NCBI RefSeq assembly: GCF_009755885.1
Contig: NZ_VYIX01000002.1
Coordinates: 1 to 64,000 of the forward strand
Direction: 5' to 3'
DNA length: 64,000 nt
DNA from: Brachyspira sp. SAP_772
Lineage (GTDB): Bacteria; Spirochaetota; Brachyspiria; Brachyspirales; Brachyspiraceae
The position numbers were made by a program, and so were the translations under genes. Below the pieces are notes generated by a model. The model worked only from the letters and a program-made list of their open reading frames with translations. It had not been told where the DNA came from and did not search any database. Below are positions 1 to 64,000 of the stretch, one piece after another (the first letter of the stretch is position 1; the number at the start of each line of letters is the position of its first letter).

Positions 1-962
1 TGTTGTTTGATTATGACAGAATGAGTGAGCTTGGTGTAAATGTGGCTTATGCGGCAAGAGAATTGAGAGCGGCATATTCTGGAATAGTTGCTACTTCTAT
101 TCAGCAATTTGAGAATAAACTTGATTTTAGAGTGCGAATGGATAAAAAATACACCTACGACACTAATGTATTAAACAATTTATATATGCCAAGCACATAT
201 GGAAGACTAATACAATTAAAAGATATAGCAACAATAGAAGTTACAAATAGTCAATCAAGTATAAGGCACTACAACGGTAAAAAATCTGTAACCATAACAA
301 CCGATATAGTATTGGGTGAAACCACTGCTATAAGAGTAACAGACTCTGTTCAGGAATTCTTTGATTCTATTTCTCAAGATTATCCTAATATAAGCATAGA
401 ATTTGGAGGGGAAGTAAAAGAAACTAAAGAGCCTATGCAAAGCATATTGTATGGATATTTTGTAGCTATTATAGCTATATATATAATACTTCTATTACAA
501 TTCAATAAATTTGTTCAGCCACTTATGATACTTGGGATAATACCTTTTGGGGTTGTGGGAGTTATATTAGGTTTTGCTGCACATGGTATGCCTATGTCAT
601 TTGTTGGTGCCGTTGGTATAGTAGGGCTTGCGGGAGTTGTTGTTAATAATGGTATTATAATGGTTGACTTGATAAACAGAATATTAGAAGAAGGAAACAT
701 ACAATCAAAACAAGATGTATTTAATGCTGTAGTTGAAGGGGCAGGCGAGAGGTTTAGAGCAATATTTTTAACTACGGTTACTACAATATTTGGACTTCTT
801 CCTACAGTTTACGGAATTGGAGGTAATGCAGATTTAATTGTGCCTATGGTTATGGCTATGGCTTATGGGCTTTTATTTGCTTCACTTTTAACATTAATAT
901 TTTTACCTAGTTTGTTTATGATATCGGTAGATTTGAAATTGGTGAAGATAAAATACAAATGA
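1..962 (+). CDS. RND-family efflux transporter, C-terminal part (cut by window edge)
   Basis: The reading frame is open from the first base, so this is the 3' end of a longer gene and the apparent start at base 3 is not a real start. The product is the C-terminal third of an AcrB/HAE1-type inner-membrane pump, which exports drugs or lipophilic compounds using the proton gradient. A periplasmic porter segment (about residues 1-145) is followed by five to six hydrophobic helices. These include the typical stretch around GGEVKETKEP, then LLLQF.KFVQPL and VVNNGIIMVDLINR, which match the fourth-to-last helices of RND pumps. The protein ends shortly after the last helix, as is normal for the family. 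The substrate cannot be told. A family A repeat begins four bases after the stop codon. Confidence 0.93.
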   Translation, partial: LFDYDRMSELGVNVAYAARELRAAYSGIVATSIQQFENKLDFRVRMDKKYTYDTNVLNNLYMPSTYGRLIQLKDIATIEVTNSQSSIRHYNGKKSVTITTDIVLGETTAIRVTDSVQEFFDSISQDYPNISIEFGGEVKETKEPMQSILYGYFVAIIAIYIILLLQFNKFVQPLMILGIIPFGVVGVILGFAAHGMPMSFVGAVGIVGLAGVVVNNGIIMVDLINRILEEGNIQSKQDVFNAVVEGAGERFRAIFLTTVTTIFGLLPTVYGIGGNADLIVPMVMAMAYGLLFASLLTLIFLPSLFMISVDLKLVKIKYK

Positions 963-965
963 TTT

Positions 966-1551
966 TGAGTTTTTTGTTTTAATTATTTGCAGGGCTTTGC
1001 CCCGCACCCTACTTCTTTTGCGACTGAAAGGAGTGCCCTTGTGGCGTGCCACAAAGAAGCAAAAAGGCTGCATTGTTTAGCTTAAAATGTTAGTATTACA
1101 ATATAGTTTATACACATTCAAAAAATACAACGCTAAAGCACTCGCACTTTTTGGTTCTTTGACGAAGTCCGCACCGCGTAAGCTGCGGGAAAAAGAACAA
1201 TATAAATTTTATAATTTAATTGTACATTAAAATGCACTCCCCCGCATGACTAAGAAGTTATAATTAAAGCATAGCATTACCGTGCGGCAAGGTGGTACAG
1301 CTCGTACGCGGGAAAAAGTTGACAGAAAATAATTGTTTTACTATATACTAAAAATTTTTAAGTCTGTCTAAAATATTTTTATGTTTTTTTATTATCGGGG
1401 ACTAGCCCTCCTGCGAAGCGTGCCCGTAGGGTACACACCCCCTGTTCTTTTGCGACCGTAGGGAGTCCTTCAGGGCGACTGAAAGGAGTGCCCTTGTGGC
1501 ATGCCGCAAAGCGACCGAATGAAGTGCCTTTGGTATTGCTATAAAAGAACC
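966..1551 (+). repeat. Family A mosaic repeat, two head-to-tail units filling a convergent intergenic gap
   Basis: This gene-free stretch lies between the RND gene and a convergent TPR gene and is made almost entirely of repeat sequence. The first unit (about 966-1372) starts with a gggctttgcccc hairpin block, an acttctttt block, a variable block and an aagaagcaaaa block, and ends in gggaaaaagttgac. The second unit (about 1383-1551) is a truncated left half with several variable ~20-bp modules of the type cgaccgaaggagt. Related units occur near 6365, 7192, 8601, 8976, 12163, 15052 and 56869, all in the same orientation. A family B element (1201-1307) sits inside the first unit. No open frame longer than a few dozen codons is convincing here. 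Confidence 0.85.
1201..1307 (+). repeat. Family B repeat, copy 1, nested inside a family A unit
   Basis: This 107-bp sequence is almost identical (three differences) to 15185-15291 and occurs reverse-complemented near 37737-37820. It contains a C-rich block (cactcccccgca), a 30-bp AT-rich spacer, the 11-mer ttaccgtgcgg and a terminal gtacagctcgtac palindrome. The insertion is flanked by direct copies of gcgggaaaaag (1185-1195 and 1308-1318), which interrupts the gggaaaaagttga motif seen intact in other A copies. This looks like insertion with target duplication. Confidence 0.75.
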
Positions 1552-3813
1552 TTATATAATTAGGATTCTAGAAGATAAACCAAATATACATGATGTTTCT
1601 AATTCTTTTCCTGATTCTATATCTTTTATTTTTTCTTTTGCATCATTATTATATTTATCTATTTTTAAAATCCTTTTATATGTTTTTAAAGCATTATCTT
1701 TTTGATTTAATTTTATATAAAGTTCTGCAATAAATTCTAAGTAAAATGTACTGTTTTCATTATCTGTTATATTTTCTTTATATATTTTTATAAGCTCTTC
1801 ATAAATAGGTATGCTTTTATCTGGTCTTGAAACTTTTTGATAGAACCATGCTAAATATGATAAATCTTCCATATAAAAATCTATGTTATTTTTATAATCA
1901 TCATTATCTGCACTAGATATTTTTTTATTTTCAAAACTTTTTATCTTTTTAAGACATACTTCTATAGCTTTATTGTATGTTTCCAATGCACTTTCTTTAT
2001 CATCAATTTTTAAATATAAATCTGCCTGTATTTTTAAAAGCTCATAATCATTTTTATTTTTTGATATTTCTTTATCACATTCTTTTATTAAGTCATTATA
2101 TATTTCAAAGGCTTCTTCTTTATTTACTATTTTTATATAAATATCTGCAGTTTCTTTTAAATATTCTTTTTTGTATCTCTTATATTTTTTTATAAGTTCT
2201 CTGCATTTTTGTATAGCTTTTTCATAATATAAATTTTTACTTTCTATATCATTAAGTTTATCATATAAAGAAGCAATTTTTTTTAATATATCAAGTTTAC
2301 TGTCTCTTATATATGTATATAAGAATGGTTCATCATCAGCTATTTTTAAATATTCTTTATATGCTTCTATAGCATTATTGTATTTTCCAAGCATTTCATA
2401 ACATTCTGCTAATTTTTTATGATATTGGCATGGCTCATTTAAAATTTCTATAGCTTTATTATAATGCTTAATAGCCTCTTCATAGTTTTCTAATTTTTCA
2501 TAGATTTCAGCAATATTAATATAATAGTCTGATTTTTTACCGTAAATTTCTATAGCTTTATTGTAATAATCAATAGCCTCATTATAATTTTCTGCATTTT
2601 TATAAGTACTGGCAATATCAATATAACAATTCAATTCATTATCAGGATACATTTTTATAATCATTTTATATGCATTTATTGCCTTTTTATAATTTTTGCC
2701 TTCTCTATATGTTTTAGCTATATTTTTATAATTTTCTATGGATATTTGATTATATAATTCTATAGCTTTATCATATTCTCTATATCTTTTATAAAAGTCT
2801 GCGAGCATTTCTCTGCATGCAGAAGCTGACTGACAATAATGCCAACTATCATCTATAATATCATTATATGCCTCAATTATATCATTATAAGTTTCGCTTC
2901 CTTTAAAATCCTTATCATCATCTGGTATAATCATAAATGGTGCTGATATATCTTTTTCTATACTGTCTTTCAAAGCGTACAAAGCATCATCATTTTTACC
3001 GAGTTTTTTATATAAATCATACAATGATTTTAATGCCTTTAAACAATCATAAAAATAATCATCTAACTCGCTTCTTACATTTATATCTAATGCCTTTTCA
3101 TAACTTTTTAAAGCTTCATCATACTGTCCATTTTTTTCATAGCTTAATCCTAAATAATGCCAATAATTAGACTCATCATGAAAATCACTAAAACAATCTA
3201 TTGAATATTTTTTGACTTTTTTAAAATATCTTACAGCATTTTGGCTTTTTCCTAAATATAAATTTATTTTCCCCAATGTATAATAATAATATTCTTTATT
3301 ATTCCAAATTGTTTCTGTATAATTTATTTCAGCTGCTTTTTTATAAAACTCTATAGCTTTATCATAATCTTTTATAACAAAGAAATGCACTTTTCCAAGT
3401 AAATACCAATATTCAGAATCTTTACCGTTTAATTCAATTGCATTTTCTAATAATTGAATAATTTCTTTTTGTATTTTTTTATTATTATCATAACAATATC
3501 TGTCATAATAATACGATGCTGCTAAATAGTATAAAACTTTATCTTTTTTATAATTAAGATTTAAAAGTTTTTTCAATGTTGCTATTACTTTTTTATATTC
3601 ATCATCAATATATGAATCATAATACTGTACCAAAGCTAATAAAAATAATAATTCTTTATTATTAGGATCTTTTTTTAAATGCTTCTTTAATATTTCTTGA
3701 GCTTCTTCATAGAAGTAAAGCACATCGTCATCTTCAAGTTCTTCATTATTTATTTTTTTATTTATTAATTCTTTTATTTCTTCTATTGTGTAATTTTTTT
3801 TATTATCTAGCAT
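1552..3813 (-). CDS. TPR-repeat protein (paralogue 1)
   Basis: This 753-residue protein is built almost wholly from tetratricopeptide repeats, helical scaffolds that bind other proteins. Repeats such as YDEALKSYEKALDIN, YDKAIELYNQ, YNEAIDYYNKAIEI and YEEAIKHYNKAIEI recur along the chain. There is no signal peptide or membrane segment, so it is probably cytoplasmic. The start is supported by an aggag ribosome-binding site before the ATG. It is a tandem paralogue of the next gene (3918-6266), being collinear over its length, but has one TPR unit fewer in the central array and a different last 15 or so residues. The stop codon lies exactly at the edge of a family A repeat. Brachyspira genomes carry many such TPR genes, and no specific function can be assigned. 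Confidence 0.9.
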   Translation of the reverse strand: MLDNKKNYTIEEIKELINKKINNEELEDDDVLYFYEEAQEILKKHLKKDPNNKELLFLLALVQYYDSYIDDEYKKVIATLKKLLNLNYKKDKVLYYLAASYYYDRYCYDNNKKIQKEIIQLLENAIELNGKDSEYWYLLGKVHFFVIKDYDKAIEFYKKAAEINYTETIWNNKEYYYYTLGKINLYLGKSQNAVRYFKKVKKYSIDCFSDFHDESNYWHYLGLSYEKNGQYDEALKSYEKALDINVRSELDDYFYDCLKALKSLYDLYKKLGKNDDALYALKDSIEKDISAPFMIIPDDDKDFKGSETYNDIIEAYNDIIDDSWHYCQSASACREMLADFYKRYREYDKAIELYNQISIENYKNIAKTYREGKNYKKAINAYKMIIKMYPDNELNCYIDIASTYKNAENYNEAIDYYNKAIEIYGKKSDYYINIAEIYEKLENYEEAIKHYNKAIEILNEPCQYHKKLAECYEMLGKYNNAIEAYKEYLKIADDEPFLYTYIRDSKLDILKKIASLYDKLNDIESKNLYYEKAIQKCRELIKKYKRYKKEYLKETADIYIKIVNKEEAFEIYNDLIKECDKEISKNKNDYELLKIQADLYLKIDDKESALETYNKAIEVCLKKIKSFENKKISSADNDDYKNNIDFYMEDLSYLAWFYQKVSRPDKSIPIYEELIKIYKENITDNENSTFYLEFIAELYIKLNQKDNALKTYKRILKIDKYNNDAKEKIKDIESGKELETSCIFGLSSRILII

Positions 3814-3917
3814 TTTATTCTCCTATTTTTTATAAAAAATTAATTAGCTAATAAAGCCTAGTATGATAATAAAAACATATTAGGCTTTTATTATTTAAAT
3901 ACTATTTATATTTTCTC

Positions 3918-6266
3918 CTATTGTTTATACTTCCTATTCCATAATTCAAAAATGTCTGCTGTTTCTACCTCTTTTCCTGATTCTATATCTTTTATGTTTT
4001 CTTTTGCATCATTATTATATTTATCTATTTCTAAAATTCTTTCATATGTTTTTAAAGCATTATCTTTTTGATTTAATTTCATATAAAGCTCTGCAATGGA
4101 TTTTAAATAAATTATATTATCTTCTTTATCTGGCATATTTTCCTTATATATTTTTATAAGCTCTTCATAAATATGTATGCTTTTATCTGGTTTTGAAATT
4201 TTTTGATAGAAAAATGCTAAATATGATAAATCTTTCATATAATAATCTATTTTATTTTTATAATCATCATCTGCAATCGATATTTTTTTATTTTCAAAAC
4301 TTTTTATATTTTTAAGGCATACTTCTATAGCTTTATTGTATGTTTCTAATGCACTTTCTTTATCATCAATTTTCAAATATAAATCTGCCTGTATTTCAAA
4401 AAGCTCATAATCATTTTTATTTCTTGATATTTCTTTATTACACTTTTCTATTAAGTCATTATATATTTCAAATGCTTTTTCTTTATTTCCTATTTTTATA
4501 TAAATATCTGCTATTTCTTTTAAATATTCTTTTTTGTTTCTCTTATATTCTTTTATAAGTTCTCTACATTTTTTTATGGCTTTTTCATAATATAAATTTC
4601 TATTTTCTATATCATTAAGTTTATCATATAGATAAGCAATATTTTTTAATGTATCAAGTTTACTGCCTCTTATATATATGAATAGTTCATCATCAGCTAT
4701 TTTAAAATATTCTTTATATGCTTCTATAGCATTATTGTATTTTCCAAGCATTTCATAACATTCTGCTAATTCTTTATAAGATTTGCATGGTTTATTTAAA
4801 ATTTCTATAGCTTTATTATAATAATTAATAGCTTCTTCATAGTTTTCTAATTTTTTATAAATTTCAGCAATATTAATATAATAGTATGAATTTTCACTGT
4901 CAATTTTTATAGCTTTATTATAATAATTAATAGCTTCTTCATAGTTTTCTAATTTTTCATATATTTCAGCAATATTAATATAATAGTCTAAATTTCCACT
5001 GTCAATTTCTATAGCTTTATTGTAATAATCAATAGCCTCATTATAATTTTCTGCATATTCATAATTAAGGGCAATATCAATATAATAATTCAATGCATCA
5101 TCAGGATACATTTTTATAATCATTTTATATGTATCTATTGCATTTTTATAATTTTTAGCTTCTATATATGTTTCAGCTATATTTTTATAATTCTCTTTAG
5201 ATGTTTGATTATATAATTCTATAGCTTTATCATATTCTCCATATCTTTTATAAAAATCTGCAAGCATTTCTCTGCATGATGCAGCTGACTTATGATAATC
5301 CCAAATAATATCATTATATGCCTCAATTATATCATTATAAGTTTCGCTTCCTTTAAAATCCTTATCATCATATGGTATAATCATAAATGGTGCTGATACA
5401 TCTTTTTTTATACTATTTTTCAAAGTATATATAGCATCATTATTTTTACCGAGTTTTTTATATAAATCATACAATGATTTTAATGCCTTTAAACAATTAT
5501 AAAAATTATCATCTAACTCGCTTCTTATATTTATATTTAATGCCATTTTATAACTTTTCAAAGCTTCATCATACTGTCCGTTTTTTTCATAGCTTAAGCC
5601 TAAATAATGCCAATAATTAGACACTTCATAAAAATTATTAAAATAATCTATTGAATCTTTTATAGCTTTTTTAAAATTTTCTATAGCATCTTGGCTTTTT
5701 CCTAAATATAAATTTATTTTCCCAAATGTATAATAATAATATTCTTTATTGTTATAAATTGTTTCTGTATAATTTATTTCAGCTGCTTTTTTATGAAACT
5801 CTATAGCTTTATCATAATCTTTTATAACAAAGAAATGTGCTGTTCCAAGTAAATACCAATATTCAGAATCTTTATTATTTAATTCAATAGCATTTTCTAA
5901 TAATTCAATAATTTTTTTTTGTATTTTTTTATTATCATAATCTTTGTCATAATAATATGATGCTGCTAAATAGTATAAAACTTTATCTTTTTTATAATTA
6001 AGATTTAAAAGTTTTTTCAATGTTGCTATTACTTTTTTATATTCATCATCAATATATGAATCATCATACTGCACCAAAGCTAATAAAAATAATAATTCTT
6101 TATTATTAGGCTCTTTTTTTAAATGCTTATTTAATATTTCTTGAGCTTCTTTATTGTAAAGTACATCATCATCTTCGAGTTTTTCATTATTTATTCTTTT
6201 ATTAATTCTTTTATTTATTAATTCTTTTATTTCTTCTATTGTGTAATTTTTTTTATTATTTTGCAT
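3918..6266 (-). CDS. TPR-repeat protein (paralogue 2)
   Basis: This 782-residue, all-TPR protein is a close paralogue of the gene just downstream (1552-3813), and the two lie in tandem on the same strand about 100 bp apart. Both begin with the same motif (NNKKNYTIEEIKELINK versus DNKKNYTIEEIKELINK) and share the order of repeats. Here the central array has three nearly identical units (YEEAINYYNKAI with YYINIAEIYEKLEN spacers) where paralogue 1 has two. The N-terminus also contains a short repeated KRINKRINN. An aagga ribosome-binding site precedes the ATG. It is probably a cytoplasmic scaffold; the partner is unknown. The pair looks like a recent tandem duplication followed by repeat expansion. 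Confidence 0.9.
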   Translation of the reverse strand: MQNNKKNYTIEEIKELINKRINKRINNEKLEDDDVLYNKEAQEILNKHLKKEPNNKELLFLLALVQYDDSYIDDEYKKVIATLKKLLNLNYKKDKVLYYLAASYYYDKDYDNKKIQKKIIELLENAIELNNKDSEYWYLLGTAHFFVIKDYDKAIEFHKKAAEINYTETIYNNKEYYYYTFGKINLYLGKSQDAIENFKKAIKDSIDYFNNFYEVSNYWHYLGLSYEKNGQYDEALKSYKMALNINIRSELDDNFYNCLKALKSLYDLYKKLGKNNDAIYTLKNSIKKDVSAPFMIIPYDDKDFKGSETYNDIIEAYNDIIWDYHKSAASCREMLADFYKRYGEYDKAIELYNQTSKENYKNIAETYIEAKNYKNAIDTYKMIIKMYPDDALNYYIDIALNYEYAENYNEAIDYYNKAIEIDSGNLDYYINIAEIYEKLENYEEAINYYNKAIKIDSENSYYYINIAEIYKKLENYEEAINYYNKAIEILNKPCKSYKELAECYEMLGKYNNAIEAYKEYFKIADDELFIYIRGSKLDTLKNIAYLYDKLNDIENRNLYYEKAIKKCRELIKEYKRNKKEYLKEIADIYIKIGNKEKAFEIYNDLIEKCNKEISRNKNDYELFEIQADLYLKIDDKESALETYNKAIEVCLKNIKSFENKKISIADDDYKNKIDYYMKDLSYLAFFYQKISKPDKSIHIYEELIKIYKENMPDKEDNIIYLKSIAELYMKLNQKDNALKTYERILEIDKYNNDAKENIKDIESGKEVETADIFELWNRKYKQ

Positions 6267-6364
6267 TTTATTTTCCTTACAGTTTATGATATTTTATATC
6301 ATTGAACTTACAAAAAATTTCACGAAACTGAGTATATACTGAAACAATTATATTTTATCAACTT

Positions 6365-6540
6365 TTAAGATATTAGCTATAGTACTTGCACTTTTTGGTT
6401 CTTTGACGAAGTCCGCACCGCGACTGAAAGGAGTCCTTCAGGGCGACCGAAGGGAGTACCTTTAGGTGCGTAGCTGCTGGAAAAAGTTGATAGAAAATTA
6501 TTCTTTAACTATATGCGTAAATAAATATATTTCAGAAATT
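6365..6540 (+). repeat. Family A repeat, right half
   Basis: The sequence runs from tgcactttttggttcttt through accgcgactgaaaggagt and gaccgaagggagt modules to ggaaaaagttgatagaaaa. It lies between the start of TPR paralogue 2 and the stop of purE and accounts for most of the 309-bp gene-free stretch 6267-6575. The rest is AT-rich with no recognisable feature. Confidence 0.75.
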
Positions 6541-6575
6541 TTATACTTGATCCTCGCCAATATGTTACAGCTCTA

Positions 6576-7064
6576 TTAAATACCAAAATCTATTGGTTTC
6601 TCGTTATCTGAAATAAAATCTTCTTTCATCTTTTTCCTATATTCTATTAATTTATTTCTTACACTCTCATATTTCAAAGACAACATTTCAACGGCAAGCA
6701 TACCAGCATTATAAGAATTATTTATACCCACAGTAGCAACAGTGATAGGCTTTGGCATTTGCACTATAGAAAGTAAAGCGTCCATTCCATCAAGCACACT
6801 AGCACTAATTGGAACACCTATTACAGGAAGTATAGTTTTAGAAGCTATAACACCCGGTAAATGAGCAGCAAGACCAGCACCCGCAATTATCACTTCAAAG
6901 TTTTGATTTTCTATATCTTTAATAGTTTTTTCAAGATGTTCAGGCACTCTATGGGCAGATAATACAAAAGCCTTATATTCAATACCAAACTCTTTTAAAC
7001 ATAAGGCAGCATTTTTCATTTTATCAGTATCGCTTCTGCTTCCAAAAATAATAGCTACTTTCAT
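6576..7064 (-). CDS. purE: N5-carboxyaminoimidazole ribonucleotide mutase, PurE class I
   Basis: PurE acts in purine synthesis, moving the carboxyl group of N5-CAIR to give CAIR. The 162-residue length is normal for the family. Visible motifs are the substrate-phosphate loop GSRSD (residues 8-12), SAHR (36-39) with the conserved histidine, and AGAGLAAHLPG (61-71). A clear aggag ribosome-binding site precedes the ATG. No purK or other purine gene is adjacent; purL lies about 11.5 kb away on the same strand. Flanked on both sides by family A repeats, it stands as a single-gene unit here. Confidence 0.97.
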   Translation of the reverse strand: MKVAIIFGSRSDTDKMKNAALCLKEFGIEYKAFVLSAHRVPEHLEKTIKDIENQNFEVIIAGAGLAAHLPGVIASKTILPVIGVPISASVLDGMDALLSIVQMPKPITVATVGINNSYNAGMLAVEMLSLKYESVRNKLIEYRKKMKEDFISDNEKPIDFGI

Positions 7065-7191
7065 ATAGATAACTCCTATAAATAAAAATCTTGAAATAAT
7101 TATATATTCTATTGTTTATTTATCAATATTTTGTTTTCATGTTCATAGCAAAAAACTACATTAACTGCATTAATTAGTAAAATTAAATTTT

Positions 7192-7519
7192 TATTTGTAC
7201 TTTCGCGAAGCGTGACCGAAGGGTGAAAACTTTGACGAAGTCCACACCGTGTACTACGGGAAAAAGTTGATATAAAATAATAGTTTTAATATATAGTAAA
7301 AATCTTTAACTCTTTTATTTTAGTTATTTGCAGGGCTTTGCCCCGCACCCCACTTCTTTTATTGGTATAAAAGAAGCAAAAGAACTGCAATTTTTTAGCT
7401 AAAAATATTGGTATTATCTTATAGTTTATATATATCCCAAACTTACAAAACCATGTCACTTGCACTTTTTGGTTCTTTTTGCTGCGGAAAAAAGTTGATA
7501 GAAAATTATTGTTTTAATA
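7192..7519 (+). repeat. Family A repeat, right half followed by a full unit
   Basis: A partial unit (about 7192-7300, ending gggaaaaagttgatataaaa) is followed head-to-tail by the cleanest full unit in the window. That unit has the gggctttgcccc block (about 7333-7344), a perfect 10-bp inverted repeat (cttcttttat at 7353-7362, ataaaagaag at 7367-7376, loop tggt), gcaaaagaactgca, and a terminal ggaaaaaagttgatag. Here the variable 20-bp modules are absent. The unit ends within a few bases of the stop codon of the AAA ATPase. Together these fill the gene-free stretch 7065-7519; 7065-7190 is AT-rich without a recognisable feature. Confidence 0.8.
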
Positions 7520-8485
7520 TTATTTTAATTCTGCACAAGTTTTTGAAATATCATAAGGTCCGTCTATTTTTGTGTAATTATATTCTTTTATAAAGAAATA
7601 CGAATTTATTGAATAATTTTCTTTTAATGCAATATGACTAAGCTGAGTTAAAACTGATGAATCATCACTAGCCATAAATATCTGGACGCCTTCTTTTGAA
7701 ATATCAACTAAAAATCTCATAAGTTCACGAAGCATTTTAGGGTCTAAACTGTTTTCAGGCTCATCAATAAATAAAATACTTTTCTTTGTTAAATTACCTG
7801 TACTGTAAAGAACTTCAAATATTCCCAGCCTTTTTATTCCTTCAGACATTATATTAATATTATAAATATTTCCGTCATTTTTATAATAATTAACAGTATT
7901 TTTATCTATTTGTATATTACCATTATAAAAATCATATCTGTTATTAAATACACTTAATAATTCTCTTTCATCAATATTTTTTCTTGCAAATATTTCATAA
8001 ATTATATCAGTATAAGAATCATCAAATCCGCTTCCTATATTTTGATTTTTAAGATAAATAACAGCATTCATAATAGATAAAATTTCTTTAGCAGGTATAA
8101 ATAAAGGTTTATAATCATAATTGTAACCATTAATTTTATCATTAGAAGTTATAGTTTCATTTTTACTATTTGAAATAGAAACATTAAAATGAACAGTATT
8201 TCCATCGTACAGATAAAGATTTTTTAGTTTATCTGTTGGTTTATTACTAGTGTCAAATTGAAAATTATTAAAATCATAAAGATTATTAATATACTGAAAT
8301 ATATTGCAATCTCTAATATTGTTATTTTTTATGTTTTTAAGTTGATGAGTTATAGAATATAAAAATTTTAATATAGTAGTTTTTCCTGTATCATTGTCAC
8401 CTGCAAATAAATTAACATTTGCAAAATTGTCAAACTTAGAATTTTTAAATTGTCTGTAATTACGAATTTCAAAATTCTTTATCAT
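7520..8485 (-). CDS. AAA-family ATPase (SMC/RecF-like head, AAA_21 type)
   Basis: This 321-residue protein has an ABC/SMC-like ATPase fold. Walker A is GDNDTGKT (residues 29-36), there is a signature-like SEGIKRLGIFE segment around residue 215, and Walker B is LFIDEPEN (about 238-245). The N-terminal IKNFEIRNYRQFKN start is typical of RecF/OLD-like ATPases. No TOPRIM or nuclease domain is fused and no obvious partner gene is next to it, so it cannot be assigned to a known defence pair. The ribosome-binding site is weak (aggt). It is isolated between two repeat-filled gaps, which together with the orphan arrangement suggests an accessory gene. Cytoplasmic ATPase activity is likely; the biological role is unknown. 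Confidence 0.85.
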   Translation of the reverse strand: MIKNFEIRNYRQFKNSKFDNFANVNLFAGDNDTGKTTILKFLYSITHQLKNIKNNNIRDCNIFQYINNLYDFNNFQFDTSNKPTDKLKNLYLYDGNTVHFNVSISNSKNETITSNDKINGYNYDYKPLFIPAKEILSIMNAVIYLKNQNIGSGFDDSYTDIIYEIFARKNIDERELLSVFNNRYDFYNGNIQIDKNTVNYYKNDGNIYNINIMSEGIKRLGIFEVLYSTGNLTKKSILFIDEPENSLDPKMLRELMRFLVDISKEGVQIFMASDDSSVLTQLSHIALKENYSINSYFFIKEYNYTKIDGPYDISKTCAELK

Positions 8486-8600
8486 AAAAATAACCTAATT
8501 ATAATATGATAATATTGTATAATATACTTTTATTATTTCAAATATTTAATTATTGTTATATGTAATTTATGATTTAACCATAGACACTAATGAATATATA

Positions 8601-8965
8601 AGTTTTTTATCAGTGGTGTCTTTGCCCCCTGCGAAGCGTTCCCTTAGGGTACAGCCCCCCACTTCTTTTACGACTGAAAGGAGTCCTTCAGGGCGACCGA
8701 AGGAAGTGCCTGCGACTGAAAGAAGTACCTTTAGGTATGGGTGCGAAGGCGGGAAAAAGTTGATAGAAAATTATTATTTTAATATACAATGAAAATTTTT
8801 TAAGCTTGTAAAAATGTATTTTAAATTTTTTGTTTGTGGTGGCTTTCCCCATGCAAAGCGTGCCCGAAGGGTGAAAACTTTGACAAAGTCCACAAAGCGA
8901 AGGCGGGAAAAAGTTGAATAAAAAATCATGTAACAAAATATAGTTATTTCAGAATATATTATTTT
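8601..8965 (+). repeat. Family A repeat, two partial units with expanded variable modules
   Basis: The first partial unit (from agttttttatcagtgg) carries three successive variable modules (cgactgaaaggagt, cgaccgaaggaagt, cgactgaaagaagt) before gggaaaaagttgatagaaa. The second (about 8817-8930) has gcaaagcgtgcccgaagg, then gaaggcgggaaaaagttgaat. This is part of the 832-bp gene-free stretch 8486-9317. Short open frames on both strands here are only low-complexity reads through repeat modules. Confidence 0.75.
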
Positions 8966-8975
8966 AGTTTATTAG

Positions 8976-9215
8976 AAAATATTTTTTAAGTTTTTTATTT
9001 GTGGTGGCGTTGCCCCACGCCCCTACTTCTTTTACGACCGTAGGAAGTGCCTTCGGTATTGGTATAAAAGAAGCAAAAGAACTACAATTTTTTAGCTAAA
9101 AATATTTTTATTATCTTATAGTTTATAGATATTCCAAAAGATACAAAGCTATAACATTTGCACTTTTTGCAACTTTTTGCGGCGGGAAAAAGTTGATCTT
9201 TTGCTTCTTTGGTAT
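8976..9215 (+). repeat. Family A repeat, near-complete unit with terminal stem
   Basis: This unit runs from aagttttttatttgtgg through one variable module (accgtaggaagtgcc) and ataaaagaagcaaaagaac to a perfect 9-bp stem: caacttttt (9170-9178) and aaaaagttg (9187-9195) with loop gcggcggg. Together with the preceding partial units it fills most of the divergent gap between the AAA ATPase and the flavin reductase-like gene. Bases 9216-9317 show only a short AT-rich leader. Confidence 0.8.
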
Positions 9216-9317
9216 ACTTCACTAAAGGTGAGTCTCTTACTTTTTTGTTCGTACTTGTTTTTTATCATTAATTAATTATCATTTAACAATATTTTTAATT
9301 TTAAGAGGTATTAAAAA

Positions 9318-9821
9318 ATGGAAAAAATAAATCTAGCAAAAGCTTCAAAAATCACTTCTCCAAATCCTGTTGCATTAGTATGCACTCAAAAACCTGACGG
9401 AAGCACTAATATTGCAACGGTATCATGGTATACTTATTTATCTTATAATCCCAATATGATAGCTTATGCAATGGCTAAAACTTCATATAGCGGTGAATTA
9501 GTTCGTTCAAATAAAAAAGTTATAATTACAATTCCAAGTGAAAATATTAAAGAAATTGTAATGGAGTGCGGTATGAAAAGCGGAAGAGATACTAATAAAA
9601 TAGAAGAATTTAAAATAAAAATGCAGGAACTTCCTACAAGCGAAATAAAAATTCCTATTCATAGTGCTGCTGCCATACAATGCAGTTTAAAAGAGTTTAT
9701 TGAAACAGGGGATCATTATTTATATATATGCAATGTTGAAGAAGTGTATGCAGATAGTAAAGAAAAAGCTGTATTTGCTTGGGAGAGTTATAGTAAAATA
9801 GCATCAGCTAAAGAAGCATAA
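9318..9821 (+). CDS. Flavin reductase-like (FMN-binding split barrel) protein
   Basis: The 167-residue protein matches the flavin reductase-like family, small dimeric split barrels that bind FMN and often reduce flavin with NAD(P)H. The N-terminal block KITSPNPVALVCTQKPDGSTNIATVSWYTYLSYNPNMIAYAM is characteristic, with the family's NPVAL, then N.A..SW, and a Y.P.M..Y strand. The SGELVRSNKKVIITIP and C..KSGRDTNKIEEF segments correspond to the conserved helix-turn region. An agagg ribosome-binding site lies upstream. It stands alone; electron donor and acceptor cannot be inferred. Confidence 0.88.
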   Translation: MEKINLAKASKITSPNPVALVCTQKPDGSTNIATVSWYTYLSYNPNMIAYAMAKTSYSGELVRSNKKVIITIPSENIKEIVMECGMKSGRDTNKIEEFKIKMQELPTSEIKIPIHSAAAIQCSLKEFIETGDHYLYICNVEEVYADSKEKAVFAWESYSKIASAKEA

Positions 9822-9949
9822 TCATTAGTTTATAAATTTGGGCTTTGTCTTATATTTCATTATTATAAGGCAAAGCCTTAAACAAATTGCTTGAAAAATT
9901 ATAAAAATATTTTAATATTTGAACTCTAAATTTTACTCAGGATAAATAA

Positions 9950-12145
9950 ATGATAAAAAAAGAAATAGAGCAATTATATGAATTAGGAAAAAATGCCTTT
10001 ATAGAAGAAAGATACAAAGAAGCTATTTACAACTTGCAAAAGATGATTGATATTTATAATAAGGATTTAGTTTTTTATTCTGATAATGAGTTTATTATTT
10101 ATAGTGATAATAATAATGATGAAACTAGCGATGAAGATATTAATAATATACATAATATTTTAATAAGTGCTTATTATCATATAGGTGCTTCTAAAGGCAA
10201 TTTAAAAGAGTACGAAGAGTCCATAAAATATTTTGATAAAACTATAGAGCTTAATGATAAACATTGCGATGCTTATTATGGCAGGGGAGTTTCTAAATAT
10301 AATATAGGTTTATGTAATGAGGCTATAGAGGATTTTAATAAAACTTTAGAATTAAATTCTGATTTTAAAGATGCTTATTTTGTTAGAGCTTTATCTTATG
10401 CTAAGATAGATAAACATAAAGAGGCTATTGATGATTTTAATACATTATTAACGAAGTATGATGAAATTAATTATATGTATTATTATTATAGAGGTTTGTC
10501 CAAATTTGATTTAAATTTATTTGAAGAAGCCATTGAAGATTTTACTATTGCTGCAGATTATTTGCCTGATGAAAGTTATATATATCATGATAGAGCTTTA
10601 GCTTATTCCAATTTGAATATGTTTGAAGAGGCTATAAATGATTATAATAAGGCTATAGAGCTTAATGAAACAGATATTGGTTCTTATTATAACAGAGCTT
10701 TAATGTACTCTGAATTAGAAGAATATAATAAAGCTATAGAAGATTATAATAAAGTTTTGGAATTAAATCCTGATGACAAAAGTGCCATTTATAATAAGGC
10801 TTTATGCAAACAGAATTTAGATTTATTTGAGGAAGCTATTGATTATTTTGATATATTTATAAAATTTAATCCTTCTTATGCTGATGCATATTATTATAGA
10901 GGAAATGCTAAGGCTAATTTAAAACTCTATGAAGAAGCTATTGAAGATTATAATAAAACTTTAGAATTAGATAATGGTTATATAGAGGCATATTATTGCA
11001 GAGGAAATGCTGAATCTGATTTAGAACTTTATGAAGAAGCTATTGAAGATTATAATAAAACTTTAGAATTAGATAATAGTTATACAGATGCATATTATTA
11101 TAGAGGAAATGCTGAATCTGATTTAGAACTTTATGAAGAAGCTATTGAAGATTATAATAAAGTTTTGGAATTAGATAATAGTTATACAGATGCATATTAT
11201 TATAGAGGAAATGCTAAAGCTGATTTAGAACTCTATGAAGAAGCTATTGAAGATTATAATAAAGTTTTAGAATTAGATAATGATTATCTAGAGGCTTATT
11301 ATGAAATAGCTATGGCAAAGATTAATTTGAATTTATATGATGAGGCAATGAAAGATTTTGATAAAGCTTTATATAATGCAAATTCAGATTCTGATAAGGC
11401 TTATTTATATAGTTTGAAAGGCACTTTAAATGAAATGTCACAACACTATGATGAAGCCATAAAGAATTATACTAAGGCGATAAAACTTGGATATGAATGT
11501 TATTATGGAAGAGCTATTGCCAAATATAATGCTGGGTTAATAAAAGAATCTATTAGTGATTATAACAAGGCTATAAAATTAGAAGCTGATAATTATAAAA
11601 TATATTATGATAAAGGTATTGCTGAACTTGATTTATCTTTGTATGAAGAGGCCATTAAAGATTTTGATAAGTATATAGAATTAAATCCTAATTATGATGA
11701 AGCCTATTATAATAGGGGTCTTGCTAATGAGGGATTGGACAATTATGAAGAAGCTTCTAAAGATTATGAAATGACTGTGAAATTAAATAAAGAACATGAA
11801 TATGCTTTTAATAATTTGGGAAGCTGTTATGTGAAATTAAAAGAATATGACAAGGCATTAGAAAATTTATATAAAGCATTAGAAATAAATTCTGAACTTG
11901 CCCTTCCTCCTAATAATATAGGAGAAGTGAAATCAAGATTGGCTTTAAAAGAAAAAAACAATATAGAAAATTATAATAAATTGAATAGTGAAGCATTAGA
12001 GTATTTTAATAAATCTTATGAAATAGCTTTAGAAAAGAATGATGGATATGAAATGAATGCGATTATGGATAATATGAAAGAATTAGCAGCTGAAAATATA
12101 GAGCCAGCAATAGAGTTCTTAAAAAATAATAATATAGATTATTAA
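9950..12145 (+). CDS. TPR-repeat protein with near-identical central units
   Basis: This 731-residue protein consists of about 17-19 TPR units of 34 residues (for example AYYYRGNAKADLELYEEAIE). No signal peptide or membrane segment is seen. Four central units (10886-11293) are nearly identical at DNA level with an exact 102-bp period. Short helical segments flank the array, and the final 60 residues are less regular. An agga ribosome-binding site precedes the ATG. It is only distantly similar to the two TPR paralogues at the left end of the window. It is a probable protein-binding scaffold with unknown partner. Confidence 0.9.
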   Translation: MIKKEIEQLYELGKNAFIEERYKEAIYNLQKMIDIYNKDLVFYSDNEFIIYSDNNNDETSDEDINNIHNILISAYYHIGASKGNLKEYEESIKYFDKTIELNDKHCDAYYGRGVSKYNIGLCNEAIEDFNKTLELNSDFKDAYFVRALSYAKIDKHKEAIDDFNTLLTKYDEINYMYYYYRGLSKFDLNLFEEAIEDFTIAADYLPDESYIYHDRALAYSNLNMFEEAINDYNKAIELNETDIGSYYNRALMYSELEEYNKAIEDYNKVLELNPDDKSAIYNKALCKQNLDLFEEAIDYFDIFIKFNPSYADAYYYRGNAKANLKLYEEAIEDYNKTLELDNGYIEAYYCRGNAESDLELYEEAIEDYNKTLELDNSYTDAYYYRGNAESDLELYEEAIEDYNKVLELDNSYTDAYYYRGNAKADLELYEEAIEDYNKVLELDNDYLEAYYEIAMAKINLNLYDEAMKDFDKALYNANSDSDKAYLYSLKGTLNEMSQHYDEAIKNYTKAIKLGYECYYGRAIAKYNAGLIKESISDYNKAIKLEADNYKIYYDKGIAELDLSLYEEAIKDFDKYIELNPNYDEAYYNRGLANEGLDNYEEASKDYEMTVKLNKEHEYAFNNLGSCYVKLKEYDKALENLYKALEINSELALPPNNIGEVKSRLALKEKNNIENYNKLNSEALEYFNKSYEIALEKNDGYEMNAIMDNMKELAAENIEPAIEFLKNNNIDY
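10886..11293 (+). repeat. Four tandem 102-bp coding repeats
   Basis: Units begin at 10886, 10988, 11090 and 11192 and differ at only a few bases. Each encodes one 34-residue TPR unit, so gain or loss of units would keep the reading frame. The high DNA identity suggests recent expansion. Confidence 0.9.
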
Positions 12146-12162
12146 AATATACCTAGAGTTTT

Positions 12163-12481
12163 TATTGTTAAAAGAACTGCATTTTTTTAGCTAAAAATAC
12201 AAGTATTATTTTATACTAATACATATTCCTAAGATATTAGCTATAGTATGTGCGTTTTTTGCAACTTTTTTGAGCGACAAAAAAGTTGATAAAAAATTAT
12301 TGTTTTAATATACACTGAAAATTTTTAACTTTTTTATTTTAGTTACTTGCAGGGCTTTGCCCCGCACCCCACTTCTTTTGGCGACCGAAGGAAGTGCCTG
12401 TGGGTATGGCCCAAAGAAGCAAAAAGCCTGAATTGTTTTAGCTTAAAATGTTGATATTATATTATAGTTTATACATATTCA
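12163..12481 (+). repeat. Family A repeat between convergent genes, overlapping a stop codon
   Basis: A right half (about 12163-12320) contains a perfect 10-bp stem, caactttttt (12262-12271) and aaaaaagttg (12279-12288), loop gagcgac. It is followed by a left half (about 12330-12481) with gggctttgcccc, one variable module (cgaccgaaggaagt) and aaagaagcaaaa. It covers the 333-bp gap between the TPR gene and the DUF285-DUF4132 gene, and its last bases supply the final codons and stop of the latter. Confidence 0.8.
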
Positions 12482-14923
12482 AAACATACAAGTTAATCCA
12501 AAATCACTTATTAAAAGTATAAGCCAAGTATATATGAATCTGCTGCTAGCATTATTAAACTTTATATTAATTCTTATTTTATAATTATTATTGGTGTCAG
12601 TATTAAGAGTTTTTGTTTTCATATAAAACCTTTGATTATTATGTAAATCTTTATAAGAATATCCATTAATTTCATAATAGCTTTTATATTCTGTATTCAT
12701 ATCATACTTTTGAGAAAATTCTCTTATTGAACCGACACTTACTTCTATATTTTGTAATTTTTTCAATGCTTCTTCTAAATTATTTATTTTTATATTTGTA
12801 AACTGCATTATCGGCTGTGATAATTCATAGTCCTCAAGCTGTTTTTTCCATTTTGATATAATACTCTCTTCCATTTCTATAGGGCTTGATAAACTTACAA
12901 AATAATTATCATTTATATTTACTGTATCATCATCGCAGTTGGTATAGCTTCCGTCGCCTGAATATCTAAATGTTGTTATAAAATTATTATTTTCATCAAA
13001 TAAATTCCAAACTAAATTAATAGCAAATATATTCATTATTGGATTATCAATAAATATTTCTTTAAAAAAATTAAAATCGTACTTTTTTCCTGCTAATAGA
13101 ATCTTTATTAAATTATTACTCTGATTTTTTATAATATTTGGAATTTCTTTTTTTATGTATTTAATTTCTTCTTTTATACTATTATCAAAATTTTTAGGTA
13201 TTTGTTTTAATGTTTTATTTTCTTTGATATCAAACAATTCTATAGTATAATTATTTTTTAAAATTATTTTATATTGATTATTATTTATTATTTTCTCTGC
13301 GTTTCTATCAAATCCGAAATTTTCTACAGCTTTTAATCCGAATTCATAAACACTCAAATTATTTTCTTTTGCCATCTTATCAATTATTATTTCTGTCATC
13401 TCTCTTATTTCAGATTTTTTACTTTTTCTAAATACATTATAAAGCATATTAACAGCATATTTACTGTTTTTATTAATAGAAAATGCAAGCAAACATAATT
13501 TTGAATCTTTTTCTTTTTTATAAATCTCTCTTAATGCCCCATCTCCTCCATATATTGCATACATAATGAGAGAAGTTTCTTTATTGGTACTTGTGTATAT
13601 TGTTTTAATTGCATTTATAAAAGACTTTTCATCAAGCAAATTTATAATATAATCTATTTGTTTTATTCTGTAGACTTCTCTTTTTAATTCTAAATATGAT
13701 AAGTAAATATATTTTATTATTCTTTTATCTATATTTTCTATTTCTATATCATCTATAAATTTTACTTTTTTATCATCTTTTTTATTATAGTTCTTATCTA
13801 TATAATCATAAACTTCTTCTATACTATTAAAACTTTCAATATAATTTGGTATTAATTCTTTTAATTCATTATAAAAATTATTTATTAAATATCTTTTAGG
13901 AAGATTGATTTTTTTATTTTTACGATTTTCTATAGTTTTGTATACTTCTTTGGCATTGTTTTTTATAAAATCATTTAAATTATTTTTTTCTTCTTTATCT
14001 AAAGTCAAAGCATATAAATAAGTTTTAAATTTAAAAGTTAATTCTAATGCAGAATCTTTATTAAAATTAGTCATATCTGAAATATTATCAATATACCAAT
14101 CATCTAAATTTTGATTGAATGCATAAGCTGATGAAAACATTTTAGCCATATCTTTTACTTTTGCAGTATCCCAATTATTAAGAGGCTGATTAAAACTTTT
14201 AGCTCCCTCAAACATGCTATTCATATTTGTTACATTGCTTACATCCCAATCATTCAAAGGCTGATTAAATTTTTCAGCAGAGAAAAACATACTAGCCATA
14301 TTTTTTACTTTAGAAACATTCCATTTGCTTATATCTTTATTGAAATTCCTACTATCAGTAAACATACCAGACATATTTTCTACATTAGAAGTATCCCATT
14401 TAAATAAAGGCTGATCAAATTTATAAGCAGATGAAAACATATTAATCATACTTTCTACATTACTTACATTCCAGTCATTTATATCTTGATTAAAACTTTC
14501 AGCCTCATGAAACATATTGTTCATATTTTTAACTTTGCTTACATTCCAATTATTAAGAGGCTGATTGAAACTTTTAGCATTCATAAACATACCATTCATA
14601 TTTGTTACATTGCTTACGTCCCAATCATTCAAAGGCTGATTAAATTTTTCAGCCAAGAAAAACATATTAGCCATATTTTTTACTTTAGAAACATTCCATT
14701 TACTAATATCTTTATTGAAATTTCTATTTAAAAAAAACATACCAGACATATCTTCTACATTAGAAGTATCCCAATTTTCTATACCATCATAATTATCTCT
14801 ATTAAAAACCTCAAATAAGCGTGACATATCAGTTATTAGGCTAGTATCAATATCGCCCAAATAAATACTTTCATCTGTTACTAAATCTTTTAATTCTTTT
14901 CTGCTTGTAGGTTTATATTTCAT
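12479..14923 (-). CDS. DUF285 (BspA-like repeat) protein fused to a DUF4132 domain
   Basis: The ATG at 14923 is chosen because a taggagt ribosome-binding site lies just upstream (14928-14934); an earlier in-frame start has none. About residues 5-270 are 25-residue DUF285 repeats of the form F.QPL..WDVSNVTNM..MF.GAKSFN, often annotated as BspA-like surface repeats. There is no signal peptide, so export is doubtful. The remaining ~540 residues resemble DUF4132 (the MolR/YehI type): note the segment FKEIFIDNPIMNIFAINLVWNLF, then FRYSGDGS and a tryptophan-rich W...LEDYELSQPI. The last few codons and the stop lie in family A repeat sequence, suggesting a slightly altered or truncated C-terminus. 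The function is unknown. DUF285 is confident and DUF4132 fairly so. Confidence 0.8.
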   Translation of the reverse strand: MKYKPTSRKELKDLVTDESIYLGDIDTSLITDMSRLFEVFNRDNYDGIENWDTSNVEDMSGMFFLNRNFNKDISKWNVSKVKNMANMFFLAEKFNQPLNDWDVSNVTNMNGMFMNAKSFNQPLNNWNVSKVKNMNNMFHEAESFNQDINDWNVSNVESMINMFSSAYKFDQPLFKWDTSNVENMSGMFTDSRNFNKDISKWNVSKVKNMASMFFSAEKFNQPLNDWDVSNVTNMNSMFEGAKSFNQPLNNWDTAKVKDMAKMFSSAYAFNQNLDDWYIDNISDMTNFNKDSALELTFKFKTYLYALTLDKEEKNNLNDFIKNNAKEVYKTIENRKNKKINLPKRYLINNFYNELKELIPNYIESFNSIEEVYDYIDKNYNKKDDKKVKFIDDIEIENIDKRIIKYIYLSYLELKREVYRIKQIDYIINLLDEKSFINAIKTIYTSTNKETSLIMYAIYGGDGALREIYKKEKDSKLCLLAFSINKNSKYAVNMLYNVFRKSKKSEIREMTEIIIDKMAKENNLSVYEFGLKAVENFGFDRNAEKIINNNQYKIILKNNYTIELFDIKENKTLKQIPKNFDNSIKEEIKYIKKEIPNIIKNQSNNLIKILLAGKKYDFNFFKEIFIDNPIMNIFAINLVWNLFDENNNFITTFRYSGDGSYTNCDDDTVNINDNYFVSLSSPIEMEESIISKWKKQLEDYELSQPIMQFTNIKINNLEEALKKLQNIEVSVGSIREFSQKYDMNTEYKSYYEINGYSYKDLHNNQRFYMKTKTLNTDTNNNYKIRINIKFNNASSRFIYTWLILLISDFGLTCMF

Positions 14924-15051
14924 ATTTACTCCTATAATATTAATAATTAAATATTCTTTTTGAAGTGTTGTTAATAAAGTCAATTATGTATTTGTATTGG
15001 GGCTAATTTACTTTATAATATACCTAAACAACTATATTTTGTCAAAAATAA

Positions 15052-15310
15052 TTTTTAAGTTTTTTGTTCTCGTGGACTAGCCCCCCTGCGAAGCGTGCCC
15101 TTACGGTACGCACCCATAGTTCTTTTGCCGATAGGCACCTACTCGGTATTGGTATAAAAGAAGCAAAAGAACTGCATTTTTTATTATAAATTTTATAATT
15201 TAATTGTACATTAAAATGCACTCCCCCGCACGACTAAGAAGTTATAATTAAAGCATAGCATTACTGTGCGGTAAGGTGGTACAGCTCGTACATATTCTAA
15301 AAAATATTGT
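15052..15310 (+). repeat. Family A left half with nested family B copy 2
   Basis: The sequence runs from aagttttttgttctcgtgg, gcgaagcgtgcccttacgg and ggtattggtataaaagaagc to aagaactgca, and is then interrupted by family B (15185-15291), after which a catattctaaaaaata tail resumes. It lies in the divergent gap 14924-15352 between the DUF4132 fusion and the nfeD-like gene. The remainder of that gap is AT-rich, with a tataat-like box near 15320 that could serve the plus-strand gene. Confidence 0.75.
15185..15291 (+). repeat. Family B repeat, copy 2
   Basis: This 107-bp copy has three substitutions relative to 1201-1307. Its C-rich block reads cccccgcacg and its partner tactgtgcgg, so ccgcac can pair with gtgcgg. 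No flanking target duplication is visible here, unlike copy 1. Confidence 0.8.
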
Positions 15311-15352
15311 TTTAATATATAATATAACAAATACATAAACGGACGAACAATT

Positions 15353-16675
15353 ATGAAAAAAGTTTTTTATATAGCTATTCTTTTTACTCTTATTTTCTCA
15401 AACGTGTATGCAAAAGATAAAGTGTATGTTATAAAAAAATTAGAGTTTCAGGAGGTAAATAGATGGTACGCCTCATATATAAAAAATGGATTAGAAGAGG
15501 CTAAAGAAAATGAAGCTTCTTTGATAATACTTGAGCTCGATACACCGGGCGGACTTCTGTCTTCTGCATTAGAAATAAAAAACGCATTGATAGAAAGCGA
15601 GATACCAGTGGCAGCATATATAAACAAAAATGCATTATCTGCGGGAGCTTTGATATCTTTAAGCTGCTCAGAAATTTATATGTCTGACGGAAGTATTATA
15701 GGGGCGGCTACTCCTGTATATCTTCAAGGTGGAGAGCCAAAGAAGGCAAGCGAAAAGGAAGTTAGTGCTATGCGTGCTGCTATGAGGGCTTCTGCTGAAC
15801 ACTCTAAAAAAAATGCAAAGGCTGCTGAGGCTATGGTTGATGAAACTATTGTATTAACTAAAAAAGATGACGGCATTGATTTGGACGATAAAACATTACT
15901 TACATTGAGTGCTGATGAGGCTGTTCAAATAAATATTGCAAATAGCAAAGCAAACTCTGTAGAAGAAATTCTAAAAATAAAAAATATTGATGATTATGAG
16001 ATAATAAATTTTGAAGAAGGACTGTATGATTTTATTTTAAGATTTTTAAGTAATCCTGCAGTGTTGAGCATATTAATATCTATTGCTATAGCTGGAATAT
16101 ATTTAGAGATAAAAACTCCGGGTTTTGGTATAGGCGGTGTAATTGCTATAGTATGTTTCTTTTTATTTTTTACGGCACAATTTTTTATTGGCGACAGCGG
16201 ATTTATTGCACCTGCTGTGTTTTTGCTTGGTATAGTTTTACTTGCTTTAGAGATTTTTGTTATACCGGGTTTTGGAGTTACAGGAATTGCAGGAATAATC
16301 GCCATATTTGCAAGCATATTTATGTCTTTTGGTATAGCCAATATATCTCAAGCTGTATTTGTAATTTTTGTTTCGCTTATTATAGACATTATACTTATAA
16401 TATTAATGGCAAGATTTATGACAAAATCTAAAGTATTTAAAAGTAAAATGTTCTTAGAAACAGATACATCAGGCTATCATTCAAGTGAGTCTTATGATGA
16501 TTTACTTGGGCTTGAGGGAATAGCTTATACACCTTTTAGACCATCAGGAAACATTTTAATTGATGATAAAAAATATGATGCTATTAGTGAAGGCGAGTTT
16601 ATACAAAAAGATGCTAAATTAAAAGTAATACTTGTAAATGGCAATAAGATAGTAGTAAAAGAGATAAAAGAATAA
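15353..16675 (+). CDS. NfeD-family membrane-bound ClpP-class serine protease
   Basis: This 440-residue protein has the full NfeD1b layout. A signal peptide (about 1-20) precedes a ClpP-like protease domain (21-225), in which LDTPGG and the nucleophile region ALSAGALI (serine 96) are visible together with the helix carrying KNAKAAEAMVDE that holds the catalytic lysine. Four to five transmembrane helices follow (about 230-360), and a small C-terminal OB-fold domain (365-440) with the LLGLEGIAYTPFRPSG motif ends the protein. NfeD proteases cleave hydrophobic stretches of membrane proteins and often work with stomatin/SPFH partners; none is adjacent. A 12-bp terminator stem follows the gene. Confidence 0.93.
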   Translation: MKKVFYIAILFTLIFSNVYAKDKVYVIKKLEFQEVNRWYASYIKNGLEEAKENEASLIILELDTPGGLLSSALEIKNALIESEIPVAAYINKNALSAGALISLSCSEIYMSDGSIIGAATPVYLQGGEPKKASEKEVSAMRAAMRASAEHSKKNAKAAEAMVDETIVLTKKDDGIDLDDKTLLTLSADEAVQINIANSKANSVEEILKIKNIDDYEIINFEEGLYDFILRFLSNPAVLSILISIAIAGIYLEIKTPGFGIGGVIAIVCFFLFFTAQFFIGDSGFIAPAVFLLGIVLLALEIFVIPGFGVTGIAGIIAIFASIFMSFGIANISQAVFVIFVSLIIDIILIILMARFMTKSKVFKSKMFLETDTSGYHSSESYDDLLGLEGIAYTPFRPSGNILIDDKKYDAISEGEFIQKDAKLKVILVNGNKIVVKEIKE

Positions 16676-16676
16676 A

Positions 16677-16708
16677 ACAATATGCAGATAGGTTTCTCTG
16701 CATATTGT
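16677..16708. terminator. Bidirectional terminator between convergent genes
   Basis: A perfect 12-bp inverted repeat (acaatatgcaga and tctgcatattgt, loop of 8) follows the protease gene, with a T-rich tail on the plus strand. It is placed to stop transcription from both sides. Confidence 0.8.
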
Positions 16709-16717
16709 AATTATATT

Positions 16718-16948
16718 TTAAGCTAAAGCACTAAAAGCTCTTACTGAAGCTATATCTATTCTAAGTTGAAGTATATATCTTTTACCATCTCTTCCCATAG
16801 CATAAGTATATCTGCTAGAAAGAGGAGACAAGTTTTGAGCCTGTTGATTAATATTAGTAGGTTTTACTTCTACTACATTAGGCTTAGTATTAATTGAAGT
16901 AGCACTCATTTGCATAGCATTGTTAGAAGATATACCGCTTATAGTCAT
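16718..16948 (-). CDS. Small protein with a SprA-like YTY.MGRDGKRY motif
   Basis: This 76-residue protein is preceded by a strong aaggagaaatt ribosome-binding site, which supports it as a real gene despite its size. The N-terminal half is polar, Asn/Thr/Gln rich and probably disordered. The C-terminal half, SSRYTYAMGRDGKRYILQLRI, resembles the YTY.tGPDGKRYAVGGEV segment of SprA-family proteins, but lacks the HEXXH-like upstream part of those proteins. I therefore describe a similarity only and assign no function. It has no signal peptide and no membrane segment. Confidence 0.7.
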   Translation of the reverse strand: MTISGISSNNAMQMSATSINTKPNVVEVKPTNINQQAQNLSPLSSRYTYAMGRDGKRYILQLRIDIASVRAFSALA

Positions 16949-17151
16949 ATAATTTCTCCTTAAATTAATTAACTATAATAATTAACGGCAATCTACAGAA
17001 AAGTTTAGTATTTTATTTAATTATTTTGTAAAATTTGTATTGAGTTTTATGCATTAAATATTTTTATATAAAATGAACAATTTATTTTGTTGTATATACT
17101 TCTATAGTTTTAAAGATTATTAATTGTTAAAGTTTGGTTTAATTTTAAATT

Positions 17152-17182
17152 AAAAAGCCATAGCACAAAAATATACTATGGC
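17152..17182 (-). terminator. Terminator downstream of the SDR gene
   Basis: The arms gccatag (17157-17163) and ctatggc (17176-17182) form a stem; on the minus strand it is followed by a run of five T (17156-17152) and further AT-rich sequence. Confidence 0.7.
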
Positions 17183-17193
17183 CTATAATATTA

Positions 17194-17913
17194 TCAGTCT
17201 ATTTGCTTTGTCTTCGCTATAACTAATTCTCTTACGCATATATCTTGAGGCATATTATAAGCGAATTCTATACAATTAACTATATCAGAAGCATTTAAAC
17301 CATTTCCTATGCTCTTTTTCCATTCAACATAATTAGCTTTTATAGTTTCATTTGTCGTATGTTCTAAAAGATTAGTTTCCACAACTCCGGGTGCCAATAC
17401 TATAACTCTTACATTTTTATCGGCTACTTCTTCTCTAATACTTTCGCTTATTGCATGCACAGCAAATTTGCTTCCGCAATATACTCCATGATTTTTAAAT
17501 GTCTTTCTTCCTGCTATTGAACTTATGTTTATGATGGTACCTTCATTTCTTTTTACCATATCTGGAAGTATTATATTTGTAGTTGTTAGTATTCCATTTA
17601 TATTAACATCTATCATCTTTTTCCATTCTTCATAGCTTTGTTTATCAATATTTCCAAGAAGCATTACTCCTGCACAATTTATAAGCAAATCAGTTTTTCC
17701 ATATTTATCTTCAGCCATTTTTATCGCCGCTCTTACTTCTTCTAAATTTGTAACATCTGCTTTTACACTTATTGAATCTTTTAAATTTAAACTCTCCATT
17801 ATTTCTTTACGTCTTGATATTAAAAGTGTAGGGTGTCCATTTTCTGAGAATCTTTTTGCTGTTTCCATTCCTATTCCAGAGCTTGCCCCCGTAATAACTA
17901 CTAATTTCTTCAT
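17194..17913 (-). CDS. Short-chain dehydrogenase/reductase (classical SDR)
   Basis: The 239-residue enzyme has the classical SDR signatures: the dinucleotide-binding TGASSGIG (residues 8-15), NCAG (79-82), the catalytic serine around 131-132, and YCGSK with Tyr145 and Lys149. The arginines after the second strand (SRR) suggest NADP(H). The closest familiar members are YdfG-type broad-specificity oxidoreductases acting on hydroxy acids or carbonyls, but the substrate cannot be predicted. An aaggag ribosome-binding site precedes the ATG. It is divergently paired with an HxlR regulator 123 bp away, which probably controls it. Confidence 0.92.
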   Translation of the reverse strand: MKKLVVITGASSGIGMETAKRFSENGHPTLLISRRKEIMESLNLKDSISVKADVTNLEEVRAAIKMAEDKYGKTDLLINCAGVMLLGNIDKQSYEEWKKMIDVNINGILTTTNIILPDMVKRNEGTIINISSIAGRKTFKNHGVYCGSKFAVHAISESIREEVADKNVRVIVLAPGVVETNLLEHTTNETIKANYVEWKKSIGNGLNASDIVNCIEFAYNMPQDICVRELVIAKTKQID

Positions 17914-17967
17914 AATAAAAAACTCCTTTATAAAAAATAATTATGCATTATAATATATTAATAAATT

Positions 17968-18005
17968 TGTTACACAAGAACGGAAATAATTGTTATTAAG
18001 TAACA
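17968..18005. promoter_or_regulatory. Divergent SDR/HxlR intergenic region with inverted repeat
   Basis: A 6-bp inverted repeat (tgttac at 17968-17973 and gtaaca at 18000-18005) lies in the region that must hold both promoters. It is a plausible operator for the HxlR regulator. The evidence is positional and weak. Confidence 0.3.
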
Positions 18006-18036
18006 TTTATTTCACTATCAGTTAATAGGAAACTAT

Positions 18037-18384
18037 ATGAAAAAAATAAAAGTAGCATCAGAAATAGGAGTTACGCTTTATATGATAGGAGGTAAATACA
18101 AACCTCTTATACTAAATTATCTTATAGAAAATAAAACAAAAAGATTTAATGAAATGCTTAGATACATGAAACCCATATCTCAAAGAACTCTAACTAATCA
18201 GCTTAGAGAATTAGAAGAAGATGGTCTTATAGAAAGAAAAGTGTATGCAGAAGTTCCTCCAAAAGTAGAATATATTATAACCAAAAAAGGTAAATCACTA
18301 TCAAAAATATTAGAAGCTATGTGTGAATGGGGCGAGAAAAATATTGATGAAAGGTTTGAAATTACCAACCCTCAATGTTTATAA
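18037..18384 (+). CDS. HxlR-family winged-helix transcriptional regulator
   Basis: This 115-residue protein has the HxlR fold throughout: GGKYKPLILNYL (the W/Y-sensing first helix), RFNEMLRYMKPISQRTLTNQLRELEEDGLI as the helix-turn-helix, and R.VYAEVPPKVEYIITKKGKSL as the wing. These regulators bind DNA as dimers and often respond to reactive electrophiles or redox state. No conserved N-terminal cysteine is present, so a thiol switch is not obvious. It is divergent from the SDR gene and probably controls it. Confidence 0.92.
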   Translation: MKKIKVASEIGVTLYMIGGKYKPLILNYLIENKTKRFNEMLRYMKPISQRTLTNQLRELEEDGLIERKVYAEVPPKVEYIITKKGKSLSKILEAMCEWGEKNIDERFEITNPQCL

Positions 18385-18497
18385 TTCAAAAATATTTTTC
18401 AAAAATTTATTAATAACTTGTTCATTATTTGCAAGAGCAATATAATCTGACTTTTGTTTTACGCCTCTTACGCATAAACATAGCAACACATAATTTT
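18379..18497 (-). pseudogene. Possible 3' remnant of a lost gene
   Basis: Read on the minus strand, this stretch gives an open frame without a start (CLCVRGVKQKSDYIALANNE then QVINKFLKNIFEL and a stop). Its amino-acid composition looks like a real protein C-terminus. It overlaps the last bases of the HxlR gene and has no ribosome-binding site. It may be chance; family unknown. Confidence 0.3.
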
Positions 18498-18510
18498 TAA
18501 TTATTTTATA

Positions 18511-18548
18511 AAAGCCATAATCTTTTAAGACTATGGCTTTATTTTTTT
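18511..18548. terminator. Bidirectional terminator between HxlR and purL
   Basis: The arms aaagccata (18511-18519) and tatggcttt (18532-18540) form a stem, followed on the plus strand by tattttttt. It lies between the convergent HxlR and purL genes. Confidence 0.8.
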
Positions 18549-18565
18549 AATAATTTTTATATTTT

Positions 18566-21500
18566 TTACTTAAAATAATTCACGCCATTTTCAAATATGT
18601 TGTAAATATCTTTTGTGATGATGTTTTTGTATAAATTATCTGCGTATCTCTCGCTATGACCCATTTTTCCAAACACCTTTCCGTCTTCTGAAAGTATGCC
18701 CTCAATAGCGTAAGCTGAACCATTAGGATTAAATCTAAACTCATTAGTAGGCTTTGATTCAAAGTTAACGTACTGAGTAGCAACCTGACCTTTTTTGATT
18801 AACTCTTTTATTATCTCTTCATCAGCAAAGAATCTTCCCTCACCATGAGAAACAGGAACAACCAACTCGCTTCCTAAAGGTATGTTGTATAGCCAAGGAG
18901 AATTGTTTGAAACTACCTTTGTTGTTACCATTTGTGAAATATGTCTGCCTATTTTATTAAAAGTAAGAGTTGGAGATTTCTCTGTAATATTTCCTATCTT
19001 TCCATATGGAAGAAGCCCTGACTTTATTAATGCTTGAAAACCGTTACATATACCCAAAACAAGTCCGTCACGTTCTAAGAGTTTATGTATAGAAGTTTTT
19101 ATTTTTTCATTTGTAAGTATTGCAGAGATAAACTTTCCAGAACCATCAGGCTCATCTGCCGCACTGAAACCTCCGGGTATCATAAATATCTGTGAATTAT
19201 CTATTTTTTTAGACATCTCTTCAATGGATTCTTTTATATATTCAGGCTTTATATTTCTAAATACAAAAATATCGGTGTTTGCACCTGCATCAGAGAATGC
19301 TTTTTGAGTGTCGTATTCGCAGTTAGTACCGAGGAACGAAGCTATTAAAACATTAGGCTTAGGAGTTTTGTTTTTGCATATAAATGGTGCTTCTCTTTTA
19401 TATTCTGCTAGCTTGTAAGTTTCTATATCTTCATAAGTTTTATAAGGAAATACTGTTGATAATTTATCAAGCCATAATTTTTCTGCTTCTTCTAAGTCCA
19501 CTATTTCACCGCATACTTTTATTTTGTATTCATTAATAGTTTTGCCTATTAGTATAGCATTTTTATAATTTAACTCTTCTTTAGTTTCCACTATAAATGA
19601 AGCAGGCATTAAGTTAAAGAAATAAAGCTCATCTTTTATATCAACGCCTATTCTGTTACCGAAAGACATTTTTGTTAGAGCTTCAGCAATGCCTCCGAAT
19701 TTAATGGTGTATGCTGATAATATTTTTTTGTCTTTTATAGTTTTATGTATGAAGTCAAAATTCTCTTTTATTTCGGCAACATTAGGCATATAGTTTTCAA
19801 GCATATTATGCTTTATTAAATACACATAATTATTAGCAGATTTGAACTCTGGAGATATAACATCATTACTGTCAACAGTAGACACTGCAAACGATATTAA
19901 AGTTGAAGGCACTGATATATTATTAAAAGTACCGCTCATAGAATCTTTTCCGCCTATAGCTGGTATATCAAATTCAGTCTGAGCATATATAGTACCAAGC
20001 AATGCAGAATAAACCTTACCCCATTTTTTAGCATCGCTTCCTAATTTCTCAAAATACTCTTGAAATGATAATCTTATCTTTTTATAATCAGCACCAATAG
20101 AAACAAGTTTTGACATTGATTCTATTACAGAATATATTCCTCCGTGAAATTCTGACCATTTCATTATAGAAGGATTATAACCCCAAGATATAGCGGAAGC
20201 TGTGTTTATTTGTTTTGCATTGTTGTCAAATATTGGTATTTTCTGAATGCTTACATCGCTTGGAGTCATTTGATATTTTCCTCCGAAAGGCATGAGTACA
20301 GTTGTTGCCCCTATTGATGAGTCAAACATTTCAATGAGCCCCTTTTGGGAAGCTATATTTAAATCTTCCACCATATTAAACCAATGAGAAGTTAGAGAGC
20401 ATGCATTTTTTGTGTTAAATGGATTATTATCAAAATTAATGTCTCTAAGAACTGCATTAGTCTCTTGTTTAGCTCCGTTGGTGTCTAAAAACTTACGGCT
20501 TATATCTACAATCTTCTTGCCTTTCAAATACATTACAAGTCTGTTAGTGTCTGTTATAACAGCAACCTTTGTAGCTTCAATGTTTTCTTTGTTAGCAAGT
20601 TTTATAAAATTATCTGCATCCTTACTTTCAACAACAACAGCCATTCTCTCCTGTGATTCTGATATTGCAAGCTCAGTGCCGTTTAATCCTAAATATTTTA
20701 CAGGCAACACATCAAGGTTAATGTCAATTCCGTCTGATAATTCACCAATAGCTACGGAAACACCGCCCGCACCGAAATCATTACATTTTTTTATTAATTT
20801 AGTAACCTCTTTATTCCTAAATAGCCTTTGAATCTTTCTCTCTTCCGGAGCATTACCTTTCTGTACTTCAGCACCGCAAAGTCTTAAAGATGTATCAGTG
20901 TGGCTTTTTGATGAACCAGTAGCCCCTCCGCATCCGTCTCTTCCTGTTCTTCCTCCAAGCACTATAACTATATCGCCTGCCTTTGGTTTTTCTCTGCGTA
21001 CATAGTCCACTGGAACGGCTCCCACAACAGCACCAACTTCAAGCCTCTTTGCCTTATAGCCTTCATCATATATCTCATTAACTAAACAAGTTGTAAGCCC
21101 TATTTGATTGCCGTAAGAAGAATATCCCGCTGCTGCAGTTGTTGTTATTTTCTTTTGAGGAAGTTTTCCAGCTAAAGTATCTTCTAGCTTTTCTAATGGA
21201 TTAGCACTTCCTGTAACTCTTATAGCTTGATATACATAGCTTCTTCCAGAAAGCGGGTCTCTTATAGCTCCTCCCAAACATGTAGAAGCCCCTCCGAAAG
21301 GCTCAATCTCTGTAGGGTGATTATGAGTTTCGTTTTTAAACATTAGTAAATATTTTTCTGTTTTGTTTTTTCCATTCTCATCAATAGCATCAACATCTAT
21401 ATAAATAGAACAAGCGTTTATCTCATCAGAGACCTCTAAATCTTCAAGCTTTCCTTTTTTCTTTATATATTTAGCAGACACTGTTGCCATATCCATTAAA

Positions 21501-22312
21501 TTAATATCTCTTTTATTGTCAACATCCTCTCCGTAAAGCTCTTTTCTCATGCTGTAATATTTATTAATAGCACTTAATATCACTTCTGAAAAATTACTCT
21601 TATCATTTTCTAATTTTACATCATTAATCTTTGTCATAAATGTAGTATGCCTACAGTGGTCAGACCAATATGTATCAAGAACCTTTATTTCTGTTTCTGT
21701 TGGGTTTCTTTTCTCTTCATTTTTAAAATAATTCTGCACAAACTCTATATCTTTATAAGTCATTGCCAAGTCAAGATTATCTCTATATTTATGAAGCTCT
21801 TCTGTGTTTAAATTAATAAAGTTTTCTACATCTTTTATATCGTCAGCTTTTTGATGAGGCTCTATTTCTAATTTGCTTAAATCTTTTTCTCTGCTTTCTA
21901 CTGGGTTAATATAGAACTTTTTTATTTTCTCTATTACACTATCATCTACATTACCATCAAAAACTATCACCCTTCCGCTTACTATAGTTACTTCTTCAAT
22001 ATCATTATAAATAAGCTTCAAACATTGCAATGCAGAATCAGCCCTCTGGTCAAATTGTCCGGGTAAATATTCCACAGCAAAATGTTTTAAACTCTCAAAA
22101 TCTTTTTTTTCAACTACCCTATCTGTTGGAGGCTCTGAAAATATTACATTAATAGAATTAGATAATTTACTTTCATCTATATTAAAAATGTCATAAACAT
22201 TAAGAAGTCTTACACTGCTTTTTATTTGAAAATTCTCTTTTAATTGACTTTCTAATCTTTTAGCCTCTAAATCAAAACCTTCTTTTTTTTCTATAAAGAT
22301 ACGATAGTTCAT
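18566..22312 (-). CDS. purL: Phosphoribosylformylglycinamidine synthase, single-chain PurL
   Basis: The 1248-residue enzyme converts FGAR, glutamine and ATP to FGAM in purine synthesis. The order is an N-terminal PurS-like domain (about 1-150), a linker with the TYWSDHCRHTTF motif, two AIRS-type ATP-grasp-like halves (FKNETHNHPTEIEPFGGAST, then GRTGRDGCGGATGSS), and a C-terminal glutamine amidotransferase. The amidotransferase shows the catalytic cysteine in LGICNGFQAL and the histidine/glutamate in SHGEGRF. The length agrees with the clostridial-type single-chain form. A gagg ribosome-binding site precedes the ATG. It lies 83 bp downstream of nadR and may share its transcript. Confidence 0.97.
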   Translation of the reverse strand: MNYRIFIEKKEGFDLEAKRLESQLKENFQIKSSVRLLNVYDIFNIDESKLSNSINVIFSEPPTDRVVEKKDFESLKHFAVEYLPGQFDQRADSALQCLKLIYNDIEEVTIVSGRVIVFDGNVDDSVIEKIKKFYINPVESREKDLSKLEIEPHQKADDIKDVENFINLNTEELHKYRDNLDLAMTYKDIEFVQNYFKNEEKRNPTETEIKVLDTYWSDHCRHTTFMTKINDVKLENDKSNFSEVILSAINKYYSMRKELYGEDVDNKRDINLMDMATVSAKYIKKKGKLEDLEVSDEINACSIYIDVDAIDENGKNKTEKYLLMFKNETHNHPTEIEPFGGASTCLGGAIRDPLSGRSYVYQAIRVTGSANPLEKLEDTLAGKLPQKKITTTAAAGYSSYGNQIGLTTCLVNEIYDEGYKAKRLEVGAVVGAVPVDYVRREKPKAGDIVIVLGGRTGRDGCGGATGSSKSHTDTSLRLCGAEVQKGNAPEERKIQRLFRNKEVTKLIKKCNDFGAGGVSVAIGELSDGIDINLDVLPVKYLGLNGTELAISESQERMAVVVESKDADNFIKLANKENIEATKVAVITDTNRLVMYLKGKKIVDISRKFLDTNGAKQETNAVLRDINFDNNPFNTKNACSLTSHWFNMVEDLNIASQKGLIEMFDSSIGATTVLMPFGGKYQMTPSDVSIQKIPIFDNNAKQINTASAISWGYNPSIMKWSEFHGGIYSVIESMSKLVSIGADYKKIRLSFQEYFEKLGSDAKKWGKVYSALLGTIYAQTEFDIPAIGGKDSMSGTFNNISVPSTLISFAVSTVDSNDVISPEFKSANNYVYLIKHNMLENYMPNVAEIKENFDFIHKTIKDKKILSAYTIKFGGIAEALTKMSFGNRIGVDIKDELYFFNLMPASFIVETKEELNYKNAILIGKTINEYKIKVCGEIVDLEEAEKLWLDKLSTVFPYKTYEDIETYKLAEYKREAPFICKNKTPKPNVLIASFLGTNCEYDTQKAFSDAGANTDIFVFRNIKPEYIKESIEEMSKKIDNSQIFMIPGGFSAADEPDGSGKFISAILTNEKIKTSIHKLLERDGLVLGICNGFQALIKSGLLPYGKIGNITEKSPTLTFNKIGRHISQMVTTKVVSNNSPWLYNIPLGSELVVPVSHGEGRFFADEEIIKELIKKGQVATQYVNFESKPTNEFRFNPNGSAYAIEGILSEDGKVFGKMGHSERYADNLYKNIITKDIYNIFENGVNYFK

Positions 22313-22395
22313 TGAATATACCTCATTGTTATATGGAGTTTTTATATTAATAGATTATATATTATATTATTAGTTTTATAAAGATATTTTTATCA

Positions 22396-23409
22396 CTAAA
22401 AGTTTTTTTCTAAAATACTATCTACAATAGAAACAGATTCTTTAAATCTTTTTTGATAATCTCCGCTTATAGAATGATATTTTATATTCATACTATTAAG
22501 TATATCTTTTATTTTATTACTGTATTTTATTCTGTCATTTTTTATAACTTCGCTTCTGTCTCCGTCCTGAACAAAATCAACATCAGGTTCTAAAAATAAT
22601 ATGGCATCATATTTGTTTATATGTATAATCGCCTTTGCAAGTCTTTCATTATCAATAATATTTTCATCTTCCAAAAAATGCATATAAAAGTTTGTAATTA
22701 TTGCATCTGTATCAACAAACAATATTTTGTTGCTATGCTCTATTGCTTTTATTTCATTTAATTTATGAGTAAGAAGTATCTCTGTAAAATCTTCTGAAAG
22801 CATTAGCAAATCAGTCCCTGACTTTTCTGATAATTCTCTTCCTGCCTCTTCTATATAATTGGTATTATAATAATTTGCTAAATTAATTGTAAGAGTTGAC
22901 TTTCCTGTGCTTTCGCTTCCTAAAAGCAAAACCTTTTTTGTATAATATGGCTTTACTATATTAGGCAAATAATCCCAATACTTATAAACATTCTCTCTAA
23001 TCTTTGAGGAGCTTATTTCATCTCTCTCTATAAATATTAACTCTGAATCTTTATAATATCTTGTATAAAAAGAATCTTTATTTTTATAATCATCTCCGCA
23101 AAATACTGCGTCAATTTTTTCACCTATAGCCTTTTTTATTTTTATAGAATCCTCTTCCCATAAATCTTCGGTGTACTCTTCTTTTGTGTTTGCATTATCT
23201 TCTATAAATATAATCTTCACATTTCCAATATGCTTTGTTAATTGATAAAGCCAACGGTATCTTACTTTTTTATCAATTTCATTTCTATTATTTCCAACAG
23301 CCAAAACAATATAAAGCTTTTTACATTGATTAGCGGCTTCTATTATGCATCTTACATGCCCAAGATGAAGAGGATTAAAAGAACCGCCGTACATCCCTAC
23401 ATTATACAT
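22396..23409 (-). CDS. nadR: Bifunctional NMN adenylyltransferase/ribosylnicotinamide kinase, NadR-like
   Basis: The 337-residue protein combines two enzymes of NAD salvage. The N-terminal nucleotidyltransferase has GSFNPLHLGH (residues 9-18) and the ISSSKIREN motif (about 132-140). The C-terminal kinase has a Walker A, GSESTGKST (164-172). It phosphorylates nicotinamide riboside and adenylates NMN to NAD. No N-terminal helix-turn-helix is present, so it lacks the repressor function of enterobacterial NadR. It lies 20 bp downstream of pnuC, the transporter for its substrate. A cggagg ribosome-binding site supports the start. Confidence 0.93.
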   Translation of the reverse strand: MYNVGMYGGSFNPLHLGHVRCIIEAANQCKKLYIVLAVGNNRNEIDKKVRYRWLYQLTKHIGNVKIIFIEDNANTKEEYTEDLWEEDSIKIKKAIGEKIDAVFCGDDYKNKDSFYTRYYKDSELIFIERDEISSSKIRENVYKYWDYLPNIVKPYYTKKVLLLGSESTGKSTLTINLANYYNTNYIEEAGRELSEKSGTDLLMLSEDFTEILLTHKLNEIKAIEHSNKILFVDTDAIITNFYMHFLEDENIIDNERLAKAIIHINKYDAILFLEPDVDFVQDGDRSEVIKNDRIKYSNKIKDILNSMNIKYHSISGDYQKRFKESVSIVDSILEKNF

Positions 23410-23429
23410 AAAGCCTCCGAATGATTTTT

Positions 23430-24125
23430 TTAGTTTATCTGATTTTTATTATTTGCCTCTCTATACCATTTAATAAACATAAACACCGCATTAACTAAAT
23501 AAACACTCCACATAAGCAAAGTAGCTATATTATCACCCCCGCTTTCAAAATTAATATACCATATAGAAATATTTAAAATGTTTACAAGTATCCACATTAT
23601 CCATTGTTCGGTGCATCTCTTTACGCATAGTATTTGTGCAGTTATCGCAAACACCGTACTTGCACTATCTACAAAAGGAAGAGAACCTCCTAATTTTTTT
23701 AGTATAAACCCATAAATAAATATTGATATAAAAGAAAAGCCAAATATTATAATTTTATATTTATTATTTAATTTTGTTTTTATTACTTCTTGACTTTCAT
23801 TATTCATATTTCTGCTCCATAGTACAAAACCAACTATATTCATAGGTATATAGTAAAATACATTGAGCATAAACTCCCCATAGTATCTTGCACTAAAAGC
23901 TATAATAGAATAAAGAATAGTATTAATCATTCCAAATACATATGAAGATAATTTTCCCTTCCCTGTAAGTATCACACATAATATACCGCTTATTGATGAC
24001 ACTATGCCAATAATATTTTCCTTCCAATATATAGAAAGCGATAATATTATACTGCATGCTATTATAATCCACACTACTTCTATAGCTTTCCAATTTTGAA
24101 GCTCATTTTTGATAATATTTTTCAC
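23430..24125 (-). CDS. pnuC: Nicotinamide riboside/NMN transporter, PnuC family
   Basis: This 231-residue integral membrane protein has seven to eight hydrophobic helices. The PnuC hallmarks are visible in the last third: FVDSASTVFAITAQILC followed by R.TEQWIMWILVNILNISIWYI. PnuC transports vitamin B3 nucleosides by facilitated diffusion and is driven by phosphorylation inside the cell, here presumably by NadR encoded directly downstream. The start is GTG at 24125, with an aagga ribosome-binding site. No TPP, preQ1 or NAD riboswitch motif was recognised upstream. Confidence 0.93.
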   Translation of the reverse strand: MKNIIKNELQNWKAIEVVWIIIACSIILSLSIYWKENIIGIVSSISGILCVILTGKGKLSSYVFGMINTILYSIIAFSARYYGEFMLNVFYYIPMNIVGFVLWSRNMNNESQEVIKTKLNNKYKIIIFGFSFISIFIYGFILKKLGGSLPFVDSASTVFAITAQILCVKRCTEQWIMWILVNILNISIWYINFESGGDNIATLLMWSVYLVNAVFMFIKWYREANNKNQIN

Positions 24126-24349
24126 ATGAATCCTTAAAAAAAAGATTTTGCTTATTATATTATTATTTTATACAAAATCAATATGAATGATTTTCTTACT
24201 GACATCAAAATAAATTTATAAAGAAGTTAGCTTTATTAAATGAAATATTTTATTTATAATAATAGACTTGTCTTGCAAAAATAAATAAAAATAAATATTA
24301 AAAAATAGTTATCAATATATTTTGCAGCAAGTCATATTACAAATTTTTA

Positions 24350-24958
24350 TTAATTATTATTTACTGTAGTTTTTATAACTGTTTCAAGAGCTTTTACTAT
24401 CATTTCTTTTGGCATATATGGTGTATTAGGCTTATCAAGTATTTGCTCTATTATATAAGGAACATGTATAAAGCCGCCTTTGATATTTAAATTATTCTTA
24501 TTTATATAATACAATAAAGAATACATTATATGATTGCATACAAAAGTACCTGCTGTATTTGATACTGCTGCTGGTATTGGTATATTTTTTAATTCATCTC
24601 TAATAGCTTTTATAGGAAGCTTAGAGAAATAAGCACTCTCTCCGTCATTAAATATTGTTTCATCTACAGGCTGATTTCCTTCATTGTCTTTTATTCTTGC
24701 ATCATCTACATTTATGGCTACTCTTTCTAATGATATCTCATATCTTCCGCCAGCTTGCCCTACACATATAACTATATCAGGTTTAATGTTTTTTATATTT
24801 TCAAAAAGTTTTTCTGCGGATTTTTTAAATACTGTTGGAAGCTGTAATTTGATTATTTCATTGCCTTCTATATTATCTGGCAGGCTATTAACTGCCTCCC
24901 ATGACGGATTAACTTTTTCTTTATCGAATGGGTCAAATCCTGTTATTAATACTTTCAT
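24350..24958 (-). CDS. pcp: Pyroglutamyl-peptidase I (peptidase C15)
   Basis: This 202-residue cysteine peptidase removes N-terminal pyroglutamate from peptides. All family landmarks are present: GFDPF near the N-terminus, the region [17 protein letters not shown] with the catalytic glutamate 78, the nucleophile Cys141 in [14 protein letters not shown], and His165 in GFIHVPYI. A clear aaaggag ribosome-binding site precedes the ATG. It lies 98 bp downstream of the DUF979 gene and probably belongs to the DUF969-DUF979-pcp unit, which would link it to handling of the released 5-oxoproline. Confidence 0.95.
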
Positions 24959-25056
24959 TTTATTAGCTCCTTTTTATAAAAATAGTTTTTAATAATTTTA
25001 ATAGTTTTTTATAATCTTAATAACTTTCTGTAATTATTCTTTATAACAATAATTCT

Positions 25057-25974
25057 TTATCTAAAAGCAAATAAATACATTATAGTTGTGTTTATTGCAA
25101 GAAGTATTAAAGCCACTGGTATCTGCTCTAATATAACTCCGTTCTTATTTTCCATTTCCAATATAGAAGCAGGTATCATATTAAAATTGGCAGCCATAGG
25201 TGTCATTAATGTGCCGCAAAAACCTGCTGTTAAACCTAAAGCAGAAACAATATTAGGGTCTCCTCCCAAAGCAATAACGAAAGGTATGCCTATCCCAGCA
25301 GTTATAACAGCGAAAGCAGCAAAAGCATTTCCCATCACTATAGTAAATATAGCCATAGACACACAATAACCAATAACCCCAAAAAGCTTATTATCTGCAG
25401 GTATAACACCTTTCATTATATTTGCTACTATCTCACCCACTCCAGCCTCTGCAAACAATCCTCCTAATGAAGCTAATAACTGCGGAATTATAACACTTGG
25501 TCCCATCTGCTGAAGCATTCTTGATGATTCATATGGAACAGTTGAAGCTTTTTCTTTTGTTATTATCATGCATAAAATTAATGATGTCATTGCACCTATG
25601 CCTAAGCCTATTAATCCGCCTAGTTTTGTAAATTGTGCAACCAAAAACGCTATTAAGCCTATTGATATGGCTGGTATAAAAAGTAAGTTTTTAAATAACT
25701 TTTCTTTTTCTTCTCTGTATGCATCAGACACAGGTTTTAAAGATTGTAATGATACGTTTTTTGTGGCTGTTAATAATGCTAACACTATTAAAAGAAGCCC
25801 CACAACAAACGAAGGAATAACTTTACCAAAAATAAATATAAAGCCTAATATTATCCAAAATAATGCACTTCCTATTCTTTTTTTATTTTCTTTATTTTTA
25901 TATGCATATATACCGCATACTACTATTATGATTCCAGAAATTATATATAAAACTTCTAAAAGATTATTTACCAT
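25057..25974 (-). CDS. DUF979-family membrane protein
   Basis: This 305-residue protein has about nine transmembrane helices and the DUF979 pattern, including SLGGLFAEAGVGEIVA and ALGGDPNIVSALGLTAGFCGTLMTPMAANFNMIPASILE. It partners with the DUF969 protein encoded 30 bp upstream; such pairs occur next to pyroglutamyl-peptidase and 5-oxoproline genes and look like ion-transporter-type permeases. A role in moving 5-oxoproline or pyroglutamyl peptides is inference from this context. A ggag ribosome-binding site supports the start. Confidence 0.87.
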   Translation of the reverse strand: MVNNLLEVLYIISGIIIVVCGIYAYKNKENKKRIGSALFWIILGFIFIFGKVIPSFVVGLLLIVLALLTATKNVSLQSLKPVSDAYREEKEKLFKNLLFIPAISIGLIAFLVAQFTKLGGLIGLGIGAMTSLILCMIITKEKASTVPYESSRMLQQMGPSVIIPQLLASLGGLFAEAGVGEIVANIMKGVIPADNKLFGVIGYCVSMAIFTIVMGNAFAAFAVITAGIGIPFVIALGGDPNIVSALGLTAGFCGTLMTPMAANFNMIPASILEMENKNGVILEQIPVALILLAINTTIMYLFAFR

Positions 25975-26003
25975 AATTTATATTCTCCATAAAATTATAC
26001 TCA

Positions 26004-26687
26004 TTAATTTTTATTTTCTTTTAATGCATTTATTAATTTTTTTAATTTCAAATCAAATAAATAATTTCTTATAACAGAAACTATCATAGCAACTATTGCC
26101 ATTGGTATGCTTGAAATTGCTATAGAATATGCATCTATATTCTCTATTCCCAATTCTTGCAAAGTGCTTAAAACTAATAATACTCCAGCAGAAGCTATAA
26201 ACACATTCTGCCCAAAAAAGTTTCCATAGTTTTCAACACTGTTTGATATTGCTTTTACTTTTTCATCTAATTGCTTATCATAAATGCCATATTTCTCTAA
26301 AGCACCCCTAGCCATAGGATAAATTAAAGGTCTTATAAAATTAACATGCCCTCCTATTCTAAGAGATAATGCTGATGCAATAGTTCTTATAATTACATAA
26401 AGACTCAATATCTTGCCGCAAGTAGCTCCTCTTATACCCATAATGCATTTTGTAGCCCTTTCTCTTAACCCATTTCTCTCTAATATACCTATAGTAGCTA
26501 AAGTTAAAACTAGTAACGTAGCAAATCTGTTGGCAACGAATGCATTTCCCAAAAATGACAATATTTCAATAATACCCATTCCTGAAACAATGCCTGTTAT
26601 TATTCCAGCTAATAAAACTATGCTTATGGTGTCTAGTTTTAAAGCAAAGCCTATTATTATTACTAATATGCCGATAAGTTTAATCAT
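26004..26687 (-). CDS. DUF969-family membrane protein
   Basis: The start at 26687 is preferred because the ggag ribosome-binding site falls at the proper distance before it; an ATG four codons upstream overlaps that site. The 227-residue protein has five to six membrane helices, with conserved segments NRFATLLVLTLATIGILERNGL and SLRIGGHVNFIRPLIYPMARGALE. DUF969 and DUF979 are found as adjacent pairs, and here they precede pcp. Together they probably form one transporter, substrate unproven. Confidence 0.87.
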   Translation of the reverse strand: MIKLIGILVIIIGFALKLDTISIVLLAGIITGIVSGMGIIEILSFLGNAFVANRFATLLVLTLATIGILERNGLRERATKCIMGIRGATCGKILSLYVIIRTIASALSLRIGGHVNFIRPLIYPMARGALEKYGIYDKQLDEKVKAISNSVENYGNFFGQNVFIASAGVLLVLSTLQELGIENIDAYSIAISSIPMAIVAMIVSVIRNYLFDLKLKKLINALKENKN

Positions 26688-26855
26688 AAAATACTCCATA
26701 ACCTATTATATGTAATTATTATTGGTCTAATATATAATATTTAAATAATAATTGTAACTATTAATTTATGTTTTTTTGTTATTTATTTTATATTTATTTT
26801 TATAATTTATGATTATTAATGTTATAATATTATAAAATGTTATTAGGTCATAAAA

Positions 26856-27239
26856 ATGAAAATATCTCATGTTGCCGTTTGGGTAAAAGATTTAGAAAAT
26901 ATTAAAAACTTTTATATTAAATATTTTAACTGTAAATGTAATGATAAATACGTTAATGAAAAGAAAGGTTTTGAATCATATTTTCTCACATTTGAAGATA
27001 ATTGCAGATTGGAAATTATGACTAGAAAAGATATAAAAGAAAGAAACACTGATGATGAAATATACGGTTTTGCTCATATATCAATATCGGTAGGAAGCAG
27101 AGAAAAAGCGGATAGCCTCACAAAAGAATTAGAACAAGATGGTTTTAAAATTGCATCATATCCAAGAACTACAGGAGATGGATATTATGAGAGTGTTGTG
27201 CTTGACAGTGAAAACAATAGAATAGAAATAACTATATAA
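26856..27239 (+). CDS. VOC-superfamily (glyoxalase I-like) metalloprotein
   Basis: The 127-residue protein is a single vicinal-oxygen-chelate unit with two beta-alpha-beta-beta-beta modules. KISHVAVWVKDLENIKNFYIKYF supplies the first metal histidine (His5), CRLEIMT a glutamate, YGFAHISISVG the second histidine, and SENNRIEI the terminal glutamate. Many such proteins act on small aldehydes or as antibiotic-binding proteins; the exact substrate is not deducible. It is followed after 18 bp by an SDR gene in the same direction, so the two are probably cotranscribed. Confidence 0.9.
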   Translation: MKISHVAVWVKDLENIKNFYIKYFNCKCNDKYVNEKKGFESYFLTFEDNCRLEIMTRKDIKERNTDDEIYGFAHISISVGSREKADSLTKELEQDGFKIASYPRTTGDGYYESVVLDSENNRIEITI

Positions 27240-27257
27240 ATTTAAAGGTTATAAAAA

Positions 27258-28007
27258 ATGAAAAATAAAGTTTGCGTTATAACAGGTGCTTCTAATGGCA
27301 TAGGCAAAGAAATAGCATTACATTTTGCTAAAAATAATTGCGACATAGCTTTTATTGATAAAGACAAAGAAAATGGATTAAAATTAGTAGAAGAAATGAA
27401 AAAACTAAAAAGAGAATGCCTATTTATTAATGACAACATAGACAATGAAAAAGCCATTAACAACTTCACAAATGAAATAATAAAAAAATTCGAAAGTATT
27501 GACTATTTAATTAATAATGCATGCTATTCAAACAAAGGCTTATTAAGTAATTGCAGCTATGATGACTTCTTAGAAATTTTTAAAGTGTCAGTTGCATCAG
27601 CATATCAAATAACAAAAAATCTAATAAATAATTTTAATAAAAATGCATGCATTATAAATATAGCTTCCACAAGAGCTTTTATGTCTCAAAAAGACAGTGA
27701 AAGCTACAGTGCTTCAAAAGGTGCTATTATAGCTCTTACTCATTCTATGGCTATTAGTTTATCTCATAAAGTTCGCGTAAACTCAATTAGTCCCGGTTGG
27801 ATAAACACTTCTAATGAAAACAACTTTAGCAAAGAAGATATACTTCAGCACCCATCTGCTAAAATAGGCAAAGTTTCAGATATAGCAACTACTGCTTGGT
27901 TTATATGCAATAACAATTTTATAAATGCCCAAAACATCACAGTAGATGGCGGCATGACAAAGCTTATGATATATCATAATGATGAAAACTGGACTCTAAA
28001 TATATAA
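27258..28007 (+). CDS. Short-chain dehydrogenase/reductase (3-oxoacyl reductase-like)
   Basis: This 249-residue classical SDR has TGASNGIG (residues 9-16), NNAC (86-89), Ser137 and YSASK with Tyr150 and Lys154, then SPGWINT and a C-terminal NITVDGGMT. An acidic residue after the second beta strand (FIDKD) suggests preference for NAD(H). It lies directly after the VOC protein gene. The substrate is unknown. Confidence 0.92.
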   Translation: MKNKVCVITGASNGIGKEIALHFAKNNCDIAFIDKDKENGLKLVEEMKKLKRECLFINDNIDNEKAINNFTNEIIKKFESIDYLINNACYSNKGLLSNCSYDDFLEIFKVSVASAYQITKNLINNFNKNACIINIASTRAFMSQKDSESYSASKGAIIALTHSMAISLSHKVRVNSISPGWINTSNENNFSKEDILQHPSAKIGKVSDIATTAWFICNNNFINAQNITVDGGMTKLMIYHNDENWTLNI

Positions 28008-28029
28008 TAATTTAAACATATAAAAAATT

Positions 28030-28360
28030 TTATTTACACTCCCCACCCTCTAGGCTTTTTATATTCAGTGTTATTTTTAAATTGTTTTTCCTTTTTGTTT
28101 AATACTCTAATTTTAGCTCCCACCCAAGCTTTTTTAAATTTAAAAATCCGCTCACCGCACGGTAAGCGAAATAAAAAATATAAATCGTGTTGAAATAAAA
28201 ATTTAAATTATATTTATAAATAAATTTACCGTGCGGCTAAATAATTTTTTTAATTACAATAAAAATTTGGGTGGGTGTGCTTTTTTAATTAAGCATTATA
28301 AAAAATTAAAGTTATATATTTTTATTAAAACAAAAAACTTAATTGGGCGGGATTAAAAAT
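28030..28360. repeat. Family C elements: head-to-head pair (C1' minus, C1 plus)
   Basis: This stretch fills the 453-bp gap before the UDP-glucuronate decarboxylase. The plus-oriented element has ccgcacggtaa (28155-28165), a 60-bp AT-rich spacer, the exact complement ttaccgtgcgg (28226-28236), then gggtgggtgtgctttttt (28269 on) and gggcggg (28345-28351). A second, inverted element to the left shares the first arm and has its G-rich blocks as cccaccc (28119-28125) and ccccaccc (28041-28048). Related copies lie at 39602-39806 and 40478-40676. Bases 28361-28460 are AT-rich leader sequence. Confidence 0.75.
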
Positions 28361-28460
28361 AAGTTTAATAAATATTTATAAAATTAAAGTTATAAAGATA
28401 TTGAAAAATATATAAATATTATGTATTATATATAAAAAATTTTCTAAGGAATAAAAAACT

Positions 28461-29399
28461 ATGAAAAGAATAATTGTAACAGGCGGAGCTGGTTTTTTAG
28501 GTTCTCATCTATGCGAAAGATTATTAAAAGAAGGAAATTATGTAATATCTGTTGATAATTTTTACACAGCATCAAAAGAAAATATTAAACATCTATTAGA
28601 CAATAAAAACTTTGAAAGCGTTAGACATGATATAACAGAGCCAATACATATAGAATGCGATGAAATATATAATTTTGCTTGTCCTGCTTCACCAATACAT
28701 TATCAAAAAAATCCTGTTGCAACTTTTAAAACCAATGTACTTGGTATAATAAATATGCTTGATTTAGCTAGAGATTGTAATGCTAGAATACTTCAAGCTT
28801 CTACTAGCGAGGTTTATGGAGACCCTTTAGAACATCCTCAAAAAGAAAGCTATTGGGGACATGTAAATCCAAATGGTGTAAGAAGCTGTTATGATGAAGG
28901 AAAAAGAAGTGCTGAAACTTTAATGATGGATTATCATAGACAATATAAAACTGATATAAAAATTATAAGAATATTTAATACATACGGTCCTAGAATGAAT
29001 GAGAATGATGGAAGAGTTGTTTCAAATTTCATTATACAAGCATTACAGAATTTAGATATTACAGTTTATGGAGACGGCAGTCAAACTAGAAGTTTTTGCT
29101 ACTGTGATGATTTAATTGATGGTGCTGTAAGAATGATGAATAGTGAAAACTTTATTGGTCCTGTTAATTTAGGTAATCCTCATGAAATGACAGTTTTGGA
29201 TTTTGCTAAAAAAATTGTAGAAATGACTAATTCAAAATCAAAAATAATTTTTAAAGAACTTCCTAAAGATGATCCTATAAAAAGACAGCCTAATATTAGT
29301 TTGGCAAAAGAAAAACTTAATTGGGAGCCTAATTATAAACTTGAAGATGGTTTGAGAAAAACAATAGAATATTTTGATAATTATTTAAGAAACAAATAA
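28461..29399 (+). CDS. UDP-glucuronic acid decarboxylase (UDP-xylose synthase-like)
   Basis: This 312-residue extended SDR has [11 protein letters not shown] (7-17), a serine/threonine-rich [10 protein letters not shown] (113-122) and the active-site YDEGK (Tyr144, Lys148), the last being a hallmark of UDP-glucuronate decarboxylases. The [10 protein letters not shown] and [17 protein letters not shown] blocks also match. The enzyme oxidises and decarboxylates UDP-glucuronate to UDP-xylose for surface polysaccharide. No UDP-glucose dehydrogenase is in the window. An aagga ribosome-binding site precedes the ATG. Confidence 0.9.
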
Positions 29400-29470
29400 T
29401 TACATATTATATTCTTGAATTTTATTGTAAAAATGGTAAAATAATAAAAAAATGTTTTGGATAAACTATT

Positions 29471-29713
29471 ATGGATTTAAATATAGAAGACTTAAAATGT
29501 CAAACCTCTATAAATTATGATAAGATTCTTTGCAATTGCAAAAACGTATCATATAGGCAAGCATATTCCGCAATAGCTGCAGATAAACTCACCACTGTAG
29601 AAAGTGTGTCTGAAAAAACTCAAGCATGTACTGGCTGCGGAGGATGCAAAGAAAAAATAGAGCATTTATTAGAATATGCCAAAAAAAATGAATATGCCCC
29701 ATTAAACTTTTAA
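29471..29713 (+). CDS. BFD-like [2Fe-2S]-binding protein
   Basis: This 80-residue protein has a C-X-C pair (Cys21, Cys23) and a C-X2-C pair (Cys53, Cys56) within ILCNCKNVSYRQAYSAI and QACTGCGGCKEKIE. That is the cysteine pattern of the bacterioferritin-associated ferredoxin/NifU-like (2Fe-2S) domain. An additional Cys59 follows. Such stand-alone units act as small electron carriers. It ends overlapping the stop of the convergent MFS gene by two bases. Confidence 0.87.
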   Translation: MDLNIEDLKCQTSINYDKILCNCKNVSYRQAYSAIAADKLTTVESVSEKTQACTGCGGCKEKIEHLLEYAKKNEYAPLNF

Positions 29714-30900
29714 GCTTTATATTTCTTATCTGCTTCTTCTATTAACTTGTCAAATTTTTCTTTAATTGAGGATGTTCTTTTTCTCTGCCACATTAAATAT
29801 ATAGCTATACTATAACATATTAAAGATATTATCATCATAAATAAAAAAGCTATAAAATATGAGAAGTTTGAAGCTAAATATCCAACTATAAAAGGGATAA
29901 CTAAAGCAGCTCCCCCCGTTAAAGCTTCATTTACAGCTACATTGGCACTATCTCTCTCTTGATCAGCCAAAGCATAATAAAGTCCAAAGAAATATCCAAA
30001 CCCACTTACAAAACCTAAAAATATAAATGATACTAAAAATACCCAAAAATTATTAGAAATTAAAAGTAAAGTTAAAGCAATAGGAGTAAGCAAACCAACA
30101 ATAGTAAATACTCTCTTTCGCTCTAATATTCTTAAATAGAATGCAGAAAAAAGTGCTCCCAAAGACATTACCCCAGATAATACCCCAACTAAAAATGTAG
30201 CACTTCCATTTGAAAGCCCAACTTCTTTTATGCCGTAATCTAAAAACATAAATCTTAATGTATGAAGCACTAAAGCACCAACAAATATAATAAGCCAACC
30301 TATATAAACTTTATATCTAGGAGCTCTCATAAAAGGCTCTTCCCATTTATGTCTTCTAGGTTTGAAATGCAAATGTCTTGATAAATAAAATAATATAAAC
30401 ATCAAAACACTCATTGCTATTACAATAAAAAATCCAATGCTAGAATTAAAATTATAAACAAATCCTGTAACTATAGGTCCAACAGATAACCCTAAAGTCC
30501 AAGAAAATATAAAAAGCCCGCTGCTTATTCTCACAGGCAAATCTTTTGATACACTATCAAGTAATGATTGAAAACATACAAAAAATATAGTTGTATTTGC
30601 TCCATACAAAAAAGAATATAGAAGAGATAATTCATTGTTTAAATATATTATACAAAATATACTCAGTATAGCCTGTATACAAGATTGAATATATAATAAC
30701 CTAGGATATATTCTCTTTGGTATTTTAAACTTTGAAAAAGTGCTTGCCGACATCATCATACCCATACCATAAAATACAGCCAAAAGAGAAATAAAAAATG
30801 CATTAGCTCCCATTTCTGATGAGTTAATAACTAAAACTGTTGAAAATATACTGGAACATAAATAAACCAAAAAAGGCATTGAATAAACCAATAATATCAT
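29710..30900 (-). CDS. MFS-family transporter
   Basis: This 396-residue protein has twelve predicted hydrophobic helices and the twofold layout of major facilitator proteins: two six-helix halves separated by a basic loop (RHLHFKPRRHKWEEPFMR, about 170-188). The acidic/basic loop between helices 2 and 3 is only a loose match to the usual GX3DRXGRR motif. The C-terminus is charged and cytoplasmic. It is probably a drug or metabolite exporter; substrate unknown. A gaggt ribosome-binding site precedes the ATG. It is convergent with and overlaps the BFD-like gene by two bases. Confidence 0.88.
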   Translation of the reverse strand: MILLVYSMPFLVYLCSSIFSTVLVINSSEMGANAFFISLLAVFYGMGMMMSASTFSKFKIPKRIYPRLLYIQSCIQAILSIFCIIYLNNELSLLYSFLYGANTTIFFVCFQSLLDSVSKDLPVRISSGLFIFSWTLGLSVGPIVTGFVYNFNSSIGFFIVIAMSVLMFILFYLSRHLHFKPRRHKWEEPFMRAPRYKVYIGWLIIFVGALVLHTLRFMFLDYGIKEVGLSNGSATFLVGVLSGVMSLGALFSAFYLRILERKRVFTIVGLLTPIALTLLLISNNFWVFLVSFIFLGFVSGFGYFFGLYYALADQERDSANVAVNEALTGGAALVIPFIVGYLASNFSYFIAFLFMMIISLICYSIAIYLMWQRKRTSSIKEKFDKLIEEADKKYKA

Positions 30901-31028
30901 TCTATTTTTACCTCAAAAAAATAATATACAACAAAATAATATAACAATATATAAATTATTTTTAAAAAATATATAGCAAATTAATATTTTTAGTTAATAA
31001 TATGAAAAAATTTTATTAATATAAAAAT

Positions 31029-31066
31029 AAAGAGCTTAAACTATTTAATAATAGTAAAAGCCCTTT
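31029..31066 (-). terminator. Imperfect terminator stem downstream of gatA
   Basis: A long imperfect inverted repeat (aaagagcttaaactatt and aatagtaaaagcccttt) is followed on the minus strand by T-rich sequence, 20 bp past the gatA stop. Confidence 0.55.
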
Positions 31067-31085
31067 ATATTGTATAAAATTTTAA

Positions 31086-32534
31086 TTATTTGTAATTTAA
31101 TTCATGAGTATAAGCCATTTTAAACATAGAAGCCTCATCAAACTGCTTAGCTATAAACTGTATACCTATAGGCATATTATTTTTATCTACTCCGCAAGGC
31201 ACACTCATTGCAGGAAGACCTACTAAGTTAATATTAGAAGCATAACTGTCTGCCAAGAAACCTAAAGCACTGTCTGTTTGATCTCTTGTACCTAAAAGAC
31301 CAGCAGTGATAGGAGAAGTTGGAGATATTATGATATCAACATTTTTAAATGCATTATCAAAATCCATTTGCATTAACTTTCTTACTTTTAGAGCATGTTG
31401 ATAATGACTGTAGAAGAATTTTTTACCAGTCATTAAAGTACCAAATAATATTCTAGCTCTAGTTTCAAAAGCAAGACCAGCACTTCTTGAAGCATAATAA
31501 TATTCATCTAAATTAAAATCGCCTTTAGGGTGATAACCATATCTTATACCGTCATATCTGCCCATATTAGAAGCAACCTCAACCGCCATAACAGCAGTAT
31601 AAACTCTTGAACCATATTTAGCGTTAGGCAAAGATATATCCACTATTTCAGCACCCTGAGCCTTAAGATTATCTATAGCCTTCATTACATTTTCTCTCAC
31701 TTCATTATTTAATAAATCAGTTTCATAATACTCTTTAGCAAGCCCAATTCTCATGCCCTTAACATTTCCATCTAATAAAGAATTATAATCAGGCACAGGT
31801 ATGTTTAAAGTTGTGGATTCTTTAGGGTCAAAACCAGCAATAATTTTAGTCATTAAAGCAGCATCTTTAACGTCTTTTGCGAGAGGTCCCACTTGGTCTA
31901 AACTGCTAGCCATAGCAATACATCCAAGTCTAGGCACTCTTCCATAAGTAGGCTTAACCCCAACTATACCGCAGAAAGAAGCAGGCTGTCTTATAGAACC
32001 GCCAGTATCACTTCCCAAAGCACCAAAAGCAAAATTAGCAGCAACCGCAGCAGCAGAACCGCCTGAAGAACCGCCCGGAACATGAGCTCTATTAACAGGA
32101 TTTCTAGTTATTCCATAATTAGAAGTTTCTGTAGTACCGCCCATTGCAAACTCATCCATATTAGTTCTTCCAATTATAATAGCACCGTTGTCTATTAATC
32201 TTTGAACTGTAGGTGCAGTGTATGGAGCTTTATAGCCTTCAAGCATTTTTGAAGAAGCTGTCATTAAATGGTCTTTATAACATAAATTGTCTTTAATAGC
32301 CAAAGGAACTCCAAGAAGAGGCAAATCCTCCCCTTTGTTAATTCTCTCTTGTGCTTTTTTAGCTTGCTCTATAGCTTCATCTTTAAAAATTTCTAAATAA
32401 GCATATATTTTATCTTCTCTTTTATCATCTTCTTCTATTTTCTTTATAATAGATTCTGTTAGACTAACTGCATCTATTTCTTTATTCTTTAATTTCTCTC
32501 TAATTTGAATTATACTCAATTCGTTTAAGTCCAT
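31086..32534 (-). CDS. gatA: Glu-tRNA(Gln)/Asp-tRNA(Asn) amidotransferase subunit A
   Basis: The 482-residue amidase subunit of GatCAB turns misacylated Glu-tRNA(Gln) into Gln-tRNA(Gln) using ammonia from glutamine. The amidase triad is visible as Lys81 (GVPLAIKDN), Ser156 in the GGSSGGS loop, and Ser180 (GSDTGGS). The length is normal. An agagg ribosome-binding site precedes the ATG. gatB and gatC are not in this window, so the subunits are encoded apart. Confidence 0.96.
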   Translation of the reverse strand: MDLNELSIIQIREKLKNKEIDAVSLTESIIKKIEEDDKREDKIYAYLEIFKDEAIEQAKKAQERINKGEDLPLLGVPLAIKDNLCYKDHLMTASSKMLEGYKAPYTAPTVQRLIDNGAIIIGRTNMDEFAMGGTTETSNYGITRNPVNRAHVPGGSSGGSAAAVAANFAFGALGSDTGGSIRQPASFCGIVGVKPTYGRVPRLGCIAMASSLDQVGPLAKDVKDAALMTKIIAGFDPKESTTLNIPVPDYNSLLDGNVKGMRIGLAKEYYETDLLNNEVRENVMKAIDNLKAQGAEIVDISLPNAKYGSRVYTAVMAVEVASNMGRYDGIRYGYHPKGDFNLDEYYYASRSAGLAFETRARILFGTLMTGKKFFYSHYQHALKVRKLMQMDFDNAFKNVDIIISPTSPITAGLLGTRDQTDSALGFLADSYASNINLVGLPAMSVPCGVDKNNMPIGIQFIAKQFDEASMFKMAYTHELNYK

Positions 32535-32600
32535 TGTAGGAAACCTCTTAAATAAATAATAAATTTTGAAATTTATTATATCATATATATATTTTTTTGC

Positions 32601-32635
32601 AAAAAAAAAGAGAGACTAAAAATATAGCCTCTCTT
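32601..32635 (-). terminator. Terminator downstream of the 32658 gene
   Basis: On the minus strand a stem (agagaggct pairing with agtctctct) is followed by nine T (32609-32601). This is a textbook intrinsic terminator. Confidence 0.85.
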
Positions 32636-32657
32636 TATATATATTATTGCAATTTAA

Positions 32658-33539
32658 TTATTGCTGATTATTTTCAGTAGTTGTTTCATTGCTGTCTATT
32701 TTTTTTACCTCAGGCGGTATTCCAGCAGGAACATCTGTTATATCATTTACATCTTCATAAACTTTATTTTGGAATCTATAATAAATAGGTCTCATTCTAT
32801 AATTATCAACATAAGAAGCAACGAAGTTAATATTTCTCATAGCATATTGAGCATAAAATATAGATAAAGAAGTATCAGCCTGTCCATTAATATAATTTCC
32901 ATAATACATAGAAGTAAAATCATCTAAAGTTCTCACAAAACTATTATTAAATCCGCCGTATTTTAATTTGAAACCATCTAAAGTTCTATTGAATAAACCT
33001 GAAGACATAACATATCCCGGATTTGCATATTCATTATCAGGATTTCTTTGCTTGTATTGTTCCAAAGCACCATCACCTTGATAGCGGGAACTTACTGCAA
33101 ATAATTGATTGTTATGGAAGAAGAACTTATAAACCCATTTAGTATTTTTTCCTGCTAAAGTGCTGTCTTCAGATAAATTTTCTGCAGTTATAGTCATACA
33201 TTTATATTCACCCTCTAATGTGTAATTGAAATATAAAAGGCTTAAATCTCTCTTAAATAAATCAGATATATCATTAGTAGTAAATTTTATATTAACCCAC
33301 TTCAAAGTTTGAGGATTATACCAAGCTAAATCTGGATCAGGATATGAAGATATATAAAAAGTACCACTTACAGCTTGTCCTTCTGTTGTTATAAAACTAT
33401 TAGACATGAGTATTTCATTTACTTCATCAGGAGATATACCATAAGGCACAGTATTGTTAAACATATAAGGTATAGTTTCATAAGCATGAAGGGCAATACT
33501 CATAGATATAAACAAAGATATTGCTAGCAATTTTTTCAT
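32658..33539 (-). CDS. Exported hypothetical protein
   Basis: The ATG at 33539 is chosen over an upstream TTG because ttggag acts as its ribosome-binding site. The 293-residue protein begins with a signal peptide (MKKLLAISLFISMSIALHA), giving a predicted periplasmic or surface protein. The mature part is rich in Tyr, Asn and aromatic residues, and a Thr/Asn/Glu tail (TTTENNQQ) ends it. I do not recognise a family. It sits between neuB and gatA, each with its own regulation signals, and has its own terminator. Confidence 0.75.
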   Translation of the reverse strand: MKKLLAISLFISMSIALHAYETIPYMFNNTVPYGISPDEVNEILMSNSFITTEGQAVSGTFYISSYPDPDLAWYNPQTLKWVNIKFTTNDISDLFKRDLSLLYFNYTLEGEYKCMTITAENLSEDSTLAGKNTKWVYKFFFHNNQLFAVSSRYQGDGALEQYKQRNPDNEYANPGYVMSSGLFNRTLDGFKLKYGGFNNSFVRTLDDFTSMYYGNYINGQADTSLSIFYAQYAMRNINFVASYVDNYRMRPIYYRFQNKVYEDVNDITDVPAGIPPEVKKIDSNETTTENNQQ

Positions 33540-33672
33540 TTTTTCATTCTCCAACTTTTTTATTATTATACTTTATTGTATTATACTATATTGAAGAATT
33601 AAATCAAATAAGTTATGTTTACTTTATTGATGTTTTTTAATTTATTTTATTGAAAATAAATTTTATTAATTG

Positions 33673-34710
33673 CTATTTTTTTAAATCTTTTAAATTTAAT
33701 GCTGTAAAGGATTTTTTATCAATTTTTAATTTTTTTCCAATAACTTTATCATAATCTTTGGCAGATATTCCCACACATGGCCTTAAAGTTACTAAATCTT
33801 TTTCTGTTATCATCTCATTTTTAAGCATGCTGTGGTTAAGATATATACCCCTCTTAGCATAAACAAGCTCTTTTTTCTCCTGCTTACTCATTTTTTTCTC
33901 AGTCTTTAAAGCATCATTTCCGCCAAGCATTTTATTAGTGTCTTTTAATTTAGAAATCATCTCTTTCATAGAATTGGTATCTAAACTTATTATATGATCC
34001 CCAGATTTTTTTTCTGGTGTGATTGTGAAATGTTTTTCTATAATCTTAGCTCCGAGACTATACGCTATAATAGGAGCATCTATTCCTATAGTATGGTCAG
34101 AATAGCCTATAATATTTTTTTTGAAAAGCTTATTCATAACAGTTATTCTATTTAATCTAGCATTTTCTAAAGGAGTAGGATATTCCACAGAACAATGAAG
34201 CAAAGCTACCTCATTATTTTTTAAAATGTTTAATGCATTTTTTATATCTTTATTTGCAGCTAAACCAGTAGAAAGTATAACAGGTTTTTTAGTAGAGGCA
34301 ACTTTTCTTAAAAGCGGAATATTATCTATATCACAAGAAGCTATCTTGTATATAGGCACATATTTATCCATATCATCAACAGCTTCAGGATAAAATGGAG
34401 TACTCATTAAAATAATTTTGTTTTTCTTAGCCTCTTTATATAGAGTTTCATACCACTCTTTTTTTAATACTATATCATCAACATTATCTAATGCATTTTC
34501 TGGTATTTTAAGTATTTTAGTATATTCTTTATGAGCAAATAGAGTTTTTGAAGTAAAGCTTTGAAACTTCACAGCATGAGCTCCTGCTTTAGAAGCTTCT
34601 CTAATTAGTTTAACAGCATCCTCTATAGAGCCTTCATGATTAGAGCCTGATTCTGCAATTACAAAAAAATTATTTTTTTTAATTAAGTCTTTTAATTTAA
34701 GATTTGCCAT
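33673..34710 (-). CDS. neuB: N-acetylneuraminate (sialic acid) synthase, NeuB family
   Basis: This 345-residue enzyme condenses a six-carbon amino sugar with phosphoenolpyruvate to make a nonulosonic acid. NeuB landmarks are IAESGSNHEGS near residue 20, AVKFQS, STPF, STGLA, LLHCSVEYPTP, GYSDHTIG and EKHFT. The C-terminal part (about 285-345) is a SAF/antifreeze-like domain (RGIYLNHSMLKNEMITEKDL). Whether the product is neuraminic, legionaminic or pseudaminic acid cannot be decided. The ribosome-binding site is weak (ggga). A tataat box (34731-34736) lies upstream, and a hexanucleotide microsatellite lies 45 bp further up. Confidence 0.92.
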   Translation of the reverse strand: MANLKLKDLIKKNNFFVIAESGSNHEGSIEDAVKLIREASKAGAHAVKFQSFTSKTLFAHKEYTKILKIPENALDNVDDIVLKKEWYETLYKEAKKNKIILMSTPFYPEAVDDMDKYVPIYKIASCDIDNIPLLRKVASTKKPVILSTGLAANKDIKNALNILKNNEVALLHCSVEYPTPLENARLNRITVMNKLFKKNIIGYSDHTIGIDAPIIAYSLGAKIIEKHFTITPEKKSGDHIISLDTNSMKEMISKLKDTNKMLGGNDALKTEKKMSKQEKKELVYAKRGIYLNHSMLKNEMITEKDLVTLRPCVGISAKDYDKVIGKKLKIDKKSFTALNLKDLKK

Positions 34711-34730
34711 AGTAGTTATCCCAAGAATAT

Positions 34731-34736
34731 ATTATA
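34731..34736 (-). promoter_or_regulatory. Putative -10 box upstream of neuB
   Basis: TATAAT is read on the minus strand 21 bp before the neuB ATG. No good -35 hexamer lies at the right spacing, so the promoter may be weak or depend on an activator or on the upstream microsatellite. Confidence 0.45.
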
Positions 34737-34780
34737 GATTAATTATCGAAAAGAAGGGTAGATTTATTAATATGAAAAAA

Positions 34781-34879
34781 GTGTTTGTGTTTGTGTTTGT
34801 GTTTGTGTTTGTGTTTGTGTTTGTGTTTGTGTTTGTGTTTGTGTTTGTGTTTGTGTTTGTGTTTGTGTTTGTGTTTGTG
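34781..34879. repeat. Hexanucleotide microsatellite (gtgttt)n, about 16.5 units
   Basis: An uninterrupted 99-bp run of the 6-bp unit lies between the 3' end of tRNA-Thr and the neuB promoter region. Pure runs of this length are prone to slipped-strand changes in unit number. Confidence 0.98.
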
Positions 34880-34896
34880 GGTTGATAAAAAAGATG

Positions 34897-34969
34897 AGCT
34901 GGTGATGGGACTTGAACCCGCAACCGGCTGATTACAAATCAGCTGCTCTGCCAATTGAGCTACACCAGC
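34897..34969 (-). tRNA. tRNA-Thr (anticodon UGU)
   Basis: On the minus strand a cloverleaf folds. The acceptor is gctggtg/caccagc, the D arm gctc...gagc, the anticodon stem gctga/tcagc with loop tttgtaa giving anticodon UGU, and the T loop ttcaagt. The T stem (gcggg/cccat) has one C-A mismatch and one G-U pair. The discriminator would be U and CCA is not encoded. Confidence 0.93.
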
Positions 34970-34983
34970 GAAATGATTTCACC

Positions 34984-35011
34984 ATTATACTATATAATAA
35001 AAAAAATGCAA
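34984..35011 (-). promoter_or_regulatory. Promoter of tRNA-Thr
   Basis: On the minus strand TTGCAT (35011-35006) and TATAAT (34989-34984) are separated by 16 bp and lie directly upstream of the tRNA. Confidence 0.75.
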
Positions 35012-35152
35012 GTACTATTTTAAAAACATTTAATATTTTTAACAATTTACAATTTAATCAATTTTACTTTTTTATTTATAAACAATTTATAATAATAGTA
35101 GATTTTAGTATTATTTTAAATTTTATTCTACGCATTCTATAATTAAAATAAC

Positions 35153-35180
35153 TTGACTTTTTAATTATTTAAGCGATAAT
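35153..35180 (+). promoter_or_regulatory. Promoter of the 35246 lipoprotein gene
   Basis: TTGACT (35153-35158) and GATAAT (35175-35180) with 16-bp spacing lie about 65 bp before the start codon. This is a sigma-70-type match. Confidence 0.65.
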
Positions 35181-35245
35181 GTTGTTAACATATTATTTTT
35201 TTGTATTTTTATATATAATTAAAAAACAGGAGGAATTGTATTAAT

Positions 35246-35866
35246 ATGAGTTTAGAAGGTAAAAAGGCTCTGATTATAGCATTATCTTTCTTTGTAATGT
35301 CTTGCGGAGGGCTTCCTACAAAAGAATATGAGAGAGTTACTGCTTTAAGAGAAACTGTAAACAAGTATACTGAAATTAAAACTTTTGCTCAAAACGATTA
35401 TGATATCGCTGAGAAAGGATATGCAGAGGCTGACATCATTATGAAGGCAGAAAATAAAGAAGAGGCAGAGAAGGCTAAAGAATTACTTCTTACAGCTGAA
35501 ACTAATTATAATTTAGTTTTAGATAAAGGATTGCCGCCTTATTCTGAAATACTAAAAAAACAAACTGATGAAAATTATACTAATGCTAGTCAAATTAAAG
35601 CTAATGTTATGTATGGTGAAGAATATGCTCAGGCAGAGGCAATATATAATGAAGCAAACGCTATGTATACGGCTGAAACTAAAGATTATAGAGTATTAGT
35701 AGATAAACTTTATACAGCAAAAGAGGCTTATTTAGCTTTATATAATAAAACAAAAGAACAATTTGATAGAAGTGATGAAGCTTTAACTAAAGTAAAAGAG
35801 CGTTTAGCTGAACTTGAAGCTATGGTAAAAGAGCTTGAAACTTTAGAGCAAGAGCAACAAAGCTAA
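35246..35866 (+). CDS. Helical lipoprotein, unknown function
   Basis: The start is well supported by a strong aggagg ribosome-binding site. The signal peptide ends in the lipobox VMSC with Cys20, so the 206-residue product is a lipoprotein. The mature part is almost entirely charged helix (EAEKAKELLLTAETNYN, EEYAQAEAIYNEANAMY), with a coiled coil in the last 50 residues. It lies 27 bp upstream of a secreted LysM protein, and the two are probably one operon concerned with the cell envelope. I do not recognise a named family. Confidence 0.85.
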   Translation: MSLEGKKALIIALSFFVMSCGGLPTKEYERVTALRETVNKYTEIKTFAQNDYDIAEKGYAEADIIMKAENKEEAEKAKELLLTAETNYNLVLDKGLPPYSEILKKQTDENYTNASQIKANVMYGEEYAQAEAIYNEANAMYTAETKDYRVLVDKLYTAKEAYLALYNKTKEQFDRSDEALTKVKERLAELEAMVKELETLEQEQQS

Positions 35867-35893
35867 TTTTTAATTTAAGGAGTATAAGAGAAA

Positions 35894-37597
35894 ATGAGTA
35901 CTTTAATAAAAAAAATCGTAGCTTATATAGCTTTAATCTCTTTTAGTTTTAGCATATTACCTGCTCAAACTTATGATGATGCAGCTAGAATTACTGGAGA
36001 AGCTGAGACTTTGCAAAATAACGGAGAATATCAAAAGTCTTATGATAAATCTCAAGAGGCTTCTGATTCTATAGATAAAACTACTGTTTCATTATTTTAT
36101 AGATTAATGACTTTAAGAATAGCTAAAGCAAGAAGTGATGCAAGCAGTTCTATTAGTGAAATAGAGCAATTAGGTGCTTCTGCTGATAATGAATTTAAAA
36201 CAAAATATGAAGAGGCACTTAAATTTTTTGAAGAAGGAAATAATGCTATAAATACACTTCCTCCAGAACCTGAAACTCCTCCTACAGATGAAGAGTTTAC
36301 TGCTTCTTCAAATACATTCACAACAGTATTTAATTCTTTCAATAATGCTTTACAATCTGCCAACAGTGTTAAAGAGGGATATCTTAACAGAGAAAGAGCA
36401 ATAGCTTCAAAATCTATTAATGATGCAAGAAGCAAATATCAAGCAGAATTAGGCAAGAGTGTAAAAGCAGGCGATGCTAATGACAAAAACATAACTGGTG
36501 CTTTAACTAGAGCTGATGAAGCACTTACTAATGACAACTTTGCTAGCGTTCAGCAGAATGTATCAGCTGCATTGGCTGGTATAAATAAAGCTATAGCAGA
36601 TGCTAAGGCAAAGGCTGAAGCAGAGGCTAAAGCAAAAGCTGCTGCAGAAGCTAAAGCGAAAGCTGAAGCAGAAGCTAGAGCAAAAGCGGAAGCTGCTGCT
36701 AAGGCAAAGGCTGAAGCAGAAGCTAAAGCGAAAGCTGAGGCAATAGCAAAAGCTAAAAAAGATATAGAAGATGCACAAAATAAATATAATAATTTAGTTA
36801 ATGATGAAGTAATAGCTAAAGGTGATGATAATGATAGAAATGTATCAAAACTTTTAACTGATGCTAATAACGCTTTACAAAACACTCCTCAAACTGCAAG
36901 TGATAAAGCTTTGGAAGCTTCTAGAACTATGGACAATATACTAAACACTGCTAATCAGATGAAAAAAGAAGAAGCTATTAAAAATCTAGAGCAATTAAAA
37001 GCAAGAAGAGACAGACTTATAAGCGAAGGTTATTTAGCTAAAGACAGTGAAGAAGAACAAAATCTATCTAAAACAATTCAAGAAGCTGAAGACGCTCTAA
37101 ACAATAATGATTATAATTTAGCTGAAGAGAAAATGCAGGAAGCTAATTTAGCTATGAATGCTATACAAGAGAGAGGACCTCTTGACGGACAAGTGATACC
37201 GGGAGAAATGGGTGCTAATAACGAAGAAATCGGTCAAATAATTGATGCTACTACTGGTCAGCAAATAAATACAGAAGGAAAAGTTACTGTATTGCCTCAA
37301 TATTATATTGTTGTAAGAAGAGTACCTCTAACTGATGCTTTATGGAGAATTGCAGGTTACAGCTACATATACAATAACCCTATTGAATGGTATAGAATAT
37401 ATGAAGCTAACAGAAACATACTTAGAGACCCTGATAACCCTGATTTGATACTTCCTGGTCAAAGATTAGTAATACCTAGTCTTAATGGTGAAGAGAGAAG
37501 CGGTGAATATAACCCTGATTTAGAGTATTTGACTTATGATGAGGTTATGCAATTAAGACAGCAAAACAACAATAATAACGCTCAAACACAAGAATAA
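35894..37597 (+). CDS. Secreted coiled-coil protein with C-terminal LysM domain
   Basis: The 567-residue product has a signal peptide (residues 1-26, cleavage near PAQT). Long helical regions follow, with an Ala/Glu/Lys-rich repeat tract (about 237-290, units such as AEAKAKA) and three related segments around KAGDANDKNITGAL, AKGDDNDRNVSKLL and AKDSEEEQNLSKTI that look like an internal repeat of about 85 residues. The C-terminus (about 470-545) is a LysM module: YIVVRRVPLTDALWRIAG followed by PDLILPGQRLVIP, expected to bind peptidoglycan. An aaggag ribosome-binding site precedes the ATG. It forms an operon with the lipoprotein gene before it, and both probably tie the cell wall to the envelope. 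Confidence 0.88.
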   Translation: MSTLIKKIVAYIALISFSFSILPAQTYDDAARITGEAETLQNNGEYQKSYDKSQEASDSIDKTTVSLFYRLMTLRIAKARSDASSSISEIEQLGASADNEFKTKYEEALKFFEEGNNAINTLPPEPETPPTDEEFTASSNTFTTVFNSFNNALQSANSVKEGYLNRERAIASKSINDARSKYQAELGKSVKAGDANDKNITGALTRADEALTNDNFASVQQNVSAALAGINKAIADAKAKAEAEAKAKAAAEAKAKAEAEARAKAEAAAKAKAEAEAKAKAEAIAKAKKDIEDAQNKYNNLVNDEVIAKGDDNDRNVSKLLTDANNALQNTPQTASDKALEASRTMDNILNTANQMKKEEAIKNLEQLKARRDRLISEGYLAKDSEEEQNLSKTIQEAEDALNNNDYNLAEEKMQEANLAMNAIQERGPLDGQVIPGEMGANNEEIGQIIDATTGQQINTEGKVTVLPQYYIVVRRVPLTDALWRIAGYSYIYNNPIEWYRIYEANRNILRDPDNPDLILPGQRLVIPSLNGEERSGEYNPDLEYLTYDEVMQLRQQNNNNNAQTQE

Positions 37598-37617
37598 TAA
37601 TAAACTATAAAAACATA

Positions 37618-37650
37618 AAAGGTCATGCATTTTAATATGTATGGCCTTTT
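37618..37650 (+). terminator. Terminator downstream of the LysM gene
   Basis: The arms aaaggtcatgcat and atgtatggccttt form a 13-bp stem with two wobble pairs, followed by tttt. Confidence 0.85.
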
Positions 37651-37660
37651 TTAGTACAGG

Positions 37661-37820
37661 CTGTACCCATTACTCGCCGTAACGGATTTCCGCACGGTAA
37701 TGCTATGCTTTAATCATAGTCTCTCAGGCGTGCGGTGTACGAGCTGTACCACCTTGCCGCACGGTAACGATATGCTTTAATTATAACTTCTTAGGAGTGC
37801 GGGGGAGTGCTTTTTAATAC
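37661..37820 (-). repeat. Family B, copy 3: two tandem G-rich hairpin units
   Basis: A minus-oriented copy of B (37737-37820) is preceded by a partial related unit. The first unit pairs ccgcacg (37690-37696) with cgtgcgg (37729-37735). The second pairs ccgcac (37757-37762) with gtgcgg (37797-37802) and runs into gggggagtgcttttt. These lie in the 396-bp gap 37598-37993 after the LysM terminator. Bases 37821-37993 are AT-rich leader for the oligopeptide-binding gene. Confidence 0.75.
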
Positions 37821-37993
37821 ACAATTATTTTTTTCTTTTCTTTTTTTAAAGTTAGGAGTTTATATCTGTAGTATTGCTAAATTTTCTATTATTTATTTTT
37901 TATATACCTATCAATAACTATTGACTTTATAAACATTAATAATAGAATAATTAACTTAAATAATTTAAATAAAATAATTTTAAAGAGAGAAAA

Positions 37994-39598
37994 ATGAAAA
38001 AATCTGTATACATTATTTTTTTAGTACTATCAATAATTTCATGCAATAACAACAACAAAACTTCATCAAACAATGAAATATCTATATCGCTTGGCGGAGA
38101 ACCTAAAACTTTAGACCCTACGCTAAACTCACTTAGTTTCGGCTCAATATATATGATACATTTCTTTGAAGGGCTTACAAAAAAAGATAAAAATGACAAT
38201 GTTGCAGCTGGTATGGCTAAAAGATGGGATATATCTCAAGACGGTCTCACATACACTTTTTATTTAAGAGATGAGGCTAAATGGTCTGACGGCGAAAAAC
38301 TAAAAGCTCAAGATTTTGAATATGCTCTAAAGAGAGTAGCAGACCCTAAAACAGCAGCAGCGTACTCACATATGGTTAATATTGTAAAAAATGGAAGTTT
38401 AGTGATAAGCGGTAAAACTAATGTTGATGCTTTAGGAGTGAGAGCCATTGATGACAATACTTTAGAAATTGTACTAGAAAACCCTACTCCATATTTCTTA
38501 GAATATTTATCTGTGAGCAGTGCTTATTTTCCTGTGAGAAAAGACATTGTGGAAAAATATGGCGATGATTGGTCAAGAAACCCAGAAACATATATTGTAA
38601 ATGGTGCTTATGTAATGACAGAGAGAAAAACCGATGAAAAAATTGTTATGAAAGTAAATACTAATTATTATGATAAAGACAGCATTGTTGCTAAGAAAAT
38701 TAATGTTATTATAATGAGCGATTCAAACACTTCTCTTGCCGCTATAAAAACTGGAGATATACAATTTTCTGTAATTGAAGCTCCGCTTGGTGAAATATCT
38801 ACTCTTATAAAAGAAAATTATATATTACAAGAGCCTGCTTATGGAATATATTTTTTAGAGATTAATTCACAAAAAGGAGTGCTTACAAATAAAAACATAA
38901 GAAAAGCTTTGGCATTAGCATTTGACAGAAACTATATAATATCAAACATTACAAAAATGAATCAAACTCCGGCATATGCATTTGTGCCTTATGGAATGAA
39001 AGACAGTACAGGCAAAGACTTTAGAGAAAATGGAAGCAATTATCTTGACCTTGGAAGCTACAGTGAAAACATAAAAGAAGCTAAAAGCCTTATGGAGTTA
39101 TCAGGATATACAAATGGAGAAAATTTTCCTGTATTAGAGATAAGAACTACTCCGGGATATTTTACTTTAATATGTGAAGCTATGCAGGAGATGTATAAAG
39201 AAAATTTAGGAATAGATGTTACAATTAAATCTGAAGAATATAATGAAACATTTCAGGCTATGGTTGAGAAGAATTATGATTTAGCAAGAAGCGGCTGGAC
39301 TGCAGACTATAGCGACCCTTTAGCTATGATTAGTTTTTTCTCGGAAGTAAGTGCTGTTAATCATAGCGGGTTTAGCAGTAAAGAGTTTAATGATTTATTA
39401 AAATTCTCTTCAAGCACAACGAATACAGAAGAGAGAATAAAAGCATTGCATGAAGCAGAAGATTTAATATTTGACTATATGCCAGTAATACCAATAATAT
39501 ACAGAATGGACCCATTTATGATTAATCCAAAATTAAAAGGGGCAATATTTAATCCGCTTGGAAGATACAGATTTCATTATGCATATTTAGAGCAATAA
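37994..39598 (+). CDS. Oligopeptide ABC transporter substrate-binding lipoprotein, OppA-like
   Basis: The 534-residue protein has a lipoprotein signal (lipobox IISC, Cys17) followed by the SBP_bac_5 fold. Motifs visible are GGEPKTLDPTLN at the mature N-terminus, FFEGLTKKDKNDNVAAGMAKRWDISQDGLTYTFYLRDEAKWSDGE, and RKALALAFDRNYI. It captures peptides for an ABC permease; no permease genes are adjacent, so it is an orphan receptor here. The Asn-rich linker after the lipid anchor is typical of spirochaete lipoproteins. An agagag ribosome-binding site is upstream. Confidence 0.93.
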   Translation: MKKSVYIIFLVLSIISCNNNNKTSSNNEISISLGGEPKTLDPTLNSLSFGSIYMIHFFEGLTKKDKNDNVAAGMAKRWDISQDGLTYTFYLRDEAKWSDGEKLKAQDFEYALKRVADPKTAAAYSHMVNIVKNGSLVISGKTNVDALGVRAIDDNTLEIVLENPTPYFLEYLSVSSAYFPVRKDIVEKYGDDWSRNPETYIVNGAYVMTERKTDEKIVMKVNTNYYDKDSIVAKKINVIIMSDSNTSLAAIKTGDIQFSVIEAPLGEISTLIKENYILQEPAYGIYFLEINSQKGVLTNKNIRKALALAFDRNYIISNITKMNQTPAYAFVPYGMKDSTGKDFRENGSNYLDLGSYSENIKEAKSLMELSGYTNGENFPVLEIRTTPGYFTLICEAMQEMYKENLGIDVTIKSEEYNETFQAMVEKNYDLARSGWTADYSDPLAMISFFSEVSAVNHSGFSSKEFNDLLKFSSSTTNTEERIKALHEAEDLIFDYMPVIPIIYRMDPFMINPKLKGAIFNPLGRYRFHYAYLEQ

Positions 39599-39601
39599 TT
39601 T

Positions 39602-39806
39602 AATTTACCGCACGTTAAACCAAAAAAAAAATATGAATAAGTTTATAAATATAATATTTTTTATATAAATAAACTTATTTACCGTGCGATTAGATAGACT
39701 GAAAAATAATAAAAGCTAGGGCGGGCATGCTTTTTATAATTGAGCTTACAAATAAATAAAAATTATATTATTAGTTTACGTTATAAAATTTAATGGGCGG
39801 GGAATT
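39602..39806 (+). repeat. Family C element, copy 2
   Basis: The arms ccgcacgttaa (39608-39618) and ttaccgtgcga (39679-39689) are 60 bp apart, followed by gggcgggcatgcttttt (39719 on) and gggcgggg (39795-39802). It sits in the gap between convergent oppA-like and PfpI genes, in the same orientation as C1 and C3. Confidence 0.75.
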
Positions 39807-39820
39807 AAAAAAAGCAAAAA

Positions 39821-39847
39821 AAGAAGCCCTAATTAGAGCCTCTTCTA
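39821..39847 (-). terminator. Terminator downstream of the PfpI gene
   Basis: On the minus strand agaggctctaattagggcttct forms a stem followed by seven T. Confidence 0.75.
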
Positions 39848-39862
39848 TTATTTATCTATATA

Positions 39863-40363
39863 TTACTTCAATTTCTTTATTATCTCTTTAGCAAAATATG
39901 GCAAATCGTCAGGACATCTTGAAGTAATAATATTTCCGCACACTACCACTTTTTCATCTTTGTAATTAGCTTTAGCATTGATTAAATCATCTTTTATGGC
40001 TATATAACATGTAGCATCTTTTCCTTCTAATACTTTTGCAGATATTAAAGTTTGCTGTCCATGACAAATAGCTCCTATAGTAAGATTATTATCAACAAAA
40101 TATTTTACTATTTTTTTAACGTTTTCATTGCCTCTTATAGCTTCAGGAGCTCTTCCTCCGGGTATTATCAATGCCTTATAATTTGAAGGATCTACTTCTG
40201 AAAAATCTAATTTAGCTTCAACTTTGAAAAAATATTCTCCTTTAATTTCTCCTTTATTTAGAGCTGCTATATCAACTTCCACACCCTCTTCTATAAGTCT
40301 GAAATATGGGTAAAATAATTCTGAATCTTCAAATAAATTATCTGTAATAATTAATGCTTTCAT
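39863..40363 (-). CDS. DJ-1/PfpI-family protein
   Basis: The ATG at 40363 is chosen because an aaggaag ribosome-binding site lies ten bases upstream; an earlier in-frame ATG lacks one. The 166-residue protein shows the PfpI elbow GAICHGQQ with nucleophile Cys100 and His101, the conserved glutamate 12, and ALIIPGGRAPEAIRG. Members include deglycases, chaperones and proteases, so the label is structural only. The gene is flanked by two direct copies of the family C element. Confidence 0.9.
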   Translation of the reverse strand: MKALIITDNLFEDSELFYPYFRLIEEGVEVDIAALNKGEIKGEYFFKVEAKLDFSEVDPSNYKALIIPGGRAPEAIRGNENVKKIVKYFVDNNLTIGAICHGQQTLISAKVLEGKDATCYIAIKDDLINAKANYKDEKVVVCGNIITSRCPDDLPYFAKEIIKKLK

Positions 40364-40477
40364 TTGTATACTTCCTTTATATAATGATACTGTATTATAT
40401 ACCATTTTTCATATTGTTTCCAGTAATATACATGTATTATAATTTTGTTTATAAGATTTGTTGTAATGTAACTTATT

Positions 40478-40676
40478 CATCACGCGTTAAAATAATTATA
40501 AAAAACAAATTTAATTAATTATGCATTGTAATTTATAAACATAAATTTATTTACCGCGTGCTTTAAAAAATTATCAAATTTAAAAAATCTTGGGTGGGTG
40601 TGCTTTTATGACCGAGCTATAAAATAAATAGAAATTATATTTTTGGTTTACACCATAAAACTTAAAGTGCGGGGAA
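40478..40676 (+). repeat. Family C element, copy 3 (arms changed in concert)
   Basis: The arms are cacgcgttaa (40491-40500) and ttaccgcgtg (40551-40560), again followed by gggtgggtgtgctttt (40592 on) and gtgcgggg (40667-40674). Relative to copies 1 and 2, both arms changed from GCACGG/CCGTGC to CACGCG/CGCGTG, keeping most of the pairing. It lies in the 380-bp gap 40364-40743; the rest of that gap is the AT-rich PfpI leader and the terminator. Confidence 0.75.
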
Positions 40677-40687
40677 TGATAAAAGAT

Positions 40688-40729
40688 AATAAAGAAGAAG
40701 CCCTATTAATTAAGAGCTTCTTCTTTATT
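40688..40729. terminator. Perfect 14-bp terminator stem downstream of the phosphohexomutase
   Basis: The arms aataaagaagaagc (40688-40701) and gcttcttctttatt (40716-40729) are an exact inverted repeat. They lie 15 bp after the phosphohexomutase stop on the minus strand. Confidence 0.8.
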
Positions 40730-40743
40730 AATACTTAATTATA

Positions 40744-42435
40744 TTACTCTTTTATAAACTTTTTAAAATTAGCTACTTTTTCTTTAGCAACTGCAAGTCT
40801 CTTATCTTTGCTTTCTTTTACGCAAACTTCAAAATAGAATTTAATTTTTGGTTCAGTACCAGAAGGTCTTATAGTAATTTTTGTTTTATCAGAGAGTATG
40901 TACTGAAGAACATTAGATTTTGGAAGAGTGATGTCGCTTATTTTTTTGCCGCTATTGTCATAAACTTCTTTTTTCTCATAATCGCTTATACTAACAACTT
41001 CAATACCAGAAATCTCTTTAGGCAAATTGTTTCTGTAATAAGTCATTAAATCAGCTATAGCCTTAGCTCCATCAGCACCTTTTTTAGTGATAGATATAGT
41101 CTCTTCATAGAAATATCCATATTTTTCGTAAATGCTCTCTAAATAATCAGCTAATGTCATATTATTGTCTTTACAATAAGCAAGCACTTCAGCAAGCATC
41201 AAACAAGAACTAACACCATCTTTATCGCGTACATTTGAGTTAATACAATATCCGAAACTCTCTTCAAAACCAAATAAATAAGTTCCGTCTTTTGTTCTCT
41301 CTATAACATCAGCAATCCATTTAAAACCAGTAAGTACATCATAAAGCTTAACATTATTAGCATCAGCAATAGCCCTAGCAAGCTCAGTAGTAACTATAGT
41401 TTTTACTATATAAGGATTTTTCACATTCTTTTTATTTGTAATGAGATAGTAAGCCATAATAGAGCCTATTTGGTTTCCAGTAAGATACATATAGCTTCCG
41501 TCTTTAGTAAGCAAAGCACAACCCATTCTATCACAATCAGGGTCAGTACCCATAACAAGTTCAGCACCAATCTCTTTAGCCTTGTTAACAGCTATTTGTA
41601 ATGCTTCTGGGTTTTCTGGGTTAGGTGATTCAACTGTAGGAAAATCTCCATTAGGAGGCTGAGCTCCTTCTAAAGTTGTTAAATTAGTAAATCCTGCCTT
41701 TCTCAAAGCCATAGGAACCATTTTGTAACCAGAACCGTGAATAGGAGTGTAAACTATTTTTATGTCATGATGCTTTTTAATGATATCAGGATTAACTAAA
41801 TAACCCATTAAATCATTCATATATTTATCTTCAATATCTTTTCCTATAAGAGTAACCTTTGAAGCATCTCCCATTTTTACTTCTTCAGGTTTCACTTTTA
41901 ATACTTCATCTATTATGTTTTTATCATGAGGAGGAATAACTTGAGCACCGTCAGTCCAATAAACTTTATAACCATTATATTCTTTAGGGTTATGACTAGC
42001 AGTAACAACAATTCCCGCAATACAGCCTAAACTTCTCACAGCATAAGAAAGAAGTGAAATAGGGTGAATATCATCATATAAATAAACGCTTATTCCATTT
42101 GAAGAAAGTATCTCAGCTGCAGCTTTAGAAAATACATCAGAATTGTTTCTTGAATCATAACCTATAGCAACTTTATAATCACCTCCGCCTTGTTTAAGTA
42201 TGTAGTTTGCTAAACCTTGAGTAGCAACACCAACAGTATATTTATTCATTCTGTTAGTACCAACACCCATTATGCCTCTTAATCCGCCTGTACCAAACTC
42301 TAAATCTCTATAAAAAGCATCTGTCAATTCTTTTTCATTACCCGCATCTAATAAAGCTTTAATCTCTTTCTTTGTTTCTTCATCATAAGAGCCGTTAAGC
42401 CAAGAATTAATTCTATCTTGTACATTTTTTTCCAT
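40744..42435 (-). CDS. Phosphoglucomutase/phosphomannomutase (alpha-phosphohexomutase)
   Basis: This 563-residue enzyme interconverts hexose 1- and 6-phosphates. Family motifs appear in order: EFGTGGLRGIMG (about 46-57), the phosphoserine loop TASHNPKEYNGYKVY with Ser147, the metal-binding DPDCDRMG near residue 300, the sugar-binding GFEESFGY, and the C-terminal phosphate loop RPSGTEPKIKFY. The length fits the PgcA-type phosphoglucomutases. A gagg ribosome-binding site precedes the ATG. Substrate preference (glucose versus mannose) cannot be decided from motifs. Confidence 0.93.
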   Translation of the reverse strand: MEKNVQDRINSWLNGSYDEETKKEIKALLDAGNEKELTDAFYRDLEFGTGGLRGIMGVGTNRMNKYTVGVATQGLANYILKQGGGDYKVAIGYDSRNNSDVFSKAAAEILSSNGISVYLYDDIHPISLLSYAVRSLGCIAGIVVTASHNPKEYNGYKVYWTDGAQVIPPHDKNIIDEVLKVKPEEVKMGDASKVTLIGKDIEDKYMNDLMGYLVNPDIIKKHHDIKIVYTPIHGSGYKMVPMALRKAGFTNLTTLEGAQPPNGDFPTVESPNPENPEALQIAVNKAKEIGAELVMGTDPDCDRMGCALLTKDGSYMYLTGNQIGSIMAYYLITNKKNVKNPYIVKTIVTTELARAIADANNVKLYDVLTGFKWIADVIERTKDGTYLFGFEESFGYCINSNVRDKDGVSSCLMLAEVLAYCKDNNMTLADYLESIYEKYGYFYEETISITKKGADGAKAIADLMTYYRNNLPKEISGIEVVSISDYEKKEVYDNSGKKISDITLPKSNVLQYILSDKTKITIRPSGTEPKIKFYFEVCVKESKDKRLAVAKEKVANFKKFIKE

Positions 42436-42547
42436 AAATTATTACACCTCTAAATATTTTATATTTTTCTAATTTTAATATTATATTTAAAGTATATTAT
42501 ATAAAAACCATATAATCAAGTAAAATGTTTATATTATTTACATAAAA

Positions 42548-42580
42548 AAGAGAACCTATAAATATTATAAGTTCTCTATT
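42548..42580 (-). terminator. Terminator downstream of the LRR_5 lipoprotein
   Basis: The arms agagaacctataa and ttataagttctct form a stem; on the minus strand it is followed by six T. Confidence 0.85.
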
Positions 42581-42600
42581 ATTTTTTACTAAAATATTTT

Positions 42601-43713
42601 TTAATTAATAGGTATAGATTGTTTATATTTTATTTTATCAGTCCAATCATATCCTAAGAATTTTTCCCATTTCTCTTTCATATTTGGATCTGCCGGCTCT
42701 TCTACATTAGGTAAATATAGATTTTCTGGCATAGAATTATCAAATACATTGCCTGAACAACTTATAGCTTCAGGGTTTGTACCTAAATACTCAACATCTG
42801 ATAATGAAGTACAATCTGGAAATATTTCTGGTCCCATTATACCCAATTCCATCAAACTGCTTGGTAAAGATATACTAGAAAGAGAAATACATCTATAAAA
42901 AGCATAGTGATAAATAGATTTAATATTTTTATTTAGATTTACTTTTTTTAATTTTGTACACTCAGCAAAAACAAATGTTCCTATGGTTCTAAAATATTCT
43001 GGTAAAGTAATCTCCTCTAATGATACACAGTAACTAAAAGCACTATTTTCTATAGTTAATAATCCCTCAGGAAATACTACTTTACTTAAATTATCACAAT
43101 AAGCAAAAATTTGTGGAGATAATGTAGTTATTTTTGTATATTGTAAATCAACTTCTCTTAAATTAATACAACTTCTAAATGCTCCTTCTCCTATTTTTGT
43201 CAATGCAGACGGAAAATTAATTTCTATTAACTTCTCAGCATTTCCAAAAACATTATTGCCTATACTAGTCAATGTTTCAGGAAGTGTTACATAAGATAAA
43301 TATTTATTTCCATAAAATGAATTATCAGGTATTTCTATAATGGTAGTTTCACTTAAATCTAATGATATTCCTTCAGAATAAGCATTTCTAGTTATAACTG
43401 TATTAATTTTTTCTAGAGTATTATTTTGTTTTATATCTTCTTCGCTGCCTTCAACGAAAGCTGCATATTTTGTATGTTTTTCATAATATTTTTGAATTTT
43501 ACTTTCTATTTCTTCTTCACTATCAGTAGCTATTATAATAAATTCAGGATCTGGTGTAGGTTCAGGTGTAGGCTCTGGATCTACATCTATAACAGGAGAA
43601 TTTGGATCTTCTGGAGGACTTCCTATAGAATCTAAAGTAGGACGTGTAGTAGCCCTTCTGCAAGATATAATTAATATAAATATTATAAATAAAAAGAGTA
43701 ACTTCTTAAACAT
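42601..43713 (-). CDS. LRR_5 (BspA-like leucine-rich repeat) surface lipoprotein
   Basis: The 370-residue protein has a lipoprotein signal with lipobox IISC (Cys18). A Pro/Glu/Asp-rich linker follows (a tract like PEPTPEPTPDPE, about 46-57), and then about eight LRR_5 repeats of 23 residues such as LTSIGNNVFGNAEKLIEINFP and LRTIGTFVFAECTKLKKVNL. This family in spirochaetes and oral bacteria mediates adhesion to host proteins. The Pro-rich spacer likely carries the repeat domain away from the membrane. It is mechanistically separate from the DUF285 protein elsewhere in the window. An aaggggt ribosome-binding site precedes the ATG. Confidence 0.9.
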   Translation of the reverse strand: MFKKLLFLFIIFILIISCRRATTRPTLDSIGSPPEDPNSPVIDVDPEPTPEPTPDPEFIIIATDSEEEIESKIQKYYEKHTKYAAFVEGSEEDIKQNNTLEKINTVITRNAYSEGISLDLSETTIIEIPDNSFYGNKYLSYVTLPETLTSIGNNVFGNAEKLIEINFPSALTKIGEGAFRSCINLREVDLQYTKITTLSPQIFAYCDNLSKVVFPEGLLTIENSAFSYCVSLEEITLPEYFRTIGTFVFAECTKLKKVNLNKNIKSIYHYAFYRCISLSSISLPSSLMELGIMGPEIFPDCTSLSDVEYLGTNPEAISCSGNVFDNSMPENLYLPNVEEPADPNMKEKWEKFLGYDWTDKIKYKQSIPIN

Positions 43714-43902
43714 AACAAACCCCTTCTATAATATAAAACCTATAAAATGTAAATTAGTAATTTATTTTTTTAATATTTTTTTAAATATAATAAAAAATCA
43801 ATAAAAAGCATAATATTTTATTGATTTTTTTTGTTCTATAGTGTATTATTAACAGTAATAATATGTATATACTTCTATGATTTTAATATATTAATAAAGT
43901 GA

Positions 43903-43929
43903 TAGCCCTGTAATAACATTATAGGGCTA
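43903..43929 (-). terminator. Inverted repeat downstream of the pseudouridine synthase
   Basis: The arms tagccctgtaat and attatagggcta pair almost perfectly. The T-tract on the minus strand is poor, so termination is likely but not certain. Confidence 0.5.
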
Positions 43930-43930
43930 A

Positions 43931-44995
43931 TTATTTACCTCTCTTGTTTGAAGTCTTTGTATTCTTTTTTAATGACTTTTTATTAGATACAGGCTTTTTT
44001 GCTGTTTTTAATTTCTTTTCTTTAACAGAAGAAGTTTTTTTAGCAGTAACTTTTTTAGTAGAAGATTTCTTAGTAGATAATCTCTTTTTCTTAGGTTTAG
44101 CCTTAGCCCATTTAGACTTATCATGCTGCTTTTTTTCTTCTTTTTTTATTTCTTTTTCACTCTCTTTTAGAAAGTCTTCTTCATTAAACTCTTCATCATT
44201 TTCAATTATATTATTAGAAAATAAAGATTCTATCTCTTTGAGTTTTTTATCTTTTTGTTTAAAGAAAAACTCTATCTCTTTTTTTGTTAAATCTCTAATA
44301 TGACCAGCCTCTAAAGTACCAGATACATCATCATATTTGCTCACACATCCAACAGATATCCTCTCCAAATCAATAACCTTATAACCCAAATAATCAAATA
44401 TCTTTCTTATCTCTCTATTTTTACCCTCGTTTATAGTAAGACGAATTTTACTTTGTACTCTTCCTTTTGAAAGTATTTTAAACTTAAAAGGAGAATATGT
44501 AACATTTTTGATTGTGATACCTTTGCTTGCATTTAATAAAGCTTCAGAATCTATTTTTCCATTAACCGTAACATCATAAACTTTTAATATTTCATAAGAT
44601 GGGTGCGTTATAATATTAGCAAACTCACCATCATTTGTAATAATCATTATACCACGCGATTCAGAGTCTAGCCTTCCAGCATAAAAAAGCCTCTCTTTAA
44701 TACCCTTAAAAAACTCTGTAATTATCCTTCTGCCCGGTAAATATTTAGTAGTGCTAACAACCCCTAAAGGTTTGTATAAAGCCATATACCTTTTAGTTTG
44801 CCTTTCTATAATATTTCTATCTATTGAAACAGAGTCGCTCTCTTTTACCCTATAAGCAGGGTCTAATATTACCTGATTATTTACTCTCACCCTTCCAGAC
44901 ATTATGGCTTTCTCACAATTTCTTCTGCTTGCAAAACCAGATTCTAATATAACCTTAACAAGTCTCACATTTTCTTTATTTGTTTTATTATCCAT
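43931..44995 (-). CDS. rluB: rRNA pseudouridine synthase, RsuA/RluB family, with Lys-rich tail
   Basis: The protein makes pseudouridine in ribosomal RNA. An S4 RNA-binding domain (about 9-62: RLVKVILESGFASRRNCEKAI) is followed by the catalytic domain with the essential aspartate in FYAGRLDSESRG (Asp110), then LTINEGKNREIRKIF. Up to about residue 245 it matches the family length. The last ~105 residues form an extra basic tail rich in Lys, Ser and Thr (KKxxTKKSSTKK-like). RluB versus RsuA/RluE specificity is not proven. An agagag ribosome-binding site supports the start. Confidence 0.88.
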   Translation of the reverse strand: MDNKTNKENVRLVKVILESGFASRRNCEKAIMSGRVRVNNQVILDPAYRVKESDSVSIDRNIIERQTKRYMALYKPLGVVSTTKYLPGRRIITEFFKGIKERLFYAGRLDSESRGIMIITNDGEFANIITHPSYEILKVYDVTVNGKIDSEALLNASKGITIKNVTYSPFKFKILSKGRVQSKIRLTINEGKNREIRKIFDYLGYKVIDLERISVGCVSKYDDVSGTLEAGHIRDLTKKEIEFFFKQKDKKLKEIESLFSNNIIENDEEFNEEDFLKESEKEIKKEEKKQHDKSKWAKAKPKKKRLSTKKSSTKKVTAKKTSSVKEKKLKTAKKPVSNKKSLKKNTKTSNKRGK

Positions 44996-45085
44996 ATTTA
45001 CTCTCTAATTTTGTATGTATTGGGGGTTTTTATTTGATTAATAATAAGCGAATATATTTAATAATTTATAACACATAATATATAA

Positions 45086-45282
45086 AAAAGCTCCGCTTTA
45101 GCCGTATGCGACATAAATGCACCTAACTTTATAGTTAGGTGGGCTCTTCAGAAACATGACCTTGATTTCTCTATACCATATCGCGATAATGGCGAGCCTA
45201 TCATTGATGCTTCGCTCCAGATCCCGTTAGCATTAAATTATAGTGGTGCAAGAATGTCATCGCTTCACGTACCAAGCAGAGT
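45086..45282 (-). ncRNA. ssrS: Structured RNA, probably 6S RNA
   Basis: An about 197-nt transcript is predicted on the minus strand. The 5' end ctctgctt (near 45281-45274) pairs with aagcggag at the 3' end (45098-45091), followed by a T-run (45089-45084). A hairpin cacctaact/agttaggtg lies about 40 nt before the 3' end, and a further ccat...atgg hairpin lies in the middle. This closing stem, 3'-side hairpin and rod-like layout match 6S RNA, the regulator that binds RNA polymerase. The SRP-RNA loop, RNase P and tmRNA motifs are absent. No conserved 6S primary sequence could be checked, so the family call is tentative while the RNA gene itself is well supported. Confidence 0.65.
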
Positions 45283-45288
45283 AATATT

Positions 45289-45317
45289 AATATAAAGTCT
45301 TTTTTATTATTTGTCAA
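45289..45317 (-). promoter_or_regulatory. Promoter of the structured RNA
   Basis: TTGACA (45317-45312) and TATATT (45294-45289) are separated by exactly 17 bp, giving transcription start near 45282. This is the best sigma-70 promoter in the window. Confidence 0.85.
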
Positions 45318-45346
45318 TAGTATGTATTTTTATTAAATAATAATTA

Positions 45347-45775
45347 TTACTTTTTCATAACTGATTCTTTTACATCTTTAATAACAGCATCTGTAATATC
45401 AAAATTTCTATCTGCATAAAGAATAGCATACTCAGTTCTCTCAAGTATTAAAGTGTATCCCTCTTTTTTTACTATACCAAGAAGTGATGAAGCTACCTGT
45501 CTTTTAACTTGTCCTCTTAAAGAATTATCTCTAGGATTAGTATTAATTTCTGTATTATTAGTTTCAGCCAAATCTCTATTATCATTTTGCTCTTGCATTT
45601 TTAATTTTAGATTTTCAACAAAAACATCATCTTTAGTAACTTCTTTTACAACTCTATCCAAATCAACATAACCAACCTTAGTAAGCCTATATGACTGAGT
45701 AAAAACTCTCGGACTTACTACAGATATAACCAAAAAAGACAAAAACATTAAGCCAAAAATATAATATTTTTTCAT
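45347..45775 (-). CDS. OmpH/Skp-family periplasmic chaperone-like protein
   Basis: The 142-residue product has a signal-anchor or signal peptide (FGLMFLSFLVISVVSP) and the OmpH start IGYVDLDRVVKEV-like segment (KVGYVDLDRVVKEV), then a shortened helical arm and the C-terminal YTLILERTEYAILYADRNFDITDAVI that is typical of OmpH. It is shorter than Skp (about 160). Skp holds unfolded outer-membrane proteins; the gene sits directly downstream of bamA, as expected for that job. An aggag ribosome-binding site precedes the ATG. Confidence 0.87.
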   Translation of the reverse strand: MKKYYIFGLMFLSFLVISVVSPRVFTQSYRLTKVGYVDLDRVVKEVTKDDVFVENLKLKMQEQNDNRDLAETNNTEINTNPRDNSLRGQVKRQVASSLLGIVKKEGYTLILERTEYAILYADRNFDITDAVIKDVKESVMKK

Positions 45776-45866
45776 AATTTATTTTCTCCTTTTATATTTT
45801 ACTGACAAATTATTTATAAATATAATAAAAATTATAATAAAAACAGCAAAATAGCAATATATAATT

Positions 45867-48491
45867 TTAATAGAATGGATGGTTCATTGTAAATGCAATT
45901 CCCCAGCCTCTTCCAAGCCACTTACCAAGAGGAGAATAAGTATCACCCTCAAAGTCTTGGAAACCCTTACCAAAACCAACATCCTCTTTATTGTAAACAA
46001 ATCTCTTAGCAAAATAAAATCTAATATTAAATATAGGTATAGTAAGTCTCAAACCAAAACCTACAGAATACATATATTGTGAAGGGTCAAATATATCTTT
46101 AATATCCATAAACTGTGAAGGATAATTATAAGCATCTCCGTCAAAATTAAGACCTGTAGAATGAGGAAGCCATAATTGACCTGCATCAAGAAAGCCGACA
46201 AATCCTAAAGTTCTAGGTATAATAGGTATACGAAGCTCAGCAAAGAATCTTACTTTAGCCCTACCATAACTCCAAGAATCTGTTTGACCATTCTCATTAG
46301 GCAAGTCATAAGTACTTAAGCCTCTATTATGTTTAAATATAGTATATTTAGAAGTATCCCAACCTCTAACATCTTCAAATGGGTTAAGATAATAAAGTAC
46401 ATCTGCATCGTTTTGAATAGGAAGTCCCGGAATAGCCACAATCTGACCAATCTCTCCATAGAATGCAAATGATAACCATTCAGTAGCAGGCACAGCCAAG
46501 AAACCTGTAGCATTTAATCTCATTAATTGAGTATGGTTAAAGTAGAAGTCCACTGTACCTCTTAAGAAACTTCCCCTTGTAGGGTTAAGATAGTCGTTTC
46601 TGCTGTCTCTAAGAAGCGAATAAGATACTATAAATGTTGTAAACCAATCACTTTGCCATCTTTCAAAACTTCCGTCTTTTTTATTTATTCTATGAACTAA
46701 ATATTTTTTAATATCATTCAATACGTGATCAGGTCCTGCATCGCTTGCTCCTTGATCATACCACTGCTGATACTGCTGTACAATGGTGTCAAATGTCAAG
46801 AAAGTAGAGTAGTAGTCAAAGAAATAATAACCAACTCTCGCAATACCTTCAAAACCATGCCTTGTATAGTAAGAATATTTAGGAAGTCCAAATTGATCTG
46901 TACCTATTTGGTCTCCTGTATTAACACTTTCATTAAAGTAAGATAAATCAAAACCTAAATATATAGGCAAATTAAGCAAATAAGGCTCTGCAAAATTAAC
47001 TGCTATTCTCTTTTGAGTCTGACCAAACTCACCGCTTAAACCTAATTGCAAGCCACGCCCTAAGAAGTTATTTTCTCTAATAGAAGCAAATATCTTAAAA
47101 CCAGAACCAGTAGAAAAACCGCCTCCTCCAGATACCATAGCAGACTTACCATCTGTAACATTAAGCCCAAGCTCCATAAGCCCTTCAGCAGAACCGGGTT
47201 TTACGCTAATATTAATGTTATCAAAGAATTGCGTATTATATAATCTCTCTTGTACACGCTGTATTTTAGCAGAGTTAAATACTTCTCCCGGTTTTATATC
47301 AATATATCTCTGTATAACAAAGTCTTTAGTTTTAGTGTTTCCGGCTATTGTAATATTTTCTATGTGGGCTTTATCGTTTTCAACTATATCATACATTATA
47401 TTAACTATCTTGTTCTCTTCATTAACCGATATAACAGGTATAACTTGCCTAAATATATAACCCTTTTCAGAATATTTATTTTGTATGCCTTGATAATCAG
47501 CCATATGATAAGTATAATTATATAAAGCACCCTTTTTAGCTTTTATATCTGCTTGTATAACATCAGAAGGTATAACAAAATTACCTTTAAATCCAATATC
47601 TCCAAAATAATATTTATCACCCTCTGTTATGTAAATATCTATAATCAAATCCTGCTCATTTTTTACCTGCGGATCCCTCCACTGATAAGTATATTGAACA
47701 TTATTTACCTTTGCCTTATAATAACCCCTATCAGCATAATACTTTACTATCTTAGACTTATCCTCTTCAAACTTAAACTCGTTAAACTTACCCAAAGATA
47801 AGAAACCATTTTCTTTTGTAGACATTTGTCTCTTTAATTCATTAGCCGAGAAATGCGTATTTCCATGAAAACGAATGCTAGATACCTTAACCTCATTACC
47901 CTCTACAATATTCATCTCTATAACAACGTCAGAAGCAGCTTTATCTTCAGTAACCTTAGGCTCAACATAAGCCTTTAAATATCCTTTATCTTGATAGTTT
48001 GTGATTATAGCATTAACAGCATCATTTAACTTCTGCGGTATATAAGGGTCTCCCACACGCATTATAGGTTTTATAGCATCATTTAAAGCAGTCCTGCTTA
48101 AACGTTTATTGCCGTTGTATATTATATCTTTAATGATAAATCTCTCTGCTACTACTATATTAAGTATAATCCCGTCATCTTCTCTTGTAACATCTATAGC
48201 AACCCTGTCAAAAGATTCTGTATTAAATAAACTTTTTATAGCATTATTAATTTCAGTTCTAGCGAATTTACTTCCTTTCTTAATGGGGAAATTATTTTTT
48301 ATTTGATCCTCAGTAAGTCTTACTTCCCCTGTAACTATTATATCTTTAATGGTAAGACCCTCATAGACAGCGATATTTTGTGAAGTTTGTAAATTGTCAA
48401 AATCACTCTCAGCCGCCCTTAAAAATAAAAAAGCAGTAAAAAGTATAGAAATAGAAATAAAAATGATAAAACGATTCTTTATAAATTTCAC
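45867..48491 (-). CDS. bamA: Outer membrane protein assembly factor BamA
   Basis: The start is taken as GTG at 48491 because ttggag is positioned as its ribosome-binding site. The 874-residue protein has a signal sequence, five POTRA domains (about residues 44-440; for example FIIKDIIYNGNKRLSRTALNDAIK, and ITIAGNTKTKDFVIQRYIDI) and an Omp85 beta-barrel of about 430 residues with the RGW and the end GWGIAFTMNHPFY. BamA inserts beta-barrel proteins into the outer membrane. Its GTG overlaps the TAG of the upstream tamB by one base, so the two are translationally coupled. Confidence 0.96.
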   Translation of the reverse strand: MKFIKNRFIIFISISILFTAFLFLRAAESDFDNLQTSQNIAVYEGLTIKDIIVTGEVRLTEDQIKNNFPIKKGSKFARTEINNAIKSLFNTESFDRVAIDVTREDDGIILNIVVAERFIIKDIIYNGNKRLSRTALNDAIKPIMRVGDPYIPQKLNDAVNAIITNYQDKGYLKAYVEPKVTEDKAASDVVIEMNIVEGNEVKVSSIRFHGNTHFSANELKRQMSTKENGFLSLGKFNEFKFEEDKSKIVKYYADRGYYKAKVNNVQYTYQWRDPQVKNEQDLIIDIYITEGDKYYFGDIGFKGNFVIPSDVIQADIKAKKGALYNYTYHMADYQGIQNKYSEKGYIFRQVIPVISVNEENKIVNIMYDIVENDKAHIENITIAGNTKTKDFVIQRYIDIKPGEVFNSAKIQRVQERLYNTQFFDNINISVKPGSAEGLMELGLNVTDGKSAMVSGGGGFSTGSGFKIFASIRENNFLGRGLQLGLSGEFGQTQKRIAVNFAEPYLLNLPIYLGFDLSYFNESVNTGDQIGTDQFGLPKYSYYTRHGFEGIARVGYYFFDYYSTFLTFDTIVQQYQQWYDQGASDAGPDHVLNDIKKYLVHRINKKDGSFERWQSDWFTTFIVSYSLLRDSRNDYLNPTRGSFLRGTVDFYFNHTQLMRLNATGFLAVPATEWLSFAFYGEIGQIVAIPGLPIQNDADVLYYLNPFEDVRGWDTSKYTIFKHNRGLSTYDLPNENGQTDSWSYGRAKVRFFAELRIPIIPRTLGFVGFLDAGQLWLPHSTGLNFDGDAYNYPSQFMDIKDIFDPSQYMYSVGFGLRLTIPIFNIRFYFAKRFVYNKEDVGFGKGFQDFEGDTYSPLGKWLGRGWGIAFTMNHPFY

Positions 48492-51400
48492 TAAAATCTC
48501 CAACGCGTAACTATGTTAAAGTCTTGTCCTGTTCCTTTTATATTGAAAGGGTTAATTTTATACTCAAATACAAAATTTGCAAGTCTGTAATTTTTGAGTA
48601 AAGAAACTTCAAAACCAAATTGATGGTCAAAATAATAAGCATCCACCGGTCTTCCTAACTCACTTGGCCTTGAAGCATCATTTACTTTATAAGTAACATC
48701 ATATTTCAAATACAAATATTTAGAAACATATTTACCTATACCTACGCTAGTGTTATCCCAAACAGAAGAAGCACTAAGATTATTATTATTCGTAACAAAC
48801 AATAAGTTATTTACAACCGTAGGGCTTAAGTTAATATAATCTATACCCAAAAACTGCCTTACCCAACGCTCTACTGGTCTTAAAACTGTACTTCTCAATA
48901 TTAAATCACTATAATTCATAGTAAGCTGCTGTAATTGGGCATTATTCATATTATTAGCAGAGTTTATAGTGTTTAGATTTTCGGCATAAACTTGATTTTC
49001 TCTATTACCAAAAGTACCCTGAGGTATGCCTGCTAATTGATTAACCTGATACTGTCCAAGCGAAGGAATAGTATAGAATCTTACAGGAGAAATACCGCCT
49101 GTGCTGTCGGTTAATAATTGAGAAACCCTAGCATTCATCTCCATATAAAGCGTAACACTCTCTCCTGAGTTTTGATATTCCAAAGAATCTGAAGAAGCAC
49201 TAACACTTGGAGAATAATATTTTTTGTATGTAAAAGCAGTTGCCTCTATTATAGGGTCATAACTATTAACATCTGGGAATGTTAAAGTACCATTTTCTAT
49301 TTGATACACATTCTGTAAATAATATATACTTCCCCTATCAAAATTAATGGTACCCTCTAACTCTAATCCGTCTCTCAATGTGCTATATACACTCATTTTA
49401 GAGCCGTCTTCAAGGTAAACATCTCCAACCAAATTATGTGTAACACGCACCTGCTGCCAAGCCTCTATAATGAAATCCCAGTAAATTTTACTAGCCATTC
49501 CGTAAACATGCTCTTTATATGTATTTTGAGGGTTTATAGATAATTGAACATCACTTTTCATAAGTGTTAATGTTCCGCCTATTCTTGGTTCAGCTATATT
49601 TCCGCCAACTTGTAAGTCTATGTGTAAAGGACCTCTTATTTTTACAACATTAAGGTCTAATGAACCATTTAAAAGACCTAATTGTTCGTCTGATGAAAGT
49701 AAATCAAAAGCCATGTAATTTATATTATTTTTAAATATTTCAGCTTCACCTGTAATAGCTAAATTCTTCTTGCCCTTGTAAGTAAATGTAAGATTATTTA
49801 CGTTAAACATATTTCCATTAAAATTAAAGTCTACAACTGTACTATCAAATACATCAGAGAAATATGCTATTTTTACCTTCTTTCCATGACCTAAAAATCT
49901 TCCGTCAATTGCAATATCATCTTTAGGTCCATGCATTCTAGCATATAAAGTATAAGGCTTATTATCAACCATAAAGTTAGTTGGTGCTGATTGTATCTCT
50001 GTAAATAATACATTAAATATCTCAAATATCTCTACATTAAGCCTATCAGAAGTTAGAAGCAAATCAACTTGATCTTTGCCAACATCTTTTACAGTGCCGT
50101 CAATATTAAGAATATTATAATCATCATAAACATATTTTAATGCTGTTTCATTCACTCCATCTATATTAGAAATACTTCCTGATATTCCATGACTTTTATT
50201 GTTTTCAAAAGTAATATAATCTTTTTTATAATTTACTATAGTACCAAACTCTGGAAGCTTTCTTTTATTGATTGTTATAGGCGTTGTCTGTATTCTAAAC
50301 TCTTTGCTTCCGTCTGATAAAGAACGCATATTATAATTAATAGTGCCTGAATAAGTACTCAAGAAAAATAATTCATCAACTTCTACAGTCATATTATGCA
50401 AATCTTTTGAAAAATAAGCATAAGGTATCTTTAATTGTTCACCGCTCTTTTTAAATGTTCTAGATTTTACAATACCCGTAGAACCAGTCTTACTCATAAG
50501 TACATCTTTTATTTCAAGCTCATCTGTTTTGTAATAACCTGTTAAAGAAACATCATATCTGTCGCCTAAAACCTCAAAATCTTTTATATTAAATTTATCC
50601 AAATATACAACAGGATCACTAATAAGCCCTATTACAGTGGCGTTTGCAGTGACTATACCGTACATTCCGCCTGCCATTGTAAGATTAAAAGGCAAATCAG
50701 ATATAGTAAGATTTCCAAATACATTATTTTGATTGATTGAAGCATCTAAAGCAATAAGTCCGACGTTATCTGCATCTTTAAGTAAAGCTGTAAACTTATT
50801 AATTCCATCAGAAGAAGAAAGTATACCCTCCCCATATACTCTATTATCACCATAATCCATTATTATATTAGTAAATACTATGCTCGTATTAGAAAGTTCA
50901 AATTGAGTATTTAAAGCAACAACAGGTGAAAGACTCTTATTAAACTTAACATCGCCATACAAATATAATGGCTTATTTCTATAATTATCTATAGTTACAT
51001 CAGCATCAAAAGATATATCATTAACTTTTAACTCATTTGGTGTTGATATATTTAACTCAAAATCTCCATTAGTCTTTATAGAACCATTTGCAACTATTTC
51101 AGAGTTCTCTGTAGAAGCATATAATATTCTAGTTCCATTAGTAGCTATAAGGGTAAAGCCATTTACATTATAATTACCAATAGGAGTCTTTACACTTCCA
51201 TTGGCTTTTACATTGAAATTCTTATCATACTCTACAACAGCACTGGCATTAACTCCGCCGTCTTCTGAAAGCCTATAAAATATATCATTAAGTTCAATCT
51301 TATTGCTATAAGCCAAAGCCCCTACTCTAATCAAATATTCCTCTGTGTAAATTTTTCTAGATGATAAATTTAATACATGAATATTTCCTTTTCCATCTGT

Positions 51401-52936
51401 ATATGAAGCATTGCTTAAACTATATTTAACATTTAGAGAAGATAAATTATCAATAGGATTGCCCCCCAAAAATACAACAAATAACTCTTGAGGTATAATA
51501 CCGCTAGCATCCACTAATACAGGCCTAGTATTGTCTAATGATATATTAACATCAAAAGGCTCTATATACTTATTAGCACTCAAATTCATCTCTATGTATT
51601 TTTCTTTTTTCATATATCTTACAACCCATTTCAAAGGGTGTGTTAAAGCATTGGCATAAGATAACTCTGATATTATAAAACTAGAAGATAATTCTTCATC
51701 ATTAACTCTTATAGGGTTTAATGATAATGAAGCAGATAATTTATTAACTCCCGCAGATATTTCATTAATATTTAAACTCAATACACTTGAAACAGGGTCA
51801 TTTAATGGCACTATGCCGCTAAGTATTATATTGCCGTCTAAAGTATTAACATTAACATTAGATAATATTAGATTATTATTTGTAACTTCAGCATCCGCAT
51901 GTAACGTAAACAATTTATCACTAGCCCTAACGTTAAAATCTAAATATATATCCTTTTCAAGCTCATAATCACCATAAGCATTAATTCTCAAATAATCAAA
52001 ACGATTAATAGCATTGCTAATCATCTTTAGATTGTCTTTATCAGGCTTTATAGTGTTATATAATATTGGTGTGTCTAATGCTATATTTACAAACTTATAA
52101 ACTGTATTTTTATCTATATTAGCATCTAAAAGTTCAAAATTAAGCTTACTTTTGTTATAATCATAATTAAGATTAAGCAAATCTTCTTTTTCTGTATTTT
52201 TTAAATTTAATTTTATAAAATCATTATTATTTGTAGCATTTATATCATATTTAAATAAATCTTTCTCTCTGTCTTTAGCACTTACTATACATGTTAAATA
52301 AGATAAATCAGGATTAACTTCTGTAGAAAAATTAACAATAGTTTCATCTGGAAGACTTAAATCATAAGTAAGAAAATATTTATATGACCTAAAGTTTCCA
52401 TTGAGAGACCTAATAGATACTTGAGTTGTATTTCCTTCTTTGTCTTCTATTTTGGTATTGAAATTTCTAACAAGAATACTTTTATCCAATAATATATCAG
52501 TAACATTTTTAATAATCTCTCTATAATCTGTATTAGCATTGGTATTCGATTGAAAAATGGAAGTATCTAAAAACTCAGGATAAAAATCTGCCTTAGTAAC
52601 ATCAACATCACTAAGCATATAAAATATATCTTTTTTTATGAAAAGTCTTAATGGATTAAACTTTAAAAAAGCTCTCTCCATACTAGCAAACTCTTTATCA
52701 TTACCCTTAGAATAAACTTTCACATCATCAAGAATAATTTCTAATCTAAACGATAAACTTATATCACCTATATGAATATCAATAGGTGCTACTTTATTTA
52801 TATATAAAACAATATTATCTAAATACTTTTGCTTATTTGAAAAAACAAAAGAAACACTAAACAAAGTAGGTATTAAAAAAGCTATCAAGGTAGTAGCTAA
52901 ATAAAGTTTAAAACGCGAGTGCTTTTTGGTACGCAC
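48489..52936 (-). CDS. tamB: TamB/AsmA-like translocation and assembly protein (DUF490)
   Basis: This 1481-residue protein starts at GTG with a ggagg ribosome-binding site. A single N-terminal membrane anchor (about 11-30) is followed by a very long beta-rich region, as in TamB and AsmA-like bridging proteins that carry lipids between membranes. The C-terminal DUF490 domain (about 1080-1481) has the expected LDLNVVKIRGPLHIDLQVGGNIAEPRIGGTL, GTINFDRGSIYYLQNVYQIENGTLTFPD and a terminal Phe. It is upstream of bamA in the same operon, an arrangement known in Borrelia. The stop codon is at 48491-48493. Confidence 0.93.
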
Positions 52937-53104
52937 TCATATACCTCCATAAGGCTATAAATAACTACTTATAATAACCTATTTAAATAAAAATTGTTAT
53001 ATAAAATTTTCGGATATATACTTATTAAAATATATCTTATATATATATTAAATATACAAAAAATATACAGCAAATTTGCAAAATTACATATTTAATTAAT
53101 AAAA

Positions 53105-53818
53105 TTAAATATCCTTTAGTTTTTTAAAAATAGATAAATCTTCTTTATTGGTTATTTTTATATTATTAGATGAGCATTCTATAATACCAACACTTCCAGA
53201 GTACTTGCTATATATCTCGGCATCATCTGTTGCAAGTTTTTTTGTTTTAGCATTCATATATTTATTGATAGCTATTAAGTATTTATTAAAATTAAATGCT
53301 TGAGGGGTGGCTGCTCTATACAAATATGTTCTATCTATTGTTTCTGTAATATTTTTATTACCATCAACTTTTTTTATAGTGTCTGTTACTTTAGAAGCTA
53401 ATATTGCAGCATCATTTTTTAATATATAATTATAAAGACTTAATATTTCTTTTTTGGTTACTAATGGTCTTACACCATCATGAATAAACACATAATCAGT
53501 TTTTATATTATTTTCATTTAAATATTTAATTGCATTATAAACAGAATAAACTCTCTCACTTCCGCCTTCTATATAATGCATAACTTTTTTACTCTTACTA
53601 TTTATATTATTTTCTTTTTCTATACACTTTTTTATATTGTCTATTTCATCTTTTGAACTTACTAAAATAATATTATCAAATTTAAACTTTAACATATTAA
53701 TTAAAGCATGTATAAATATTGGCTTATTATCAACTTTAATAAATTGCTTTTTAACCTTTCCGCCAAATCTTCTTGACTGCCCTGCTATAAGTAAAATTAA
53801 TGTATTATAATTCTTCAT
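53105..53818 (-). CDS. ispD: 2-C-methyl-D-erythritol 4-phosphate cytidylyltransferase
   Basis: The 237-residue enzyme forms CDP-methylerythritol in the MEP isoprenoid pathway. The nucleotide-binding start LIAGQSRRFGGKVKKQF, the GGSERVYSVYNAI and HDGVRPLV motifs, KVTDTIKKV, the TPQAF and TDDAEIY motifs are all present. The start ATG lies inside the last codons of the MATE gene, so the genes overlap by 14 bp and are translated together. Confidence 0.93.
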   Translation of the reverse strand: MKNYNTLILLIAGQSRRFGGKVKKQFIKVDNKPIFIHALINMLKFKFDNIILVSSKDEIDNIKKCIEKENNINSKSKKVMHYIEGGSERVYSVYNAIKYLNENNIKTDYVFIHDGVRPLVTKKEILSLYNYILKNDAAILASKVTDTIKKVDGNKNITETIDRTYLYRAATPQAFNFNKYLIAINKYMNAKTKKLATDDAEIYSKYSGSVGIIECSSNNIKITNKEDLSIFKKLKDI

Positions 53819-55646
53819 TTTTCTTATTCTTTAAATTTTTTCTTTCTTTTTTCTTTTCTTCTTTTTCAAGCTTTCTTTCTTCTCTAAGCTTATGCCTTGC
53901 CTCTCTTCTTAACCTCACATTTTCTGATATTTGCTGTTTTTTAGCTTCTTTTTCTTTCTTTCTCTCTTCATTATATTTTCTATGCTCTTCATTCATTTTC
54001 TCTCTATTTTGTTTTATCTCTTCAAGCTGCCTTTTCCACTCAGCAACATCTTTTGCCCTCTTCTCTTCTCTCTCTCTTATTCTCTCCTCCCTCTCTTCCA
54101 TTCTTTTTAACTTTTCTTCTTCTCTTTTTTCAAACTTTGATAATTTAATAGGGTCTGTAATGTTTTTTATTTTATTTTTTAACTTTAATGTATAATCTTT
54201 TCTTTTTCCAATATTTTTAGGGAAAAATTTAGCACTAAGACCATCTATAAATAATTTTGCTCTAAGCATATATATATTTTGTGTCTTCATATTAATAACA
54301 GATACCCAAGGTACTCTAGTGATAATAATAAAAGCTATAACCCCAGCCATAGTGTTTGAAAATAAATTGCCCCAAAATACTGACCAATACGATAAATATT
54401 TAGTAGTAACTATTATAAATATAAACCTCAATAACCATATCCTAAGTATACTGATTATGAGAGGCACCCGTGTACGTCCAAGCCCAATCAAAGCACCCTG
54501 TGCTACCATAGTAATACCAAACCCTAAAACTCCTAATGCAAATATAGGAAGAGCCCCATTAGCAACATATAAATCTTCTGCATTTCTTGTAAAAAGTATA
54601 GTCATATAAGGTGTTAAAGGTATTACAATTACTATAAGAATAATGGCTGTAATAGCACTTAGCAACATTCCTGTATAGCATGATTTTTTGGCTTTATCTG
54701 CATATTTAGCACCAATATTCATACTTACCATTGTAGTAACTGCAGAACCAAATGCAGCAGGCAAATTAAAACATACTGCTGTAATATTATTAGCTATACC
54801 CTGTCCATTTAATACTGTAGCACCATATTTTTCAACTTCACTATTTATTAAAAAGAATCCTAAATTGCTTAAAAATGTGGTAAGCATTGAAGGAACACCT
54901 ATTATCATGAGTTCTTTCAAAATAGAAATATCAAATTTAAACTCTTTTAAAGATAGTTTATCATCGCTTTCTTTTATAAATAAATCATAATACATCCAAG
55001 CTGTAACTATTGCATAAGTAGAAAAAGATGCTAATACACTTCCAACTATCTCTAAATGCAAAAAATAAACATATACAAAATTGAAAACTATTTTTAATAA
55101 AAGTAATATAACACTTCTTATAAAAGTAGCTTCAGGCTTACCATTGGCATTTTTTATACCATTATATAAAGCAGCTAAAAAAGTCATAGGCATAACAAAA
55201 CTATATAATGATAAATACTGATATACATTTTCTTTAACGCCTGTATGTAAATTCATAGAAACAAGTATGCTTACTAAATATAATGTAGGTCCCATAGCAA
55301 TACCAAATAAAACGCCTGTAACTACTATTTGTGTAGATATTTTTTTTGCATTTTTAAAGTCGCCTAATCCATTATATTGACCCACTATAGCCATAGCAGC
55401 AACACCCAAACCTTGAGATAATGCTGTCATCATATTAATTATAGGTTCTGCAAAGTTTACACTGCTTGCTATAATAGTATTAGTAACATTATTAAGAAAA
55501 AGCCCGTCCATTAGAGGAATCATTGACTGAACTAATGTCATCATCAATGTAGGGATAGAAAGCATTATTAATGTGTTTGTTATAGAGCCATGAAGTATTA
55601 AATCCCTTCTTGCCTCTGTAGATTGGCTTTTAAAAAAATTGACCAT
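53805..55646 (-). CDS. MATE-family efflux transporter with coiled-coil tail
   Basis: This 613-residue protein has twelve hydrophobic helices (about 1-450) with the MATE features: LILHGSITNTLIMLSIPTLM at the start, the LSQGLGVAAMAIVGQYNGLGD loop, and the equivalent AFGSAVTTMVSMNIGAKYADKAKKSC in the second half. It is probably a Na+- or H+-driven exporter of cationic compounds. The last ~150 residues are an unusual, almost fully charged Glu/Lys/Arg helix (EEKLKRMEEREERIREREE) predicted to be a cytoplasmic coiled coil. An aagga ribosome-binding site precedes the ATG. It overlaps ispD. Confidence 0.92.
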   Translation of the reverse strand: MVNFFKSQSTEARRDLILHGSITNTLIMLSIPTLMMTLVQSMIPLMDGLFLNNVTNTIIASSVNFAEPIINMMTALSQGLGVAAMAIVGQYNGLGDFKNAKKISTQIVVTGVLFGIAMGPTLYLVSILVSMNLHTGVKENVYQYLSLYSFVMPMTFLAALYNGIKNANGKPEATFIRSVILLLLKIVFNFVYVYFLHLEIVGSVLASFSTYAIVTAWMYYDLFIKESDDKLSLKEFKFDISILKELMIIGVPSMLTTFLSNLGFFLINSEVEKYGATVLNGQGIANNITAVCFNLPAAFGSAVTTMVSMNIGAKYADKAKKSCYTGMLLSAITAIILIVIVIPLTPYMTILFTRNAEDLYVANGALPIFALGVLGFGITMVAQGALIGLGRTRVPLIISILRIWLLRFIFIIVTTKYLSYWSVFWGNLFSNTMAGVIAFIIITRVPWVSVINMKTQNIYMLRAKLFIDGLSAKFFPKNIGKRKDYTLKLKNKIKNITDPIKLSKFEKREEEKLKRMEEREERIREREEKRAKDVAEWKRQLEEIKQNREKMNEEHRKYNEERKKEKEAKKQQISENVRLRREARHKLREERKLEKEEKKKERKNLKNKKNEEL

Positions 55647-55767
55647 ATATTTCCTTCTAAATTGCTGTATAATAAATAATATAAAGACATAAAATATTAT
55701 AACAATAATAATAAACTTTTAAAGATATTTTTAATTATTTTGTTTAGAATAAATAATATTTTTTTAA

Positions 55768-56721
55768 TTATTTAAAAGTATTTGCTATTGTAAACTCTAT
55801 AGTTTTTCCTACAGCTTCCAAAGTATTAATATCTATTTTGTCTATTGTGTCATTTTGAGTGTGATGATATTTATAGCTCATATCTATAACATCTATAAAA
55901 GGAATATTGTTAAAAATAAAAGGAGTGTGGTCATCTATTATGCCGCCATAAAAATCATTTACAAAAAACTTTTCATAGCCTAAATATCTAGCATTAGACC
56001 ATACATTTTTATAAATATCAGAATAATAAGTATAAGCAAAGTTCTCATATTTAAATAAAGCCTCACTGCTTCCAACCATATCAAGAAGTATTCCGAACTT
56101 AATTTTATTTTTATCTAACACATTATCATTTACAAAAGCAATGCTTCCCTGTATCCAATCAGTTTCAATAGGTGAAGTGCCTACAACATCAAATAAATCT
56201 CCATCATCTTCAAGGTCAAACAATACAAAACATATGCTATAATCAAGCTCATAATTTTTTAAAGCATTCATAAGCTCAAGCAAAACCCCAGAACTGCTTG
56301 CACCATCATTAGCACCATCTATTGGTTTATTTCTGTTTGCAGGCAATGGGTCTTTTTCTGACACACTTCTACTATCATAATGACTTGCTATTATAATATA
56401 GTTATCAGTTTTGCCATTTAAAAATGCATATATGTTCTCGCCTTCTCTCCCTTTTATGTATGGAGCTTCAAATTTATGACTAAATACTTCATAGCCCATA
56501 TTTGAAATTTCTTTTTTAAAATATTCTCTCACCTTTTTATGTGCTTCACTTCCATAATTGCGAGGCCCTAAATCTGTTTGAGCTTTCACATAATCATAAG
56601 CTTTTTTAGAATCAAAATATAATTTAGGATTGCTAGAAGATAAATTGTTATTTAAAGCATTAGCATTGCTGCAAGAAAATAAAAACATACAAATAAAAAC
56701 GGCAAAAATATTTTTAATCAT
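55768..56721 (-). CDS. M28-family lipoprotein peptidase/glutaminyl cyclase-like enzyme
   Basis: The 317-residue protein has a lipobox (LFSC, Cys17). The M28 metal ligands are visible: His in IASHYDSRS, Asp in IDGANDGASSSG, the LFDLEDDGD acidic cluster, a later Asp in LLDMVGSSE and His in DDHTPF. The YDSRS, GANDGA and LLDMVG pattern resembles bacterial glutaminyl-peptide cyclotransferases (which make N-terminal pyroglutamate) at least as much as aminopeptidases. The ribosome-binding site is weak. Pyroglutamyl-peptidase encoded elsewhere in the window could act on such products, but that link is speculative. Confidence 0.8.
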   Translation of the reverse strand: MIKNIFAVFICMFLFSCSNANALNNNLSSSNPKLYFDSKKAYDYVKAQTDLGPRNYGSEAHKKVREYFKKEISNMGYEVFSHKFEAPYIKGREGENIYAFLNGKTDNYIIIASHYDSRSVSEKDPLPANRNKPIDGANDGASSSGVLLELMNALKNYELDYSICFVLFDLEDDGDLFDVVGTSPIETDWIQGSIAFVNDNVLDKNKIKFGILLDMVGSSEALFKYENFAYTYYSDIYKNVWSNARYLGYEKFFVNDFYGGIIDDHTPFIFNNIPFIDVIDMSYKYHHTQNDTIDKIDINTLEAVGKTIEFTIANTFK

Positions 56722-56868
56722 AAATCAATCACTTTTAATTTTTTAATATGTTTTAGTCTAATATAAATAAATTAAAAGTCAATGAAATAGCAATAAAAAG
56801 AAATATGTTTTGTTAAAAGTATTTTTTATTTTTGTATTTTTGACTCACAATATAAATATTGTTTTAAA

Positions 56869-57150
56869 TTTTGCACTTTTTGCAACTTTTTGCGGCGGGA
56901 AAAAGTTGAATAAAAAACCATATAACAAAATATAGTTATTTTAGAATATATTGAAAATTTTTAACTTTTTTATTTTTATTATTTGCAGGGCTTTGCCCCC
57001 CTGCGAAGCGTGCCCGTAGGGTAGCACCCCAGTTCTTTTACGACCGAAGGAAGTGCCTGCGACTGAAAGAAGTACCTTTAGGTATGGTATTGGTATAAAA
57101 GAAGCAAAAGAACTGCATTTTTATGGAATATAGTCATAAACATATGGTAT
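56869..57150 (+). repeat. Family A repeat, isolated right-hand copy
   Basis: The terminal stem caacttttt (56883-56891)/aaaaagttg (56900-56908) is followed head-to-tail by a left half with gggctttgcccc, gcgaagcgtgcccgtagg, two variable modules and ataaaagaagcaaaagaactgc. It accounts for most of the 529-bp gap 56722-57250 between asd and the M28 gene, more than 40 kb from the other A copies but in the same orientation. Confidence 0.8.
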
Positions 57151-57191
57151 TATTTTATATATATTTATAAGCAGCAAAATTAAAACAATAT

Positions 57192-57225
57192 AAATAAAAA
57201 AGGCACTCAATATAATTGAATGCCT
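57192..57225 (-). terminator. Terminator downstream of asd
   Basis: The arms aggcactcaa (57201-57210) and ttgaatgcct (57216-57225) pair with one wobble; on the minus strand a T-run follows. Confidence 0.8.
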
Positions 57226-57250
57226 TATAGTTTTATACTAAATAATATTA

Positions 57251-58351
57251 TTATTTATCAGTTTTTTTTACTTCTTTTTTTGCAGCTGCTTTTTTCGGCT
57301 TGCAAACTCTCTTTTTTGGAGCTTCTTCTTTTTTGCCCTCTTTATCTAATAAAGGCAATACCAACTCAGCAATTTGTACAGCATTTGTAGCAGCACCTTT
57401 TCTTATTTGGTCGCCGGCACACCATAAAGTTAAAGAGTTTTTAGCACTGATATCTTCTCTTATTCTTCCAACAAATATATTATCTTGATCTGTTGTATCT
57501 AAAGGCATAGGATATTTAAATTGTGAAGGGTTATCTACCACTTTTACACCTTTAGCTTTTGCTAATAATTCTTTAGCTTTTTTAGCTGTTAATTTCTTTT
57601 CTGTTTCTATTGTTATAGATTCACTGTGGCTTCTTAAAACAGGTACTCTTACACAAGTACAGCTTACTTGTAAATCTGGAGCATGTAATATTTTTCTGCC
57701 CTCATTAGTCATTTTTAATTCTTCTTTAGTGTATCCTGTTTTGCTGTCGAATGCATCTATTTGAGGAATTAAGTTGAATAATATTTGATATTTGAAAGCT
57801 TTTATGTTTAACTTTTTCTGCTCTGCATAATCATAAACCTGCTGCTGAAGTTCTTCCATACCCTCTTTACCAGCACCAGATACTGCCTGATATGTAGAAG
57901 CTATTATTCTTTTAATTTTAGCAAATTTGTGTAATGGAGCTAATGCTACCAAAGCAATAATAGTACTGCAATTAGGATTAGCTATAATACCTTTATGAAG
58001 CTTAACATCTTCAGGATTAACCTCTGGAACTACTAGAGGAACATTTTTATCCATTCTAAAAGCACTGCTGTTATCAATAACAACGCTTCCAGCTTTTGCA
58101 GCCAAAGGACTTAGTTTTTTACTTTCATCACTGCCAACAGCAACTAAAGTAATATCCATATCTTTAAAAGAATCTTTACTTGGTTTTTCTATGGTGTATT
58201 CTTTATTATTAAAAATAACCTTCTGACCTGCTGTCTTATTGCCTAATAATCTTAATTCATTAACAGGAAATTTTCTCTCTTGCAATATCTTAAGCATCTC
58301 TTTACCAACGGCACCTGAAGCACCCAATAAACAAACATTTACTTTTTTCAT
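57251..58351 (-). CDS. asd: Aspartate-semialdehyde dehydrogenase
   Basis: This 366-residue enzyme makes aspartate semialdehyde for lysine, threonine, methionine and diaminopimelate. NADP-binding LGASGAVGKEML (9-20), the VIDNSSAFRM loop, and catalytic Cys128 in ANPNCST are present, followed by QAVSGAGKEGMEEL. The last ~25 residues form an added basic tail (KKRVCKPKKAAAKKEVKK) absent from typical members. The ribosome-binding site is weak, and a decamer microsatellite lies just upstream of its promoter. Confidence 0.93.
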   Translation of the reverse strand: MKKVNVCLLGASGAVGKEMLKILQERKFPVNELRLLGNKTAGQKVIFNNKEYTIEKPSKDSFKDMDITLVAVGSDESKKLSPLAAKAGSVVIDNSSAFRMDKNVPLVVPEVNPEDVKLHKGIIANPNCSTIIALVALAPLHKFAKIKRIIASTYQAVSGAGKEGMEELQQQVYDYAEQKKLNIKAFKYQILFNLIPQIDAFDSKTGYTKEELKMTNEGRKILHAPDLQVSCTCVRVPVLRSHSESITIETEKKLTAKKAKELLAKAKGVKVVDNPSQFKYPMPLDTTDQDNIFVGRIREDISAKNSLTLWCAGDQIRKGAATNAVQIAELVLPLLDKEGKKEEAPKKRVCKPKKAAAKKEVKKTDK

Positions 58352-58389
58352 AAAATTAATCCATATTTAAATTATTTTTTGTAGTAATA

Positions 58390-58417
58390 ATTATATAATA
58401 TAATTTTTTAAAAGCAA
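58390..58417 (-). promoter_or_regulatory. Promoter of asd
   Basis: On the minus strand TTGCTT (58417-58412) and TATAAT (58395-58390) are 16 bp apart and about 40 bp before the asd start codon. Confidence 0.6.
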
Positions 58418-58435
58418 TATTATTATATTGAAACA

Positions 58436-58517
58436 ATTATTTTTTATTATTTTTTATTATTTTTTATTATTTTTTATTATTTTTTATTATTTTTTATTAT
58501 TTTTTATTATTTTTTTA
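58436..58517. repeat. Decanucleotide microsatellite (tttttattat)n
   Basis: Seven exact 10-bp units (58441-58510) plus partial ends. The run starts 19 bp upstream of the asd -35 hexamer, in the position of an UP element. Confidence 0.95.
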
Positions 58518-58591
58518 TTGTTATTTTAAAACTCATTTATAGAGCACAAACAAAAATGTAAATATAAAACAATGATAATAAAATTAATAAA

Positions 58592-59395
58592 TTACAAAAT
58601 AAACTTTATCGCTCTGAGTATCTCATAATAATCATTACTCTCATAAGCTATTGTATTATCATTAACCTTTTTAGCATTAGGATAAAACGACATCTTATAA
58701 GCATAACCATGTTCTTTATAAGTTACCTCAAGCTTAAAAGTTTTTGGAAGTTTTAAACATTTAAAATCTTGTGTTAATGCTTCTTTTACTTTTTCTCTAA
58801 TAGTTTCAATCATAAGATTAGGAGAGTAATTAATAGTAGAATAACCAACACCCTCTTTTACAGCAAGTGTTACTAAACTAGGATGATTAGGGTCCATATT
58901 GTTAGCATCATCACAAAGCCCTTTATCTCCAGATAAAAATACTGAAGGCACATTTCTATAAGCAGCTGCATAACTAAAAAACATAAACTCGCTTGCCGCA
59001 ACATCATTTAATTTTATGCTGAATACTTTAGAATTACTCATAGTATGCGATAAAGGATTACTTCCGCTTGTAGCAGGACTATGATACCCTATAAACATCA
59101 CAGCATCAAAACTCTCATCTATACCCTCAACCATAGAATAAGGATCTCCGCTCCACTTTCTATGCACTTTCACAATATCAGGCAAAGCAGTTTGGTCTAT
59201 ATTCATAGCAGAGTCATGAGCATCTTTAACAAATATCTCTTTAGCACCAGCAAGTATCGCTCCTTCACAAGCAGCATTAACTTCTTTAGTCATTTGCAAT
59301 GCATGCTCTTTATAAGTTAATGAACCCATATCTGTATCCGGCCATTGTGTAGTTGTTGTTACTCCTTCTATATCAGCACTAATAAATACTTTCAT
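58592..59395 (-). CDS. dppA: M55-family D-aminopeptidase (DppA-like)
   Basis: The 267-residue enzyme belongs to the self-compartmentalising zinc D-aminopeptidases. Ligands are visible as Asp8 and Glu10 in SADIEGVT, His60 in VKDAHDSA, and the MFIGYHS histidine, with SGDK further on. These enzymes remove D-amino acids, typically D-alanine released from peptidoglycan. An aagga ribosome-binding site supports the start. Gene name assignment is by family only. Confidence 0.92.
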   Translation of the reverse strand: MKVFISADIEGVTTTTQWPDTDMGSLTYKEHALQMTKEVNAACEGAILAGAKEIFVKDAHDSAMNIDQTALPDIVKVHRKWSGDPYSMVEGIDESFDAVMFIGYHSPATSGSNPLSHTMSNSKVFSIKLNDVAASEFMFFSYAAAYRNVPSVFLSGDKGLCDDANNMDPNHPSLVTLAVKEGVGYSTINYSPNLMIETIREKVKEALTQDFKCLKLPKTFKLEVTYKEHGYAYKMSFYPNAKKVNDNTIAYESNDYYEILRAIKFIL

Positions 59396-59525
59396 TTTTT
59401 GTTTCCTTTATATTAAAATTATTTTGTATAATATACTATTACATTTTTTATTTTATACAATATGTTTTATTTTATAAAATATATTGTATAATATGCTAAA
59501 ATAAATTAATTAAATAAAAGGTATA

Positions 59526-60683
59526 ATGATGTCTAATGTATTATCATTTTTTCAAACATATAAAAAAGAATTAAAAACTATATTTTTATTTTTTATTGCA
59601 ACAAGAATAATATTTGCATTAATGCTCAATATAGGATACTATTATCTTCCAAAAGGCGATGATATATATAATAATGTACATAATTCTTTAGATATAATAT
59701 TTCAATTTAATGACGCTTCTAATTATATAAGAATAGCAAAAGATGGATATAATGGTTCTTTATATGCATTTGGTCCTCTATATCCTACAATGATAAAATT
59801 ATTATCCCCAATATTTTTAGGCTCATATGAATGGTCTGCTTTTACAATATCAAATATATCATTTATAATTGTTATATTACTGCTATTTTATTATTTAATA
59901 CGATATATTGGAAAAACTGCTTCTATGTATGCAACTATAGCATTAATAATGTTTCCAGCATCACATTATAATTCTGTGGCTTATACTGAAAGTTTATTCT
60001 TTTTAACAATTTTAATATCAATAATATCTTATAGAAACAAAGATTATATGATATCTGCTATTTTTTGCGGACTCTCTATACTTACAAGAATAAATGGTAT
60101 AGCTTTACTTGCTGCATATGGTCTCGATATGCTTGTAAATTATATAAAACAAAAAAACTACAATATTAAATCAACTTCAGAATTACTTAAGAATGGAATT
60201 AGCTTTCTAATAGTAGTTATAGCCATATATGGTTTATGGCTTGTATATATGTATGCTAAAACTGGTAATGCTCTATATTTTTTGGAAGCACAAAGAACAA
60301 CATGGTCTAGAGAAACTCCTAATTTAATAGCAATAATAAAAACTATTATTAAGCTAATTACTAGAATATTTAAATATCCTGCTTTAAGAACTACTTTAGA
60401 ATTTTTATGCCCAATTACTATGCTTATATTCTCTATATTTTCAGTTAAAAAAGTACCTATATATTTCTCTTTCTACTCTATATTTACAATAATAATGCCA
60501 TTAACTACAAATAATGTTGATTCGCTAACAAGATATTCTATGCTAGTTTTATCTGCATATGCATTCATTGGAATAAAATCTGAAAAAAATAAAGTATTTA
60601 GAATAATATGGTTTTTAATATCTTTAATATTATTTGTAATATTTACTGGTACTATGGGACAATTAAGAGCAACTTTTATGTAA
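59526..60683 (+). CDS. PIG-V-like membrane glycosyltransferase
   Basis: The 385-residue protein has about nine to ten transmembrane helices. Family landmarks of PIG-V/GT-C mannosyltransferases are visible: DASNYIRIAKDGYNG and FGPLYPTMIKLL near residues 60-90, MFPASHYNSVAYTESLFFLT (about 140-160) and GLSILTRINGIALL (about 180-193). Such enzymes transfer sugars from lipid-linked donors on the outer face of the membrane. The acceptor is unknown. Either ATG of the ATGATG pair could be the start. Confidence 0.8.
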   Translation: MMSNVLSFFQTYKKELKTIFLFFIATRIIFALMLNIGYYYLPKGDDIYNNVHNSLDIIFQFNDASNYIRIAKDGYNGSLYAFGPLYPTMIKLLSPIFLGSYEWSAFTISNISFIIVILLLFYYLIRYIGKTASMYATIALIMFPASHYNSVAYTESLFFLTILISIISYRNKDYMISAIFCGLSILTRINGIALLAAYGLDMLVNYIKQKNYNIKSTSELLKNGISFLIVVIAIYGLWLVYMYAKTGNALYFLEAQRTTWSRETPNLIAIIKTIIKLITRIFKYPALRTTLEFLCPITMLIFSIFSVKKVPIYFSFYSIFTIIMPLTTNNVDSLTRYSMLVLSAYAFIGIKSEKNKVFRIIWFLISLILFVIFTGTMGQLRATFM

Positions 60684-60782
60684 AAATTATACCTTAAAAC
60701 TTTTATTTTATAAATCTATAATATATAATACAAATACTTGATAGGAATTAGTATTAAATAATAATTTATAAAAGAATAGTTT

Positions 60783-62075
60783 ATGAGTAATTATATTATA
60801 ACACAAAACAAAAACTTCTTTGACTCTTCAAATTTTGAGTGTATAAAAATAAAAAAATCTCAATTGAAAAAAATAAATAAAAAAGAAAAAATTAATATCT
60901 TTTTATATGATAATGAAAAAAATAAATTATACGGCACATACGAAATAGATTTAAATAAAAAAACAGAAAAAGATAATTTTTTATATTTAAACATAACAGA
61001 CACCTACAAAAAGAGAAGAGGAATATATTATAACCTCGAAGAAAAATATAATGACTTTTCAATTTATAATATAGATGAAAATATTTTTTATAAGTTAAAA
61101 GAGAGACTAATTTTATTAAACGAAAATCTATCTCAAACATTTTTAAGCTGCACCGTAGAAAAACAAAATAAAAAAGATTATATATTTCATTATAAAGCAA
61201 TAGAAACTTACCCATCATTATATATTGCAGAATATAAAAAGCCTTTTGATTTTTGTGCATACAACAGTATATATAAAGAATATTTAAGATTATTAAAAAG
61301 AGCAAATAGTGAAAATGATAATATAAGCAAATATTTAGAAATTGGAAACTATTTAATGAATATGCTTATACCAGAAAAAGATTTTAGAGAGCATTTATTT
61401 GAAGGCTTTAGAATAGTTTATTTAAATCTTGATGAAACAACCTCTTCAATACCTTGGGATATATTATCATACAATAATAAATTTTTATCAGAAAAAATAA
61501 TATTCTCTTATATTAGTGCTGTTAATGTAATGCATAAAAAAATTACAAACAACAAAAAAATTGCTGTAATATCAATACCCTATGATGATATAAACGATGA
61601 AAAAGAAATTGACTTATTAAAAAAATTATCTGTTAATAACAATTTAAATATTGACGTGTATAAAAAAGAACATGATTATTTTGAGTTTGTAAAAATTTTA
61701 GAAAATTATGATATAGTGCATATTATTACGCATGGTCATTCAAATGGTTTATCTTTAAATAAAAATTATATATTGAATAATATTTCTGCATTAGAAAATC
61801 CGCCTAAGTTGATTTTTATTAATGCATGCAATATGAATGACAGCAATATAGTAAAATCATTTTTATCATGCGGTGTAAACACTGTAGTTTCTGGAATTGG
61901 AAGTTTATCCGATAATATATACAATGATTTTGTTATGAGTTTTTATTCAAATTTACTTCATAAGCATTCAAGAATAAACACGGCTCAATCATTTCATTTT
62001 GCACATATAGAGATAAAAGACAATTATAATGGTTTTATGCGTTATAGATTTAATGGAGTAGCTTGTTATGTTTAA
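60783..62075 (+). CDS. CHAT-domain (caspase-like) protein
   Basis: The 430-residue protein has a C-terminal CHAT cysteine-protease fold from about residue 150. Its catalytic dyad is His317 in IVHIITHGHSNG and Cys349 in PKLIFINACNMND, with the preceding LNLDETTSSIPWDILSYNNKFLSE strand and the later VVSGIGSLSDNIYNDFVMSFYSNLL. CHAT proteases often act in regulated cell-death or anti-phage modules, fused to or partnered with TPR or sensor proteins; here the N-terminal ~150 residues match no family I know. No signal peptide is seen. The stop overlaps the amidase gene by 8 bp, so the two are translated together. Confidence 0.88.
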   Translation: MSNYIITQNKNFFDSSNFECIKIKKSQLKKINKKEKINIFLYDNEKNKLYGTYEIDLNKKTEKDNFLYLNITDTYKKRRGIYYNLEEKYNDFSIYNIDENIFYKLKERLILLNENLSQTFLSCTVEKQNKKDYIFHYKAIETYPSLYIAEYKKPFDFCAYNSIYKEYLRLLKRANSENDNISKYLEIGNYLMNMLIPEKDFREHLFEGFRIVYLNLDETTSSIPWDILSYNNKFLSEKIIFSYISAVNVMHKKITNNKKIAVISIPYDDINDEKEIDLLKKLSVNNNLNIDVYKKEHDYFEFVKILENYDIVHIITHGHSNGLSLNKNYILNNISALENPPKLIFINACNMNDSNIVKSFLSCGVNTVVSGIGSLSDNIYNDFVMSFYSNLLHKHSRINTAQSFHFAHIEIKDNYNGFMRYRFNGVACYV

Positions 62076-63111
62076 AAATATTTTTATGTTGCTGATTGTA
62101 AGTATAGTTGTTTCCTGCTCGAATAATACAGAAGAAATCACATCACCTGCCATAAATAAAAGAAAAAAACCGCCAAGAATATCGACTCTTTATAAATCTG
62201 ATTCATACAACTTAAGAATTAATTATATAATACTTCATTACACTGCATTAGATGATGATATGTCTTTAAAAGTATTAACAGACCCCGGAGTATCTTCTCA
62301 TTATTTAATAACAACAAGAGCAAATGAACCTATATATAAACTGGTAGATGATACTAATAGAGCTTGGCATGCAGGAATTACAATGTATCAAAATAGATAC
62401 AGCATTAATGATAGCTCTGTTGGAATAGAGATTGTAAATTTAGGATATATACAAAAAGTAACCAACACTCCTCAGCAGCTTGCAAGAATGACTAAAAGAC
62501 AGCTTGAAAACTTATATTTTACTCCATATGATGAATATTTAGAGTATGATGAATCACAAATAGAAAAAGTAGCATATCTTCTTAGAGAGCTGGTAGATAA
62601 ATATGGAATAAGACCTTACAATATATTAGGACACTCAGATATAGCACCATACAGAAAAAAAGACCCCGGACCAAAATTCCCTTGGAAAACATTATACGAT
62701 GAATATGATTTAGGTATATGGTATGATGAAGAAGATTATAGCAACTTTATGATGAGTAATGATTATAGAACTGCTACTGTAATAGATATAAAAAATGAGT
62801 TTATAAAATATGGTTATACAAGTATGCCAACTAACAATATATGGGATTATGACTCAAGAAAAGTGTTATATGCTTTTCAATGCAGATTTAGAACCAACGA
62901 TATAGACGGCAACATAGACAAAGAAACCTATAGCATAGCAAGAGCTTTAAACCTAAAAGTTAAAAAACTTAATGAAGCTTATGAACGCTCTAAAGCTAAT
63001 AACTTCCTTACAAATACATTCTTTACAAATATATTTATAAGCAATAATATAATAAATAATAATTGGGATTATATGCATACCAATAAAAATATTATAATGA
63101 GGAGAAAATAA
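62068..63111 (+). CDS. N-acetylmuramoyl-L-alanine amidase lipoprotein (amidase_2 plus peptidoglycan-binding domain)
   Basis: The 347-residue lipoprotein (lipobox VVSC, Cys17) cleaves the amide bond between muramic acid and the stem peptide. Zinc ligands are His57 (YIILHYTAL), the later His in YNILGHSDIAPYRKKDPG and the Asp that follows, with VSSHYLI, IEIVN and FPWKTLY as in AmiD. The C-terminal part (about 225-300, TATVIDIKNEFIKYGY...VLYAFQCRFR) is a peptidoglycan-binding domain. It overlaps the end of the CHAT gene by 8 bp. Confidence 0.9.
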   Translation: MFKNIFMLLIVSIVVSCSNNTEEITSPAINKRKKPPRISTLYKSDSYNLRINYIILHYTALDDDMSLKVLTDPGVSSHYLITTRANEPIYKLVDDTNRAWHAGITMYQNRYSINDSSVGIEIVNLGYIQKVTNTPQQLARMTKRQLENLYFTPYDEYLEYDESQIEKVAYLLRELVDKYGIRPYNILGHSDIAPYRKKDPGPKFPWKTLYDEYDLGIWYDEEDYSNFMMSNDYRTATVIDIKNEFIKYGYTSMPTNNIWDYDSRKVLYAFQCRFRTNDIDGNIDKETYSIARALNLKVKKLNEAYERSKANNFLTNTFFTNIFISNNIINNNWDYMHTNKNIIMRRK

Positions 63112-63115
63112 TTTG

Positions 63116-63790
63116 ATGCCTGTAGTTTATATAGCTTCCAGAGATATTGGTAATTACAAAGATAATACTGAGAGGCTTAAAGAAATATTAACAGAAAGCG
63201 ATATTATATTGGTTGAAAGTTTTAGAGAGGCTACTACACTTTTTAAAAATCTTAATCTTAATATAGATAAATCAAAATTAATAGAATTCAGTGAGCATAC
63301 AAAAAAAGCTAAAGATATTGATGATATAATGACAAAAATATTAAATTGTAAAACTGTTTCTCTCATCAGTGATTGCGGCACACCTGCTTTAGAAGACCCG
63401 GGAAGAGAGCTTCTTGAATATTGTTATTCTTATAATATAAAAGTAAAACCTATACCCGGTGTAAGCAGTGTTACGGCAGCTATTATGTGTTTGCCTTTTA
63501 ATTTTAGAGAGTTTTATTATGCTGGACTTTTGCCTAGAGATGACAGAGAAAGAGAGAGAAAGTTAATAGAATTAAAAAAATTGAATGTTCCTGTTATAGT
63601 GTTGGATACTCCTTATAGGCTTTCAAAAGTGCTTAATGCTGTAAAAAAAATATACTCAAAAAATAAAATTGCTGCTTTATGTATGGATTTAACTTTACCT
63701 ACAGAAGAGATTATAATAGATGAAATTGGAGTTCTTTGTTCTAAATATGCTGAAAACAAAAAAAGAGAGTTTGTATTAATTATAAAATAA
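63116..63790 (+). CDS. rsmI: Tetrapyrrole-methylase-fold rRNA methyltransferase, RsmI-like
   Basis: The start is the ATG at 63116, preceded by a gaggag ribosome-binding site; the upstream in-frame TTG is not used. The 224-residue protein has the SAM-binding fold of RsmI, which methylates the 2'-OH of C1402 in 16S rRNA: the N-terminal ASRDIGNYKDNTERLKEIL, SLISDCGTPALEDPG and KPIPGVSSVTAAIMCLP motifs are present. Two signature parts deviate: the usual ATPIGNL is ASRDIGNY, and the usual EDTR is ESFRE. It could therefore be a paralogue with another target. Confidence 0.8.
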   Translation: MPVVYIASRDIGNYKDNTERLKEILTESDIILVESFREATTLFKNLNLNIDKSKLIEFSEHTKKAKDIDDIMTKILNCKTVSLISDCGTPALEDPGRELLEYCYSYNIKVKPIPGVSSVTAAIMCLPFNFREFYYAGLLPRDDRERERKLIELKKLNVPVIVLDTPYRLSKVLNAVKKIYSKNKIAALCMDLTLPTEEIIIDEIGVLCSKYAENKKREFVLIIK

Positions 63791-63844
63791 TAAATGTTTA
63801 TTGCATTAAGTAATATTTTATTCCGAAATATATATAGCTAAAAC

Positions 63845-63850
63845 GGAGAG
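63845..63850 (+). promoter_or_regulatory. Ribosome-binding site of the right-edge gene
   Basis: ggagag lies three bases before the ATG at 63854, giving a short but usable spacing that supports the start of the partial gene. Confidence 0.6.
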
Positions 63851-63853
63851 AAT

Positions 63854-64000
63854 ATGTTTAATATACAAATAACAGAACTTAAAGAAGGAATGAAAATAGC
63901 TTCTAATGTATATGACAGTAATGATAATATTATAATAGATATGGGCTCTATTGTAACAAAAAGCACTATAGAGTTATTAAAAAAAAATTCTATTGAAAAA
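63854..64000 (+). CDS. Start of a probable HD-GYP-type protein (cut by window edge)
   Basis: The first 49 codons read MFNIQITELKEGMKIASN and then a segment VYDSNDNIIIDMGSIVTKS, as at the start of many HD-GYP cyclic-di-GMP phosphodiesterases, where L.EGM.LA..VYD..G.ILL..GT.LT is typical. No HD or GYP motif can be seen in the window. The family call is therefore tentative. Confidence 0.55.
   Translation, partial: MFNIQITELKEGMKIASNVYDSNDNIIIDMGSIVTKSTIELLKKNSIEK

Follow-up and report, generated by a model that had tools for sequence, protein, structure and literature searches.

A lineage-private hexanucleotide array upstream of neuB in Brachyspira: a plausible tuning site rather than a demonstrated switch

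Introduction

Can a long, perfect microsatellite just upstream of a nonulosonate synthase gene vary the expression of that gene? The question is raised by a locus in a Brachyspira genome (G000; 3.04 Mb, 401 contigs) in which a hexanucleotide array separates a tRNA gene from neuB. The stretch analyzed here, called the window, comprises 64,000 nucleotides at the start of contig C2 (1,031,431 bp) of that genome. An earlier note on this DNA had proposed that gain or loss of repeat units gives phase-variable sialic acid synthesis.

Tandem repeats serve as variable typing (MLVA) loci in Brachyspira pilosicoli (Neo et al. 2013, as cited in the part of PMC8116685 available to us). Searches of the open-access literature yielded no report of repeat-driven phase variation in Brachyspira and no description of a set of long arrays and leader open reading frames (ORFs) such as that reported below. 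In the accessible parts of two papers on the genus, "phase variation" is applied generally to Vsp proteins (PMC5415613) or occurs only in the title of a reference (PMC4267127).

Results

The array and its surroundings

The locus comprises the following features (window coordinates).

33673..34710, minus strand: neuB, nonulosonate synthase family (PF03102 and SAF domain; 345 aa, intact)
34781..34879, no strand assigned: (GTGTTT)16.5 microsatellite, 99 bp, 100% matches by TRF
34896..34969, minus strand: tRNA-Thr (anticodon TGT), found upstream of neuB in 25/25 Brachyspira loci; placed at 34897-34969 by Rfam
34984..34989, minus strand: TATAAT of a putative tRNA-Thr promoter, with a degenerate TTGCAT at 35006-35011, as read from the sequence

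The array is real, as first described: 16.5 perfect GTGTTT units over 99 bp were detected by TRF and are evident in the sequence. On the neuB strand the unit reads AAACAC, and the order is tRNA-Thr(TGT) (34969-34896), 16 bp, the array, 70 bp and neuB (34710-33673); no ATG-led ORF on that strand enters the array. The adjacency to the tRNA gene thus stands, with a gap of 16 bp instead of the claimed 17, and the TATAAT that the earlier note had taken as the -10 box lies 44 bp, not 45, from the array. In three simulated copies of the 1.03-Mb contig (order-2 Markov), no perfect array of at least 22 bp arose; chance or artefact was rejected on this ground as the origin of the array, whose length is below the usual read length. 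An insertion element or a recombination hotspot at the tRNA gene was also rejected, as the array is accompanied by no long direct or inverted repeats. The tRNA was the sole family matched in an Rfam scan of the locus, and a search for plasmid relatives of the locus returned none.

An effect of the array on processing of the tRNA trailer, another early suggestion, appears unlikely, because a mature 3' end is all that the tRNA requires and the 16-bp gap includes a T-run, a feature that follows tRNA-Thr in most of the 25 loci. In the deep-branching locus L024 (genome G010), what looks by eye like a terminator hairpin with a T-run lies some 20 bp ahead of the start of neuB, without the FliA-like element described below.

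The array is confined to one of 26 Brachyspira genomes

Conservation was assessed with one genome per Brachyspira species. The first search recovered neuB from each of its 41 genomes. ARAGORN placed tRNA-Thr upstream of it at every one of the 25 Brachyspira loci (G000 and 24 others); two loci belonging to other families showed no tRNA-Thr at this place. The repeat behaved differently from its flanks: (GTGTTT)3 occurs in none of the 25 other Brachyspira genomes and at a single place in G000, this locus, and no perfect array of at least 24 bp (units of 2 to 12) was detected in the 29 other neuB loci fetched. Two two-unit GTGTTT matches elsewhere in genome G042 look like chance. Since neuB sits behind a short spacer in the relatives, neither the array nor any switching that it might bring is a conserved feature of neuB.

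The nearest named relative of G000 is B. pilosicoli PC5538III-hc (L045), whose NeuB is 97% identical, followed by T010 (L046) at 95%. DNA identity to members of the B. pilosicoli complex is about 89-95% around the locus, which makes G000 look like a separate genomospecies within it. Both G000 and L045 contain TTTTTTCATATTAATAAATC; in L045 the spacer from the tRNA to TTTTTTCATATTAATAAATC is a short unique stretch. Taken from these comparisons, the best explanation is that, in a single B. pilosicoli-like Brachyspira, a young and lineage-specific array expanded in the spacer that separates the neuB promoter from tRNA-Thr, where it is probably hypermutable. Downstream of neuB, gene order differs between window positions 28378-32558 and L045 positions 5099-7035, as if a segment had been inverted or moved.

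A conserved element downstream of the array, proposed as a FliA-type promoter

Three elements between the array and neuB come into question for the promoter.

34731..34736, minus strand: TATAAT, the -10 box of the earlier note, not kept in close relatives
34742..34750, minus strand: TTCGATAAT, proposed FliA-type -10 of neuB, invariant in 22/25 Brachyspira loci
34766..34769, minus strand: TAAT, proposed -35, 15 bp from TTCGATAAT and 11 bp from the array

The TATAAT assignment fails on conservation, and the element that is conserved is TTCGATAAT. It is missing from three deep-branching loci (L008, L024 and L028), which have shorter spacers. Elsewhere it forms nine invariant columns in an otherwise variable stretch, making a promoter of some kind at this position more certain than its assignment to a particular sigma factor. 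When the 22 loci are aligned on TTCGATAAT, 21 share the A at -18, and TAAT or TAAA predominates at bases -19 to -16, i.e., 15 bp from TTCGATAA. Sigma-28 promoters have the layout TAAA-N15-GCCGATAA. Set against this consensus, TAAT-N15-TTCGATAAT matches in CGATAA and in spacing; CC is absent, and TC precedes GATAA. The same bases also fit a weak sigma-70 promoter, TTAATA-17-GATAAT (9 of 12).

Flagellin loci of the same genus provided a comparison. After four loci shorter than full length had been left out of 27 oriented ones, TTAATAATTAA-N9-AACCGATAAT was found upstream of MVINNNISAINAQRTLKFRQ-type flagellin in 6 of the 23 that remained; a seventh locus (L171) carries CCGATAAT, and the other 16 have no such promoter. 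The neuB element TTCGATAAT resembles this flagellin promoter, and FliA scored above cut-off in all 11 genomes searched, G000 included. A further parallel is PflaB2 of Treponema denticola, mapped with a -10 of CCGATAA and a -35 of TTAA in the part of PMC9481697 on which we rely: both promoters have a CGATAA core and a TAA-type -35 and belong to spirochaetes with a FliA gene, whereas PflaB2 has CCGATAA where neuB has TTCGATAAT, and the start is mapped for PflaB2 and inferred for Brachyspira neuB.

Genome-scale searches gave a mixed result. A loose sigma-28 pattern has 13 sites between genes of C2, against 9.7 +/- 2.8 expected, and is not enriched. Downstream genes were found for eight of these sites and include cheX, a rod-binding (FlgJ-like) gene, flgN and neuB, the first three having been singled out from the list post hoc. 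A strict pattern is enriched between genes of C2 (3 sites versus 0.4 expected). A matrix built from the flagellin promoters proved unspecific as a genome scan, doing no better than simulations, and was rejected for this use; neuB was not among the 30 matches listed. Together, the motif comparisons lead us to think, with some confidence, that neuB is transcribed by FliA (sigma-28) RNA polymerase from TAAT-N15-TTCGATAAT.

NeuB and its likely role

The NeuB domain PF03102 scores 240.4 bits in the encoded protein, against a cut-off of 22.1. Scores fell below the curated cut-offs for both N-acetylneuraminate synthase (TIGR03569, 284.6 versus 399.65) and pseudaminate synthase (TIGR03586, 259.6 versus 340.25). 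Sialic acid synthesis, as at first suggested, does not follow from these scores, and the promoter and gene content point instead to flagella.

All 26 Brachyspira genomes encode PF01973 proteins, mostly three each, of a family whose present Pfam name is MptE-like and which we take to include the Maf flagellin glycosyltransferases. The NCBIfam scan covered two of the three in G000, the third being encoded in C2: one matches PseD (flagellin modification; 3.1e-29, below cut-off), and the other, whose gene adjoins a response-regulator gene, has no NCBIfam match. Cytidylyltransferases likewise occur in 26/26 genomes. The CMP-nonulosonate step is not established by them, because the smaller enzyme scores best against KDO cytidylyltransferase models, below cut-off. 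No sigma-28 pattern was found within 200 bp upstream of the two PF01973 (Maf-like) genes and the cytidylyltransferase gene on contig C1. Judging from gene content and promoter type, the nonulosonic acid is likely used on flagellin.

Slippage in homopolymers inside neuB was considered for the window and rejected, as the gene is open. In L004 (genome G007), neuB is frameshifted near codon 16 at a T-rich run, through a real change or a sequencing error, and neighbors carry intact copies of the gene; window neuB has A8 and T7 runs at the corresponding region.

How the array could act on neuB

The earlier note's case for repeat-driven control of neuB holds in part: a long perfect array does lie directly upstream of the promoter, and nadA of Neisseria meningitidis offers a precedent, but the array is absent from 25 relatives. 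According to the part of PMC2791445 consulted, nadA transcript levels change quasi-periodically with the number of repeats in a TAAA tract at a similar place. Both repeats are perfect, short in unit and upstream of a core promoter, where they change spacing and not frame, and the near edge of the neuB array would lie at about the same distance as that of the tract (-46, inferred). The neuB array differs from the tract described in that source in its unit of 6 rather than 4 and its 99 bp, has no known operators or IHF site, is not conserved in relatives and lies upstream of a proposed promoter of the FliA type. At most, it may work like nadA.

Our preferred reading, advanced tentatively, is that a young, slippage-prone array in the spacer modestly tunes FliA-driven neuB and is no dedicated on/off switch. 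The number of units would change by slipped-strand mispairing. The array would span about -46 to -144 of the FliA promoter, its near edge some 46 bp from the expected start. Gain or loss of units cannot shift any neuB reading frame and could alter only distance and helical face: one 6-bp unit would turn the helix by about 206 degrees, and two would almost restore the face. Alternatively, unit number might alter how well neuB is insulated from tRNA-Thr transcription. The likeliest outcome would be modest tuning of neuB transcription and, through it, of a nonulosonic acid probably placed on flagellin. Because a tRNA gene lies upstream of the array and no activator site is known there, a modest effect or none is to be expected; tuning is itself a guess, a true on/off switch is the less likely outcome, and on/off phase variation of neuB is unproven. 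For now the array is one more promoter-side microsatellite with a putative effect, a plausible tuning site and not a demonstrated switch. The probable flagellar promoter also means that loss or tuning of NeuB should be sought in flagellin sugar and motility, not in surface sialic acid.

It is quite possible that the array is neutral, varying in length while neuB stays unaffected because the whole core promoter lies downstream. Its restriction to 1 of 26 genomes, the position of the conserved TTCGATAAT element wholly outside it, the fact that neuB manages elsewhere without it and the existence in G000 of other arrays outside leader ORFs are all in keeping with neutrality. The array nevertheless ends 11 bp from the proposed -35, in the region where, by the part of PMC2791445 cited, the polymerase alpha subunits contact DNA at nadA, and many other long Brachyspira arrays sit in gene leaders, which speaks for some effect. 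The opposite view, that of the earlier note, is a selected contingency locus that phase-varies neuB in the manner of nadA. We hold this to be unlikely: the length, perfection and promoter-proximal position of the array would suit it, as would a host-associated genus with many simple sequence repeat (SSR) loci and the frequency with which sugar and envelope genes are SSR targets, but six-base units shift no frame, NeuB may serve periplasmic flagella, which weakens the argument from immune evasion, and the repeat is not conserved at neuB, whereas arrays of AACCA and of AACTCTA are each shared by several species at one gene. A bolder elaboration, which we regard as distinctly unlikely, would have the array recently recruited to the SSR set of the genus, with stochastic FliA-driven neuB expression making flagellin glycosylation and motility vary between sister cells. 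Odd and even unit numbers would then alternate in effect, since a single 6-bp unit would bring upstream DNA to nearly the opposite helical face, and AAAC, ATCGC and AACCA leader ORFs, whose frame would set translational coupling to envelope genes, would add a second and larger layer.

Two further readings place the array in RNA. The tRNA-Thr promoter might partly transcribe neuB by read-through, the array then forming an unstructured, G-free leader RNA of 99 nt that sets Rho termination or decay. tRNA-Thr and neuB are on the same strand in conserved order, only about 34 bp separate them in deep-branching L008, no terminator was called between them at the window locus, and other Brachyspira arrays lie just after strong promoters. 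The array RNA folds no better than shuffled sequences (z 0.05), a value that agrees with an unstructured leader and led us to reject a role for leader RNA structure. A conserved promoter-like element between array and neuB in 22/25 loci and the T-run after the tRNA in most loci argue in the other direction, and we consider read-through very improbable. Still harder to credit is that the array forms the body of a leader ORF on the opposite strand:

34772..34885, plus strand: ORF MKK(VF)16VG through the array, a mechanical ORF, probably not a gene

Its ATG 9 bp before the array recalls the leader ORFs described below, to which it would be kin, and a promoter-like TTGCCA-18-TATATT stands upstream. 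Set against this, an in-frame ATG is found within 12 nt at about 11% of random positions upstream of genes, some five promoter matches of this quality would be expected over the scanned stretch, units of six bases preserve the frame and so afford no switch, and only tRNA-Thr, in antisense, follows downstream.

The neuB array also stands apart from the GCAGA leader-peptide repeats of pil1 in Streptococcus gallolyticus, as far as these are described in the available part of PMC3894217. No ORF on the sense strand contains it, and its unit is a multiple of three; these two properties exclude both the pil1 mechanism and the leader-ORF class for it.

Long arrays and leader ORFs across the genus

The neuB array led us to a large set of arrays, many of them inside leader ORFs that precede lipoprotein, acyltransferase or sugar genes, and we regard this genus-wide setting as the most interesting part of the analysis. 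Contig C2 has 13 perfect arrays of at least 22 bp, 11 of them 50-147 bp long. The simulated contigs had none of this length, which fits an unstable genomic setting for the neuB array. The units of those of at least 50 bp are GTGTTT, ATTATTTTTT, AACTCTA, ATCGC (two arrays), AAAC (three), AACCA, TATTAATTTTT and TAGTG/CACTA. No perfect array was found in 220 kb of genome G007. Among the 26 Brachyspira genomes, (ATCGC)4 occurs in 19, (AAAC)6 in 17, (AACTCTA)3 in 10, (AACCA)4 in 9 and the GTGTTT array in one. The leader arrays of C2, which fall in loci L068, L060, L142, L139 and L145, are as follows (contig coordinates).

C2 426599-426735, 438258-438342, 442010-442073 and 269459-269556: leader arrays with units among AAAC, ATCGC, AACCA and CACTA
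C2 914371-914502, 860547-860618 and 965300-965363: further leader arrays with units from the same set

Leaders were analyzed in a sample of 36 AAAC, ATCGC, AACCA or CACTA arrays of at least five units, made up of the best-placed matches per genome and the C2 arrays; at least four arrays (L079, L081, L085 and L101) had been excluded because of contig ends or N. All 36 arrays are entered by an ATG-led ORF whose start lies 2-34 nt ahead of them, and in 29/36 this start is within 12 nt, compared with 24% and 11% for the same two criteria at 1870 random control points upstream of genes. In some AAAC loci, L070, L074 and L082 among them, two of the frames stay open until a stop located at the next gene's start codon, and the third closes within about 35 nt. 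The genes that follow leaders, named by eye from their N-termini, encode lipoproteins, an MBOAT-like protein, a sugar epimerase and a glycosyltransferase.

Like the pil1 repeats (PMC3894217, in the part cited), these arrays lie in a short ORF before an envelope gene. TTGACA/TATAAT pairs precede three of the four C2 leaders scanned with 12, 11 and 12 of 12 matches, and the fourth has a 10-of-12 pair. In the same four leaders, of the seven in the contig, no terminator was called, which sets them apart from pil1; a hairpin suspected by eye near the CACTA array was not called either. Attenuation of the pil1 type was rejected for the leader arrays on this ground, and translational coupling is the better guess: expression of the next gene would probably depend on the frame of the leader, as the ORF layouts suggest. 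If the leader arrays do switch, the Brachyspira envelope would be phase variable, with a bearing on colonisation and typing.

Two units exemplify arrays kept at one gene. AACCA precedes the same MLFNSTEFMIFFP gene in seven of nine loci, G000 included, with 8.6, 10.8, 11.4, 12.6, 14.4 and 16.6 units in the six arrays that do not touch a contig end. The flank is the same in L266 (18.8 units), where the gene is cut off, and the L271 array precedes another gene. AACTCTA precedes one gene in L258, L259, L261 and L262, with 16.7-19.0 units in a leader without an ATG; L260 and L263 end too soon for placement. In G000 the AACTCTA array (C2 200050-200196, 21 units) stands before a gene whose start is similar by eye to that of the L258 group. 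The two units together give what appears to be the picture of conserved repeat loci, from which the neuB array differs in its private unit, its private place and its frame-neutral unit length.

Elsewhere in C2, positions 815589-816869 (L137 11589-12869) encode a protein in which an LpxC domain is fused to a response-regulator receiver domain. The window holds a second long array at 58436-58528, eight perfect copies of ATTATTTTTT (9.1 by TRF), between genes that by eye resemble those for D-aminopeptidase and aspartate-semialdehyde dehydrogenase. Short degenerate GCGACCGAAAGAAGTACCT and TTTGCAACTT repeats are present in the window at 6420-6466, 8693-8730, 57041-57077, 9157-9180 and 56869-56893.
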